Origin: Isoetes taiwanensis
Taxonomy: Eukaryota; Streptophyta; Lycopodiopsida; Isoetales; Isoetaceae
Assembly (NCBI GenBank): GCA_021234155.1
Contig: JAJEKV010000003.1
Coordinates: forward strand, 14,740,386-14,804,385
DNA: 64,000 nt
Direction of reading: 5' to 3'
Both the position numbers and the translations under genes were made by a program. The notes under the pieces are model-generated. The model made no database searches, had not been told where the DNA came from, and saw only the letters and a program-made list of their open reading frames with translations. How positions within the stretch are numbered: the stretch's first letter is position 1; every line of letters starts with the position of its first letter. This document shows positions 1 to 64,000 of the stretch, piece by piece.

Positions 1-86
1 CAGAAAAATGAGCCCGACAGATTTTGACATGCAAACTTCGTGACATTTTCTTTTCCCAATCGCTCGAAATCGCTCGATTTTAACAA

Positions 87-91
87 GTAGG
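87..91. repeat. Left 5-bp target-site duplication GTAGG of the copia locus
   Basis: GTAGG directly precedes the TG start of the LTR at 92, and the same five bases follow the last LTR at 35771-35775. Five bp is the usual copia duplication size. The match across 35.7 kb indicates that both outer LTRs belong to one integration event. Confidence 0.75.
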
Positions 92-265
92 TGTTGAGAT
101 GCCACGTTGGACTCTCAATTAAACTTGGCTCTTCCAAGTTTAGACATGCCTTTTCCATATTTGGACATGTTTAAAGGCATGCTTTTTCTATGTACTTATA
201 TAAGTGTTCATATTCAATAGATCGTTTGTTTTAGTCTTTTGTATACTTTTTGCTTAGTTTCAATA
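92..265 (+). repeat. Copia 5' LTR (174 bp)
   Basis: Starts TGTTGAGATGCC and ends CAATA, immediately before the primer-binding site. It is about 20 bp shorter than the other two LTRs (198 and 191 bp) because of a small internal deletion near 225-235. It is very short for a plant copia LTR. The ends are defined by the PBS on the right and the GTAGG duplication on the left. Confidence 0.8.
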
Positions 266-917
266 TGGTATCAGAGCAGCAAGTAATAACTGTGAAAGGC
301 GATTCGTCAGCGAAAACGATTTATGTTTTAATGGTACTGGATATCCGGGTTGGAAAAGAAAAATAAAATGTGTATTAGAAAGTGATGATTTCCTTGATTT
401 TGTTATTAGTAAAAAGGGACGTCCGAAGTAACCAGTGCAGGGTGATCAATTGGTCACTTCTAGCAAAGGTTTTGATGCGTGGCTTAAAGAAGAAAAACAG
501 TGGAAAATCAAAAATCGTGCAGCACGGCATTTATTACTTTATGGATTGAAAGATTCGATCCATGCGGATGTTGATCAATTTGTTACGTCTAGTGAAGTCT
601 GGAATTATTTGGAACAAGTCTATAATAAAAGAACGAAGCAAGAAGTACTTTTCTTAAAGAGGAGTTTAGCAAATCTTCAGTTTGATTCGTCGATTACTGT
701 TCGAGAACATATTGACCGTTTCAAAGAGACTGTCGAACAATTAGCTGCAGCTGGTGCACCTATATCAAAAGATGAGTTAGTTATGCAGTTATTAGAAACT
801 TTTCCGTCTTCTGAGTTTGGGGTTATTATTTCCATCTTAATGAATAAGAAAAATATTTCTTTTGAAGATGCTTGTGAATCCTTAGAGGATCATGTGCGTC
901 GTATTGTTGCGCCTTAA
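264..917 (+). pseudogene. Copia gag, 5' part (broken)
   Basis: Capsid-like gag of a Ty1/copia retrotransposon (UBN2-type region), recognisable by stretches such as SEVWNYLEQVYNKRTKQEV and REHIDRFKETVEQLAAAG. The frame can be read from an ATG at 264 that straddles the LTR/PBS junction (MVSEQQ). A one-base loss near 330 and a TAA at 429-431 break it; reading then continues open from 435. The same TAA is present in the inverted copy (1312-1314), so it predates the duplication. The frame ends at 915-917, where the sequence folds into an inverted copy of itself. The zinc-knuckle part of gag lies 18.6 kb away, at 19343-19781. Confidence 0.8.
266..277 (+). other. Copia primer-binding site (tRNA-iMet)
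   Basis: TGGTATCAGAGC directly follows the LTR. It is the standard copia PBS, complementary to the 3' end of initiator tRNA-Met. The candidate gag start codon (264-266) overlaps its first base. Confidence 0.85.
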
Positions 918-940
918 TAACCCCAAACTCAGAAGACGGA
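807..940. repeat. Inverted-repeat junction of the two gag copies
   Basis: Bases 807-828 are the reverse complement of 919-940. From here the two arms stay complementary outward, through gag, PBS and LTR, to 92 and 1676. The 90-bp spacer 829-918 belongs to the plus-strand gag reading frame. It marks the left breakpoint of the inverted block of the copia locus. Confidence 0.85.
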
Positions 941-1479
941 AAAGTTTCTAATAACTGCATAACTAACTCATCTTTTGATATAGGTGCACCAGCTGCAGCT
1001 AATTGTTCGACAGTCTCTTTGAAACGGTCAATATGTTCTCGAACAGTAATCGACATATCAAACTGAAGATTTGCTAAACTCCTCTTTAAGAAAAGTACTT
1101 CTTGCTTCGTTCTTTTATTATAGACTTGATCCAAATAATTCTAGACTTCACTAGACGTAACAAATTGATCAACATCCGCATGGATCGAATCTTTCAATCC
1201 ATAAAGTAATAAATGCCGTGCTGCACGATTTTTGATTTTCCACTGTTTTTCTTCTTTAAGCCATGCATCAAAACCTTTGCTAGAAGTGACCAATTGATCA
1301 CCCTGCACTGGTTACTTCGGACGTCCCTTTTTACTAATAACAAAATCAAGGAAATCATCACTTTCTAATACACATTTTATTTTTCTTTTCCAACCCGGAT
1401 ATCCAGTACCATTAAAAACATAAATCGTCTTCGCTGACGAATCGCCTTTCACAGTTATTACCTGCTGCTCTGATACCAT
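919..1479 (-). pseudogene. Copia gag, 5' part, inverted copy
   Basis: Minus-strand copy of the gag region at 264-828. It reads MVSEQQ from the ATG at 1479-1477, stays open through FNGTGYPGWKRK (where the plus copy has lost a base), then hits the shared TAA at 1314-1312 and reads on through DRFKETVEQLAAAG to SSEFGVI. PBS (1467-1478) and LTR (1479-1676) follow in order, so this copy still has its own 5' end. Confidence 0.8.
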
Positions 1480-1676
1480 ATTGAAACTAAGCAAAAAGTA
1501 TACAAAAAACTAGAACAAAGGAAGTAATCCCAAAGACTCAACCGATGTATTGAATATGAACACTTATATAAGTACATAGGAAAAGGCATGCCTTTAGGCA
1601 TATCCAAATATGGAAAAGGCATGTGTAAACTTGGAAGAGCCAAGTTTAGTTGAGAGCCCAACATGGCATCTCAACA
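1479..1676 (-). repeat. Copia middle LTR (198 bp, minus strand)
   Basis: On the minus strand it begins TGTTGAGATGCC at 1676 and ends at 1479, next to the PBS (1467-1478). It is flanked by a polypurine tract and the element's 3' region on one side (1677 onward) and by PBS and gag on the other. A single LTR joined to both internal ends is the arrangement of a tandem dimer or one-LTR circle, not of an ordinary insertion. Confidence 0.85.
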
Positions 1677-1820
1677 CCCCCCCTGCAACGTTGGTCTCTC
1701 AATAAAAGAGAACCAAAAATACAATACATAAAATGTCATATACAATTACTCAGAAGGTGACCAAGGATGCACACACCAAACATCCCCCATTGCAACCTTG
1801 GCCATGTGCCCGAATTAAAA
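1677..1820 (-). other. Copia polypurine tract and 3' internal end (minus strand)
   Basis: Read on the minus strand this matches 35440-35579: the stretch with GGTCACCTTCTGAGTAATTG, then a G-rich tract, then the LTR. It continues the minus-strand copia arm, which is interrupted at 1820 by the 11.2-kb element and resumes at 13005. Confidence 0.8.
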
Positions 1821-1841
1821 CATTAGAGCTAAAATGAGGTC
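1821..1841 (+). repeat. Left TIR of the 11.2-kb element
   Basis: Twenty-one bases starting CATTAGAGCTAAAATGAG, identical in reverse complement to 12984-13004. The sequences diverge immediately inside (TCATGTGAGCC versus AATTTGGTGCC). Confidence 0.8.
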
Positions 1842-2293
1842 TCATGTGAGCCTCATAAGAGAATAAGTTTTTTTTCCTCTTTTATTTCCACGTCATATGG
1901 GAGGGTATTAGTCAAACATGAGAGGCATTATTCTACCTTGATATTTTCAATTGATGAATCTCAAAAATGCGTTTAGAGCCGACCCACAGAGCCTATATCA
2001 TGAGGCCGCGTGTACAAAACATCCTCAAGCATATCAAATTCACATGCCTTAACAAAATCGAACCTGTCAATATCGATACATTTCGCATCCAACGTAGATC
2101 GAGTTACCAGGTAAGAGGCTAACTTAGATTTTCGTTTTTGATTCATTCGTATAGTAAGAACTTCTCCAAATCCCTCCGGCCAAATCCCACTCATATTCAA
2201 ATTCAAATATTTGAATTCCTCTCCCTCCTAGTTTGATCGGAATCGCCATATATAAGACATGGCTACTGAGAAAATTGTTTCCAATTTATCCCC
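1842..2293. other. Subterminal region and 5' leader of the transposase-like gene
   Basis: No protein is recognisable. A TATA-like CATATATAAG lies at about 2248-2257, just upstream of two in-phase-incompatible ATGs (2259 and 2294). The second opens the longer frame. Confidence 0.4.
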
Positions 2294-4847
2294 ATGGTCA
2301 AAATCGTCATTCATCTTCCTTCCGAGGAGTATGCTCAAACATGGAATAGACGAAACAATGGTTTTAAACAAAATGGTGTGGATGAAAACCATCTGCGTGC
2401 AACTGATGCTAAGCATGCTGATATTTGGGCTAAAGGAGAAATTTACCCTCCAAATCCCTTAACTGGAAAGTGTCCAGACTTCAAATCTGTCACAGGCCTT
2501 GTTACATTTGCATGCGAGGGCAAACAAGGTCTATTGGGATATTGTGAGAGCATGACCAGTTACTACATGCAATTGTCCTATCATAATTTGATGCTGCAAC
2601 AACAGATTTGAAGTTTAAAATTAAGCAATGGTGCTTCATTTAAAAAAATAGAAGATTGCAATTGCAAAATTTTGCAATTGAATAAGAGAATAGTCCAGCT
2701 TGAACAAGACGCTCAATTGATGCAATTTGTGATTAAGCAATCGGAAAGAGAAGGTGATCTAGCACAGGCTGAAGTGAAAAAATATAAAAAGATGGTTCTA
2801 TCATTGCAATCTAGATTAAAACGGTTGAAAAAAACAGGATTGGGATTGAGAGAGAGGAAGAAAAAGACAAAACCACTTGTTAAACTAAATCCAAGAGGTG
2901 GTGCATATTCAAGGAGAGTTTATGCTATGCGACAAGTCTTGAGTTTTGACGAGGATAGAGAGGAAATTCAAGATGTTGGGAGGTTAATAAATAGTATAGC
3001 AACAAAAGATGAACTTGTAGCCATGTTGGATGCACCATGCAATAGTGGCTTGAAGAAGATTGTGATTGATATGACAGTTGGAGAAATAGGCTCAAAAATA
3101 GATGTTGCACAAGTGCAAGGCATTTGCGATCAGGCAGGAATCAGTAGACAAGGATATAGGTTGCTTTTTAGGCCATTTCATAAGGCATTGAAATCAGTTG
3201 GCACAAACAGGAAAATTGTGCCAAGGCCTTATAGCTTGGACAAATTGAGGACAAGAAATAATACTAGTATTGTTGATATTTTAGGAGGCATGTGGTCAAT
3301 AGACTCTTCTCCACCAGCTCTAACGACTACTAATAAGAAGAAAAGCTCAATTGCTAATGATGTGATTGGGTTGCATTCTAGGAACAATTTGTGGCTTGAT
3401 TTAGAGAGTTTGTTGAAATTTATGGTTACGTACTATGATGTACATGAGACGGATGTTGATGGGCATTTAGAGATCTGTTTGAAACTTGATGAAATGGAAC
3501 ACATTCATAAAACAAAATATGAGAGAGTGTCATTAACATTCATGAATAGGGCTCTTTCACCAACTTACAAGGATCAAAGACAAAAGAAGAAGAAGGAAAG
3601 AGATTCAAGTTGGTTTTCTGTGCAATCCGAGGAGCACACATGGTGGCTTGGAATATTTCAGGTACATAAAGAAAATTATTCAGTTTTAAAGTGGGTATTT
3701 AACAAAACAGAAATTCCAGATAAGATTGGCATGTATAACGATGGGAAGAAATTGTATGTAGAAGGATTTGGCCCTTTTCATGTCAATTTCCATTTAGCTG
3801 CTGATCTAAAAACAGAGAAGGCTATGTTTAATGTGAAATCATCTGGTGCAAAGACATCACGGATGTGTTTGTTTTGCCTCTATACCTTGAAGGAGAAGCA
3901 AAAAGGCACTTCCAAAAGCACTCTATCATGTGATCAGCAGAAACCACCTGATAGACACCTAAAAGATGAGACATTTGATGCAATATTACCAATCCCATTG
4001 GATAGAGTACATATATGTACTCTTTCATGCACTTGTTAGGATAGTAGAAAAAATGATTTTCCACTCTGAGTGCTTCGTATGGAATATCAGAGATGAAAGA
4101 GAAAGAGAATCTGGGATAGAGAGAGTGCTCTCAGAAGCAGGGTTACATGGTGGAAAAGTAAAGTGAGAAAAAGACACAAAAAAGTCCGGAAATGGGAGAA
4201 GTTCAATCCCCGCGAAGGTGTCTCTTGGAGGGGATAAGGCAAGGCATTTTCTACTAAATGTTGAAAACAAGAAAGGCATATTTGAATTTGGTAGACAATT
4301 AGTGGAAGCGGAGAGGGATAGGACAGATGGAGCATGCGGAGAGGCAAGAAAGCATGCTGCATGGAATGCACTTTCAGATCTGAATTTACTTTTGCAGCAA
4401 CAGTCCTTCACGGAGGAGGATAAGAGAAGTTTCCACATTGTTGTAAATGAATTTACTAGTGCATATATAAAAGCATGGGGGGAGTCTGAGGTTACACATT
4501 ACATTCATATATTATATGCACACGGTCCATGGTTTGCTGAAAAGTATGGCAGTCTTGCTATCTGGAATACACAAGGGATGGAGAAATCTCATAAACAAGC
4601 AAAAATGGCATTTAATAGGAAGACTCAACGTGGGGGATGTTCTCTTAACGAGAAGTCCAATCCGTTAGTTCAAATGTTTCAATGGTTTTATAGACAAATA
4701 CTTCGTCGGCATGAGGAGAATTTGGCAACAAAATCTGCTCCACATGATGACAATGAATTAGCAGAGGCAGCACGAAAACGTAGAAGAGATGCATGGGAGA
4801 AATCAGATGCTAACATGAAATTAGCACAATGGAGAGAGAACAAGTAG
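2294..4847 (+). pseudogene. Transposase-like protein with coiled-coil N-terminus
   Basis: About 830 codons in three frame segments. From ATG 2294 the frame runs to a single in-frame TGA (2609-2611), then stays open to 4039. Reading shifts frame near 4030 (the HALVRIVEKMIF segment) and again to 4218-4847. In order: an N-terminal region, a coiled coil (residues of the type LNKRIVQLEQDAQL, about 2672-2850), a lysine-rich linker, a central region ending in a CLFCLYTL cysteine cluster, a segment like D-x-LH-x-LVRI, and a C-terminal block with H-x3-LYAHGPWFAEKYG and WNTQGMEKSHKQAK. The D..LH and QGxEK pattern resembles uncharacterised transposase-like proteins that I recall from cnidarians and seed-free plants; this is recollection, not a search. 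The TIR context supports a transposase role. Stop and frameshifts make it inactive as read. Confidence 0.55.
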
Positions 4848-6429
4848 AGGGTTGGCAGTAAATATTGCTAAAAAGGCTCTTTTGTATAGATGCAATTGTA
4901 TTAGACAGCTTTATAACAGATCAGGTTCAACATGTTAAGATTGTGCTGACAATTCTATTCTTTCCGTCTTCATGCTTCGTTAGATACAACTCATGTCTTA
5001 TAGACTCAATGTGAAGATTTATCTAGAAGAGTTATCTGCAGTAGTGCATGCTGCTGCATACTTGCTGCAAGAACAAGAAGGCAGTGTAGGTTCAAGTTAA
5101 ACAAGTCATGTACCTTCTGTTTGACACTAACATTTTCTGCTCCAAAGCTAATATCCGCTCTCCCGTTGTAGAAAAGCTCTGATTGGAGTTATGTTATATG
5201 GCATTTTCACTTTCCATTCTATAGACATTGGTACTTCTCCAAGATTATTATCAATGAATTTCCTTTCCGTAATGTCATTCACTGTACAGTATCCAAAGTC
5301 AATAATGGTTGGTATTTTAAGCAGGACTTTTCTTTTCTATCCTCTGAGCAAAAATCCTTTTCAGTTTCCATATTGTATTCCTAACCTGCATAATTCAATG
5401 AATATATCTATTATCTTCATCTGAAACAGGAATCTAGGACGTCTAATAAACTGCTCAAAGTTCTGTTCAAAGGAATTAGCCTGGCTAATGGTACTTAACT
5501 TTTACGTTTCAGCCAATTGCACTTATGAGCAGCATATAATGAATAACTATTAATTGCACCAATCAGCTAAGAAGATATGCAAATTAATTCTTACTCTATA
5601 ACATGGCCATGGAGTAATCTTGATTTTACAACTTCAAAGTTGCTATTACATAAATTTCATGCAGATCTGGCCAAGCTGCGCATTTTGTAACTGTGGGGAA
5701 CGCCATGTTATTGACATCTTGGCATGGAGTTATGCAGATTCCTGGACCTTGTAACTCCCACTTCCAGCAACCACAACATTAACAGAGCTCAAGCTGTTTA
5801 ATCGTTAAGCCTACAGCATTTAAATAGCTTTCCTGTATTGCACAATACTAACTGCAATAGAAGTGTGCCACTGAATTCTCTTCTCCATATCATACTTAGG
5901 CTCCTACATATTGTCCCGTAGTGCACAATAACAAGTGGAAGCTCTATGCATTAGGAAAACTACTACAGATCTTTGAAATCTGCTTTTTCATCCTTAGGGG
6001 GTTGAACCCTTATGTAACCATGATATTAGATTGTAGTACATAACCTCATTTTAGAAAAAATGTATTCAATTTCACTCAAACAACCTCATTTCAAAAAAGT
6101 ACTTAATATTATGATAGACTGTGCAGCAGCTTGGATGATATGCTTAAAATAACGGGAGCTACTAAAGGTTCTGTTTGTATTATTTCATTAAGATAACAGA
6201 GTGTAAGCAGAACATTCTAGATATTAAATGGAAGCATGTCCATTTTCAGAATCAAAACTAGGATAGTCATTACCTTGAGCTTATGAAAAACGAGAGAAGA
6301 GGAGGTCTGGAAACAAGATGCACATGGCAAAAGGGAGGCTCATATTGTATAAACAGCTTTCCTTAATACTAATATTCTTAACATAGAAAAGAAGTTTGAT
6401 GTTCTTAATATTACCGAATCCTTTATTAC
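4848..6429. other. Non-coding interior of the 11.2-kb element
   Basis: Contains the 3' flank of the transposase-like gene and probably the untraced 3' exons of the minus-strand gene. No frame is long enough to call. An 11-bp motif (CCTCATTT-A/C-A-A-AAA) recurs at 6042 and 6084. Confidence 0.4.
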
Positions 6430-9400
6430 GTGTGGTAGCTACTATTTTGTAAAGCTGTACTAAATTGAATACATCACCAAGAGGAAGAAGCTTAAGAGTT
6501 TGCTTTGAGGAGCTGTCTCCAACATCTTGAGTGCCACCAGAAAGAAAGACTTCAGTTGATGTAGACAAATGTTCCCCTGCAATCCGTCAACACGTTGGCT
6601 TTACAATTAGCGTGCAAAATCCAACATCAAACCACATCAGATCGTTCTCAGAAGTTATCATGGTCAAACATTATATTTGGTAAACCAACATGCAAGAGAA
6701 TCAGCAAATGCAAACACTATTTGTAAAAGAACCTTTTTAATCTGCTGATTAATAGAGTGAGCAAGCTGTTAAGAGGCTAGTGATTAATACCAAAGACTAG
6801 TATACTGGTCCACCTTATCAGTATTATTAAGCAAGTGAAGACTAGGATGCATGTGGTTAAAAAGTCAGTTGTTATTTCCAAGGGCCACTTTTGGCTAGAT
6901 TCACAGAACTGTTTAGAACTCGTCATGCAAACAAGCTCCCCATAATTGTTCAACTTTAAGAAAGCAGTTAAATAGTAATCGGAGTTGATGCTCATATAAT
7001 ACAGGGTATCATTGTAATGTCTGCATTCCACCACATTCAGTAAAAATAATATATCTATCTCCTGCAATGACCACCTACATTTTAAAATAAGAAAAGCTAT
7101 GCACCTAGGCAGTCTCAACGGAAATTGGAACTTGTATATAAAGCCATTAGATTGCCAAATGATAAACGCCAGTAAGACCCCTTTTTATTTAAACATAACA
7201 AGCTCCCTTATGTTCAATTTGAAAGCAAGACAAACCTCAAATTCGACTTTAGGTTTTATGATGAAATGCTTGTCAACAATTCTCTGGTCACCTTCTGTCA
7301 AATCATATTTAACTCCTAATTGGCGCATTCTTATCCAATCTGCAGGTTTGCTCTCCGTGGAAGATGGTGCTCTCAAGTACATATTAATAAACCTGAGGGA
7401 AGTCCTCATCTTCAGAAAAGCACAGATCAAATTGCCATACACGTACAAAGAAAATGCTTACTCTTCATGCCGAGGTTTATTTGAACTAAAAAGTGCCTCA
7501 ATTGATGTCTTGGAAATCTGCAGGTACAATCAAAGATGCAATTATCAACTTTGAGGTATCCATTTCCCTCTTATAATCATTATCCCCAGCTCCTATGGAT
7601 GCGATCTGTATGGAGATAGAGACATTTCATAAGATACCTTAAGGTCAATCTTCTTCTACCATACAGATGTGGCTGTACCATTCCAAAATGGAGAGGTTGT
7701 ACCATCATGAAAATCTGTTGCACATTCCTTGTATTGCAACAGCAAACACTGTGGGTCCAAAATCATATCTGCTAAAGGAATCATTGCACAAAAATCAGAA
7801 GTCAAGATGTAATCAAGCGTTTACAACTATAACGACACATATGTTAAAACTTATCGAGTTTGAACCTGAATGACCAATTTAGTTCTTAATATTTCCTTAT
7901 TTCTAATATGTTCGAAATTTACTGGTCTTTACATTTAGTTGAATGTTCACGTCGATATCAATCTTACGTCCATTTAAATAAAACTGATATTCATCGTAGA
8001 TTCTAAAAATATTTAAGATATCCCTACATTCGAGCAAGGTCCACTCTTCTTCTACATTGATGCTTCTCTCCATCATCCCGGCACCCACATCTTCCCTCAT
8101 TCACTTACCAGGGGCAGGTAGTGGAGGTGGCTCGATCTTATAAGTATTTGGGCATTGAGTTTTCTACTACCACACACCGGGATGCATCCATCGGGTTCTG
8201 CGGTCACTACGCAGGTGGAAAGCCACATATGCAATGCAAAACAATAGTCCTGGCAGGCAGTATGCATGGGGTCACCAGGCACACTTGTTCAGGGGCCTTG
8301 GTTGAACCGGTCCTCCTCTATGGGGCAGAAGTGTGGGGGCGGTGATATCCCTCACCACTTGGAGCGATCTAGAGCAGGTGCAAAGCTTTCTTGGCCGGGC
8401 ACTTTGGGTGAAATCCACGATCCCATATCGGATCTTGCTCCAAGAGGCGGGCTTCCTTCCATTCTGAGGGAACAGCTTATGGAACGTCACATTATTTACT
8501 TCGAGGAAGGTGGTGGCTATGGATGAAGCCCGGCTGCCCAACCTTGCTTTGGCGGTGGCGATGGGCCCCTGGCGACTCAAAGCTTCTTTGGAAAGACAAG
8601 CAAGCCCGGTGGTTCTCGCTATGGAATGTGCGAGGCACCTGAGATGTGGACCCGGTGCATACACCGAAGGAACGCTTTGCCTTGAAGCGGTGCTTGGATG
8701 CTTGCTTCATGGCCAAGCTTTGGGATCTGAGAGCCACTCACATGTCAAGGTGGCAAATTATCGGCAACGAGGTTAATCCCATGCTCACGAGGGGCCCACA
8801 CCACTACTGCGCACCCATCTACCCATGAAAAAGCGGGGTGATTGCTTCCATTACGCACAAGTGCACACCACCTCCGCATTGAGGCGGGGAGATGGATTCG
8901 GGAGCAGCGTGAGGGCCAGTCTGCATCGATCTTCAGCAGCGAGCCATTGAGGATGAAAGTCACGCCCTCGGGCTGTCCAGTGATCTGAGCATATCCGGGC
9001 TCGGTATGCTCGGTTAGTTGTGCCCCCATCGGGCCTTGCATGAGCTCTTGAGCCGGCCTCTGTAGGCTTGTTGGGATCGTACCTCAGGGAGAGGTAATGG
9101 ATCTGTGGGACTCGATTATGCCCCCCATCCGGCATTAACCTCAATTTGTACTTGTGATTATGTATATAAGCGTGCGGTATGTCGGCATTCTTATTGCTAC
9201 TAAGGTTTTCCCCGAAAACCCTTGAGGTGGGGTTTTTAATCACGGTAGTATCGCTTTTTACTCTCTCTCTCTTTGTACTTGGGTCCCATAGGCCAGTTGG
9301 TCTCCGTGGACGATAAAATCATATTCTATTCTATTCTATTCTTCATATCATGCCAATTGTAAACTTCCAAATCCATAGACGGTGATCTAGCGCAATGCTC

Positions 9401-10921
9401 CTCCACTGCCTTCCATGTCCAATGCCCATTCTCCCGTACACGTTTCTTTCGCTCGATAAAATAATTGGCATATAATGTCTGTCTTGTCAACATGTACCTG
9501 GCAGAAGACAAGCAATGATGCATAATGCTCTATACTTCTACGAATTAACCTGATAATTCTGCCACGAAATATTTTTAAGAAAAGAATATAGACGAAATTA
9601 AGTTAAGACAGCACACAAACCATGTCAGCACACCAAATCAAAACAGTAGAAAGGTGTTCGAGGTACCTAAATATGATTGTATCATTTGCCACAACGGTTT
9701 TTGTAACTTGGCCTCCAGTTTCATGCTCTCTTCTTCCCCATTCAAGACCGAAAACATTGTTTAGCGTCTCATTAGAAGCCTTAACAATAGTATAAGTCTT
9801 TGGAGCAATCCGAATTGAGGATTCTGATTGGAACATAAAAGAAAACACATTTAGAGGAAGAAATAACTTAATGGCACATCGAACACCACCTCTTTCTGTC
9901 AATGTTCTATGAACTTCTCTTGCCATACATCCTTGATACGCAGTTAATTGCTTGCAATCAAAAAATTCAGCCCCCATAGATTGCAAGCTTGGTGGATCCA
10001 AATCCAGTAACTTTCCAGTTCCTTTAGGTGCTATGACATAGTGAAACTTATGAAACCATATATTTCTATCCCGCAAACTTATCATACTGCAATTATTGAA
10101 GAGCAAATGTCCTACCTTGAAATGATGTACCTGTAGCAAGCTGGTTATGCTTTCTATGGAGACCACATCTATAAAATTTGAGGAGCAAATGCTATTTGCT
10201 TCAAGAGATTGAAATGATGTCTTCCTCGAAATTGCTTCCTTCCGCATATCTTTAGCATCATATGCATGCTCTACAACCAGCTCTTTCACTGTCTTGCCAC
10301 TAGGACCAAAAATAATCTCCTTCACCCTAGCTTTCCAATGAGCACGGACATCATTTAATTTGGAACGCTTTACAACAAAGTTGCCTCTTAATTTGGGCTG
10401 CATTGTGACCCACGATCCCACTGAAATGCATAGATCAGTAACACCATGTTCATTACCTGGATTGTGCAAAATAACAGTTTTTACTTCAGAATGTGCCCTT
10501 GCCATTGCTTTCAAACAATCTGAATATAGACAAAACAATACAGAGAATTAGCAGAGAGAAGATGTTGCATAGAGAAGAAAGTTTATAACTAAACAAATAA
10601 AAACTATGTGGTGCATGCAATATTCAAAAAGTAGGTGCAACCATGTGTCCAATGAATCTTCTATTTTTTCAAATAGAACAAACAAGAAAAAATACCATGG
10701 CATCACGTTCAAATAGATATATGTGACTATCTTGCAATTAGCTTCAAAGCTATCTTAGATGCAGAGAAAATTCGTATGATAACCTGAGTCTGTGCCCTTA
10801 AATCTGTCAATGCAAAAGTTATAGATTAAGCTTATTTCTAACCTGCAAGAAGCTGCTTTTGTTCCACAAATGGCTTGTTGCTATCCAGAAGAAAATCGGC
10901 TTGTTGTTCTATACGCCAGTT
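6430..10921 (-). CDS. Intron-containing gene of unknown function inside the TIR element (partial model)
   Basis: Five minus-strand exons join with matching phases at canonical GT-AG sites: 10921-10843 (ends phase 1), 10519-9667 (853 bp, ends phase 2), 7392-7236 (phase 0), 7061-6920 (phase 1) and 6576-6430. The spliced frame is open throughout, about 460 codons. Recognisable stretches are ADFLLDSNKPFVEQKQ, DLCISVGSWVTMQPKL, HWKARVKEIIFGPSGK, VKYDLTEGDQRIVDKH and STEVFLSGGTQDVGD. I do not recognise the family. The segment around WKARVKEI to DVVSIESITSLLQV is faintly BAH-like, which is only a guess. First and last exons are not resolved; an LTR-like repeat at 11113 may have cut off the 5' end. 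The intron 9666-7393 carries a LINE fragment. Intact coding capacity beside a broken transposase-like gene suggests a second gene of the element or a captured host gene. Confidence 0.6.
7393..8109. other. Intron sequence of the unknown minus-strand gene
   Basis: Lies between exons 7392-7236 and 10519-9667. Short frames here are unsupported by splice signals. The LINE fragment starts at about 8110. Confidence 0.4.
8110..9343 (+). mobile_element. 5'-truncated LINE with (ATTCT)n tail
   Basis: Carries the C-terminal part of a non-LTR reverse transcriptase in several broken frames: SYKYLGIEF, then LYGAEVWG, then a W-x-DLE-x-VQ-x-FLGRAL and PYRILLQEAG region typical of plant LINE ORF2 after the polymerase core. 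The 3' UTR ends GGTCTCCGTGGACGATAAAA followed by a pentanucleotide ATTCT tail (about 9322-9343). The same 3' end recurs at 13896-14060, 39545-39610, 55283-55361, 57726-57786 and 58663-58732. It is inserted in an intron of the minus-strand gene, so it is younger than that gene. Confidence 0.8.
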
Positions 10922-11112
10922 CTGAGAATAAGAACAAAAATAGAAATGAAAATAGAGGGCAAGCAAGATTAAAAGGGGTAACATGGCGATACCTCGGATC
11001 ACCTTGGGAAGTCCTTATGCCACGAAATCGGTATGTTCTGGCGATGATATGCATATGCCGAAGTGCTCTCAAGACGCGCCAAAAAAAAATATGAATAAAA
11101 CGGAGGAATAGT

Positions 11113-12640
11113 GTGACGTCCCCTACTCATATACGGTGCACTCACCGTATACAAACAGGAGTTCATCCCCCATACCAGCCCCATACTGATACAGGGCCCT
11201 CCACATATCACTGCACCCGTAACGAGTCCCAGTGGGAAGAGTGAAGGGGTCATTTTACCCCGTCTCCCTCAGGGCCTACCTAGCTGCGGAAGCGTAAACA
11301 TACATGTCAGTATACAACATAATCACATATCCACCTCGAAGGGTGGTGCATCAACATCTGCATAGACAATGATCAGCATCATACATAGGGGTTCCTACCC
11401 AAGGCTCAGACTCGAAGGGATGGCTGACGGCTTGGGTCTCCAGAGTTCATTGCAGACAGAATTCATGGCAATGGATTTGGCTGGCATAAGAACATGGCAT
11501 AGGGTTGTCCACTCCATCCGCCCCTCCCCATTGCACACTTTGCGGTAGGCTGAAAAGTGTCGGGACTTCGCTTGTATAGCCAAAGGGGCTATTCACGGGT
11601 TTCATCCTCCCGGTTCCGATGGGGCGGGAAGGGATCACTCCCTCCGAGATCTACATCTTTGGCTCAAGGTGACTAGAGGGCCCTTTGCCCAGTCCGGATT
11701 TGAACCCACTGGAAAGTGTACACCACTTCACGGGTGTCGAGTCCATGCCTTACCCGCACTCAGTAGTAAGCCATTAGACCTAGTCACAGTGATCCCCGGG
11801 ATCGTTCAAGAGTCAGAACATGAACCTCCTTCTTAGCCAGTCTGGCCCCTTCACCCACAACCAGGTGTGGTTCTTGTACACAGGCCGAATCTATAATGTG
11901 CTAGAGAGGCTAATCTAGGAGCATCTACTACCAAGCTTTAGGTCTCTACCCCCCTTCCCAATACAAGGAGTTCATAGAGATACATCATCCATATACATCA
12001 CAGAAGAACTAAAGAACTATATCTAATCTATATCATAGAGTTAGGTTCTTTAGTTAGAGTCTGGTATCTAGAGATCTAGAGGGCTGCTATGGGCAATTTA
12101 ATAGGCTAAACCTACTGATTCCATAACTAGAACATGGTTTAGACTATTTAATTGGCCAAATACCTGATCCTTGAGTTGCTCCTCCTGACCTGAGTTCGAC
12201 CATCCTGCTGAACTGCTCGAATCAAGGGAAACTAATGGTGCAATTAAACCGCAGGCAGTTCAGGGAAGCGGTTTTGGCTCTTGAAGCAGCCAAAACAGAG
12301 CTCTAAAATCCTAGGAACGAAAATGGCCAAATTAGGGTTTCTCCTATCTAAATAGACAAGGGGGTTAGGCTAGGGTTTTCAATTATCCCTTTAGGCATGT
12401 GGGATAATTGGGAATGGGCCCACTTGCCTTTAATGGCTAGGTGGCAAAATGTGCCCACATGGAAAGGTGTGCACCTTAATAAATGTGCACATTGGTAAAT
12501 GTGCACATTAATTATAAATGCACATACCTAGCAAGTTGCCCCCTAGGGGCTACCCACCTGGCTACACATCGGCGTACACGTCAGTCGGAGTGGCGGTAAT
12601 GCGGCGTGGCGGCGATGCGATATACGTCCCGAGGCCAGGT
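11113..12640 (+). repeat. LTR-like repeat of the TGTGACG family
   Basis: Begins TGTGACGTCCCC and shares a conserved stretch (CACTCCATCCGCCCCTCC, about 11510-11530) and several other blocks with the pair at 51140-53430. A TGTGACG start is common for plant gypsy LTRs. No internal domain, PBS or PPT is seen, so this may be a solo LTR or a fragment. The right end is approximate and no duplication was found. Confidence 0.5.
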
Positions 12641-12983
12641 ATAATCTTGGCTGGAACGTCTAAATAAAGTTTGACATGAAATTAAATGCTCCCTTTACTT
12701 TTTCATTTTTACAACGTCAAAACTAAATGTTTTTAGGAGCCCGATACATATTTAGCCTTAGATTGGTAGATGTGGGCCGAGATACTATGGTTCAACATTC
12801 GAGGCACTTAAATAAGGATGTGTATGTGACCTATTCCAAGTCTCCATGTGGCTGCCAAGTCATTTACCTTAAAAAATTGATTGCCACATCATATTACCCT
12901 TAGAAACAAATGAAATCCCCCCTTATTGGCTAATGACAAAAGATGATGTGTATTTTGTTGAATTTGCTAATGGGCACCAAATT

Positions 12984-13004
12984 GACCTCATTTTAGCTCT
13001 AATG
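12984..13004 (-). repeat. Right TIR of the 11.2-kb element
   Basis: Reverse complement of 1821-1841 without mismatch. The copia arm resumes right after it (CTTTTGTGGGAATCAAAAGG). Confidence 0.8.
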
Positions 13005-13895
13005 AACCTTTTGTGGGAATCAAAAGGAAAAACCGTGGCACCTTTCAAAACAAAACTAAGTAGAAGAAGATTTAAGAAGCCGCAACTGACTAGTAAAATC
13101 TTCATGCTTGGCCGTAGATAATGCTTTAGTAAATATATCTGCTATCATATTATCTGTAGGACAATACTGTAACACAATTGTCTTCTTCTTGACTTCCAAT
13201 TTAATGTAGTGATAATGAATCTCAATATGCTTAGATTTTGAATGGAAAGCCTCATCCTTAGTCAACGAAATAGCACTTTGATTATCACAATATAAAACTG
13301 TTGGGCTAATCAAAACCTGCTGAAAAGATTGAAGTAGACGCCGTAACCATATCAACTCTCTACTTGCCATACTAGCTGCAACATATTCTGCTTCAGTAGT
13401 AGACACCGCAACATTGTACCAAGATATCAAAGAATGATCTATAAAGAAACATGCACCACTTGTGGAACGAAAAGTGTCAGGGCAACCTCCCCAATCAGCA
13501 TCAGTAAACCAACCAACTGTGAACCATCAGAACCTATATCTTGACGAGCATATGTCAAAGCATAATTTATAGTGCCTTTAAGATAGTGAAGAACTTCGTT
13601 TAGTCAAGTTCGAATGTTGACGCATACAGATTAGACATAAATTGTCCCAATGTGTTAACAACATAACTTATATCCGGTCTCGTAGCATGTGCTAAGTACA
13701 TTAGAGCACCAAATGAGAACTTAGCGTATGGATAGTTAGCCATATCAAGGCGCCGCTTTCGGCTTTCAGACACATCTGCTTAGTCAACTTAACATTAGGC
13801 CCCAATGGTGTTAACTAAGGTTTAGCATTAGTCATATCATATTTATCAAGTAACTCAGAAATATATTTTGGCTGACTCAATCTTATGCAACCTTC
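13005..13895 (-). pseudogene. Copia RNase H and RT C-terminal region, minus arm
   Basis: Minus strand. RNase H is open at 13430-13056 with STTEAEYVAAS, LYCDNQSAISLTKDE and HSKSKHIEIHYHYIK, then a stop and the 3' non-coding end. Upstream (13440-13895) the thumb/connection region is frameshifted; the plus arm at 34570-35000 supplies the intact equivalent. It is interrupted at 13895 by a short LINE insertion. Confidence 0.85.
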
Positions 13896-14060
13896 AGTTT
13901 GTCAGCAGGCTGATTGCTGCCACGGTTTTTCCCTCGAAAACCCTTCGGGGCGGGGGCTTTTTAATCCGGGTAGTAATCCGCTTGCTGGGCTTTTGTATTG
14001 GGTCCCATAGACCGATTGGTCTCTATGGACGATAAAAATACCTTCCTTTCTTCCTCCTTC
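13896..14060 (+). mobile_element. 165-bp LINE 3'-end insertion
   Basis: Contains the family's 3' UTR (CTCGAAAACCCTTCGGGG, then GGTCTCTATGGACGATAAAA) and a tail of ACCTTCC/TTTC repeats instead of ATTCT. It is flanked by a 5-bp CCTTC duplication (13891-13895 and 14056-14060). Copia sequence is continuous across it when compared with 34535-34575. The heavy 5' truncation is typical of LINE retrotransposition. Confidence 0.8.
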
Positions 14061-14169
14061 TTGACGTTCTATTTGAAGTCCAAGGCAAGATTTGATAGAA
14101 CCAAGATCAACCATATCAAACGCAGCTCCAAGGTTGGCCTTGCACTTATTAAGAAACGGAAGATCATTC
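14061..14169 (-). pseudogene. Copia RT fragment between two insertions, minus arm
   Basis: Reverse complement of 34436-34550 (NDLPFLNKCKANLGAAFD). It ends at AGATCATTC, where the 2.7-kb element enters; the RT frame resumes at 16873. Confidence 0.85.
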
Positions 14170-14560
14170 ACACGGGGGGTGACTCCGGGCATCGAGAGCT
14201 GTCGGATTGGCATATTCGCCCCTTATTCCTTAATCTACACCGTACGTAAAGTTCCTCATTTGTGGGGTATGCAAGTACAAGATTTGCTATACTGTATAAC
14301 AAGATTCGCAAAATACTATAAGATTTCAACCGGAATACTATATGGTGTTGATTTCGTACGTGCAAAATACAATTATGAGGGCTCTCGCTGCCCTACGTCA
14401 CCCCCCGTGTGAATATGCACCCAAACCAAAGGGGGTTTAAGGGGGATTTTAATTTAAATGTGTTGGATCCAATGGTTATATTTATTAATGTCAATGGTAG
14501 TTATGTGTTGGTTATTATACTAAAAAAAAATTTTGGCCCTTCGGGCCATAAAAAAAAACA
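14166..14560 (+). repeat. Foldback/MITE-like core plus right arm
   Basis: Terminal inverted sequences ATTCACACGGGGGGTGAC and GTCACCCCCCGTGTGAAT enclose about 245 bp (14166-14413). The sequence continues through a G-rich arm (ACCAAAGGGGGTTTAAGG) to a GGCCCTTCGGGCC hairpin at about 14536-14548. It matches 42209-42600 and, inverted and partial, 44123-44310. Confidence 0.75.
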
Positions 14561-14798
14561 GACGTGAGAATATAAAAGACATTTAAAACATGTAGCAATA
14601 TGTGTTATGTAATATACAGCATTAAGAGAAAAAAGGGAATATAGTAAAATGAAATATGAGTAACTATAATATTAAAGCATAATGTAATATCATGCACTTG
14701 AACAATTATATTGAACTTGAGAATTCACATGTGATTGTGTCGAATGGAATGGAATGGAATGTGTGATGTTAACATTAATAAAGCAACTGTCTAATAAA

Positions 14799-15023
14799 GC
14801 AATTGTCTGTACAATAGCCTCTCCAACTTGTTTCCTCATCAAAAAAAGGAAAAAATATGCCAATGTATTATCTGCAATTGTCTGTACAATAGCCTCTCCA
14901 ACTTGTTTCCTCATCAAAAAAAGGAAAAAATGTGCCAATGTACTATCTGCAATTGTTTGTACAGTAGCCTCTCCAACTTGTTTCCTCATCAAAAAAAGGA
15001 AAAAACCTGTGAATGTATTATCT
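14799..15023 (+). repeat. 75-bp tandem repeat, three copies
   Basis: Units start at 14799, 14874 and 14949 with GCAATTGTCTGTACAATAGC and contain AACTTGTTTCCTCATC followed by an A-rich stretch. Copies differ at only a few positions. The apparent reading frames across them are artefacts of the repeat, whose length is a multiple of three. Confidence 0.9.
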
Positions 15024-16357
15024 GATTGTCCCAAAGCATTTTAACAATTGTTTTTTGAAGCAGCACACATTCTCCTGAAGATGAGCAATACTACTCACCT
15101 TTATGAAGCAGAGCAATGCTTGATATGAAGCAGATCAATGCTTGCCGGTGTAAGCAGAGACGATGCCACATTGGAGCAAAAGTATACATTATGATGCCAG
15201 ATTGCAGCAAAACTATACATTGTCTTGTCTGGTAGTATCCTTTACCTATTTTATAACATAGACAGACAAACCATCATACAAAGCGGCATCTAATCCATTC
15301 TCAACCTACACCATGTTCCACAAGCATGCTTCAAATATGTTTGCATGTAAGCAAAGGCTTCTGCTTCCTAACCTGGTTTGTTATGGACTGCCATTTGCAG
15401 AAAAGGATTTATCGCTTGAAGAGCTTGGATCCTTGGCCTTGTGCATTTGATCAGGCAGCATGGCCAATCTGTGCTACAACAGCATCTGTCTATGGATAGT
15501 TCTCTACCAAATAGACCCCAACTGATGATGCTGGCATAAGAGGGCAAGGCACGTAGGTCCTAAATCAGCAGATTTCCAGCTCGAATGATTATCCACATGT
15601 ACCATTCAGTTCAAACAAGATCATGTGGAATAGCAAAAATATGCATCAAGCCCACCTGTCATCCAGAGCTAGCCTTAAAACTTTAGACATTTGAGAATTC
15701 TTCCCCTTAAACTTTGGCAATTGTTCCCTGCATCAGTCAAATGCGCATTCAACTTGATAATTAAGTAATACTTAAGTCCAATGTGACAAAAATTTGCAAA
15801 CATTTCGTCTAACCTTAAATGGGGATCTCCAGAAACCCCTGCCAATGCCCTGGATTCAACCCTATAATTATGCAGCACGAAAACAGACACCAGGAACAAA
15901 TACCCAATTACAAAACCCACATGCCCAAATGACAAATACACATTTGGAAGCGAAGAAATCTTTGGCATAATGATTAGAAAGGTGCAAAACAGAGCGAATT
16001 CGGTTTAATGCGCAAAACAGAAAAAATTTGGTTGATCCTGGGAAAGAACGGTTGGGTATGCCAAGAACATCTCGGCAAGAAGGATTCAAGAGAAACCCAG
16101 AAAAAAAGGCATTGAAGATGAGCAAAAATATATGGCACGAAAGAGGCAGGGAGATCCAAACGTCCAGGAAAACGAATCGGTTCAGCTCTCGGGACCATGA
16201 ACCCTGATAAAACAAAAAATGAAGAGGGCGGTTGGTAATGATTCAATGTAACAACGAGGAAGCCCACCTCGAGGATTATTAGCCAAATGCAAGAATGAGT
16301 TGGGTCCTTGTATGCTGATCCAGAGAGACCACCAAATCGTCTATGCGAGATTAAACC
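15024..16357. other. Cargo region of the 2.7-kb element, mostly unassigned
   Basis: No recognisable protein. The minus-strand frames at 15675-16215 have no supported domain. From about 16357 downward the minus strand may be the next exon of the captured gene described at 16358-16620. Confidence 0.35.
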
Positions 16358-16620
16358 CTGCAAGACATATCCTTTTTTCTTGGATTGACAACAACCTTAA
16401 GCTAGAAGAATTTGAACAGCGGCCATTACCTTAGGGATGGCAACGAAATCAGCTTTTGAAAACAAAAATCGCTTTCGCCGAATCGGAAAACCCTTTCAAA
16501 TTCGTTGTCAATCTGCAGACATCACGACCTGTCAAACCCGGAATTCTCCTGTTCGCAGATCGCCGGAATGCAGAGATGATTCTTCCCTAAAAATCTTCAT
16601 TTTCATTCCCAACACATAAC
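16358..16620 (-). other. Captured 5' exon/intron of a host gene (minus strand)
   Basis: The minus strand shows CCATCCCTAAG|GTAATGG (donor at 16430/16429) and CTTGCAG|GGTTTAATC (acceptor at 16358/16357), giving a 72-bp intron. The upstream exon looks like a 5' UTR with short frames. No protein identity can be given. The splice-site pairing is the evidence for gene capture. Confidence 0.4.
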
Positions 16621-16872
16621 CCTAAAATGGGTTATCTCGAGCCTTGCATGTCGAGCAGAATATTTGATACAATACGAAAATACAATATAAAAATAAATAT
16701 ATGATATATGGGTCTAAACCATTGGATATAGACATCAAAATTAGTTCAACCGTACGCGCACTCTAGATATACTAATCAGTATGCCTCATCAAATACATCC
16801 ATGAAATCATATAAAAACCTTAGGGAATAAAGTACAAAAATACAAAAGAAACCCCCTGTTATTATGCTACAT

Positions 16873-19081
16873 ATTCGATACTAAAAGTGTATCATCAACA
16901 TAAAGCGCAATGAAAGTGAAGACAACACCAACTTTTTTATAATAAAGATTTTCATCAGTAGTAGTGGGTAAGTAACCATCAGAAATAAGAAATGCATGTA
17001 TCTTCTTATATCAAGCACGTGATGCTTGTTTTAAACCATACAGAGCTTTCCTTAATTTGCAAACCAAATTCTCTTGACTGTGACCTTATAACTATCAGAT
17101 TGTGCCATATAAATATCTTCTGTAAGATCTCCATTTAGAAATGTTGTTTTAACATCCATTTGATGAATATAGAGATTATGATTAACTGCAAATGCTAACA
17201 AAGCACGCACAGTGGCAAGACACACTACAAGTGAGAATGTTTCATGATAATCAACTCCAGCAATTTGAGAAAACCCTTTTGCAACCAACCTTGCTGTAAA
17301 TCTGTCAAAAGTACCATCTGCTTTATTTTTAACTCGAAAAACCCACTTACATGTTATAGCTTTACAACCAGAAGGAAGAGGTACTAAATCCCAAGTGCCT
17401 TTACTTATCAAAGAATGATATTCAGCATCCATTGCTTGTTGCCAATGTTCACGTTCATCAGAATTTAGAGGATCATGAATAGTAACAGGCTCAGTAACAG
17501 ACACAAAAGTATAATAATCACGCAAAGTAACTGGAGGACGCCGTCTAGTAATACGAGTGTCATGAAATTCTTGTTGAGACATAACTCTAGTGCAGAATTA
17601 TCTTCAGGTTATATAGTGTAATGATCATCTAGTGAAATAATATTCTCATGTAACTGATCAGATAAATCTTCATACTCTCCTCCAACACTATCAGGTAAAT
17701 CCGAGATATCAGGTAAAGTAGAAGGTTGATGTGACCGTACTTTCTCAATATCACTCTCATTGAAAATATTTGCATCAGAATACTCACGAAAATTTGATAG
17801 AACATCATGATCATGATCATTAGATTGCGAAGGAGATTGAATCATAACATTTTCATTAACAACAGTATCTCTATAGCAGCAAACACAACCTTTCCAGAAA
17901 CCAAATCAAATAGTCGATAGGCAGTTGCATTATGAGCATAACCTAAAAAGATAACCTTTTGAGCAACTGGCTGTAACTTAGTCCATTTCTCCTTAGGAAT
18001 ATAAGCATAAGCCTGAGATCCAAATACTCTAAAATGTTCAACTGTAGGCTTTTTTCCATGCCATGCCTCAAACGATGTTAAACCATCAACAGAAGAAGAA
18101 GATATACAATTCTGAACATAAACTGTTGTACTCGCTGCTTCAGCCCAAAACTTTACATCCAAACCAGAATGAAGTAACATACTTCAAACAGCATTTAAAA
18201 CAGTTCTGTTTTTACGCTCAGCAACTCCATTATGTTGTGGTGTATGAGGAACTGTACACTCTCGCAAAATACTAGCATGAGCACAAAAAGAATTAAACTC
18301 CTTATTTTTGAATTCACCACCATTGTCACTACGGATACTTTTCAAAGTCTTTTCCTTTTGTAATTCCACCATGACTTTCCATTTGCAAAATGTAGCAAAA
18401 ACTTCAAGTTTCTTCTTAAGTGCATAGATGAAACAATAACGTGAAGAATCATCAATTATCAGTAGAAAATAAATGGCACCTCCAAGTGACCGTGGTAAAG
18501 GCCCACAAAGATCCATATGAACCAACTTTAAGATAGATGATGCACGAGGAGCAACATGATTAAAAGGACGCCTACAAGGTTTATCAAGTATACATGCTTC
18601 ACAAGGCGCTAGTACGGCTCTTGAATCTATCGAAAACCATGCACAAAACCATGTTTTTTCATATGCAATAATACTGGAAAAGACGCATGACAAAAACGTC
18701 CATGCCACAAATCTCCATCAGAATTTCTTACAGTAAGTGCATAAATTAGATCATCTGTGATCTTATACTCATATAGATTGTGATGACGCATACTAGTACC
18801 AAGAATCAAGCCATCTTTTAAAAGATAACAAAAGAGTTCATCAAAGTAAATATGAATCCCAACATCAGTTAAGCGAGAAACTGAAAGTAAATGACGATGT
18901 AAGGCAGGTACATGTAATACACCACGGAGAAAATGAATCCCTGAACGAGCTTGTAATGGCAAATCACCAATTCCAAGAACTTGTTGGCGACTATCATCAC
19001 CCATATAAACATACTTCAAAACACGAAAAGGATGATAATTTCTAAGCAAAGATTTCTCAAATACCATGTGTTGAGTAGCAC
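16873..19081 (-). pseudogene. Copia pol (integrase and RT), minus arm
   Basis: Minus strand, from the second half of the split protease inward. It holds the HATQHMVFEK-type protease continuation, the GAG-pre-integrase HHCC region (HGRFCHASF, CEACILDKPCRRPF), the integrase core (HMDLCGPLPR, IRSDNGGEFKN, HTPQHNGVAERKNR), the connecting domain (FWAEAAST, VFGSQAYAYIPKEKW), and the RT N-terminus (WDLVPLPSG, CKWVFRVKNKADG, HQMDVKTTFLNGDL) with YVDD near 16893-16904. A TGA just after RTVLNAV (about 18185) also occurs in the plus arm. Frameshifts are present near 17590 and 18640. It is the mirror of 20043-21875 and 34069-34425. Confidence 0.9.
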
Positions 19082-19342
19082 CTATGCCAACAAAAGTAAA
19101 AATAAATATAAAATCCAAACTCAAATACCAAATATAGCTTCATATATTTCAACATTATAGACAATAATAAAGCACACACTTGTTTCTCCTTTAATTCCAA
19201 CAAAGATCTCGAAATAAACATACAAATACCACCATCACCACAACAAACTATTTTTTTTTTTTTTTTTTAAACCGCCACACCACCACATCACACTAACACT
19301 ACTCAATAGTTCTCACTTATTTAGAAGGAACATGATGCACAC
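19082..19342 (-). other. Spliceosomal-type intron in copia protease, minus arm
   Basis: The minus strand reads GATTCAG|GTGTGC at the donor (exon base 19343) and GGCATAG|GTGCTACT at the acceptor (exon resumes 19081). It is 261 bp, phase 1, and mirrors the plus-arm intron at 19782-20042 base for base in position. It interrupts the protease active-site motif DSG-ATQHM. Confidence 0.75.
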
Positions 19343-19579
19343 CTGAATCTATCATCATGTTATCAGTACTCCCTAGAACACTTGTATTAGGTGGAACAGA
19401 AGGTCCACTAGGCTTGTCCACATCATAACGTTCAACATCACGTGACATGCTAACATAATTAGCTTCAGCAGCCCGCTTCTCATCATCTTGTCTGTCATAA
19501 CATCTTGCAATTCTATGACCAAGCCGACCACAATAAACACATGCATAAGGTGTCCATAGCCAACCTTCAAAACACGCTG
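19343..19579 (-). pseudogene. Copia gag zinc knuckle and protease start, minus arm
   Basis: Minus strand. The CCHC knuckle CVYCGRLGHRIARC is followed by a charged linker and MMIDSG, the aspartic protease active site, where the intron begins. Upstream it extends 35 bp further than the plus arm (CFEGWLWTPYA) before the palindrome centre. Confidence 0.85.
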
Positions 19580-19781
19580 GCATGTGTTTATTGTGGTCGG
19601 CTTGGTCATAGAATTGCAAGATGTTATGACAGACAAGATGATGAGAAGCGGGCTGCTGAAGCTAATTATGTTAGCATGTCACGTGATGTTGAACGTTATG
19701 ATGTGGACAAGCCTAGTGGACCTTCTGTTCCACCTAATACAAGTGTTCTAGGGAGTACTGATAACATGATGATAGATTCAG
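19580..19781 (+). pseudogene. Copia gag zinc knuckle and protease start, plus arm
   Basis: CVYCGRLGHRIARC zinc knuckle and MMIDSG protease motif. It reads straight into the intron as DSGVHHVPSK and stops at about 19805-19807, which would yield a Gag-sized product if unspliced. The 5' boundary is the palindrome centre. Confidence 0.85.
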
Positions 19782-20042
19782 GTGTGCATCATGTTCCTTC
19801 TAAATAAGTGAGAACTATTGAGTAGTGTTAGTGTGATGTGGTGGTGTGGCGGTTTAAAAAAAAAAAAAAAAACTAGTTTGTTGTGGTGATGGTGGTATTT
19901 GTATGTTTATTTCGAGATCTTTGTTGGAATTAAAGGAGAAACAAGTGTGTGCTTTATTATTGTCTATAATGTTGAAATATATGAAGCTATATTTGGTATT
20001 TGAGTTTGGATTTTATATTTATTTTTACTTTTGTTGGCATAG
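19782..20042 (+). other. Spliceosomal-type intron in copia protease, plus arm
   Basis: Starts GTGTGC after exon base 19781 and ends TTGTTGGCATAG before 20043. Removing it joins the codon G (g|gt) in frame and restores D-S-G-A-T-Q-H-M, the canonical copia protease motif. It is T-rich upstream of the acceptor, with an A17 run at 19857-19873. Retaining it gives a stop nine codons in. Confidence 0.8.
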
Positions 20043-21875
20043 GTGCTACTCAACACATGGTATTTGAGAAATCTTTGCTTAGAAATTATCATCCTTTTCG
20101 TGTTTTGAAGTATGTTTATATGGGTGATGATAGTCGCCAACAAGTTCTTGGAATTGGTGATTTGCCATTACAAGCTCGTTCAGGGATTCATTTTCTCCGT
20201 GGTGTATTACATGTACCTGCCTTACATCGTCATTTACTTTCAGTTTCTCGCTTAACTGATGTTGGGATTCATATTTACTTTGATGAACTCTTTTGTTATC
20301 TTTTAAAAGATGGCTTGATTCTTGGTACTAGTATGCGTCATCACAATCTATATGAGTATAAGATCACAGATGATCTAATTTATGCACTCACTGTAAGAAA
20401 TTCTGATGGAGATTTGTGGCATGGACGTTTTTGTCATGCGTCTTTTCCAGTATTATTGCATATCAAAAAGCATGGTGTTGTGCATGGTTTTTTGATGGAT
20501 TCAAGAGCGGTATTAGCGCCTTGTGAAGCATGTGTACTTGGTAAATCTTGTAGGCGTCCTTTTAATCATGTTGCTCCTCGTGCATTATCTATCTTAGAGT
20601 TGGTTCATATGGATCTTTGTGGGCCTTTACCACGGTCACTTGGTGGTGCCATTTATTTTCTACTGATAATTGATGATTATTCACGTTATTGTTTCATCTA
20701 TGCACTTAAGAAGAAACTTGAAGTTTTTGCTACATTTTGCAAATGGAAAGTCATGGTGGAATTACAAAAGGAAAAGACTTTGAAAAGTATCCGTAGTGAC
20801 AATGGTGGTGAATTCAAAAATAACGAGTTTAATTCTTTTTGTGCTCATGCTGGTATTTTGCGAGAGTGTACAGTTCCTCATACACCACAACATAATGGAG
20901 TTGCTGAGCGTAAAAACAGAACTGTTTTAAATGCTGTTTGAAGTATGTTACTTCATTCTGGTTTGGATGTAAAGTTTTGGGCTGAAGCAGCGAGTACAGC
21001 AGTTTATGTTCAGAATTGTATATCTTCTTCTTCTGTTGATGGTTTAACACCGTTTGAGGTATGGCATGGAAAAAAGCCTATAGTTGAACATTTTAAAGTA
21101 TTTGGATCTCAGGCTTATGCTTATATTCCTAAGGAGAAATGGACTAAGTTACAGCCAGTTGCTCAAAAGGTTGTCTTTTTAGGTTATGCTGATAATGCAC
21201 CTGCCTATCGACTATTTGATTTGGTTTCTGGAAAGGTTGTTTTATGCCGCTATCGAGATACTGTTGTTAATGAAAATGTTATGATTTAATCTCCTTCGCA
21301 ATCTAATGACCATGATCATGATGTTCTATCAAATTTTCGTGAGTATTCTGATGCAAATATTTTCAGTGAGAGTGATATTGAGAAAGTACCGTCACAACCT
21401 TCTACTTTACCTGATATCTCGGATTTACCTGATAGTGTTGGAGGAGAGTATAAAGATTTATCTGATCAGTTACATGAGAATATTATTTCACTAGATGATC
21501 ATTACACTATATCACCTGAAGATAATTCTGCACAATCCTCTAGAGTTATGTCTCAACAAGAATTTCATGACACTCGTATTACTAGACGGCGTCCTCCAGT
21601 TATTTTGCGTGATTATTATACTTTTATATTTGTTACTGAGTCTGTTACTATTCATGATGCTCTAAATTCTGATGAACGTGAACATTGGCAACAAGCAATG
21701 GATGCTGAATATCATTCTTTGATAAGTAAAGGCACTTGGGATTTAGTACCTCTTCCTTCTGGTCGTAAAGCTATAAAATGTAAGTGGGTTTTTCGAGTTA
21801 AAACTAAAGCAGATGGTACTTTTGACAGATTTAAAGCAAGGTTGGTTGCAAAAAGGGTTTTCTCAAATTGCTGGA
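20043..21875 (+). pseudogene. Copia pol (protease end, integrase, RT start), plus arm
   Basis: The frame opens ATQHMVFEKSLLRNYHPF and continues through the HHCC region (HGRFCHASFPVLLHI, CEACVLGKSCRRPF) and integrase (HMDLCGPLPR, DYSRYCFIY, SDNGGEFKN, HTPQHNGVAERKNR). A TGA at 20939-20941 (also in the minus arm) precedes the rest of integrase (FWAEAASTAVYVQN, FGSQAYAYIPKEKW). A CAA-to-TAA change at about 21287 is unique to this arm. The RT N-terminus follows (WDLVPLPSG, CKWVFRVKTKADG). At 21875 the 12.2-kb element interrupts it; RT resumes at 34069. Confidence 0.9.
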
Positions 21876-21907
21876 AACCATCATTCAATTAAATTGGGAT
21901 TATGTCT
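21876..21907 (+). repeat. Left TIR of the 12.2-kb element
   Basis: Thirty-two bases, AACCATCATTC...TTATGTCT, perfectly complementary to 34033-34064. Preceded by TGGA. Confidence 0.85.
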
Positions 21908-22125
21908 TAATTTTGGGATAAATTTTATATTGCACTTTTTTAGTAACTTTGTTAAATTCACTTTTTTAGTAACTTTGTTGCCCTTAGACTAGAATAGACG
22001 TTAACATATAATCACACACGGGAATATAAATTCACACCTTAACTTCAAATTACAAAATCATATATCATGAAACTCAAGTAGTACACAACTTTTATTAAAA
22101 GTGATTGATACATAGTAACTGAGAA

Positions 22126-25094
22126 TCATTTTTCCACCAACATCCCCAAGGATATGAGAACCTTATTCCTTACATCCTGAGGTATTGTAACTCTCGCTGT
22201 TTTACTAGGAATAGTTTTTGGAGTCCATGAGTACAATACGGTTTCAATGTCTAGCCAAAGATCAGGATCACTAGGATTTCTCCTCCACCTCTTTGTCCAA
22301 CAATCTGAATATCTTTCTTTATCTAAGACATTACTCAAACTGATGTCTTCGGACACCACCATTCCACGCGCACCTTATTGAAGTTAACATCACCTTCTTC
22401 TTTGCAAATATCTGAGATAGTCCATCCCAACCACACTGGATAGGTCTCTAGATCTGCTGGTTTTACTACTACAAATTGGTGGCACTCCACGTCAGTAGAA
22501 GGTTCATAACAATCCATGCCTAGATATTTTGGCCTATCCTTCTTAGGACCAACATAGTGTTTATCGATTGAGGAGGAGCATATGCCTTCACAATGCTACT
22601 AATGGTACCATCATCTTCACAAGACCAGCTAATATTTTCCACTTACTTTTAGGGAACCACCCTTCCAAAGAAATGCTTACGAGGATGTGTCTACCTCATC
22701 CAACAAGTTGATCACCTTCTTCCAATAATCTATCAATGCACGATTAGTCTCATCTCAATTAGTTTGCCAATGCTTGATGTAGTCATTGATGCCATCCTTA
22801 GTCAAGCCCAATTGCTTGACTTCTTCAGATTGGTTTTAGAGCTTTTGGTTGACCAGGGGGTATCATAGGCTTGCCATTTGCATCCCTCAAGGCCAAATTT
22901 CTGCCCCACCTCTCCACTTCTCCTCCTCCGGTCTCATTTTCCATTGCATGATTGGAATCCTTCTCTCACCCAAAAAGTGAATTGAAGAGGTCTAGAATGA
23001 CCTTCCATGTCGAGCATAACCATCCACAAAACTCTTCCAATCGGGCACTTCTTCTATGATAGATCCTATAGGAGATGGATTTGTACATCCATGAAATATT
23101 TCCAATAGCCCAGGGAAAGTTGGTAACCTGTCTGCGCCTCAATACATGACTATATTTTCCAAACAATGCATCCACATCCTCATGAGTATGTCCCATTAGG
23201 AACCCCAAATTGACTCTTTCAAAAATACCCACAAATGTTAAGTAGGATAGGAAAGAAAACATCCACCTATTCTTATTTTGACCAAAGACAATTATCTAGT
23301 TGCAAGAGGAGCTTTTGGGCAGGGATCTCGAGGTTTAGCACGAGATGTTGAAGCTCCAACATGTTCATTAGGTCCATTCCTCCTAAATCTTGCCTTGCTA
23401 AACTTTTCAATACTATTAGGGGTTCCATCCAACAATGCACTATGTAGTGCCCGGCTAGTCAGTAGGATCCTGTAGGTGACCATTGTAACCCTTCTCATAG
23501 TTTCTTAAACACCTCATGATACTCCCAATGTGAAAACTGGACCATCACTCCACAACTCTAAACCTAAAGGGCCATAATAAGTCCGAGACTGCCCATGCAA
23601 TATTGCCCCATCATTGAAATCAAGAAAGGGTATGATCTTCCACATGACTTAGGAATGTACTTGAATTGTGGAAGACAAGTCTTCGTTGGTCCATTTTATC
23701 ATGTATAATACATAGATAGTTATTAGGTTCCATTGCGTATAAGGTCCTCCACATCCAATAAGTTGATCTACATGATAGTTGATCTCATCATATGGTCCTT
23801 CATATGTTCCCTTATCTTTGCCCTTAGACTTGGTTGCAGTCTTATCTAGTGTCTCCTTCAAACTTAGCACATAAATTGCACTTGGCAAAGTTGTTTGAAG
23901 TTGCTATGGTCACATGCTTGAAATGCTTATTCCATAGCCTACTAAAACTGGCCGATATAGAGGCCACTCCAAGTTCCCCAAAGCAATGCATTTATTTCCT
24001 CTAATATGCTCTTCCGGGTACAATGGGATGGCAATCTCTTTTCAACAATAACTCTACCCTGTTCATCCTTCTTACTCTTATGTGGCATGTTTTCCGCATT
24101 GAAATCCACATATCTTTCAAATATTTCCTTTTGCAGCTATAGTTCTTGAGGTAGGCCTTACGGGCCAGTGTTCCCATGCAATGCAATTTTACTACCATTT
24201 TCATGTCTCTTTTGCCGGTTGTGCCAAGAAGAGGTTGGAATTCCATGTATAGCCATCCATGCTTTTGAACATATCCACTTTCCATTCAATGGGAATCTTT
24301 TCTTCTTTGATCTTTCATCCCAATTGCATAGCCAAATATGGTGTACATGAAATTCCTCCCGCTATCACACTTATGTTCCCGATATGTAGCTCTTGCTCCC
24401 ACCAACTCCTCTATTGTGAACATTCTAACACAAGAAGCCCAACAACATTCACCTCCTCTAACCTTCATCATAGCTTCGGAGAACAATCATAATCTGACTT
24501 GCATCTTTTGGTGGGATAATGTTTGAAAGTTGGAAGTGGCCTCTTGCTACACTGTGTGAACATTGTTGACAATGGTTCTACATCTATAGGAAACGTGTAG
24601 TTCCCCTCCAGTTGAATACTGTCCCTAGGCCATGCAACAATAGTTGGAACCTCTAGTTGCTTCACACAAGCTAGGCATTCTTGTTTGCTGAACCCTTTTC
24701 CTTCCAATTGTCATATAATTTTGAGATTGCCACACCTAACCTGTCCTCCCTAATCTTTCATCATTCACTTTGCATTGATAGGATCTGCTAGAACAATAAT
24801 CCCTTCTCCCTCTCAGCCTCTCTCATTGCATGCATGCAGGATCTTGACCTTTTTGTTTTTCCAATCGACCCGAGTATAAAGTACAATTTCCTTTCCTTTG
24901 GCATCATCCTTTTCATTTGAGGCCTTTTCCTTTCCTTTGCCATCATCAACATCATTTGGAGTCTTTTCCTTTCCTTTGCCATCATGAACATCATTTGAGG
25001 TATTTTCCTTTCCTTGGCCATCATGTTCATTAGTTGGGGATTTTTCCTTGCCTTGATCAGCATCATTAGGGGCTTTATTTTTAGCATTTTGCAT
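22126..25094 (-). pseudogene. DUF7869-like (putative transposase) gene, decayed
   Basis: Minus-strand segments in changing frames add up to one protein. The N-terminus (25094-24813) has a repeat of about 13 residues of the DGKGKEKTPNDV type. Next come a segment with ECLACVKQLEVPTIV, then a cysteine pair region (ECCWASCVRMFTIEEL, about 24430) like the C-rich head of DUF7869 proteins. A middle part has ENMPHKSK-type residues. The core motif GHTHEDVDALFGKYS (about 23165-23210) is the family signature as I know it. The C-terminal part (22517-22126) has VWLGWTISDICKEEG and LISLGMLVEK. At least four frame changes and stops are needed, so it is a pseudogene. Proteins with this signature are repeat-associated in many eukaryotes. 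A transposase role here is inferred from the TIR context. Confidence 0.6.
24888..25075 (-). repeat. 39-bp coding minisatellite (about five copies)
   Basis: Units begin TTTTCCTTTCCTTTGCCATC on the plus strand about every 39 bp. They encode 13-residue repeats of the type DGKGKEKTPNDV on the minus strand. The period is a multiple of three and the units vary without frame loss, which suggests that they expanded under coding constraint. Confidence 0.8.
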
Positions 25095-25380
25095 GCCATT
25101 GACCTAGAATGCATAAAATATATAGTAAGTTAGCATATCCAAATAACCTCTCAATAACATGTTCATAAATGAAAGCCTCATATGTCTTATTCTATTTGAT
25201 CATTCTATTTATATAATGGGATTCCCCAAGTTATTTTCCTCAACATTATATATAAATAAAACCCTCTACTTATTAGCCTTATAACTTGTATCCTATAATA
25301 ACCTTTGTAATAAATTTTAACCTTGTAAAAGGGATAACCCTTATGAGGGTTAACCTTAAAAGGTTAACTTAACCATTAAA

Positions 25381-25510
25381 GGGATAACCTTGGTATCCTA
25401 TAATAACCCTTATAATAAATTTAACCTTATTATTACAAGGGATAACCTTGGTATCCTATAATAACCCTTATAATAAATTTAACATTGTTATTACAAGGGA
25501 TAAACTTCGC
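25381..25510 (+). repeat. 58-bp tandem repeat, 2.2 copies
   Basis: Units start GGGATAACCTTGGTATCCTA at 25381 and 25439, with a diverged third start at 25497. They hold small inverted motifs (AAGGGATAACC/GGTTATCC). Confidence 0.85.
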
Positions 25511-26355
25511 GTCCTTAAAACAATTAACCCGTGCAATAAATTTTTTTCGGAAGTTATAATGGCGCGGTACAAAATTTTGAAAGCGCTTATTATTTCAAGT
25601 TAGCATTCGTTTTGAACTTTTCTCTCTCACTTTTAAACTTCCAATTCCGGGCATTCCAGCGCTTCCAATTTCTATCTTCTACTTCCAATTTCTTCTCGGC
25701 TTCTATTTGCTTCAATGCGCTTCTCGGCTTCTATTATCCGCTTTCAAACTTGGCTTTTACGCTTCAATCTAAACTTCTACGCTATCCGCTTTAAACTCGG
25801 CTTCTATACTTTTTTATATCTGTTTTTATCTGGCTTTCGGCTTCTACAATCTGTTTTTATCTGTTTTTATCTGGCGGCTTTCGAGTTTTTTCTTCTTCTA
25901 CAATCTTCGCTTTAGGGTTTTTATCAAAGGTTTTTTTTTCTAAAAGGTTTCTACTCGGCTTTTACGCTTTTACGCTTTAAACTTCGGCTTCTATATGCTT
26001 TTCGGCTTCTATATGCTTTTTTCGCTCAATACAAGGTTCTATACAAGGTTTGTAGGCTCTATACAAGGTTTTACGGTTTTTGGCTTTTCTGACTTTGAAT
26101 AACTTTGGTTTTTTGTGTTAAAGCTTCTCGGCTGCTATTGCTTTTTCTCCAAATTAGCTGCTATTGCTTTTTCTCGGCTTCTTAAGGCTTCTCGAATCAC
26201 TTCTTAAGGTTTCTCGGGTTAGTATTTACTGTTATTTACATAAAGTAGTTATTTTCCATAAAGCATGTTATTTACTTTTACATGCATCAGTTCTATTTCA
26301 TATCATATCTGTTCTCTATCATATCATATTACTCTATCTGTTCTATTTCATATCT

Positions 26356-26405
26356 GATCTATGATCTTGCTCTATGATCTAGATCATAGAGCAAGATCAT
26401 AGATC
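26356..26405. repeat. Perfect 50-bp palindrome
   Basis: GATCTATGATCTTGCTC... forms a 25-bp arm with no mismatch and no spacer. The centre is ATCT|AGAT. The arm itself repeats ATGATCT. Such perfect symmetry is unusual in old, mutated sequence. Confidence 0.9.
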
Positions 26406-26625
26406 TTCACTAGCTCTTCCTCTATCTGTTCTAAATAATGAACTAAAACAATGAACTAAATATTGAACTAAACAAGGAGTTATATTGAACTAAACAAGGA
26501 GTTAAACAAGGAGTAAATAAAGAACTAAACAATATCTAACTGGCTTTATATTTTGAATTACGCATTCTCGCATTCTCGCGCATTACGCATTATGTATTTT
26601 GTTAGAATAATATGTTGGAATGGGA

Positions 26626-26752
26626 GAAATCGCTTGGCGCATTTCTATTTTTGAGTTCGTTTTCCACTAGGTTAATCAAATCGCGCCCGGTAGCGTTTTA
26701 GTTGGCATTTCAATTTCATACGGCTCTATACAAGTCGCGCCCGGTAGCGTAT
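26626..26752. repeat. GC palindrome cluster 1 (three copies)
   Basis: AAATCGCTTGGCGCATTT (about 26628), AAATCGCGCCCGGTAGCGTT (26679) and GTCGCGCCCGGTAGCGTATG (26734). All lie in the putative intron just upstream of the acceptor at 26786. Confidence 0.8.
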
Positions 26753-26786
26753 GAAATAGATCTGTGCTAATTACTTTCTCTCGTTC

Positions 26787-27197
26787 TAGTGCCATGGATT
26801 TTCCTTATGCATGGACACCGGGCGGGTTCAAATACACTGGTGGTTCTAGTTCCACCGGGCGACCATCAACTCGACCCTGTACAAGATATTACTTGAGTGT
26901 CTTTGTTCAAAACGTTCAAAGAGAGTTGGAGAATCCATTAGACGGCTGTATCGGGGGCCATGGGTACACTTCCATCGCATCTATGGACATATCGGACTCC
27001 TCATGCTCTTAGTAAGGCTCATGCCAACAAATAAGTACAAGGATTTGATTTATAGTATCGGGGATCGATACAACACTCTCTGGTTTGGAGACTTCGACAT
27101 CCTCGGGAAAGATGAGGATCTGTCATATCGAGGGTGGTTCGAGGTGGGACTTCTTGGGATTAGGCGGATGAAGTGGGCACGGCCCGACATATTGTAG
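26787..27197 (+). pseudogene. Unknown exon(s) of the 12.2-kb element
   Basis: Opens after a splice-acceptor-like TTCTAG with ATG 26791 (MDFPYAWTPGGFKYTG). A frame change near 26945 is needed to reach YKDLIYSIGDRYNTLWFGDF and stop at 27195-27197. The total is about 135 codons. I do not recognise it. Aromatic-rich composition, the shared strand and the neighbouring palindromes tie it to the following gene. Confidence 0.4.
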
Positions 27198-27203
27198 AGA
27201 TAG

Positions 27204-27290
27204 AAAGAATTCGCGCTGGCGCATTTTGAGAAGAAGAAATGTACATAACTTTTTTGAATATGAATACAAACTTCGCGCTGGCGCAATTTT
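27204..27290. repeat. GC palindrome cluster 2 (two copies)
   Basis: TTCGCGCTGGCGCATTTTG (27210) and CTTCGCGCTGGCGCAATTTT (27271), shortly after the stop of the preceding frame. Confidence 0.8.
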
Positions 27291-27367
27291 GCACTATACT
27301 TTTCCGTCATTAGTTTATTTTTTTTTTTATATGCAATGTCGAAAACATTGAATCCTGTGATGCCCTC

Positions 27368-27443
27368 CAGCCAGTATGACCAACCCCAAGAAACTACATA
27401 TTTTCATTAATGTGTAGTTTCATGGGGTTGATAAGACTGGCTA
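27368..27443 (+). repeat. Imperfect hairpin, about 30-bp stem, 10-nt loop
   Basis: AGCCAGTATGACCAACCCCA pairs with the downstream arm ending TGGGGTTGATAAGACTGGCT. About four mismatches and a 2-nt bulge are spread along the stem. The shape is compatible with a small-RNA precursor or a tiny MITE. Flanks are unrelated. Confidence 0.6.
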
Positions 27444-27861
27444 AAGACCATCCGCGAAATTCAAAGTTCACAACATCACGCAGATGATATGATATATTCT
27501 TTTTTTTTGAATATCCAAATATACATACCTTTTTTGGGGCGTTCTTTTGGCCATGCTACAAATGTGCCCACGCTTTCACCAATTTGTATGCGCCACGGGA
27601 TGTCTTCTTGGAAGAGCCTCATCTTCATAATTGCGGTTTAGAATAGAAATCTTCTGACTGTTTCCAAGAGGAACACCATGACACATAGAACTTGGATTCA
27701 AATCTTCGATTTTACACAATCCTACTCGGCGCTTCAAGTTTGCTGTTAAAAGATAGCATTCTTCTCCGACACTGATAAAGAACCAGAATGCATTGTAAAA
27801 AATAGAGGACGAAAAATTGAGAACAAGAGAATGCATTCGAATTCACCATAGTTCAGCAGAC

Positions 27862-28012
27862 ATCGAATGGGAATTGAAGGCGGCTCGATCGAATGGATTG
27901 AAGGCGGCTCGATCGTCGAATGGGATCGAACGGATCTTGGGCGCTCTGATAGTCGATTGTTCTTGGGCGCTCTGATACTAGGAATGATCTTGGGCGCTCT
28001 GATAGTAGGTGG
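27862..28012 (+). repeat. Short tandem repeats in the 12.2-kb element
   Basis: Two copies of GAATGG(G/A)ATTGAAGGCGGC and three of TCTTGGGCGCTCTGATA, adjacent to each other. No reading frame is implied. Confidence 0.75.
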
Positions 28013-28733
28013 CCGATTAGGTGGTAGTAGATTGCCACATATGCGTTTCTTGAAATTAATAATTAATTGTTATCTTGAAATTGCACTAAAAAGAAAAACA
28101 CAATTTAAATTTGTAAATGAGCGGGACGGGCGGTTAATTAAGGCGGTATAAATTTAAAAGGACGCGAATTTGAATTCTGGTTGTAAATCGGCGGCCCTAG
28201 ATTATGAGCGATACATATAAGTTTAAACCAAAACCCCGATCTCATACTATCCGCACTTGCGCTTCTATGGCGTCTAGAGGATCTCGGCGGCCGAGGCGCC
28301 GTTGTAGAGGTGGGCGACGACTAAAGCACAAATCCCAAGCACGGAGGTCACTGAACAAGCGTAAAGTTTTGATCCAACAAAGCCTCCTCGTAATTGATCT
28401 GTTTTTTGTTTTGTAATTGATTTACGTGTCCCTTTTATTGTTAGGTTTCTAGGATGTTTTTCAACCTGTGTATTTTTACGTATGCGTGTCTCGTGTATTG
28501 TCTACCTTTCATATTGTTTTACGTGTCATTTCTAATTGCTTTTACTACCTTGTTTTGTGTGTTTTTGTTATAATCTTCTCCTTTACTCCGATATGTTTAA
28601 AGTTGGAACAATTCTCCATTTTGTATAATGTAGACCGTGTAAGTCTTTACTACGTATTCTCAGTTCTTTTGACAAGTCTTTTTGTAGCCTAGTATGTCTC
28701 TTATAAAAGAGAAGTGTCTGTAGGTCCCCTCTT

Positions 28734-28857
28734 AAGAACGCGCTCGGCGCGATTTATAATTATGAGTGGTTTTGGTTGTCTCTCGCTACTTTCCCTGTGT
28801 ACAATTTATGTTTTTGAAAGTAAGGCGTCTATGAAAACGCGCTCGGCGCGATTTCAT
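28734..28857. repeat. GC palindrome cluster 3 (two copies)
   Basis: AAGAACGCGCTCGGCGCGAT (28734) and GAAAACGCGCTCGGCGCGAT (28833), both inside the inferred intron 28390-28884. Confidence 0.8.
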
Positions 28858-30046
28858 TACTCACCACATGATTGTAACTTTCAGGATCTTCTAAAATGTG
28901 AAAAGAAAAGCAAAGCCTGCGCAGGGTCCAGGGACATCCGCAGAAAAAACCAAGAACGGATGAAGATGTATCAGTTGCAGATTTGGCACACGTTGTGACC
29001 ATTGACGATACGACCGAAATAATGAAGGCTCAGGTAGAGCCTCCATGTCCAGAAGAAGATCTACCAGAGGGCTCTGAATGGTATGTGGAGATCTTCAAGA
29101 CTAGCGGAAAGACAGATCTGATTTTCATGTCTAGAGTTAAGGAAACAGATCAAATGAAGAAACAAGGTATTCTCGATCACATGCGAAGAAACGGGGCGAT
29201 TCTTCTTGTTCCGTATTACTTGAAGCGGGTCGAGAAAAATAAAAAGTATTGAAGAAGTTAAATTACTTTGCGTGCTAGTTCCTTTAAAGAGACTGCCCTA
29301 AGAACGGATGAGGCCGCAGATAACCTCTTCAAATTTGGCTGGTCAGGTGGTGATCTATTGACACCAAAAAAAATATGTCAAGGTCTCTCAGCTGTGAGAA
29401 GAGCAATCAGTACAAGGCCGTCAGCTAGTCTGTACCTACAAGCTTTAAAGGAGAAGGAAGATGCAAGTTCTAGAGCCGTGGAAACACCCGGGCGTTCTAG
29501 GCATTACAGATATGACTAGTGATGATGACAAGGCGAGATGGTTAGAGGCCATGAGCAAACTCAAGAAATATCTTTGACAAGTATCCACTGGGCCTTAGCT
29601 TCGCATCCTATCCATGTCGGCGGGCTTTTCGTGTCCACGAAGGCTATGTTTGTCGTGAGAAGATTTGACAAGCGTACGCGCAATGGAAATAGTCGGCGGC
29701 ATGATAGAAAACCGGGGCGGGTGCCAATGCCGGCAGATGTGGTGCCTTTTGATATGAAGACGAAGAAGGTGTTGATGTGGAATAAACTTGAAGATTTAAC
29801 TGGCAACCTCGATATTCACTTCATGATAATAGATGGCCAGCATTCAGTGGAGGCGCAGAAGGTTTTGATCAGTCAAGCACAAAAAACTGGAAATCAGTTA
29901 TTCTATAGACTGTATTCAGTCAGAAATTGCCGATTCCTCAGTGGCTCCACAACAGCAGCAGAATTAGCCGAAATCAGCGCGCTACTGAATGACATGGGAA
30001 AGACATTCCTGTACAAAAGGTATTTTATGTTCCACACATAGCGTTC

Positions 30047-30194
30047 CAAATCGCGCCAGGCGCGTTTTATGTTGTTATTTGTGTGACGGATTTACAAGAA
30101 ACGCGCCTGGCGCGAATTCTTCATCATGAAGAAATCGCGCCAGGCGCGTTTCTTGTAAATACGTGATTAACGAAAACGCGCCTGGCGCGTTTTA
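30047..30194. repeat. GC palindrome cluster 4 (four copies, nested palindrome)
   Basis: Copies at 30047, 30097, 30131 and 30171, core CGCGCC(A/T)GGCGCG. Copies two and three are themselves mirror images within a 33-bp inverted repeat (30090-30160) with one mismatch and a short ATCAT-type loop. All lie in the inferred intron 30020-30250, whose 3' end has a CTAAC branch-like site and TTTTGCAG. Confidence 0.85.
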
Positions 30195-31569
30195 TATTGT
30201 TACTTTCACGACCTGTTTATTTTTTTTATCTAACGGCCCATATTTTGCAGTCCGGTATATGGGCGATTCTTGGCACGCCAGTAACCAATGGATCGAATAT
30301 GGAAAACCAATGCCGACCAGACAAAGGGCAATCTAAGAGTGCGAATTCAAATTACTAGAAAGGACACCGTGCCAAACCATATCTGAGGACAAGAACAAGG
30401 CCACTAGATCAAAGAAGAAAAAAGGGGATGCACAAGCTGGCACAGAAGAGCAAACGGTGCCAAAAGATGCCTGCAAGATTGTTTTTTCTTCTGACCAGGT
30501 ATGGGAAAAGTGGAACGAATTTTGGGACGCCTATTCGGAAAAGAAGTTGCCAGATTCGTATGGCAGGTTTCCTCCGCAAGATACGTCTATTTTTGATATA
30601 GGTATCACAGAAATGAGAAAGGCACAAGGATTGGATGATGCAGAATTAATCTCTGTTCTAGATAGTTGCATCAGAAAGGAAGTTATCTACAAGAAAACGT
30701 CTGCAGCAAAGCACTTGACATCTTTCGAAGATGCATGCGAATCGATAAAGAATATGAAAGTCCTGAAAAAAGCTGTTGGTGAAGAACTGCAAAGGCTCTC
30801 AGGAGACATGATGTTATCAGAGATAGGCTTAATGCAAAAGTACAACGTATCTAATGATGACATTAAGAAATATGTATTTTGGTCAAAAGATTTTGTGAAG
30901 CAGCAAAAGGCGAAGAATGTGGCAACTCTTAAGGGGATTCACACGAAAGTTGCGTCTGACCTAAAAAGAAAAGTTGCTTTGGTGAAGAAGACGGCAGTAG
31001 ACGAGTCTCCTTTTTTCTACAAGGTGTCCACTGGTTATAAGTGTGCCATGCCAGAGGTAGGTGAAGGGCCAACCGACATCACTCTATTTGTTCTTGATAG
31101 CCGTGGCACGAGATGGACACAGGATGATTACAGCACCTTCTTCAACACATGCAGTGGTTTGACGACTGAGATGCATTATACTATCGTGACAGTTTGCCAC
31201 TCCGACATTTCCTACGCATATGCACTAGCTGCTGCAAATGATGTCGAATGCATTAAAGTGATGAGGCAAGCAGTGATGATAGATGAAAACAAAGATAGTG
31301 AGTTTAGTACCGAAAGTAAGATCTCACATGTGCTAGTCCTTATGATAGCCATTATGGATGATAAAGAATATGAAAGACTCAAGGGGAAACCAGAAGGTGA
31401 GAAGATTGCTTGGCAGTGCTATCGGCTAGATGAACCCCTATTGAAGAATGTTTTTTATGTCGAATCAATTGCGAAGACAAAGGGAAAGGGACCGCAGATG
31501 TGGATGTGGACACAGACCGAAGAGGAAGAGGAAGAGGAAGAAGAAAAATGGATTCGACCCCGCCCTTAA

Positions 31570-33302
31570 TTCACCAATCAAGTATGAGCTCTTGACGGCG
31601 CATAAGGGGAGGCTGAATAAGTCACGGGTTTTCTTTGGCCCTTTCGAAGTTTTCTCGATTGAAGCCTTCGCCCGTTAGAGTCTACGTGTTGGGAGTTTCA
31701 TGTTGGAGGTTATGTGGGTGGAAGCTCTCGAAGCTAGCTAGGAAATGCCAAAGTGTGGTCTCGATGGTCAAGCCAAGGACTTCCTCGATATTTTTTCGAA
31801 AAGTGCTAGAGGTGGCACCTAGGGGTCCGCTAGGTAGTGCAAAAAATAAAGCTTCCAGCTCTAAGTCCGGCTTTTACCAGATCCGGCTGCAGAGCGGGAA
31901 GAAATGAGAAAGCATATAGAGGGCATAAAGAAGAATATCGACAAGCAACAAATTTAACTATGCGGCCGAGAGGCGTGCCTATCCTTCCAATCACATTGGA
32001 AAATCCGGCGAGAAGTGGATGTAGGTAACGCAAAGCGAAGAAGACAAAATCCTAGATGATACGGTGGATTCGAAAGCTCGAGTTAGCATAAAGAGTAATG
32101 AAGTATCAACCATAGTTCAAACACTAAGTGATGTGGTCATCACTTCGGCGAGACCGAAGGCAGTAGAGTAAAGCTCATCATTGCGGATGTTGAACAGAAC
32201 CGTAAAGGTATGTTATTCAAAGCGAAATGAAAATCGCGCCAGTAGCGATTTCAATTCTTCAAACAGCGAATTAATCGCGCCCGGTAGCGATTTCAATTAT
32301 TCCAACGAAATTGAAATCGCCAAGCCGCCGCGATTTCAATTTTCTTTCTCCTTGTCTCACAAGTGTGTGCTTTATTATTACGAGACCTAATCCGGTTTCC
32401 TCCAAAATTACGGTGTTCGATTTGAATGGAGTGCTCGCAAAACGTTACCTAAAGCACAATTTCCTTTATCATGGTATGAACGAAACCATTTGAGACATAT
32501 ACTGAAATGGGTATATCCGCGTCCATCCAAGGAGATGTTAGACCAAGCTTTCTTTTTATTTAGTTGTGCAATTTGGTCGTCGATGGAGAATAGAAATATC
32601 TGAGGAAGTTTTGAGAGTAGTTCCCGAGTTACATAGAGATTGGGCATCTGTTTGGGATCGAGCAAATGTAAGTCATTCAATAACCCAAAGGATCCTACAA
32701 AAAAAAAATATTTGTGAAATGCTTGAGCGACATGATGGATGACTTGGGCGCTTCGGAGAAGGAAGACATCATTATAGTTGATGATGACGCCTTGAAGTGT
32801 TGCTTCAATCGATCCACGATCACTAAATCCACCATCCTATCATCCCGAGGATTTTGACAAAGATGACTTCCTCGCCGTTTTGTCGGCATCTTGCAAGAAA
32901 TAGCTACTGAGGAAAAAGGTCGAAGAGATACAAACACTATACCCATAACTTAATCGGACAGGGAAATTGACAGGGACCTAGAGAAGATCGTTCTAGAAAG
33001 GGAACTTTTTGATATATATATATATGTATACAGAAATACACTTTCCAAAAAGTTTTGAATATGAAATATACTTTACACCAACCTCTTTCAATATATATTG
33101 TGTTCTTATATCAGCATTATTGGTTACGTATAATGTATTGTTCTTTTATATTACGTGTATGGTTTGCTATACTTGCAATAATTTGTATGTATATACCGTC
33201 AATAATTTAGGTGTCTATAAATACGTATGCATGAAATTGGCAAACCATCGGCTTCGGCTTCCGCCTTCTGCTTGTTATTATGGCACATTCTATTACCTGC
33301 CA
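31570..33302. other. Degraded coding/intron region of the 12.2-kb element
   Basis: Short plus-strand frames (FDPALNSPIKYELL, RVFFGPFEVFSIEAF) suggest eroded continuation of the preceding gene. A donor-like AAAG|GTATGTT at about 32207 precedes palindrome cluster 5. From 33000 to 33280 the sequence is A+T-rich with no supported frame. Confidence 0.4.
32229..32340. repeat. GC palindrome cluster 5 (three copies)
   Basis: GAAAATCGCGCCAGTAGCGA (32229), AATCGCGCCCGGTAGCGATT (32273) and GAAATCGCCAAGCCGCCGCG (32313). The stem AAATCGC/GCGATTT is constant while the loop varies. Confidence 0.8.
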
Positions 33303-33510
33303 GATGAACCACGCAGACCTCTGCAGGTGCCGCGAGCTAGAAATAGAACTTCAGGACTGGCTTGATGTCGTTGCTATGAATCCCGTCCGCTTCTATCCTG
33401 ATCCCTTTGATGTTGTAATCCATCTTATATGGAATCCAGAGCATGGTTTGTTCATGATCGACAGGATCTCAGGACCGCCTGCAGCGCCTGAGGACGATGA
33501 ATCTGATTAG
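33303..33510 (+). CDS. Small ORF of unknown function (68 codons)
   Basis: ATG 33303 (MNHADLCRCRELEIELQDWL) to a stop at 33508-33510, with an acidic tail PEDDESD. It follows TTACCTGCCAG, which could be a splice acceptor. It is then the last exon of the gene set instead of a free gene. Rich in D, E and W; I do not recognise it. It is uninterrupted, unlike its neighbours. Confidence 0.4.
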
Positions 33511-33823
33511 TTTTTGTAGTTTATGTTCTATTGTAATGCGTTATTTATGCCAAGCAAATCGCGCCACGCGCGATTTGAACCACGAAAATCTCTGTTTTGT
33601 AGCAACTTGCTTGTTGTTATTTACTCGTAAAGCTTTACAATTTCATTGTTTAGATTTCGTTTCGATTAGTTTTTAAAGTTTATGTTCCACTATAATACGT
33701 TATTTATGGGAATAAAATCGCGCCACGCGCGATTTGACCCTTCAAAATCTCTGTTCTGTAGCAACTTGCTTGCTGTTATTTATTCGTAAAACACTACAAT
33801 TTCAATGTTTAGATTTCGTTGTC
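33504..33823 (+). repeat. 160-bp tandem duplication with GC palindromes
   Basis: 33504-33663 and 33664-33823 are direct repeats (GATTAGTTTTT ... TTTAGATTTCGTT). Each carries one AAATCGCGCCACGCGCGATT palindrome (33556 and 33714). They form the 3' flank of the gene set, 210 bp from the right TIR. Confidence 0.85.
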
Positions 33824-34032
33824 GTCGGTGATTGTACGAATTAATAAGCAATTTCCTACTTTTTATATTGCCAACATTCTTTCATAATATGGGTCATTTG
33901 GACCGAATATTTGGATGACCTTGCATTTCAACATAAAATGCATCTTCCTAGCCCGAAAATGAACTCAGTGCAAAAGTGTGGTTAATTCAATATAATGGTC
34001 AATAAATAGCTTATACGGCGCGATTTTGGAAT

Positions 34033-34064
34033 AGACATAATCCCAATTTAATTGAATGATGGTT
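34033..34064 (-). repeat. Right TIR of the 12.2-kb element
   Basis: Reverse complement of 21876-21907 with no mismatch, followed by TGGA and then copia RT. A half palindrome GGCGCGATTTTGG lies just inside it (34017). Confidence 0.85.
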
Positions 34065-35340
34065 TGGAGTTGATTATCATGAAACATTCTTGCCTGTAGT
34101 GCGTCTTGCCACTGTGCATGCTTTGTTACGCATTTGCAGTTAATCATAATCTCTATATTCATCAAATGGATGTTAAAACAACATTTCTAAATGGAGATCT
34201 TACAAAAGATATTTATATGGCACAACCTGATAGTTATAAGGTTACAGGTCAAGAGAATTTGGTTTGCAAATTAAGGAAAGCTCTGTATGGTTTAAGGAAA
34301 GCTTGGTATAAGAAGATGCATGCATTTCTTATTTTTGATGGTTACTTACCCACTACTGCTGATGCAAATCTTTATTATAAAAAAGTTGGTGTTGTCTTCA
34401 CTTTCATTGCGCTTTATGTTGATGATACCATTTTAGTATCGAATGATCTTCCATTTCTTAATAAGTGCAAGGCCAACCTTGGAGCTGCGTTTGATACGGT
34501 TGATCTTAGTTCTATCAAATCTTGTCTTGGACTTCAAATAGAACGTCAAGAAGGTTGCATAAGATTGAGTCAACCAAAATATATTTCTGAGTTACTTGAT
34601 AAATATGATATGACTAATGCTAAACCTCAGTTAACACCATTGGGGCCTAATGTTAAGTTGACTAAGCAGATGTGTCCTCAAACAGAAGCCGAGCGTCTTG
34701 ATATGGCTAACTATCCATATACAAGTCTTGTTGGTGCTCTAATGTACTTAGCACATGCTACGAGACCAGATATAAGTTATGTTGTTAACACGTTGGGACA
34801 ATTTATGTCTAATCCAGGGCGTCAGCATTGGAATGCAGCTAAACGAGTTCTTCGCTATCTTAAAGGCACTATAAATTATGCTTTGACATATGCTCGTCAA
34901 GATAAAGGTTCTGATGGTTCACAGTTGGTTGGTTATACTGATGCTTATTGGGGAGGTTGCCCTGACATTTTTCGTTCCACAAGTGGTGCATGTTTCTTTA
35001 TACATCATTCTTTGATATCTTGGTACAGTAAGAAACAACATTGTGTTGCGGTGTCTACTATTGGAGCAGAATATGTTGCAGCTAGTATGGCAAGTAGAGA
35101 GTTGATATGGTTACGACGTCTACTTCAATCTTTTCAACAGGTTTTGATTAGCCCAACAGTTTTATATTGTGATAATCAAAGTGCTATTTCGTTGACTAAG
35201 GATGAGGTTTTCCATTCAAAATCTAAGCACACTATATTAAATTGGAAGTCAAGAAGAAGACAATTGTGTTACAGTATTGTCCTACAGATAATATGATAGC
35301 AGATATATTTACTAAAGCATTATCTACGGCCAAGCATTAA
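34065..35340 (+). pseudogene. Copia RT and RNase H, plus arm
   Basis: Continues the RT cut at 21875. A small frameshift near 34105 is followed by HQMDVKTTFLNGDLTKDIY, KLRKALYGLRKAW and ALYVDDTILVSND (catalytic YVDD about 34414-34425). Then come the thumb (LSQPKYISELLDKYDM), YLAHATRPDISYVV, and RNase H (DAYWGGCPD, AEYVAASMASRELIWLRRLL, LYCDNQSAISLTKDE). A frameshift at about 35230 breaks the C-terminal SKHIEIHYHYIK part. It is nearly intact otherwise. Confidence 0.9.
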
Positions 35341-35568
35341 GATTTTACTAGTCAGTTGCGGCTTCTTAATTCTTCTTCTACTTAGTTTTGTTTTGAAGGG
35401 TGCCACAGTTTTTTCTTTTGATTCCCACAAAAGTTTTTTATCCGGGCACATGACCAAGGTTGCAAGAGGGGATGTTTGGTGTGTGCATCCTTGGTCACCT
35501 TCTGAGTAATTGTATATGACATTTTATATATTGTATTTTTTGGTTCTCTTTTATTGAGAGACCAACGT

Positions 35569-35579
35569 TGCAGGGGGGG
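35569..35579 (+). other. Copia polypurine tract
   Basis: GCAGGGGGGG immediately before the TG of the 3' LTR, the expected plus-strand primer site. Mirrored at 1677-1684. Confidence 0.75.
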
Positions 35580-35770
35580 TGTTGAGATGCCACGTTGGGC
35601 TCTCAACTAAACTTGGCTCTTCCAAGTTTAGACATGCCTTTTCCATATTTGGACATGCCTAAAGGCATGCCTTTTTCTATGTACTTATATAAGTGTTCAT
35701 ATTCAATACATCGTTTTGGGATTACTTCCTTTGTTCTAGTCTTTTGTATACTTTTTGCTTAGTTTCAATA
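35580..35770 (+). repeat. Copia 3' LTR (191 bp)
   Basis: TGTTGAGATGCC to CAATA, followed by GTAGG at 35771. A TATA-like ACTTATATAAG (about 35683) lies in the middle, as in the other LTRs. Confidence 0.85.
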
Positions 35771-35775
35771 GTAGG
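35771..35775. repeat. Right 5-bp target-site duplication GTAGG
   Basis: Matches 87-91 on the far side of the copia locus. Confidence 0.75.
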
Positions 35776-36345
35776 ATGCTAGAGTTCCTGGAATTTGTCC
35801 CACACTGCCGGCAGGATATAAAGGGAGAGGTACACATATAGTTGAAACCATCCATTTATGTGTATTACAGTTGAAGCCCGTTTCTTTGATTCTGGGCCGT
35901 CAGATTAATAATCAGACCATTGGATAACAAGAGCCAAGTTGGTCATGGCCGCAGGTGAAACCCGCTGACCCAGTCAAACAAATAAATTCCCTATTTTTAG
36001 GCTCGATGGTGCCTCTTGAATACATAAATACAGAAATACACAAGTACACTACTTTCTATAGATTACGCCGAATACTGCGCTGCAAAGAACAAGGAATCAC
36101 ATCACAAACACAGCCAGGGGAATCAAACCCCTTGTGTAGAGCACAAACCAAAGGCCTATACTCCTCTTAAAAAAGGGCCAGGGGATACTCCCTGTTGTTG
36201 TCTTATTATGTAATAGCGTTGAGGCCATTATTCTGGCGGAAGAGGCCTGGTGACGGTCTCCCGGCTCCACCACTCGCGGCGCTCCAGCTCGCCTCGCCGC
36301 TGCCAGGCCTTTTGAACCAGAAAAATGGCCTCAGCGGCCTTTACC
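35776..36345. other. Unassigned spacer
   Basis: No gene seen. A GC-rich stretch (36230-36310, CCACTCGCGGCGCTCCAG) stands out but has no supported frame. Confidence 0.4.
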
Positions 36346-37401
36346 TTACATAAAGGTAAAGGGAACCACATTTTGGCCAGCTGGATGCCACGTCAGCAAA
36401 ATATATAAAGTTTTTTTCTTTTCTTTTCTTTTCCTCCTTTCTTCCGGCGATCTCTGTTTTCACATGGGCGCTTGCTTTTTTTCTGTTGCCATAGCATTTG
36501 TGCATGGTTTACCAGTTGCCATAGCAGAGTTTTTTGCGGATCGCCATAGTTTTAATGTTATTCTTTCTGTTCTTGTGGATTTTGCATTTCGGCAGTCGTC
36601 GTAGCTGGTTTTTAGAGTTTTTCTTGGAGTTTGTGTTGCGATCTTACTTTAGCTGGTTTTTGAAGATTTGGAAGGATCTTTTGTGAAGATTTGATAAGGT
36701 AACTTCATTTACATGCCTTTCTTAAGATTATTTACCCTGTTCGCGTCTTTAACGCATTTTCTTGTGTATTTAGGTGTCTACATTTATCTGGATGCGCTGT
36801 AGAGCCTTTTAGACCGTTAGATTCACTATTAACAGTTGCTTCAAGAACATGCCTAGTTTATTTCTATGCCAAGTTGCTTCAAAAATATGCCTAGCTTATT
36901 TCTATGCTGTTTTTTTTTTTTTTTTTCCAGACTTCTTTATCCTGTTAGCGTTTACCTCTACCAAATCTTGTTAGAGGTTTGATGCTTCACAATGGCTTTC
37001 CCTTTTATCCTTTCTGTCCTGGCTAATCTTGTGCTCATTATTGTAAAGATGAGCATGGTCGTTCTGTTGGGGAAGCTCTGGAATCATGGAAGAAAAAGAC
37101 ATGATCAGTTCTTGTGTTCTTCTATTTTTAGTTGTGTAATACTTTTTTTTGGAATCAGTGGAACTTTCTTAATCAATACTCTGTTACTGTTTTTGATCAG
37201 TGTAATCCTGGGTTTTTATAATACAATCAATATGATCTTGAATTTCTGTGCTATTTCTGTGTTATGGAATAACGAAAATCAAGTGATCAATGGATAAATC
37301 AACTGACCCGAAATCAACTCAGCAGACCATAAGAAGAACTATTACTGGATATAAAATGAGCTGAAAACAGCCAAAATGTGGCCCCCTTTACCTTTATGTA
37401 A
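36346..37401. mobile_element. 1.06-kb TIR element
   Basis: Ends TTACATAAAGGTAAAGGG...CCACATTTTGGC (36346-36377) and its reverse complement (37370-37401), about 32 bp with two mismatches. No duplication could be identified. The interior has a long hydrophobic frame (36992-37297) with no family assignment and gene-like T-rich intron stretches, so it may be non-autonomous or carry host DNA. Confidence 0.65.
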
Positions 37402-39544
37402 TCATTCAAGAACCAAGCAATACAGGCTTTTTTTTCATTTTCCAGCAATTCTCTTAGCTTATCTACACTTAATGGCCCTTTAACTTGATGCCTCTAGCAT
37501 CAAGGCTTAGCATCAACACCTGATGCACAGATGGTAAATCGACAGGATATGATTTCAAAAAATAAGAGCTATGTTAGAAGTCATACTTGATATTTCAAGC
37601 ATATGTTTCATGATTTTACGCAAAATTCTATTAGCTTTAAAAAGTTGTTAAGGAAACATTGGTGTATAGTTAAAACATTTTGGGTCGACTACATTGAACG
37701 AAGTGCATAAGTGTTTTATGCAAATGTTGGATGGCATGTTGGATCATCGTTATATGAATTCTGAATCTTTGCAACTGTGGTCTAGGGTATAAAGGTTGCA
37801 AGTTATTGGGGAAGAATGCTTTATTTTGTGCGCTATTAGTTTGCTTATCCTTAGCACATATAATCAAGACATATGTAATTGTGTTTCAAATTTTTCTTTT
37901 TTCTTTTTTTTTTTTTTAATTTTCTTGGTTCTGCGCCGCAATCCAAGTTCGCCTTCTCTTGCCACATTTTTTTTCTCCCGACTGCTTGCTCACATAGCGA
38001 TGGTGCCTATAATGCTCATTTTTCTATTCTTTACTACCTGTGCTGTGTTATACGGCGAAGGCAGCACTGCTCGGCAATCGGTGAGTCTTCCCTTTCTTTA
38101 CTGTTTTCTTTACTGTTTGGTAAAGCTAGATTTGCGCCGTTCTTGAATTATTTTACGCAATGCAAACATGTAGCAGTATAGATCGGAATGCAAATGCTGC
38201 GGCTAATCTACTCTGTTAAAACATAGGGTCTCTATACATCAAGCTGGATCCAAGCAGGCTAGACATGCATTCTACTCTGGCCCTCCATCCCTGCATCAAG
38301 AAATATCTGGAATATTTAGATACTGAGGCAACTATACTCAGAGACTGGAATGCCCAATTTACATCCTGCACTGTCTGTGCTTTTGGAAATACCTACATTT
38401 AATTTACCAGCAACACATAGGCGTGGCTTTGGATCGCTTCTATCGCAAAAATCCCTAAAGGCATGTTCTTAGTCAGAAATCTCTGCTAGAAGGATCTGAC
38501 AGAGGTCTAAGCCTCCAGTTTGCATAAATTGAACGGAGAAAGGATGACTTGGTCGGCGGAAAAGGAAGGATTCAGGGCCACTTTTTTTACGGTTTCCTGG
38601 ATGAGAAGATCCGACGGGCCCTGGGCAGTGCTTGGACAGAATTAACGGGTTCTCTATTTTCTGCGACAGACCCATAGAACTAGCCAGGATTTCAGCTATA
38701 AGTAAGTTATTTCGACATCGATTGGAGGACTCTGCATTCTGAGGAGCAAAAGACCGGAGTTATCACAGTTTTTCTTCTGGGTTCACTCCATTTTGGATCA
38801 AGAGCAATTTCGAATTGGAGGCCGGAATAAGGGCGGATGATCTGTTTTGGATTTACCTGCCACATGACGAGTTCTGGAATTTGAATTCCAGATTGGTTTC
38901 AAGGCTAAAGGAATCAGGACCTCTCACAATCAAACTGGCCAGTCCCAATCATAAGCTTATTAAGAAAAATTTGTAAAAGCACAGCAGCAAGTCCTCTTGT
39001 TGTTTTTCCCTCACTGGAACAGATGCCCATTCGATTCTTTGAATGTGGGAAAGAGTTTGCATCTATGAAGACCCTTTGGGCATATGAGATGTCAACAAAA
39101 TAAAAAAACAGCCTGGATCCACCAGATCCATTCCGTTCACTGAATTGCGTCTGCATAAAGAATATACTAAATTATAGGTTTCTGATGATCTCTATAATAA
39201 TAGGCAATCAGATATCAAATTCTCTGATGAGAGCTTGGACTATGGGAAAAGAAGGGATGAGAGCTAGAGAGGCATTGCAAAACAAGAAGTCCTGAAGGAT
39301 CCAAACAAGAATTTGAAGAGAGTCAAACAGGCGGGAAAGATCTGAGCAAAGGAAATTTTGTGGCAACTCTTGCAGACAATGGCCGATATTGGTTGTTGCA
39401 TTAACCCTTGGAAGCGTTGCCTCAGAGCAGGGGAGCTCTTGCTCTATTCCAGCATGAAGCCATTGCCATCTCGCCGGAATGGCTATTCTGCCAAAATAAT
39501 GCATGGGAGAAATCCTTGGCCGAGTTTTAAATTGACACACTTAA
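37402..39544. other. Unassigned spacer
   Basis: No gene supported. Plus-strand segments near 38550-38660 and 39000-39480 read as short broken frames and might be an eroded retroelement, but no domain is recognisable. Confidence 0.35.
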
Positions 39545-40310
39545 ATGAATAGAATAATAGAATAGAGTAGTTTTTTTTAACGTCCACGGAGACCAATAGG
39601 TCATGGGACCCATATAATGGGCTAGTACAATCATTACTACTAGGATTAAAAAACTCCTGCCTCGAATGGTTTTCAAGGGAAAAACCTTTGCAGTAATGAT
39701 GATACTAGACAAGCAAAGATAATGACTACTGAGGGCTCAGTAATTGCAGATGTTTATCTAGAACCTCAAGTATGTATAATGCCAAGTCATGGACAGATGG
39801 TGCTCCGAGAAGTTGTGGAAGCGTGGAATGGAATGTTAAGGTCAAAAAATGATTCCGAACTATCTCAAAAGCAGGGCAACTCAGAAGAGTATGGCTTTCA
39901 TCTTCAATAACCTGTAACTGGCAACAGGCACATAGTCTCGCTTCTCGCGGCAATTGCAGCCGCTCCCATCTACCTGTCTCAATCCGTAGCCTGTGAGACC
40001 CCGTGCGAATTGATGCAATAGCTACAAGCTTCTTCCTGGACAATGAAGCAAGCAAATAAGCTTGGGGCCCTGGTGCCAAGGTGGGATTTATGTGTGCATG
40101 ATAATGACCAGTTTTCACTTGGGCCAAAGTAATTGTGTCCCATATCTTTCGAGAAAAACGACCATTGAGATATTGTTGCAAAAGCTCAGGATCAGAACTA
40201 GCAAGCATCAGGCAGTGCTCTGGTTGCACAGCCCAACGGGCAAGCCATGTAGTGCAAACCATGAATAACGGGCAAACCACGAATAATTGCTTTAGACATC
40301 CTTCTGCCAT
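39545..40310 (-). mobile_element. 5'-truncated LINE, minus strand
   Basis: The frame 40310-39726 encodes the ORF2 C-terminus: KTGHYHAHIN, RIETGRWERLQLPREARLC and a zinc-binding C-x2-C...EDESHTLLSCP motif (zf-RVT type). The 3' UTR and the conserved end (GGTCTCCGTGGACGTTAAAA) follow, then an ATTCT-type tail at about 39545-39565. It is close to the fragment at 58313-58735 in both protein and UTR. Confidence 0.85.
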
Positions 40311-42076
40311 ACCCAGTTTCCAAAGCTACCATTTCCTTAAAGAATCACAAAGCTGCAAAAAAGGAGATGCAAAGCAGTCTGTTATGCAGCATCACGATAT
40401 AGCAAATTCCTGAGTAATGCTGTTTATATAGTGTTCATGAAACCATTGGTAAAGTTTCTCAACTTAATGGTTCATAATTCATCCATTTTGTGATTCAAAT
40501 CCTCCGAGCTTAGATATTCATCACAAATTCAGCACTACAGTTTCATTCATTCAAAACTCAAGCCGTTTTGACTTGATATCAAGTGTACATTAATCAAGTG
40601 GGCACACAAGGAAAACATATTTTGACTATTGTATAATGTTTAAGTGCTTACCCCATCAAACCAATAGTATCATGTTAATCAATACACACAATTTGAGAAT
40701 ATCTATTCGCCATACCATTAAAATAATTGTCACACAATTTGAGGATATCTATTTGCCATACCATTAAAATATAATTGTCTATACGTACGTTAACTCTCAG
40801 CTGGCACAAAATTAATAAGTGAGTCGCTAACCAGCATTCCCCTTTAACAACTACCCATCTAAAGATAGGGAAATCAAGAAAGAGAAATGTTCGCGGCGGC
40901 CTTGGCCGCCGCGATAAAGGCCGCCGCGATAAATTTCTTGTAATATTAATGTTAATATTTGTTTTTTGTGTAGCATGAATTGTTTATCTGGCACCTAATT
41001 GTGATGGCTTATAGTTTATTTGAGAATGAAAAATAAATGAACAAAGGGACACACTTGTATGATGGCCTGTGACACGGCACCATTGACCATAAGTGAGCTA
41101 TGAAGGTGCTATATTTTGACCTCAACATCCACTAGTATCTAGGTTCAGATGGAGCGAAGATACATTTGGAACTTCTTGGACTTTTCTTATTTTCACTATT
41201 TATATGTTTATTAGGTGAGTACAGGGTTTCTTTCTGGTCATATGTTTACTATCTGAGTAAATATTATGAGGTTTTTCACACAGCATTATTTCTACTAAGA
41301 AAAACGTTTCCCACCATCCTACGGTCCTTGTGTTTTTTTTGCTCCAATTTACCCAGTACAGGTTATTGCTCTACTAGATTCTTACAAATACTGTTGTCCA
41401 TGATTGGAAGAACATAGATGCCTTGCGACGTGGCAGTTTGCAGGCATATATCCAGGTCTGGAAAAAGCTTTTAGTGGATGTTTATAGTGCCTCAAGTGTG
41501 AGGTGTCTTTGCTATGAAGTATATAGAACAAAGATGCAATGTTGCATATGAACAACAAAACTAGCCATATATATGATAGATATTGCAGCTCATGGACTAT
41601 GATTCCAATATGTAGGAATACAATGTAATAGTTGGTGTTGCCTTCATCTTTTGCTTGGTGCGTCCTCTTTTTCGGAATGGAATTAACACATGTTTTATGC
41701 ATGCACCATAATGATTGCCATAACAAAGCATGCTCACGTGGATGGAAACACATGTTTCCACAATATCTAACATATGCACGACAATATCAAATTTACAATT
41801 TAAGGGAGATCCTGCACCTATCATAATTGTGATATTTAGAATGGAGTAAACTATGGAGACTTGCGCTCTATAATTTACGACGAGAAATGTATGGGCGGCC
41901 ATAGATGTTGTGATTATGGGGTTTCACTGCGTGTTTTTATGCCATTCTTTAGCTTACAACTAAATTAAAGTTTTAATTCAACTTTGTTTTGCCAACCAAA
42001 AATATAAAACCTTTTCATTTCAGGCTCAACTAGAACATCCAAGGTTCTTAGTAATTAGTATTTAAGCTCTTAAAAT
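40311..42076. other. Unassigned spacer with small repeats
   Basis: A 46-bp direct repeat (CACACAATTTGAGAATATCT, 40685 and 40731) and a GC palindrome (40892-40935). No gene is seen. Minus-strand frames at 41382-41902 lack recognisable motifs. Confidence 0.4.
40892..40935. repeat. Isolated GC palindrome
   Basis: CGCGGCGGCCTTGGCCGCCG (20 bp shown), followed by a further GGCCGCCGCGATAAAT half. It resembles the AAATCGCCAAGCCGCCGCGA copy of the 12.2-kb element (32313) but lies outside that element. Confidence 0.7.
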
Positions 42077-42618
42077 TTACCTATGTTTGCTTTTGCTAGT
42101 TTTTTAAATATAACAACCACCATTAACATTAATCAACCCAAACCATTACATCTAACAGTTTTAAATTAAAATCCCTCTGAAACCCCCTTTGGTTTGGGTG
42201 CATATTCACACGGGGGGTTACTCCGGGCAACGAGAGCTGTCGGATGAGCATATTTGCCTTTTATTCCAAGATCTGGACCGTACATAGCAATCCTCGTTTG
42301 TGGGGTATGCATGTACAAGTTTTTGTATGCTGTATATTAAGGTTTGCAAAATACTATAAGGTTTGAAGGAATATACTTAATGGTGTTAATTTTGTACATA
42401 TATTGTAAATATATTTTAGGGGCTCTCGCTGCCCTACGTAACCCCCCATGTGAATATGCACCCAAACCAAAGGGGGTTTCAAGGGGATTTTAATTTAAAT
42501 GCATTGGATGTAATAGTTTGTATTGATTAATGTTAATGGTAGTTATGTGTTAGTAGTTGTATTAAAAAAAAAAAAAAAAAAAAGGGCCCTTCGGGCCCTG
42601 ACAAAAGCAAACATAGGT
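42077..42618. mobile_element. Foldback element, full copy (542 bp)
   Basis: Long inverted arms (about 42077-42235 and 42440-42618) run from TTTACCTATGTTTGCTTTTG through ACCCCCTTTGGTTTGGGTGC to TATTCACACGGGGGGTTAC. They enclose a loop of about 200 bp. The right arm carries an A-run and GGGCCCTTCGGGCCC, which is deleted from the left arm. No ORF and no clear target duplication. The half element at 14166-14560 and the inverted partial at 44123-44310 belong to the same family. Confidence 0.75.
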
Positions 42619-42963
42619 AAACATACAAGAACGAAGTTTAAGTTAAGTTGTATTGAACATAAGTAGCTTCTTTGTTACAATAATAATCAACAACAATGGT
42701 TTGTTTATTACGTCAATTTAAATACCAACAAGAAAGATCTAAAAATGTCATTGATGTAACGTGGGAGGAATATCACATGCAATTGATGCATTGGGGGATT
42801 CTATAGCCTGCATATACATAAAGTAAAGAAATTGGTGAATTGATATAAATTTGCAAATTAGAAATATATTACCACTAAATTGTCAAAGAACAACTTTTGA
42901 CATAAACGGATATAACAACTTCCAGGATGAGATGGACATTATTCACATCATAGCTGGTCTGCT

Positions 42964-43400
42964 TTACATCCCCTGGCCCCTGCTTTTTAACCGAGCTCTA
43001 AGGCACGTCAATTTGATTTTCTTTACAGAATCCATCGACGAGGATTGTGTAAGTGATGACATCAGGAGCACAGTCTGCTTCTGACATCTTTCCAATCCAA
43101 CAAGTTTGCGGGCATCGGCCAACTTATGTTCTCTGCACAGCCTGTCAACTAAACAGTTGTATGTGACTACATTTGGAGTGCATCCATTTTTGGCAATCAG
43201 ATCAAAGTGTGTCATCGCATCTTCTAACTTATTTGCGGCACAAAGTGTGTTAATAACGATCATATGTATATAAATATCAGGATGAATTCTGTTCTCTGCC
43301 ATTTCATCAAGCAGTAAGCAAGCTCTATCCAGCCTCCCATCTTTGCAGAAGCCATTAACAAGGCCAGTGTATGTATAACAGGGGAAATAAAGGAAAGATT
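42964..43400 (-). pseudogene. PPR gene fragment (captured)
   Basis: Minus-strand P-type pentatricopeptide repeats: TGLVNGFCKDGRLDRACLLL, EMAENRIHPDIYIHMIVINT, NKLEDAMTHFDLIAKNGCTP and NVVTYNCLVDRLCREHKLAD, about three repeats of 35 residues with one frame change near 43290. Full PPR proteins have ten or more repeats, so this is a fragment. It lies between the two conserved ends of the 2.7-kb-type element (42212 and 44120), hence likely captured. Confidence 0.75.
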
Positions 43401-44005
43401 CGTCCAGATGCCTTGCAATCTCTTGTCCCGACTGAGAGCTGATGGCTTATGAAACACTGATTCAGAACAGTTGAAGCAAGGATTCATAACCTGAGAAGCA
43501 TGAAAGGCAAGGAAAAATGGAACATACAAAATCCCTTACCTCTTGTCTATTCCGACCATAAATGAAGCATGACTCTGAATATCCTGTGATTGCCCTTGAC
43601 AGGGCAAAATTTCAAGGCAGGCAACTTCGACAGAAGAGAGAATAGAAGGTCCGCTGGGAGATACAATCTTCATAACATAAAAATTTTGTTTGCCGAAATG
43701 CTTTGTTTCAACTGGACCAAAATTCATATCCAAAGACTATGTTTTCTAGCATAGCTCACAATGAAGAATCAACGGGAAGGTGGGCAGCAAAGGCAGTGTG
43801 CGGGCCACACAGAAGGAGATGGTCCTTCCATCCATAGCCGATCAAACCCTCTGTACGATTTCCTAAAAGCCTCCCCCTGCGGAAAAGGAGGTCCCATGTT
43901 CCTTGTGTTGGCTAAAAACCCTAAAAATAATGGGAGGACCAAAAATAAAGAAGCCTCCACCACAGGACTTGCCCCTTTTCTAAAATCAACGGCTGACAAA
44001 AGGGT
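43401..44005. other. Remaining cargo of the second element copy
   Basis: Minus-strand frames at 43536-43733 and 43769-43999 may be the 5' part of the captured PPR transcript. No domain is recognised. Confidence 0.3.
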
Positions 44006-44122
44006 GCACTCTAGAAATACTATTTAGTACACCTGGATGAATACGGCCACCAAATCATATGAAAACCTTAGAGAAAACAGTACAAAAACAGAAAGGAAGA
44101 CCCCCTGTTATAATGCTAGATA
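44006..44122 (+). repeat. Shared right end of the 2.7-kb-type element
   Basis: About 115 bp homologous to 16756-16872, from GCACTCTAGA to ACCCCCTGTTATAATGCTAG. An ATTC then leads into an inverted foldback core. Confidence 0.7.
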
Positions 44123-44310
44123 TTCACACGGGGGGTTACGTAGGGCAGCGAGAGCCCCCAAAAACTTATAATACATGTACAAAATTACCATTAAGTGCAT
44201 TCCCTCAAACCTTATAGTATTCTGGAAACCTCAATATATAAAAACTTGTATAAGCATATCCCACAAATAAGGATCCCTGTGTACGGTCCGGACGAGGAAT
44301 AAAAGTTTTT
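44123..44310 (-). repeat. Inverted partial foldback core
   Basis: Reverse complement of 42262-42466 (CACGGGGGGTTACGTAGGGC ... GTACGGTCCGGACGAGGAAT), truncated inside. It contains TATATAAAA (44236-44244), the best TATA candidate upstream of the oxidase gene. Confidence 0.7.
44236..44244 (+). promoter_or_regulatory. Candidate TATA box for the oxidase gene
   Basis: TATATAAAA about 290 bp upstream of the first in-frame ATG and about 390 bp upstream of the ATG before the signal peptide. It lies in transposon-derived sequence. No other TATA-like site is seen closer than this. Confidence 0.3.
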
Positions 44311-44534
44311 TTTGATTTTTTCATTTTTCAACAACCCCATAAACAACCACAACAAGAAGCAAAAATCATGGTGGACTGAAGTCGCCTACGAGACAAAACT
44401 CGTTATTAAAGGTTAGTTCACGTTGTCGATCTAACTAACTAGCAAGGTACGTATTCTTTAGTGTCTCGTCCAAAGAAGCTTCTCTTTGGCGACAAAAGCA
44501 GGGGAGGTGCTACAGTTCTCTGTTTAACCAGGAA

Positions 44535-46244
44535 TTGTTGGGCAGAATAGATCGGATACATTGTGTAGATTTACTTGGAATCAGACTGCGTGTAAGAATG
44601 GCCTTGGATTTTAGTAATTGGAGAAGGGAAATGCCCAAGAATTGGTTGCTAGTTGCAGTCCAGATCCTGGTAACACTCATTGCTTTCACATCATCTGCGC
44701 AACTCTTACCAGGTAGATTCGACATAATCGTTAAGAATGCAGGCATATCAACAATGCATGCAGCAGTCACTAGATTCGGCACAGTAATTCTTCTAGATCG
44801 GACCAACATTGGGCCGTCTCAGATTAATCTAACAGGGAACGCCTGCAGGGATAATGCGGCCGATAGAGTTCTGAAACACGACTGCACTGCTCATGCGGTT
44901 TATTTTAATCCCTCAACAAACGATCTGCATCCGATGTTCATATACACTGACACATGGTGCAGCTCCGGCCAATTTATGGCCAATGGAACGCTGATGCAAA
45001 CAGGAGGGTATTTTGAAGGGTGGAAGAAAATCAGATACTTGAACCCCTGTGGGTATGAGAAGTGGTGTGATTGGACGCAGTCTGATACTGAGCTTCAGAA
45101 CGGAAGGTGGTATTCAACAAATCAGATCTTGCCTGATGGCCGGGTGATTATCGTGGGCGGATTGGCTGCCCAGACCTATGAATTCGTCCCTTCAAATGGA
45201 ATCCCTGCTGCCCAGCTTCAGCTCCTTGTTGATACGCACGAAGGCCCCTCTGCTAACAACTATTACCCGTACGTTCATTTGCTTCCAGACGGTAATCTCT
45301 TCATATTCGCTAACAGGGATTCGGTGCTGTTTGATTACAACAATAACAAGGTTTTGAAGAAATTCCCTACCATTCCTGGCGAACCCAGAAATTATCCATG
45401 CGCTGGAAGCTCTGTGCTGCTACCGCTCGATTCGGGGAACAATTATTCCACAGCCAAAGTGCTCGTTTGTGGAGGATCTAACAAAAATGCATTTGCGAAT
45501 CCTGCTCTGCAGCTTCCGGCATCTCAGACGTGTGGGCTAATGAGTGTTACGTCCGACAGGCCCTCTTGGCAGATGCTTTTGATGCCTCTCAGAAGAAACA
45601 TGGGGGATATGATCATCCTGCCAACCGGAAAAATTCTCATCATTAATGGAGCTCAAAATGGATCCCAGGGTTACGGTTCTGCTTCAAATGCATGTCTAAA
45701 TCCTGTGATATTTGATGCTTCAACACTGGCGTTCGAGATGCAAGCAGCCAGCACAATTCCACGGGTATACCATTCAACAGCAAATCTGCTGCAGGATGGC
45801 AGGATTCTCGTGGCAGGAAGCAACACCCACGAACAGTATGATTTCACGCAACCATTTCCAACAGAATTGAGGCTGGAGACCTTCTCTCCGGCCTATTTAG
45901 ATGCTGCATATGGTCCGTGGAGGCCCAAGGATGTGAGTTGTCCAATGTTTTTGAAATATGGAGAAGCGTTTACTTTAAAATTTGCTCTTCCTGCCAACAT
46001 CAGTGGGGGTATTGAATTGAGGCTTAACAGCTCTCCATTCACTACCCATTCATACTCTCAGGGGCAGAGGCAGATCAAATTGCCTGTTTCTGTGCCTCTT
46101 GCTAGCCTTGAAGAGCCTTACACCTTCACCGTCGATTCCGTTGTTCCTTCCAATGCTGCTGTCCTTCCTCCTAATTATTATATGTTGTTTTGCATTCATC
46201 GCGGAGTCCCTGGAACATCCATTTGGGTCCTCATTTCCCATTAG
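44535..46244 (+). CDS. Glyoxal/aldehyde oxidase (GLOX, copper-radical oxidase)
   Basis: Single-exon, uninterrupted 569-codon frame. Glyoxal oxidases oxidise aldehydes to acids and release H2O2 in the cell wall or apoplast, using a copper ion and a Tyr-Cys radical. Numbered from the first ATG, a signal peptide begins at Met33 (KNWLLVAVQILVTLIAFTSS), so translation may start at 44631 or Met22 (44598). The glyoxal-oxidase N-terminal beta-propeller covers about residues 60-300, and the galactose-oxidase-like C-terminal domain (DUF1929) about 450-569. Expected catalytic residues are all present: Cys142 (TDTWCSSGQ), Tyr193 (GRWYSTNQ), Tyr412-His413 (RVYHST) and His505 (FTTHSYSQGQ). The C-terminus VPGTSIWVLISH is where the family normally ends. 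Plant GLOX genes act in wall and pollen/tapetum biology. It is the only intact host gene in the window. Confidence 0.93.
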   Translation: MLGRIDRIHCVDLLGIRLRVRMALDFSNWRREMPKNWLLVAVQILVTLIAFTSSAQLLPGRFDIIVKNAGISTMHAAVTRFGTVILLDRTNIGPSQINLTGNACRDNAADRVLKHDCTAHAVYFNPSTNDLHPMFIYTDTWCSSGQFMANGTLMQTGGYFEGWKKIRYLNPCGYEKWCDWTQSDTELQNGRWYSTNQILPDGRVIIVGGLAAQTYEFVPSNGIPAAQLQLLVDTHEGPSANNYYPYVHLLPDGNLFIFANRDSVLFDYNNNKVLKKFPTIPGEPRNYPCAGSSVLLPLDSGNNYSTAKVLVCGGSNKNAFANPALQLPASQTCGLMSVTSDRPSWQMLLMPLRRNMGDMIILPTGKILIINGAQNGSQGYGSASNACLNPVIFDASTLAFEMQAASTIPRVYHSTANLLQDGRILVAGSNTHEQYDFTQPFPTELRLETFSPAYLDAAYGPWRPKDVSCPMFLKYGEAFTLKFALPANISGGIELRLNSSPFTTHSYSQGQRQIKLPVSVPLASLEEPYTFTVDSVVPSNAAVLPPNYYMLFCIHRGVPGTSIWVLISH

Positions 46245-46266
46245 CTTATAACTGTTGTTGTCATAT

Positions 46267-46292
46267 ATTAATAAATTCTTTAATAAATTCTT
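46267..46292 (+). terminator. Polyadenylation signals of the oxidase gene
   Basis: Two AATAAATTCTTT motifs (AATAAA) in tandem, 25-45 bp after the stop codon, as expected for a plant mRNA 3' end. Confidence 0.55.
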
Positions 46293-46970
46293 TGGCAGTT
46301 CAAATGTCAATTTGGCCTCTCCAACTGTGATTTGCTGTAGAGGGTCGGCCCCAACCAAAGGTTTAAATGTCGTTAATGTGTCTTCTTCTTCACCAATAGT
46401 TAATGTCTAAGGGCGCTTTCCCATGGGCAGAAAACCTCCAGGTTTCTGAAGGTCTGGCCTGCTTTTCCGATGTTCCCATGAGCTGAGAACCGGAGTGCCT
46501 CAGGTTAAGAACCTCATTTAGAAAATAATCGCGAGGAATACTTTTGGACCTGGGCCTGACCTCATTCAGGTCCTGCCGTCCATAGGAAATCACCCTAACT
46601 TTTTGCCCACCCATGGTTGTTGGGAGCAATGCGGCAATCCATCGCCCCTTGTGGTTGGTAATACTGTCTTGCTACATTGAGGCTCGTGCCCACTTTTGTT
46701 ATAAAGTGCTTAACTAAGGTATCTTTTCTAATGTAATCTAATCTAAACATATGTAATGCAGTTTGCCCAAGATTCAATTTTTAGATTCCTTGCTATGGAT
46801 TTAACACCTCAACTTATGTTCAAATTTCTTTGGCACGTTTAAAAGTCCCTTTCTTTTAACACTTTTGCACAAACGCCCGTCCAGGGTTTTAAGCACTCTG
46901 AGGCTATCACGTTGCAGCCAGCTGGGTTTTTAATGCAGCCTAGGGGTAGGGAAATTCATGTTGAACTTGC
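46293..46970. other. Unassigned spacer
   Basis: Frames on the minus strand (46390-46777) contain no recognisable motif. The second copia remnant begins at about 46970. Confidence 0.35.
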
Positions 46971-47149
46971 TAGAAAACACAAGTGAGAGAGGTATGCACC
47001 ACAAAAGAAGACACACGTATTGAATGAATCATGTTACAATATATAGATACCATAAAAGGTATTTTCTATGGAAAAAGGTGAAAGCTAAAAGTAGCTACGT
47101 TGCCTTTTTATAAAGGCACGCTGCCGTAGAATAGGCAGCCTCGCTAACA
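46970..47149 (-). repeat. LTR of the second copia element (minus strand)
   Basis: On the minus strand it starts TGTTAGCGAGGCTGCC at 47149, preceded by the purine-rich GCAGGTGGGG. It is unrelated in sequence to the first copia LTR. The distal end is approximate. Confidence 0.6.
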
Positions 47150-47325
47150 CCCCACCTGCGACTTTAGTCTTTCACCAAATAAGATATAGAAAAATATTGT
47201 GTCTAAGAAAGAAGATCAAATATTGCAACTCATAGATAATCTCCCCACCTGCAAATTTGGTCTCGTACTCGGATGAAAAAAACCTTTGGTGGTCACAAAG
47301 AAGAAACCCCGAGTGCTACAATCTT

Positions 47326-48370
47326 CTAATATCTATGCTTATTCTCAAGGACACCAAGAACTTTAACATTCTCTTGATGTCTCTTTTCACCTAGAGGCTT
47401 AGTGAAAATGTCTGCAACCATAGCTGTAGTTGGACAATATTCCAACTTAAGTATGTGCTTTGCAACTTCAAGCTTAACATAATGATAATGTAACTCGATG
47501 TGCTTGGATTTGGAATGCAGAACTTCGTCTTTTGATAAAGCTATAGCACTTTGATTATCACACATAAGTATACTCGGTCCATCTTGAACTTGTCTTAAGC
47601 ATTCTAACAAGCGTCGCAACCAAACAAGTTCGCGGCTCGCCAAAGATGCAGCAACATATTCTGCTTCAGCAGTAGAAAGTGAAACACATTGTTGCTTCTT
47701 ACTCATCCAAGACACCAAAGATTGTCCTAAAAAGAAACAGCAACCACTTGTTGATCTATATGTGTCCGGACAACCACCCCAATCTGCATCTGTGTATCCA
47801 AGCAACCTAAAAGCATTCAAACCTGTCTGCTTACTATATGTGATACCATGATGAATAGTGCTCTTAAGATATCTCAAAACACGCTTAGCATTATGCCAAT
47901 GTTCTTCACCAGGATAGTCATGAATTGACCAAGAGTATTGGCAGCGTAACTAATATCTGGTCTAGTGCATTTGCAAGATACATAAGAGCTCCTACAAGAC
48001 TTGCATAAGGACAATCTGCATTTCTAGCTGATCCTCGTAAGTTACTGGACACTGCCTCTTCGACATTCTTGTTTTCGTGGAACCAACCGGCAATGGAGTA
48101 GGTTGCTCTTTAGCAGAGAGTAACCCAAATTTCTCAAAAAGTGTCTCAATGTACTTAGACTGTGAGAGTTGAAGCAAACCTTTGTCTTTGTCTCGTTTGA
48201 CCTGAATACCTAAACACGAGTGTATTTCCCCCATGTCAACCATCTCAAATGCAGAAGATAGTCACCTCTTGACTGCTTGCAAGTATTCGAGGTTATTAGG
48301 TACCAAGATAGTATCATCCACATAAAGCGCAATCACTACGAAGTGTTCTTGACTTCTCTTAAGTGTGTTG
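47326..48370 (-). pseudogene. Second copia element: RT end and RNase H
   Basis: RNase H is open at 47877-47326: YTDADWGGCPDTYRSTSG, STAEAEYVAASLASRELVWL, MCDNQSAIALSKDEVLHSKS and MVADIFTKPLGEK. Upstream in other frames are LSQSKYIETLFEKFGLL (48243-47992) and ALYVDDTILVPNN (about 48320), the RT active site. Integrase and gag are missing, so only the 3' third remains. Divergence from the 0-36 kb element is high, so it is a separate family. Confidence 0.85.
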
Positions 48371-49800
48371 AGAAAACAAGGTACATCCAGCTAATTACTT
48401 CCATGATACAATTTTTCCTCCTTCCCATCTGCCTCTTGCTCAATAGCAAACTACTTGGTCTATCAAGACTTGACCAAACACCATTCACAATGTCCTAAAA
48501 CTAGTAATGATCAATAATATTTACACTTTTGAAACTATAACTACCAAACTTCTTGGACCAATGGTTGTGTTGTCAAAGTTCCAGCACAAGCTATAAAATT
48601 TCCATTGATTACACTATGAATTTAGGCAAAAACATAGTCATGTAAGGAAAATATTGGACCAATGTTTGTGTTATCAAAGTTCGGGCACAAGCTATAAAAT
48701 TTCCATTGACAACGTTATGAATTTAGGCAGAAACATAGCCATGTAAGGAAAATAAAACTAAAATAACCAAATGAAGCTGCGCCACATTCTCTACAAATAG
48801 AACTAAGAAAGTAGCACATCCATCCTGAATAGGCATGAAATGGAATACCGGATTATGATTGGATTTTCCAATCACAAAAATAGTCATTAACTTCAGTTAC
48901 CACAAATCAGTCTAACTTGCATTTGGTAAATAAGAGCAATTTCACAGTAGCAAAAAATAATTATGCATCATGACAAGTAGGCAAAATGACACCATATCAT
49001 GTCAAAATAAGGTCTACTTAATTTCTATGCAATGTACTCTCATCTTGCCTTCAACTCCGGTTCAAACTCTCGCAACTTTTCTTAAAGGGTTCAAAAATGT
49101 GATTTTTCTTGTTCTCAAGCATATCCTCATCCTTGTTCAATTCAACTTCCATCTGTATATGAAGTATGAGATGTCGATGCTAAATTTATGAAGTAAAATG
49201 CTTAATTCGAAATATGGTTCCTATAAATCATCTAGCATATGGCAACCTCAAGTTACCTTGTACCATTTTTGCTCTTCTGCCAATAGTTCTCCTGTGTGGC
49301 AAGCACAATAAAGTAATCATTACTACTTTTTACCTTCAAACTTTACACTGATGTCGAAAGAATATTCTACACACTTCTTATTCTGTACAGTTACCATTGT
49401 TGCCTGAAACAAAAATTCACACTCGCTTAAGTTCCACATATAATTCAAAAAACATATGCTAATCTAAAATCAAACAAATAGTGAACTGATAGGTTTAAAA
49501 TAGAGGGTCGATAAATACGTCCCACTGCAGCTGAAAACCTTGGTTACAAAAGCAAATCCTTCGGAAAATTTAATAGAACCAATAGACCAAATAAGCTCCT
49601 GTACATGCAAGCCAAAAAACACTTGTCATTTCTAATAATATGAATAATATTTTCTAGTTGCCAGTTCTGTCATTCAGTTACATAATGAACGTCTGGATGC
49701 TGATTTGAGGACCCAACAGTCTAGCCACTTAAAATCTGCAGTGGCAGTCACATCCCATTAATTGGCAATTGACAATAATGCGCCATATGTAATGACATTG
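48371..49800. other. Spacer with a 101-bp tandem repeat
   Basis: 48553-48653 and 48654-48752 are direct repeats (TTGGACCAATG...GTAAGGAAAATA). No gene is recognisable in the remainder. Confidence 0.5.
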
Positions 49801-49847
49801 TAGAGCACGAAAATGAACATATGGAAAATAGAATGTGCTTGTATATC

Positions 49848-50350
49848 TTTCCATACATATTATGAAGTGTAGTATGTACAATTGTATCTAAATCAAATCT
49901 GTTATTTACTATCCAAGCATGTAATATAATACCTTCAAAAAGAGTTGTTTCTGTAGCACATGCATCAAGTACGATGCCAAAGATAAGATTATTAGGCTTC
50001 ATGCCTTCGAGCTATATTTGCTGAAAGAGTTGGACAACATCTTCGTAAAGGCCATACAGAGCATAAGCTCCAACGATGACAGTCCAAGTGATCACATTCA
50101 TTTTTGTTAATCTATTAAACACAACTTTTGCTTCTTCAAGTTCACCAAATTTTCCAAAGTACCCAAGGCTTTCTAATGGTTTCTACATGGATTAGCTTTC
50201 CTCCATTTATAAGATCTTGATCAAATCATGCATTAAGAATAGAAACAAAGGTCACCAGGCACCGTTCCTTCTAATTTCATATCTTGGAGCACTTCAAGTG
50301 TTTCGTTCATAAAGCCAAGTTGGACTAATGTTAAAATCATAGAAATCCAA
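49848..50350 (-). pseudogene. PLS-type PPR pseudogene
   Basis: Minus-strand repeats: MILTLVQLGFMNETLEVLQD (about 50340), FGKFGELEEAKVVFNRLTKM then NVITWTVIVGAYALYGLYED (50160-50050), then MKPNNLIFGIVLDACATE and LFEGIILHAWI...VHTTLHNMYGK (50002-49848). The W-T-V-I-V-G-A-Y and L-D-A-C-A patterns are those of PLS-class organelle RNA-editing PPR proteins. Stops near 50015 and 50230 and the short length show decay. Confidence 0.7.
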
Positions 50351-51139
50351 GAGACTACAGATCGGTGGTTCAAATTTCAATTTATATCCTTTAAGTGGCA
50401 ATACATTCTGCTTGCGCACTGGCATCTACCAATTAACAGTGCTGCAGTCTTTATCATATATCCTTTCTCATTGAGCATGCAATGTTGATTATCTTTGGAA
50501 CTGGTGCTTCTCTGCTGGTGCCTTCGCCATTATTTGCCACGAATTTATTGATCCCAATAGCAGTAGCAAACCTTTATGTAGGAGCTTCAACTGGATTTAT
50601 GGAGTTATCTGAACACGACTCTCTCGAAGAACTGCTGGGTTGGCTGAGCTTGGCTGATTCTTGTTACCTTCTACTCTTATCATTTTTGCAGGAAAGGCTT
50701 GAAGCCTTCTTGCCAGAGCAAGACACGCCAGAATAGGTCGCTTTGGTAAATAGGAGGATTCGGTTCCCCTAACCCTAAATAAGTCCTTTGCTTTATTTTC
50801 GCAGAGGCCCATGAACAGAATCATAGCCATTTATATACATGTATCTCTATTATGTTTAGATCTAAAGGGATCTAACTGAGCATCTTCCAGCTCGGTTCTA
50901 ACAAGCTTCAAATAATCAGGCAAGATGCTCTGCTCCAAACCCAGTGGGGATTCAGAGTCCATGATTGGTCTCCAGAGCTATAAATAAGAAGAAAGGAAAA
51001 GAAGAAGAAATGAAAATACCTGATGAGAAAATGCATAGGCAAGGGCACGTTCGCGTTTCTAGCTGCTTCTGCTTACTCTTAAACCATCGCCATTGCCATC
51101 GCATTCAAGCTCGAGCTCCGCTGGAACAACCAATGTTAA
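50351..51139. other. Unassigned spacer
   Basis: An 84-codon plus-strand frame (50482-50736) has a hydrophobic start but no identifiable domain or gene context. Not called. Confidence 0.3.
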
Positions 51140-52407
51140 GGTGACCTCGAGAGGTCACTTTAATTTCTAGTTCATAATCTGTTAATGTAAACGTAAACTG
51201 GTGTGGATTGTTTGGGTTAGGGATTTTAGGTTAAAAAATTTAACGGAATATTAACTATTTAGATTGATGGGATACTAACTTAACTTGTGGTGTGAATCTT
51301 AAAACCGTTAAAAACCTAACACAATCGTAACTTAACGGTGAGTGTGAAGGTACCCTTATTCATATCTTGGCCAACCTTAGGCATAGGGCGATTTCCACAT
51401 GCCCTCACCCTATTGGGAACTCGCCACATGGAAGCACCTCATTGGAGCCACGTGGCAGTGACATAGAACCCTAACCTATAAATGGCCAAACCCTAACCCT
51501 AGGCCATTTTTCTGGCTCCAACAGTCTTGGGAGTGGAAGTTGTTTTGAACCCCTGGAAGGTCGTGGAGATGCAGGGAGCAAGGAGTTCCTCAAAAGCAGG
51601 TATTTGGGTTAGAGTCCTTTGTAGATCATCTGGAAGTTAGGATTCCAGATGAGTTAGCATTTCGTATCTCTAGTAGAGCTATTCTAGAACCCTCAGTCTA
51701 GATCTTGAACCCTAATCAATGAACCCAGCTGTAAGTTAGATGCATGTGATTAGGATTAGATGTTATTATCATTATTTATCATGTTATGTGGATATATGAT
51801 ATTAATTGATCATGTTTGCTCCTCTTGTATTGGGAAGGGGGGTAGAGACCTAGTAGCCATTATTTAGATGATACTCCTAGTTTAGACCCCTTAGTTCCTA
51901 TTAGATGCGGCCTGTGCATAGGAACCCACCTGGCTACGAGGGCTATGGAGTGACTTAGCACCATACAATGGGGTTAATGGCAAAGTGGAGGGAGGTCCCC
52001 CCTGAGCGCGGCTACTGGGGATCCATAGTGGGCTAGGCCTATAGTCAGTCACTTCGAGTGGGCCGGGTATGGGTCCGACACTTCCTAGGTCAATGGTGTC
52101 GCCCTGACTCTCAAGAGTTGCAGGTGTCGGCCTGGCTCTTGTTTTGGGGAGTTCAGTCGGGTACGGATGTGTGTTGTCACGATCCTCTAGCTGCCCATGG
52201 AGCCACTAGTCCTCGAGAAGAGGAGATGTAACACTTCCTACCTCATAGGACCGGGGAGATGCCAGAGCCTAATTTAGCCCATCTGCAAAGTATGCACAGG
52301 AGGGGCGGATGGAGTGGTCAACCCTAGCCATTGTCTATAGCCAGCTCCCGCCATTGTTATATCTCGGTCTGCTCTATCTTGAGGCTCAGCCGTCAGTCTA
52401 CCTCCCT
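51140..52407 (-). repeat. TGTGACG-family repeat, minus-oriented, truncated
   Basis: Reverse-complement matches to 11400-11960 include GGGAAGGGGGGTAGAGACCT, CAGGAGGGGCGGATGGAGTG and CGGCCTGTGCATAGGAACCC. It stops where the plus-oriented copy starts at 52408. Confidence 0.55.
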
Positions 52408-53430
52408 TGTGACGCTCCCAGAACCTATACGATGCTCCCATCGTACAAATACGGGGAATTCCCCTCACGTGGCGACTACATCACCATGAAAGGGCCCTCC
52501 ATCTTTTGCCTTTCTTCTATATAATCTCGGGACATATCCTCAACAACATGGTTCACAACTTCAGTCTACCTAGACATGGAGGTGTCATTCGTCCCACGTC
52601 CTCTATGCAAATCCTATATAGCAGAAGCATACATATACGTTAGCACCTAACATCCTACACAAAATAATATACCACCAGGAAGGGTGGTCCATCCATCTTC
52701 ATATAAATAACAATACCAGGACAAGATAACATAAGCAATATACCATAAATAAGGGCTCTACCTCGGGCTCAGACTCTAGGGGGTCGACTGATGGTCAAGG
52801 CCTCTAGATAACAACAGACAGAGATATAACATGGCGTTGGCTAGCATAGAACAAAGGCTAGGGTAGTCCACTTCATCCGCCCCTCCTGTGCACACTTTGC
52901 AGATAGGCTGAAACATGCTATGGCATAGTTATAGCCTTCCGGAGGCGCAATCCCATGGAATCCCCCTATGAGACTACTCCGGGTTGCATCTCCTTAGTCT
53001 GATGAGGCAGGTTAGGGAGGCATCCCCTCCCCGGGGACAATAGATCCCTGAGTGTGCTAGAGGACATGGGCCACATCAGTAGTCCCCGCATCCGTACTCG
53101 ACTTACTCCCCTAAATCTAAAGGCCAGTTCGACGCGCCCGTTCGAGCCCAGGACGTCCCTATAGGCATGTATCCTACGACCCAGGGTGTGTCAGACCTAT
53201 ACCCGGCCCCTTTAGTGACCGACTATAAGCCTAGCACACTATAGGAATCTTGTAGCCACGCTAGGCAAGATTCCACTCCTATTTCACCATCATACCCGTT
53301 ATCTAGTACTGAATCACAACATAACATCCACAGCCAGGTGGGTTCTTGTGCACAGACCACATTTACTGGGTCTTATGCACAATAGAATCTTGCCATCAGT
53401 ACTCAAAGCTTGCCACTCATAGTGAACAAT
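52408..53430 (+). repeat. TGTGACG-family repeat, plus-oriented
   Basis: Starts TGTGACGCTCCC (compare TGTGACGTCCCC at 11113). It shares CATCCGCCCCTCCTGTGCAC (about 52875) with its partner to the left, forming an inverted pair. No PBS or protein is visible. Confidence 0.6.
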
Positions 53431-54107
53431 AACTTAAAATATGACCAAGAATTAAGACTAGGACAAATGTGGAGTTTGGCTCCATAAACATAGGATGAAC
53501 ATGAACTAGAACTCAATCAAAAATTAGAAGTAAGATTATTGGAAGATATTAGAAACCATGCACTCTTCAAAGTCCAAAGAAGCTAGTGAGAAAAGTGTCT
53601 TGCCGGCCTTTTCAGAATATAATTGGGTAGACTGCTATGGTCAAATAGAGATTCAATCTAATGAACATTGTTCGGTAGATTCTAGCATGTCCCTTAAGCA
53701 TCCATTCACCAATTTTATTTTCAAGTAAGGAAAGCATGAACTCGCGACCACCTCAAAAACAAGTGTGAACCGATCCGGGTGATCTATCACTTGACTCATC
53801 AACATTATCCTTGCCCTAATTACCCTTATCCTGGAGCACCACCTCTAACTATTCTTGATTTTTTGGAAGGCATGCTACTTCTCCAACCACAACTATAGTT
53901 GCATCATCAATATTTGCATATTTGCGATCAATAGCTCCAAGTAGATACATAGTACTTATATAGCTTCACTAAACAAAGTAGAAACTGCACATAACACTCT
54001 TGCCTCGAACTTTCCCAGGCACTCACTTCACATTTATGAAAATTTTGATTTATAAACATGCTTGTTGGAAAGCCCATGCGGAGAGCTTCATATTGGTATA
54101 TGATTTG
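53431..54107. other. Unassigned spacer
   Basis: A+T-rich, no supported gene. Confidence 0.4.
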
Positions 54108-56537
54108 ATCCTGATCTACCAAGTTAGTACCTGCTTTTTGCACCTTTTAATTCGCGTATCACTTTTGCCATACATGCAGTTTTGACTATATAATGCTTTT
54201 TATCATAGCTTCTGATCTATAACTCAGTTTTCACTTATTTTAATTGTTCTCTTCAAGGGCTTTCTATTGGTGCATAATATGGCCATGTTTGGTCAACTTT
54301 TTTGAGTCTAAACAGCATTTGTACAGTCTAATTTAGTCAAGTTTTGAAAAAGCTTGCACTCTATCATGGCCATCACAAGAAGAAATAGCAATACAATACA
54401 CCATCCAACAGAATAAAAAGAGAGACCCAAGTCTTGCGTGTTTTCGAGATTTTTGTATGAGAAATAATTCTCGAACCAAATAGTTTAGACAACAGAACAC
54501 GTGCCACTGTTGGAGTGCCAAACTGTTGAGGTCGGTGTTGAGATTTTTTTATCACCTCAAAGATCATGTTGAACAAGAATAATAGACATGATATTGCAAG
54601 GATCTTTAATCCTGAACAGCCAATGCTAGAGATCAGGTCTGACACATTTACCTTCCAAGATCGGAAGGATCTCCAAAAAAGTTCTCTAGACCTGCAAGTT
54701 TAATGTTTTCCACCTACAATATGACCGTGTCTATTGTGAAATAGACACAATTGTTACAGCTAATAAAGGCCTTAGTCCCATACACTGATGGCTTATATGT
54801 GGGAGTGCAGACATTGGAGTCAGAGTTACCACTACAGCAAAAGCATTGAGTGGAGGAGAGAGTGCAGACATTGGAATGGGAATATAATGAGGTGGGAGTA
54901 CAGACATCTCCACATTCCCTAGTGGACCAGGTGCCATAACGTCAAGCAAGCGAACAGGAGCAGGTTGCCTCAGTGTCGGCTACTATACCAGGAACCTAAA
55001 CTTGCATATAGGGGTTGCAGAGGTAGAGATTAATGCCCATTTTTATGTGGACGAGGCTTTGCATTTCTTCATGGACATCATGCATGTGAAGGTAGCTTTG
55101 CAAGGTGACGGCAACTCGCTTTCAAAAGAAATGGGCAAGTGTATAGAGGAGTCACAACAATCATTCTAGATCAATAGCCTTCTAATCCTTGGATTGGCTA
55201 TGTCTAGATAATTTAAATAGCACAAAATTACCATTAGCATTAGAACTATCTTTTTTTGTTTTTACTTTTGGGTTTCCCTAGCCCCTTTGTCATTTGGATC
55301 CCATGGCCAATTTGTTCTCCATGGACGTTAAAAAACCTACCTACCTACCTATCTACCTTATCAAGGTTCTCCTTGCATGTTGTCATACGCTTAACACCCA
55401 CCATCTCTTATGTCTTCTATCATATCAGCCTTGTTAATTTGGAAATTTCCCGTCTGGCAGAAAAGTTTTTGGGTCCTTTTTTTAACGATTTCCTAATGTT
55501 GTTAATTCTTTGGTGGCTGGCAAAGAATCGAGAGCATTTGTTGGTTTTATGGTTTTGAGGAGTTTTTAGGGTTTTCGTCCATGCACAATTTCCTCCACAA
55601 TTGCAAATTGGGCTAGCACAATTTGATCCACGAATGTGAATTGGACGATTTCCTCCAAGATTGCAAATTCTAGATGTCGAGGGATGCCATGCGAAACTAC
55701 TGGGCATTGTATAAGAGTAAGAATCGAAACTAATGGACAGCACAATTTGAGATTGCAGGTCAGTATCGCTTTCATAGTTTTTGATATTTGGTATCGCTGG
55801 TAGTTCTGATATGCCATGTTTTGATATTCCTTCCTCTTCTTTTCCATTTGGTATCGTATGTTCTGTTCCTTGTTATGTTGGATCTCATGCCCTGTTCTGT
55901 TGGATCTGATGCTCCATGTTCTGATGTCTGCATGACTGGAATTCTAGAATTCTGCTCCATGATTAAGATCAGGCAGAACCTAGCATAATGCGCAGCCCTT
56001 TAGCTTCAATATCATATCTTGCTTCTTAAGTTGCAAAGTTCCATCTGTATTCAAAATTTTAGTAGGAATTTAGGCTAGGACTCTGGGAGCCAGGAAGCTT
56101 TGTTTTGAACTTTGCAGTTTAGATTCTTAATTTTGAATTAAATCAGCACCTCTTATCTCCTGTTGTATTATCATCTTCTTTCAAAGAAATTATTATGATG
56201 TGCAATGATTTGCAGTGCAAAGTATTGGGACTTCAATGTCATCCATGTGAGTTTAAGCAAGTCATTCTTTGAGCACCGAGGAGCAGGGTGATACTTTGAA
56301 TAAAAAACACGAGAAGCTGCCAATTTGAGAGTGCATATTTTTTTTATCAACTCCTTTACTTCATCTTTTGGTCTTGCATCTTAGATTTGGTTGTTACATT
56401 ATGTGAAACTTTCACATGGCACTAATTGCAGTCATAAGTTCCTTTTAATGCTGCATCTTAGATTTGGTTATTGCATAATGTGAAACATGCACAAGGCACT
56501 CATTGCAATTCCAGGTTACTATTATGTATTGCCAATT
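54108..56537 (+). repeat. 2.4-kb tandem segmental duplication, unit 1
   Basis: Begins ATCCTGATCTACCAAGTTAG and is repeated from 56538 with a few percent divergence. It contains a LINE 3' end with a CCTA-type tail (55253-55361) and a 160-bp segment (about 55600-55760) missing from unit 2. A 73-bp partial repeat (TCTTAGATTTGGTTGTTACA) lies near its right end. No gene is recognised inside; short frames are not convincing. Confidence 0.85.
55253..55361 (+). mobile_element. LINE 3' end with (CCTA)n tail, unit 1
   Basis: GGATCCCATGGCC...CTCCATGGACGTTAAAAAA, then CCTACCTACCTA. It has the same terminal block as the ATTCT-tailed LINEs, with a different tail. Confidence 0.7.
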
Positions 56538-57687
56538 ATCCTGATCTACCAAGTTAGTACCTGCTTTTTGCACCTTTTAATTCTCGTATCACTTTTGCCA
56601 TACATGCAGTTTTGACTATATAATGCTTTTTATCATAGCTTCTGATCTATGACTCAGTTTTCACTTATTTTAATTGTTCTCTTCAAGGGCTTTCTATTGG
56701 TGCATAACATGGCCATGTTTGGTTAAGGTTTTTGAGTCTAAACAGCATTTGTACAGTCTAATTTAGTCAAGTTTTGAAAAAGCTTGCACTCTATCATGGC
56801 CATCACAAAAAGAAATAGCAATACAATACACCATCCAACAAAATAAAAAGAGAGACCCAAGTCTTGCGTGTTTTCGAGATTTTTGTATGAGAAATAATTC
56901 TCGATGAAATAGTTTAGACAACAGAACACGTGCCACTGTTGGAGTGCCAAACTGTTGAGGTCGGTGTTGAGATTTTTTTATCACCTCAAAGATCATTGTT
57001 GAACAAGAATAATAGACATGATATTGCAATCATCTTTAATCCTGAACAGCCAATGCCAGAGATCAGGTCTGACACATTTACCTTCCAAGATCGGAAGGAT
57101 CTCCAAAAAAGTTCTCTAGACCTGCAAGTTCAATGTTTTCCACCTACAACTACATGTATGACCGGTCTATTGTGAAATAGACACAATTGTTATAGCTAAT
57201 AAAGGCCTTAGTCCCATACCTTGATGACTTATATGTGGGAGTGCAGACATTGGAGTCAGAGTTACCACTACAGCAAAAGCATTGAGTGGAGGAGAGAGTG
57301 CAGACATTGGAATGGGAATATAATGAGGTGGGAGTACAGACATCTCCACATTCCCTAGTGGACCAGGTGCCATAATGTCAAGCAAGCGAACAGGAGCATG
57401 TTGCCTCAGCGTAGGCTACTATACCAGGACCCTAAACTTGCATATAGGGGTTGCAGAGGTAGAGATTAATGCCCATTTAGATGTGGACGAGGCTTTGCAT
57501 TTCTTCATGGACATCATGCATGTGAAGGTAGCTTTGCAAGGTGACGGCAACCCGCTTTCAAAAGAAATGGGCAAGTGTATAGAGGAGTCGCAACAATCAT
57601 TCTAGATCAATAGCCTTCTAATCCTTGGATTGGCTATGTCTAGATAATTTAAATAGCACAAAATTACCATTAGCATTAGAAGTATCT

Positions 57688-57787
57688 TTTTTTTTTTTTA
57701 CTTTTGGGTTTCCCTAGCCCCTTTATCATTTGGATCCCATGGCCAATTTGTTCTCCATGGACGTTAAAAAACCTACCTACCTACCTT
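57688..57787 (+). mobile_element. LINE 3' end with (CCTA)n tail, unit 2
   Basis: Duplicate of 55253-55361 with a shorter tail. It was copied along with the segmental duplication. Confidence 0.7.
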
Positions 57788-58312
57788 ATCAAAGTTCTCC
57801 TTGCATGTTGTTATACGCTTAACACCCACCATCTCTTATGTCTTCTATCATATCAGCCTTGTTAATTTGGAAATTTCCAGTCTGGCAGAAAAGTTTTTGG
57901 GTCCTGTTTTTAACGATTTCCTAATGTTGTTAATTCTTTGGTGGCTGGCAAAGAATCGAGAGCATTTGTTGGTTTTATGATTTTGAGGAGTTCTTAGAGT
58001 TTTCGTCCATGCACAATTTCCTCCACAATTGCAAATTGGGCTAGCCCTTTTTTCGCTTTCATAGTTTTTTATATTTGGTATGGCTGGTAGTTCTGATATG
58101 CCATGTTTTGATATTCCTTCCTCTTCTTTTCCATTTGGTATCGTATGTTCTGTTCCCTGTTATGTTGGATCTCATGCCCTGTTCTGTTGGATCTGATGCT
58201 CCATGTTCTGATGTTTGCGTGACTGGAATTCTAGAATTCTGATCCATGATTAAGATCAGGCAAAACCTAGCATATTGTGCAGCCCTTTAGCTTCAATATT
58301 ATATCTTGCATC

Positions 58313-58735
58313 AATTCGCACGGGGTCCCACATGCTACGGATTGAGACAGGTAGATGGGAGCGGCCGCAATTGCCGCGAGAAGCAAGACTATGTGCCTAT
58401 TGCCAGTTACAGGTTATTGAAGATGAAAGCCATACTCTTCTGAGTTGCCCTGCTTTTGAGATAGTCCGGAATCATTTTTTGACCTTAGCATGACTTGGCA
58501 TTATACATACTTGAGGTTCTAGATAAACATCTGCAACTACTGAGCCCTCAGTAGTCATTATATCTGCTTGTCTAGTATCATCATTACTACAAAGGTTTCT
58601 CCCTTGAAAACCTTTCGAGGCAGGGGTTTTTTAATCCTAGTAGTAATGATTGTACTAGCCCATTGTATCGGTCCCATGACCTATTGGTCTCCGTGGACGT
58701 TAAAAAAACTATTCTATTCTATTCTATTCTTAAGT
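58313..58735 (+). mobile_element. 5'-truncated LINE with (ATTCT)n tail
   Basis: Encodes SIRTGSHMLRIETGRWERPQ, a C-x2-C pair and EDESHTLLSCPAFEIVRNHF (ORF2 zinc-binding C-terminus). It has a deletion to the 3' UTR and an ATTCTATTCTATTCTATTCT tail. Unit 1 shows the uninterrupted target (ATATCTTGC|TTCTTAAG). Confidence 0.85.
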
Positions 58736-59613
58736 TGCAAAGTTCCATTTGTATTCAAAATTTTAATAGGAATTTAGGCTAGGACTCTGGCAGCCAGAAA
58801 GCTTTGTTTTGAACTTTGCAGTTTAGATTCTTATTTTTTGAATTAAATCAGCACCTCTTATCTCCTGTTGTATTATCATCTTCTTTCAAAGAAATTATTA
58901 TGATGTGCAATGATTTGCAGTGCAAAGTATTGGGACTTCAATGTCATCCATATGAGTTTAAGCAAGTCATTCTTTGAGCACCGAGGAGCAGGGTGATACT
59001 TTGAATAAAAAACACGAGAAGCTGCCAATTTGAGAGTGCATTTTTTTATCAACTCCTTTACTTCATCTTTTGGTCTTGCATCTTAGATTTGGTTGTTGCA
59101 TTATGTGAAACTTTCACATGGAGATGGCGCCTGGGCGGGAAGAACAGCGCCTACCATACCCTAAGCCATGAAGTTCTTCACGGTTCTGATCCAGGGAGAG
59201 CGATTCTCTTGTGGATGGCTTGAAGGAGAAGGAGCACGACTATGGGAGAGTCTGGTGTATAATAGATTCTTCCCTGAAGAGCTATTTTCTCCAATCTTTT
59301 CTTTAGTGCCTCAATCTGAGGTGTTGCTTCTTGAATCGTGGCTAGGTGAGTTTATAGGTGATAGAAATGCCAGTGCAGCGGGTATCTTCCACACACATTG
59401 TTCTTGGACTGATAGTAAAATTGTGGTGAAGGTTTACAGTTAGGTCTTTGGTTATCAGTGGGTTTAGGTGGTAGTTTGGAAAGTGGGATAGTAAGATCAG
59501 AAAAAATAATAAAAAATCAGTTGTCTGGGACAGGGGTTAGTATGTCGGGTGATATACAGCAGAAAGGGCGGAGGGTCGGTTCTTGGGAAATGTGCAAATG
59601 ATGGCGTAACCAT

Positions 59614-61333
59614 ATGGAAAAGGGAAAGACAGGGACAGAGGGGAATAATGAAAAAATTGAAGCCAAGGCAGAGGAATTGATAGATTTGATCCGTACCCTT
59701 AGTAAAAAGGGGTACGATCAAATTAGGGAAATTACGAACCATTTGGCAGCAATAGAGAAGGGTGAGAAGGTGAAGGAGTTCATTGTGTTCGGGGATTTTC
59801 TCACGTCGATCTCGAGATATGGTGAATACAAGACGCCTCTTCCGAGTTGGTACGCAGAGGCAAAAGGAAGCAAATGGGCCAAATTTTGGAGTATGCAAAT
59901 CAGGTTCAGGAAGACGTGCGAAAGGAGCTGCTGACAGTTAAAGAGCCGGTATTTGTGGGTAAGCCTCTTAGGAATGCTGCAGTAGAAAGTAAGCTCAAGT
60001 TTTTAAAGTCCAGAGGTCTGATAGGGTCAGTATTCGCTCATGAGGGAGTAAGATTGCGAAGATATTAAAGGGGAAATAGAAAAAATGGATTGTGGGGTCG
60101 CTATCAACAGTGTCTATTGGATAGATTTCCCTTTTTTATGGTGGAATGCGGGAATAGTCAAACAGCTTCCTTTCTCCTAAAACAGGGCACCATTTCGAAG
60201 GCCAATACTCAATTCTTCTTCCAGAAATGGTACCCGACTTTCGATCCTCAAGGCTTTTCAGAACTATTCCATCCGGCATGGACTTCCTTACAAGGGCTAA
60301 ACCCCATGTATTGGAATGAACAATCTCTTCAAACACTTTTCCAACAAACTGGTAACGTTATCAGTTGGGAAATTTCTCAGGACAAAGCTCCGAGAGTTTG
60401 GGCCCAAATAGATATTCTTAAGCCAATCCCGGAAGCCATTGACTTCGTGGACTACTTTGGTAAGCCCAAGTCACTGAAATTGGCATGGCAAGGTCTTCCT
60501 CAGCCGTGTTCTGCCTGTGGAATTAGATTGCATGGCGGGAAAGTTTGTCGAGGGGAACGAGAACCTCCAAAGGGACAGAATGTAGAAAGGCAGAAAGAGG
60601 GTGTTTGGATCACTCCTAACAAAGGAAGAAATGATAGACAGAACAGGAATGGAAGTGAGAAAAGAAAAAGAAGGAGACAGAAAATTAAAGAAGACATGGA
60701 GAAGGAGAAGGCAAGGGTGGAATCCGGTAGACAAATGGAGAGGAAAATGAGAAGTGAATGGAAAAAAAAGGTGCAATTTCAAGAGGACTCTGCCAAGGTC
60801 AAAGTCTTAAATAATCCGGGCTCTAAAGGAAAAGAAGTAATGAGGGATAAATCGCCAGAAGTGACTAGATCCTTATCTATCAAGATAAAGGATAATGGGA
60901 TACCTCGAGAGGTAGAGTACTCCTCTTCTGAGGAGTCCTTTGGGTACAAAGAAAAAGGAGAACCTAGTTCACCCAAGATCCTGTTGGTGTCCCAGGATAA
61001 AGGTGCCATTGACTCACCACTCCCAGTTATAGAACTTTTCCCTAAGGACCCAGTGGTAGGTAGGTCTGATGTGTGTGTGTGCCAATACATATCACTCCTC
61101 CTAATATGGAACCTGAATCAGAAGTGGTAGATGCTCCAGTAAAAGACTTGTGTCAGGTGGAGTCTCAAACTGAATTTGTTGACCAAAATATTGAACTTAC
61201 CCAAAGGCTTGTAACTCCGTATAGGCGTGGAACTCAAGTTATGTTCACACCAAAGAGACCTCTAAGCCCAAATTTACCAAGAGGGGTCGCCACCGGCCAG
61301 GGAACTTGTTGTGAGCATACCAGAGAACTTTAA
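59614..61333 (+). pseudogene. LINE ORF1 (nucleic-acid-binding protein), broken
   Basis: Three frame segments: 59614-59934 (KIEAKAEELIDLIRTLSKKG), 59847-60068 (ANQVQEDVRKELLTVKEPVF) and 60090-61130. The last has a DUF4283-like region (LLKQGTISKANTQFFFQKWY, then PRVWAQIDILKPIPEAIDFV) and a CCHC zinc knuckle CSACGIRLHGGKVC (60507-60548). A long Lys/Arg/Glu-rich tail follows. A further frame change near 61090 leads to 61333. In the family ORF1 binds the element RNA. Confidence 0.75.
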
Positions 61334-61571
61334 GCCCTTCCGCCAAGAATTGGTTAAGGAAAGAGCTGGGAGTCATTGGAAAGAGAATTATTCAAGACTC
61401 CAAATACCGCATTATTAGAGAATTGAAAGATCCATCATCTAAATTGTCGGGTAGGTTTTGGGATGATGAAGATGGTAGTGAAGGTGAAGAAAATGATTTA
61501 TCCTTTGCTACTCCACTCCCACTTCCCCAAAGCACCAAAAAGGAAGAAAAAGGTCTATACTCCTAGAGCGG

Positions 61572-64000
61572 ATGGGCTGTTACAAGAAGCGCCAAAGTAC
61601 AATGAAGATAATTACTTGGAATTTGAGAGGAATAAAGGGTCCTTTAAAAAGGAAAAGGGCTCTTATTGCTCTTAAAGAGATGAAGGCAGATATAATCTTG
61701 TTGCGAGAGCACAAAGGCTTCCAGCCTTTGAGGCCTCAAAACTGGGTGAATGGATCTTCCCTAGTGGGGATTCTATTTGGGCCCCAAATGGGTACTAAAG
61801 GTGGGATTTGTATCTCTTGACCGGACCTGAAAAAGTTAGGTTCTTTCCTGCACCCTTCAAAAGTGGATGGCGTGGTGGTTTTCTTGAAATTGAGATGGAG
61901 CAAGTTGGAATAATTAATGTATATGCCTCAACCTCCCAAAGAAAGAGAGGAGCAAAGGAAAGAAATGTCGATTGGTTACAAGGACGTAACACCAACAATT
62001 GGATATTAAGTGGTGACTTCAACAATACTCCTTCTTGGGAACAAAAGGTCGGTAAAAAAGTTGAATATGTCAAGAGGTGAAAGGCTGGAGTGGGAAAAAC
62101 TAGTTCATAATTTCATATACCATGCTCCCTCTTCTTCACATGCATATTCCTGGAGCAATAAAAGAAAAGGAGTGGATAGGGTGTACTGCTTACTTGGATG
62201 TGTACTATACCAATACATCAACCTTGACAGATGGGATAACCCCGACCATATCTATTGTAGCAATTCTATTTCCTGATCACTACCCCGGATCTTGGACACA
62301 GGTTATATGCCCCAAAATAAACCCACTGATATCCCATTTAAGTTTAATACCAGCCTGCTGAGCAATAAAGTTTTCTGTGATGACTACACTCGGTTCTACA
62401 GCTCCCTCAAGGCCATAAACATAAGTGGTTCTATGAAGGAATACACCAATAGGGTCAAGCAGATAAAAAATTGGATTAAGCAGTGGGGCAAGGTATGGAG
62501 CATGAAAAAGAAACAGGAGAAAAGAGAAGTTTATCTGGAAATGAAAGAGGTTAGACAAAACCTTTTTATGGATAAATCCAATCTGGCTCTTCAACAGAGA
62601 GAGGAAATCCTAGAAAGGAAAGTCAAATTAATTGAGGAACATGAGGCAAAGAGCTTGGCAATCAAGAATAGGGGCCTGTATGTCAATTTGATGGATGATT
62701 GCAGCTCCAAATTTTTCTTTAGGGCTGTCAAGAGCAGGTTGATGAACAATGGGATAGTCTCAGTAATAGATGACAGTCAGCTTGAGCTGTCCAAGCAGGA
62801 GGATATCCAAAACTTATTTCACAACAAGTACAAAGGTTTGTTTGCAGCAGTAAACATTGATAATTGTTGCATGGATGAGTTCTTTAGTTCACTTGGACCT
62901 AAAGATGTGATGATTGAAGATAACCAGCCCCGGTTCCTCTTGAAGCGAAATTTGTTCAGTCATAAGGAGTATGGCCCATGGGAAAAGCCCAGGGCCGGAT
63001 GGCCTACCTCCAGAATTCTATGAGCATTTCTGGGGACTAATGTCCAAAGATCTTACAACCTTTGTACAGGGAGCTTGGCAAGCTGAGAGATTGCATCCTG
63101 CTATTAATGCTGGACTCATTGCCTTAGTCCCTAAGGTAGATAAGCCTACTACATTTTCTGACTGGAGGCCGATATCTCTGACCAATGTCACATACAAAAT
63201 CATAGCCAAGATTTTTGCCAACAGATTGAAGAAAATTTTAATGTCAAAGATCAATCAAGTCCAATCAGGCTTTCTACCAGGGAGAAGCATCCTTGATAAT
63301 TTTGTTGGTGCATATGAAGGACTGCATTGGAACAGAATTTCTAGCCAAGAATGTGTGTTACTAAAGCTAGACTTTAAAAGGGCTTATGACACAATAGACT
63401 GGGGCTTCCTGTACAAAGCCATGTCTCAAATGGGCTTTTCAGAGGCAGTTATAAAGAAGATAAATTTGGGTTTAATGTTGCGGTACTGCTCTGCGGTTTT
63501 GGTTAATGGCTCCCCCCCCCTTTTTGAATGCAAAAGAGGAGTGAGACAGGGGCTGTCCTCTGGCCCCCTATCTTTTCTTGATAGTTGCAGAAATGGTAAC
63601 CAGGGTTATTCTGAAACTGCAGCAGAACAACAAGATTAATTGCTTAAAGCTTCCTGAAACAAATGATACCCAATGCATTTATGCAAAATATGCGGACGAT
63701 ACGTTAGTTTTCTTAAAAATCGGGGGCCCAAGATTCAAAACTTTCTTGCTGCTATGAACAGGTTTGGAAAAGCTTCGGAGTTGTTCTAAACAAGGATAAA
63801 TGTGCAATTATATCCTCTAGCCCAGAGGATTATATTGAAGGGATCAAAGTTTGTGGTTACCAATCAGCCACCAAACTATTAGGTTTACCTTTGGCCCTCA
63901 ACATGAGTCTACATGGCTTATGGGAGCCAATAGTCACCAAAATTAAAAAGAAGCTAAAGATGTACCCTAAGACTCTTTCTTTGGCTGGTAGAGTGGGGAT
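61572..64000 (+). pseudogene. LINE ORF2 (endonuclease and reverse transcriptase), broken, partial
   Basis: The endonuclease starts MKIITWNLRGIKGP (61602), with ADIILLREHK where the catalytic E normally follows Q, INVYAST and WILSGDFNN (about 61910-62025), and SWSNKRKGVDRVY. RT follows in frames 62292-63023 and 62971-63639: GKSPGPDGLPPEFYEHFW, LIALVPKVDKP, DWRPISLTNVTYKIIAKIFA, GFLPGRSILDN, LKLDFKRAYDTIDW and VRQGLSSGPLSF. Another shift leads to YADDTLVFL (63689-63715). At least four frameshifts; the C-terminus is outside the window. Confidence 0.88.

Follow-up and report, generated by a model that had tools for sequence, protein, structure and literature searches.

The window analysed here, a stretch of 64,000 nucleotides of Isoetes taiwanensis (contig JAJEKV010000003.1, positions 14,740,386 to 14,804,385), harbours a 12.2-kb element at 21876–34064 which carries a DUF7869 gene on the minus strand, an accessory gene with several exons on the plus strand and a set of CG-rich palindromes. 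The element begins and ends with perfect terminal inverted repeats (TIRs), which are identical to each other over 32 bp (left 21876–21907, plus strand; right 34033–34064, minus strand), and it is flanked by the target-site duplication TGGA at 21872–21875 and 34065–34068. When the flanks are joined with a single TGGA (junction at joined position 1500), positions 1–1876 of the joined sequence align continuously to the opposite copia arm (18748–16873, 95.5% identity), in which the empty site is found as a 26-bp exact match at 17236. TIRs, duplication and empty site, from which the initial annotation had drawn the boundaries to the base, were all reproduced.

To follow the element through the genome we searched 1,658,258,908 bases in 1110 contigs. 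The first 100 bp gave at least 40 matches and the last 100 bp likewise at least 40, and all 40 scored in each case were 100% identical (1058 and 900 first-look candidates, respectively). Twenty elements including the one in the window could be paired, with identical TIRs in 20/20 and 4-bp duplications, AT-rich and without a fixed sequence, in all 19 for which both flanks were read. Nine further elements, fetched as pairs of left and right ends, were read as a whole (11984–14182 bp); together with the window copy they show perfect TIRs and a 4-bp duplication in 10/10 and are 88–96% identical to each other. Following 13 other left ends inwards led to a perfect right TIR in ten cases, nine of these elements being 12.0–13.4 kb long and one 7.8 kb, and the 4-bp duplication was present in all nine with the left flank read. 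The 7.8-kb derivative (C412) has kept its ends and duplication, and much of its interior is gone. From C908d, C907g and C907h the right TIR was not reached; C908d contains a nested element and also carries the plus-strand gene block. The initial annotation had proposed such an end search together with a comparison of gene content, and full-length copies do share conserved TIRs and the 4-bp duplication, with the plus-strand set located between the same TIRs in all ten copies read end to end. Copies with other boundaries, or internal genes that never occur between these TIRs, were named there as evidence against the element; both were looked for among the copies and did not occur. The element is therefore real, well bounded and multi-copy, and an artefact can be dismissed, as copy number, TIRs and duplications rule out a decayed or chance repeat. 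A virus or polinton also appears unlikely, no viral family having appeared among the Pfam matches of the element frames examined.

The main part of the minus-strand gene is located at 22126–25103, where tblastn with 14 DUF7869 relatives (P0001–P0014) gave strong matches in several pieces between about 24310 and 22129; the best relative of the encoded protein was found with E=2e-117. Its DUF7869 core (22966–23295) matches PF25273 with E=3.6e-16 and 59.7 bits, above the Pfam gathering score (cut-off 26), and includes the motif GHTHED with the putative third catalytic residue, while LQLDN with the second lies just upstream in another frame and the segment IIHDKMDQ with the first is found at 23680–23952, aligned to residues 442–532 of P0001. 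All 14 relatives share an invariant D-D-E (D526, D664 and E703 in P0001, the latter adjoined by D704 and D706), and these residues appear in RNase H order in a structural model of the DUF7869 protein. One of the relatives, P0012, is from Branchiostoma. The protein of the element shares the domain and the invariant D/D/E with this group, and its identity to P0001 is 31% in a search with 811 residues. A probable first exon lies at approximately 27542–27776, as residues 20–81 or 30–81 of P0001 match this place in five copies (E=1.0e-4 to 5.2e-4), the window itself showing pieces only (E about 0.5–0.9). In P0001 this N-terminus resembles a TNP1/En-Spm-like domain (E=6.6e-4, 19.9 bits, just under the cut-off of 21). 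The minus-strand DUF7869 protein is thus probably a DDE transposase, and the relatives, the invariant residues and their order in the model all support the initial annotation in this point. A Foldseek search with the DUF7869 protein gave no significant match, a search of the PDB by transposase sequence profile gave a single chain at E=1.7, which we take as chance, and none of 168 pattern matches for DUF7869 in viral contigs was confirmed. In the literature collection searched, DUF7869 gave no paper, and GHTHED nothing relevant among the matches listed.

On the plus strand, where the exons may form one gene or two, we located exon A at 28902–29252, an exon with the motif IIDGQH, ParB-like by motif only, at 29529–30041, and the main exon with an open frame of 410 aa at 30337–31569. 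After an acidic run the frame continues at 31520–32080, where it is broken in the window, and is followed by a NIF/FCP1-type phosphatase domain at 32400–32940 (PF03031; E=2e-8, 34.5 bits on a frame-composite, above the gathering cut-off of 21.8) and by a last open frame at 33235–33510 without a Pfam match, which is about the same in types A and B (see below). The layout of the two gene blocks agrees with the first description, although the frames of both are broken in the window, and the earlier reading had missed the phosphatase domain, the probable first transposase exon and the two cassette types described below. Since the assembly was built from Nanopore data (flow cell v9.4.1) and polished with racon and pilon, according to the part of PMC8566536 available, sequencing errors may account for many of the frame breaks in repeats; such errors and real decay are inseparable here. 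A genome search with the 410-aa exon, in which 102 of 5393 candidates were scored, gave at least 104 matches. Not counting a short second piece of one match that has a stop, at least 17 of these are free of stops, with open frames from 600 aa up to 722 aa. In 6 of 40 right-end matches the exon starts 3.5–3.6 kb from the right end, similar to the window.

Comparison of the copies in bins revealed two types, namely type A with 11 copies including the window and type B with nine (C907b, C907d, C907e, C907f, C908c, C908d, C910a, C910b and C246), counted without C412, C907g and C907h. Between the two consensus sequences the identity is 92–98% at 27765–28365, 48–78% up to 32565, 83–84% up to 33015 and 85–96% beyond (27765 being the start of the first sufficiently aligned window, with one under-aligned window further on left out), which defines a differing cassette at approximately 28380–32950. 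Its edge near 28380 is abrupt: consecutive windows of 150 bp show 98%, 74% and 51% identity. In contrast, the transposase block of C907e is 94–98% identical to that of the window, equal to the values between the window and other A copies, and pS there is 0.09–0.29 in five stretches compared to 0.47–0.80 in the cassette. What is new here is that types A and B share their ends and near-identical transposase DNA while their plus-strand cassettes have diverged to synonymous saturation. With the same transposase and ends joined to two heavily diverged cassettes, recombination or cassette exchange would be the simplest explanation. Alternatively, A and B might be ordinary sister families with a transposase that is kept alike by extreme constraint at the DNA level, and it is true that the main transposase block of type B was read in one copy only (C907e, L055). 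Nevertheless, the transposase identity at the level seen among A copies, its low pS next to that of the cassette and the abrupt boundary make sister families improbable.

Within the cassette the protein has been kept. For the six plus-strand segments in the order given above, pN between the two consensus sequences, built from 10 of 11 copies for A and from 8 of 9 for B, is 0.061, 0.099, 0.122, 0.233, 0.11 and 0.015 and pS is 0.795, 0.655, 0.652, 0.655, 0.473 and 0.086, using the longest open frame of each gap-free block, while the minus strand over the long exon as a control gave pN 0.198 and pS 0.316. Differences in the long exon at the first, second and third codon positions number 59/43/166 between the window and C908d (dN 0.163, dS 2.85), 79/50/189 between the window and C907e (dS saturated) and 33/26/56 within type B between C907e and C908d (dN 0.098, dS 0.292). 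The comparison of the two types thus shows purifying selection on the plus-strand gene and, together with the gene's position inside the TIRs in all ten whole-read copies, bears out the initial assignment of the set to the element. Within type A a codon-position bias was seen in none of 16 stretches (one of the two within-A control stretches contains transposase exon 1), and the A copies thus resemble the products of a neutral burst, with errors added.

As NIF phosphatases are common among host proteins, the plus-strand genes could be captured host genes (Pack-type cargo) without a role for the element, all the more as the 7.8-kb derivative has retained ends and duplication after losing much of its interior. 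We regard such a capture as very unlikely, because the block is not only present in every copy read as a whole but also at least partly in 9 of 13 right-hand parts (C907b–f, C908c, C910a, C910b and C246), and because two types with saturated synonymous change and strong protein constraint exist next to the large number of long-exon matches in the genome. Placement, constraint between the types and match number all argue for long maintenance inside the element rather than a passing capture.

The element contains the CG-rich palindrome AAATCGCGCCnGGCGCGWTTT, with its densest cluster in an intron at 30048–30193 and further sites or half sites starting at 26680, 28746, 28845, 32233, 32274, 33558, 33717 and 34017, including a half site near the right TIR. 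Half-site words occur 15 times in the element and not once elsewhere in the window, compared to a mean of 0.26 and a maximum of 2 in 200 dinucleotide shuffles. Each of the 20 paired copies, scanned over at most its last 6.5 kb with up to two mismatches in the 12-base core, contains 1 to 12 sites (mononucleotide shuffles: means 0.00–0.40, maximum 3). In both types the sites cluster at distances of about 345–505, 1510–1840, 3700–4150 and 5150–5990 bp from the right end, some clusters being absent from individual copies. The A/B windows that hold palindromes are mostly 48–63% alike, some of them including the fast-changing coding tail; it is a further new observation that these palindromes are kept within introns otherwise only 48–63% alike. 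We read them as candidate binding sites.

The motif IIDGQHS is present in the window and in the B copies C907e and C908d, and the ParB-like and methyltransferase readings of the plus-strand protein were followed by profile comparison in local mode, for which YhdJ of E. coli and five phage enzymes served as references, with no significant result for either. The methyltransferase comparison scored 18.8, against a maximum of 19.9 (mean 15.0) in 20 column-shuffled controls, and the transposase alignment scored 16.4. A stretch resembling motif I lines up in register with YhdJ at a score that lies within the shuffled controls, and the expected DPPY position reads DSRG or DSRD. The DGQH exon compared to the N-terminal 170 residues of one phage protein, taken as ParB-like, gave E=0.46, and the exon has no match in Pfam or NCBIfam. 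Among 5.8 billion proteins no homologue was found for the 769-aa composite of type A at E<=0.001 (best 8000 word-sharing candidates) or for residues 95–830 of the 865-aa composite of type B at E<=10 (7999 candidates). Apart from NIF, the plus-strand exons gave nothing above chance in Pfam, NCBIfam, PHROGs and PDB sequences, and the structure predicted for the 410-aa window exon alone was not usable as a model (mean pLDDT 33). Literature searches combining DGQHR with transposon, or NIF and phosphatase with transposon terms, found nothing relevant among the matches listed.

To which superfamily does the element belong? CACTA/En-Spm elements are large plant elements with two genes, CACTA-type termini and a duplication of 2–3 bp, and the TNP1/En-Spm-like N-terminus of P0001, a domain known from CACTA-type elements, is a weak likeness to them. 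Membership was rejected, as the TIRs begin with AACCATCATT and not with CACTA and the duplications are 4 bp long. The Sola superfamily, as described in the part of PMC10741241 available, shows 4-bp duplications, TIRs of 11–1124 bp and sizes of mostly 2–9 kb with some above 15 kb, and is known in moss; the duplication (19/19), the 32-bp TIRs and the size of our element are in line with this. Its transposase is described there as DDD, whereas in our family E703 of GHTHED seems to be the third residue, with D704 and D706 alongside. The closest published relative we found, by description, is Sola1-1_Ec32 of the brown alga Ectocarpus, a 21.5-kb giant transposon with an accessory gene opposite the transposase, whose protein has ParB-like and predicted N4/N6 DNA methyltransferase domains and belongs to proteins which, in the words of its authors, may bind and modify their own transposon (PMC12477816, seen in part). 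In our element, too, transposase and accessory gene lie on opposite strands, and a ParB-like domain is suggested by a motif only. By description and not by sequence alignment, it differs in its length of 12.2 kb and in having no significant match to a methyltransferase domain, and the NIF domain, cassette types and palindromes seen in our family are not mentioned in the part of that report at hand. The initial annotation could not match the combination to a described superfamily; this has to be revised, as the 4-bp duplication (Sola, PMC10741241) and an opposite-strand ParB-like gene (Sola1-1_Ec32, PMC12477816) form a combination already published, as far as the available parts of these sources go.

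We consider it likely that the family is a high-copy cut-and-paste transposon, most likely a Sola (Sola1-like) element by duplication length, size and layout, with Sola transposases compared by description only, and that it has a DDE transposase, a putative palindrome-binding accessory protein and an exchanged cassette. A mode of action as in Sola1-type giant transposons, including a putative self-binding accessory protein, is moderately likely. A new superfamily outside Sola, with DUF7869 as a DDE group of its own and 4-bp duplications by coincidence, is a less probable alternative: the empty literature and Foldseek searches for DUF7869 and the weak likeness of the P0001 N-terminus to CACTA-type elements, which make shorter duplications, would agree with it, but duplication length, size, opposite-strand gene and ParB-like motif fit the descriptions of Sola and Sola1-1_Ec32 in the available parts of both reports.

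In the Sola1-like model the DUF7869 protein would bind the TIRs and subterminal DNA, cut and integrate via its DDE active site (D526, D664 and E703 in P0001), and leave the 4-bp duplication through integration staggered by 4 bp. ParB-type proteins bind palindromes, and the plus-strand DGQH protein may in the same way bind the CG-rich palindromes in the right half and near the right TIR and then regulate, mark or help to assemble the element's own DNA, while the NIF phosphatase domain might act on host or element proteins. Exchange of the accessory cassette between element lineages would have given types A and B with the same ends. Going further, the DGQH/ParB-like (possibly methyltransferase-like) protein and its matching palindromes, placed within its introns and close to the right TIR, might together be an exchangeable self-recognition module, A and B being swapped divergent versions of it. 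This idea is speculative and we give it a small chance; if true, each type would bind or mark its own DNA while using one transposase and one set of ends, and the module of this eukaryotic transposon would correspond to a partition or immunity cassette.

In summary, DUF7869, a domain of unknown function, gains a likely role as transposase within a full element with ends and duplication. If the ParB-like reading is true, such giant transposons would extend from brown, red and green algae to a land plant, and the palindrome is a testable target for a kind of accessory protein to which PMC12477816, judged from the part available, gives a function by conjecture only. The A/B cassette exchange and the intronic palindromes are what a specialist would not expect, and the exchange suggests that accessory modules of DNA transposons may be swappable like the modules of phages.

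An alignment within the window pairs two mutually inverted copia arms, 16873-18748 against 20376-21875 plus 34065-35564, and only the second of them carries the element, the first being without it.

A comparison of ten copies of the element showed that indels are most frequent in the long intron of the transposase gene (window 25400-26700). Of the nine full copies compared with the window copy, eight lack a stretch of 159 bp near its right end (33502-33660), which the genomic copy C112 shares with it. As two half-site words of the CG-rich palindrome, at 33558 and 33717, are also spaced by 159 bp, this stretch looks like a tandem duplication.

The type B copy C908d hosts a nested element with two ORFs (sequence piece L038, reverse complement 1780-4083), which we take to be PIF/Harbinger-like, one ORF being presumably Myb/MADF-like and the other DDE-nuclease-like. 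Another copy, C333 (pieces L027 and L028), reaches a length of 14182 bp because of about 2 kb of extra sequence near window 27119-27362, which is probably another nested insertion.

Immediately inward of the left TIR we found a short direct repeat containing AGTAACTTTGTT, at window 21942 and 21968, and it is possible that this repeat serves for binding of the transposase.
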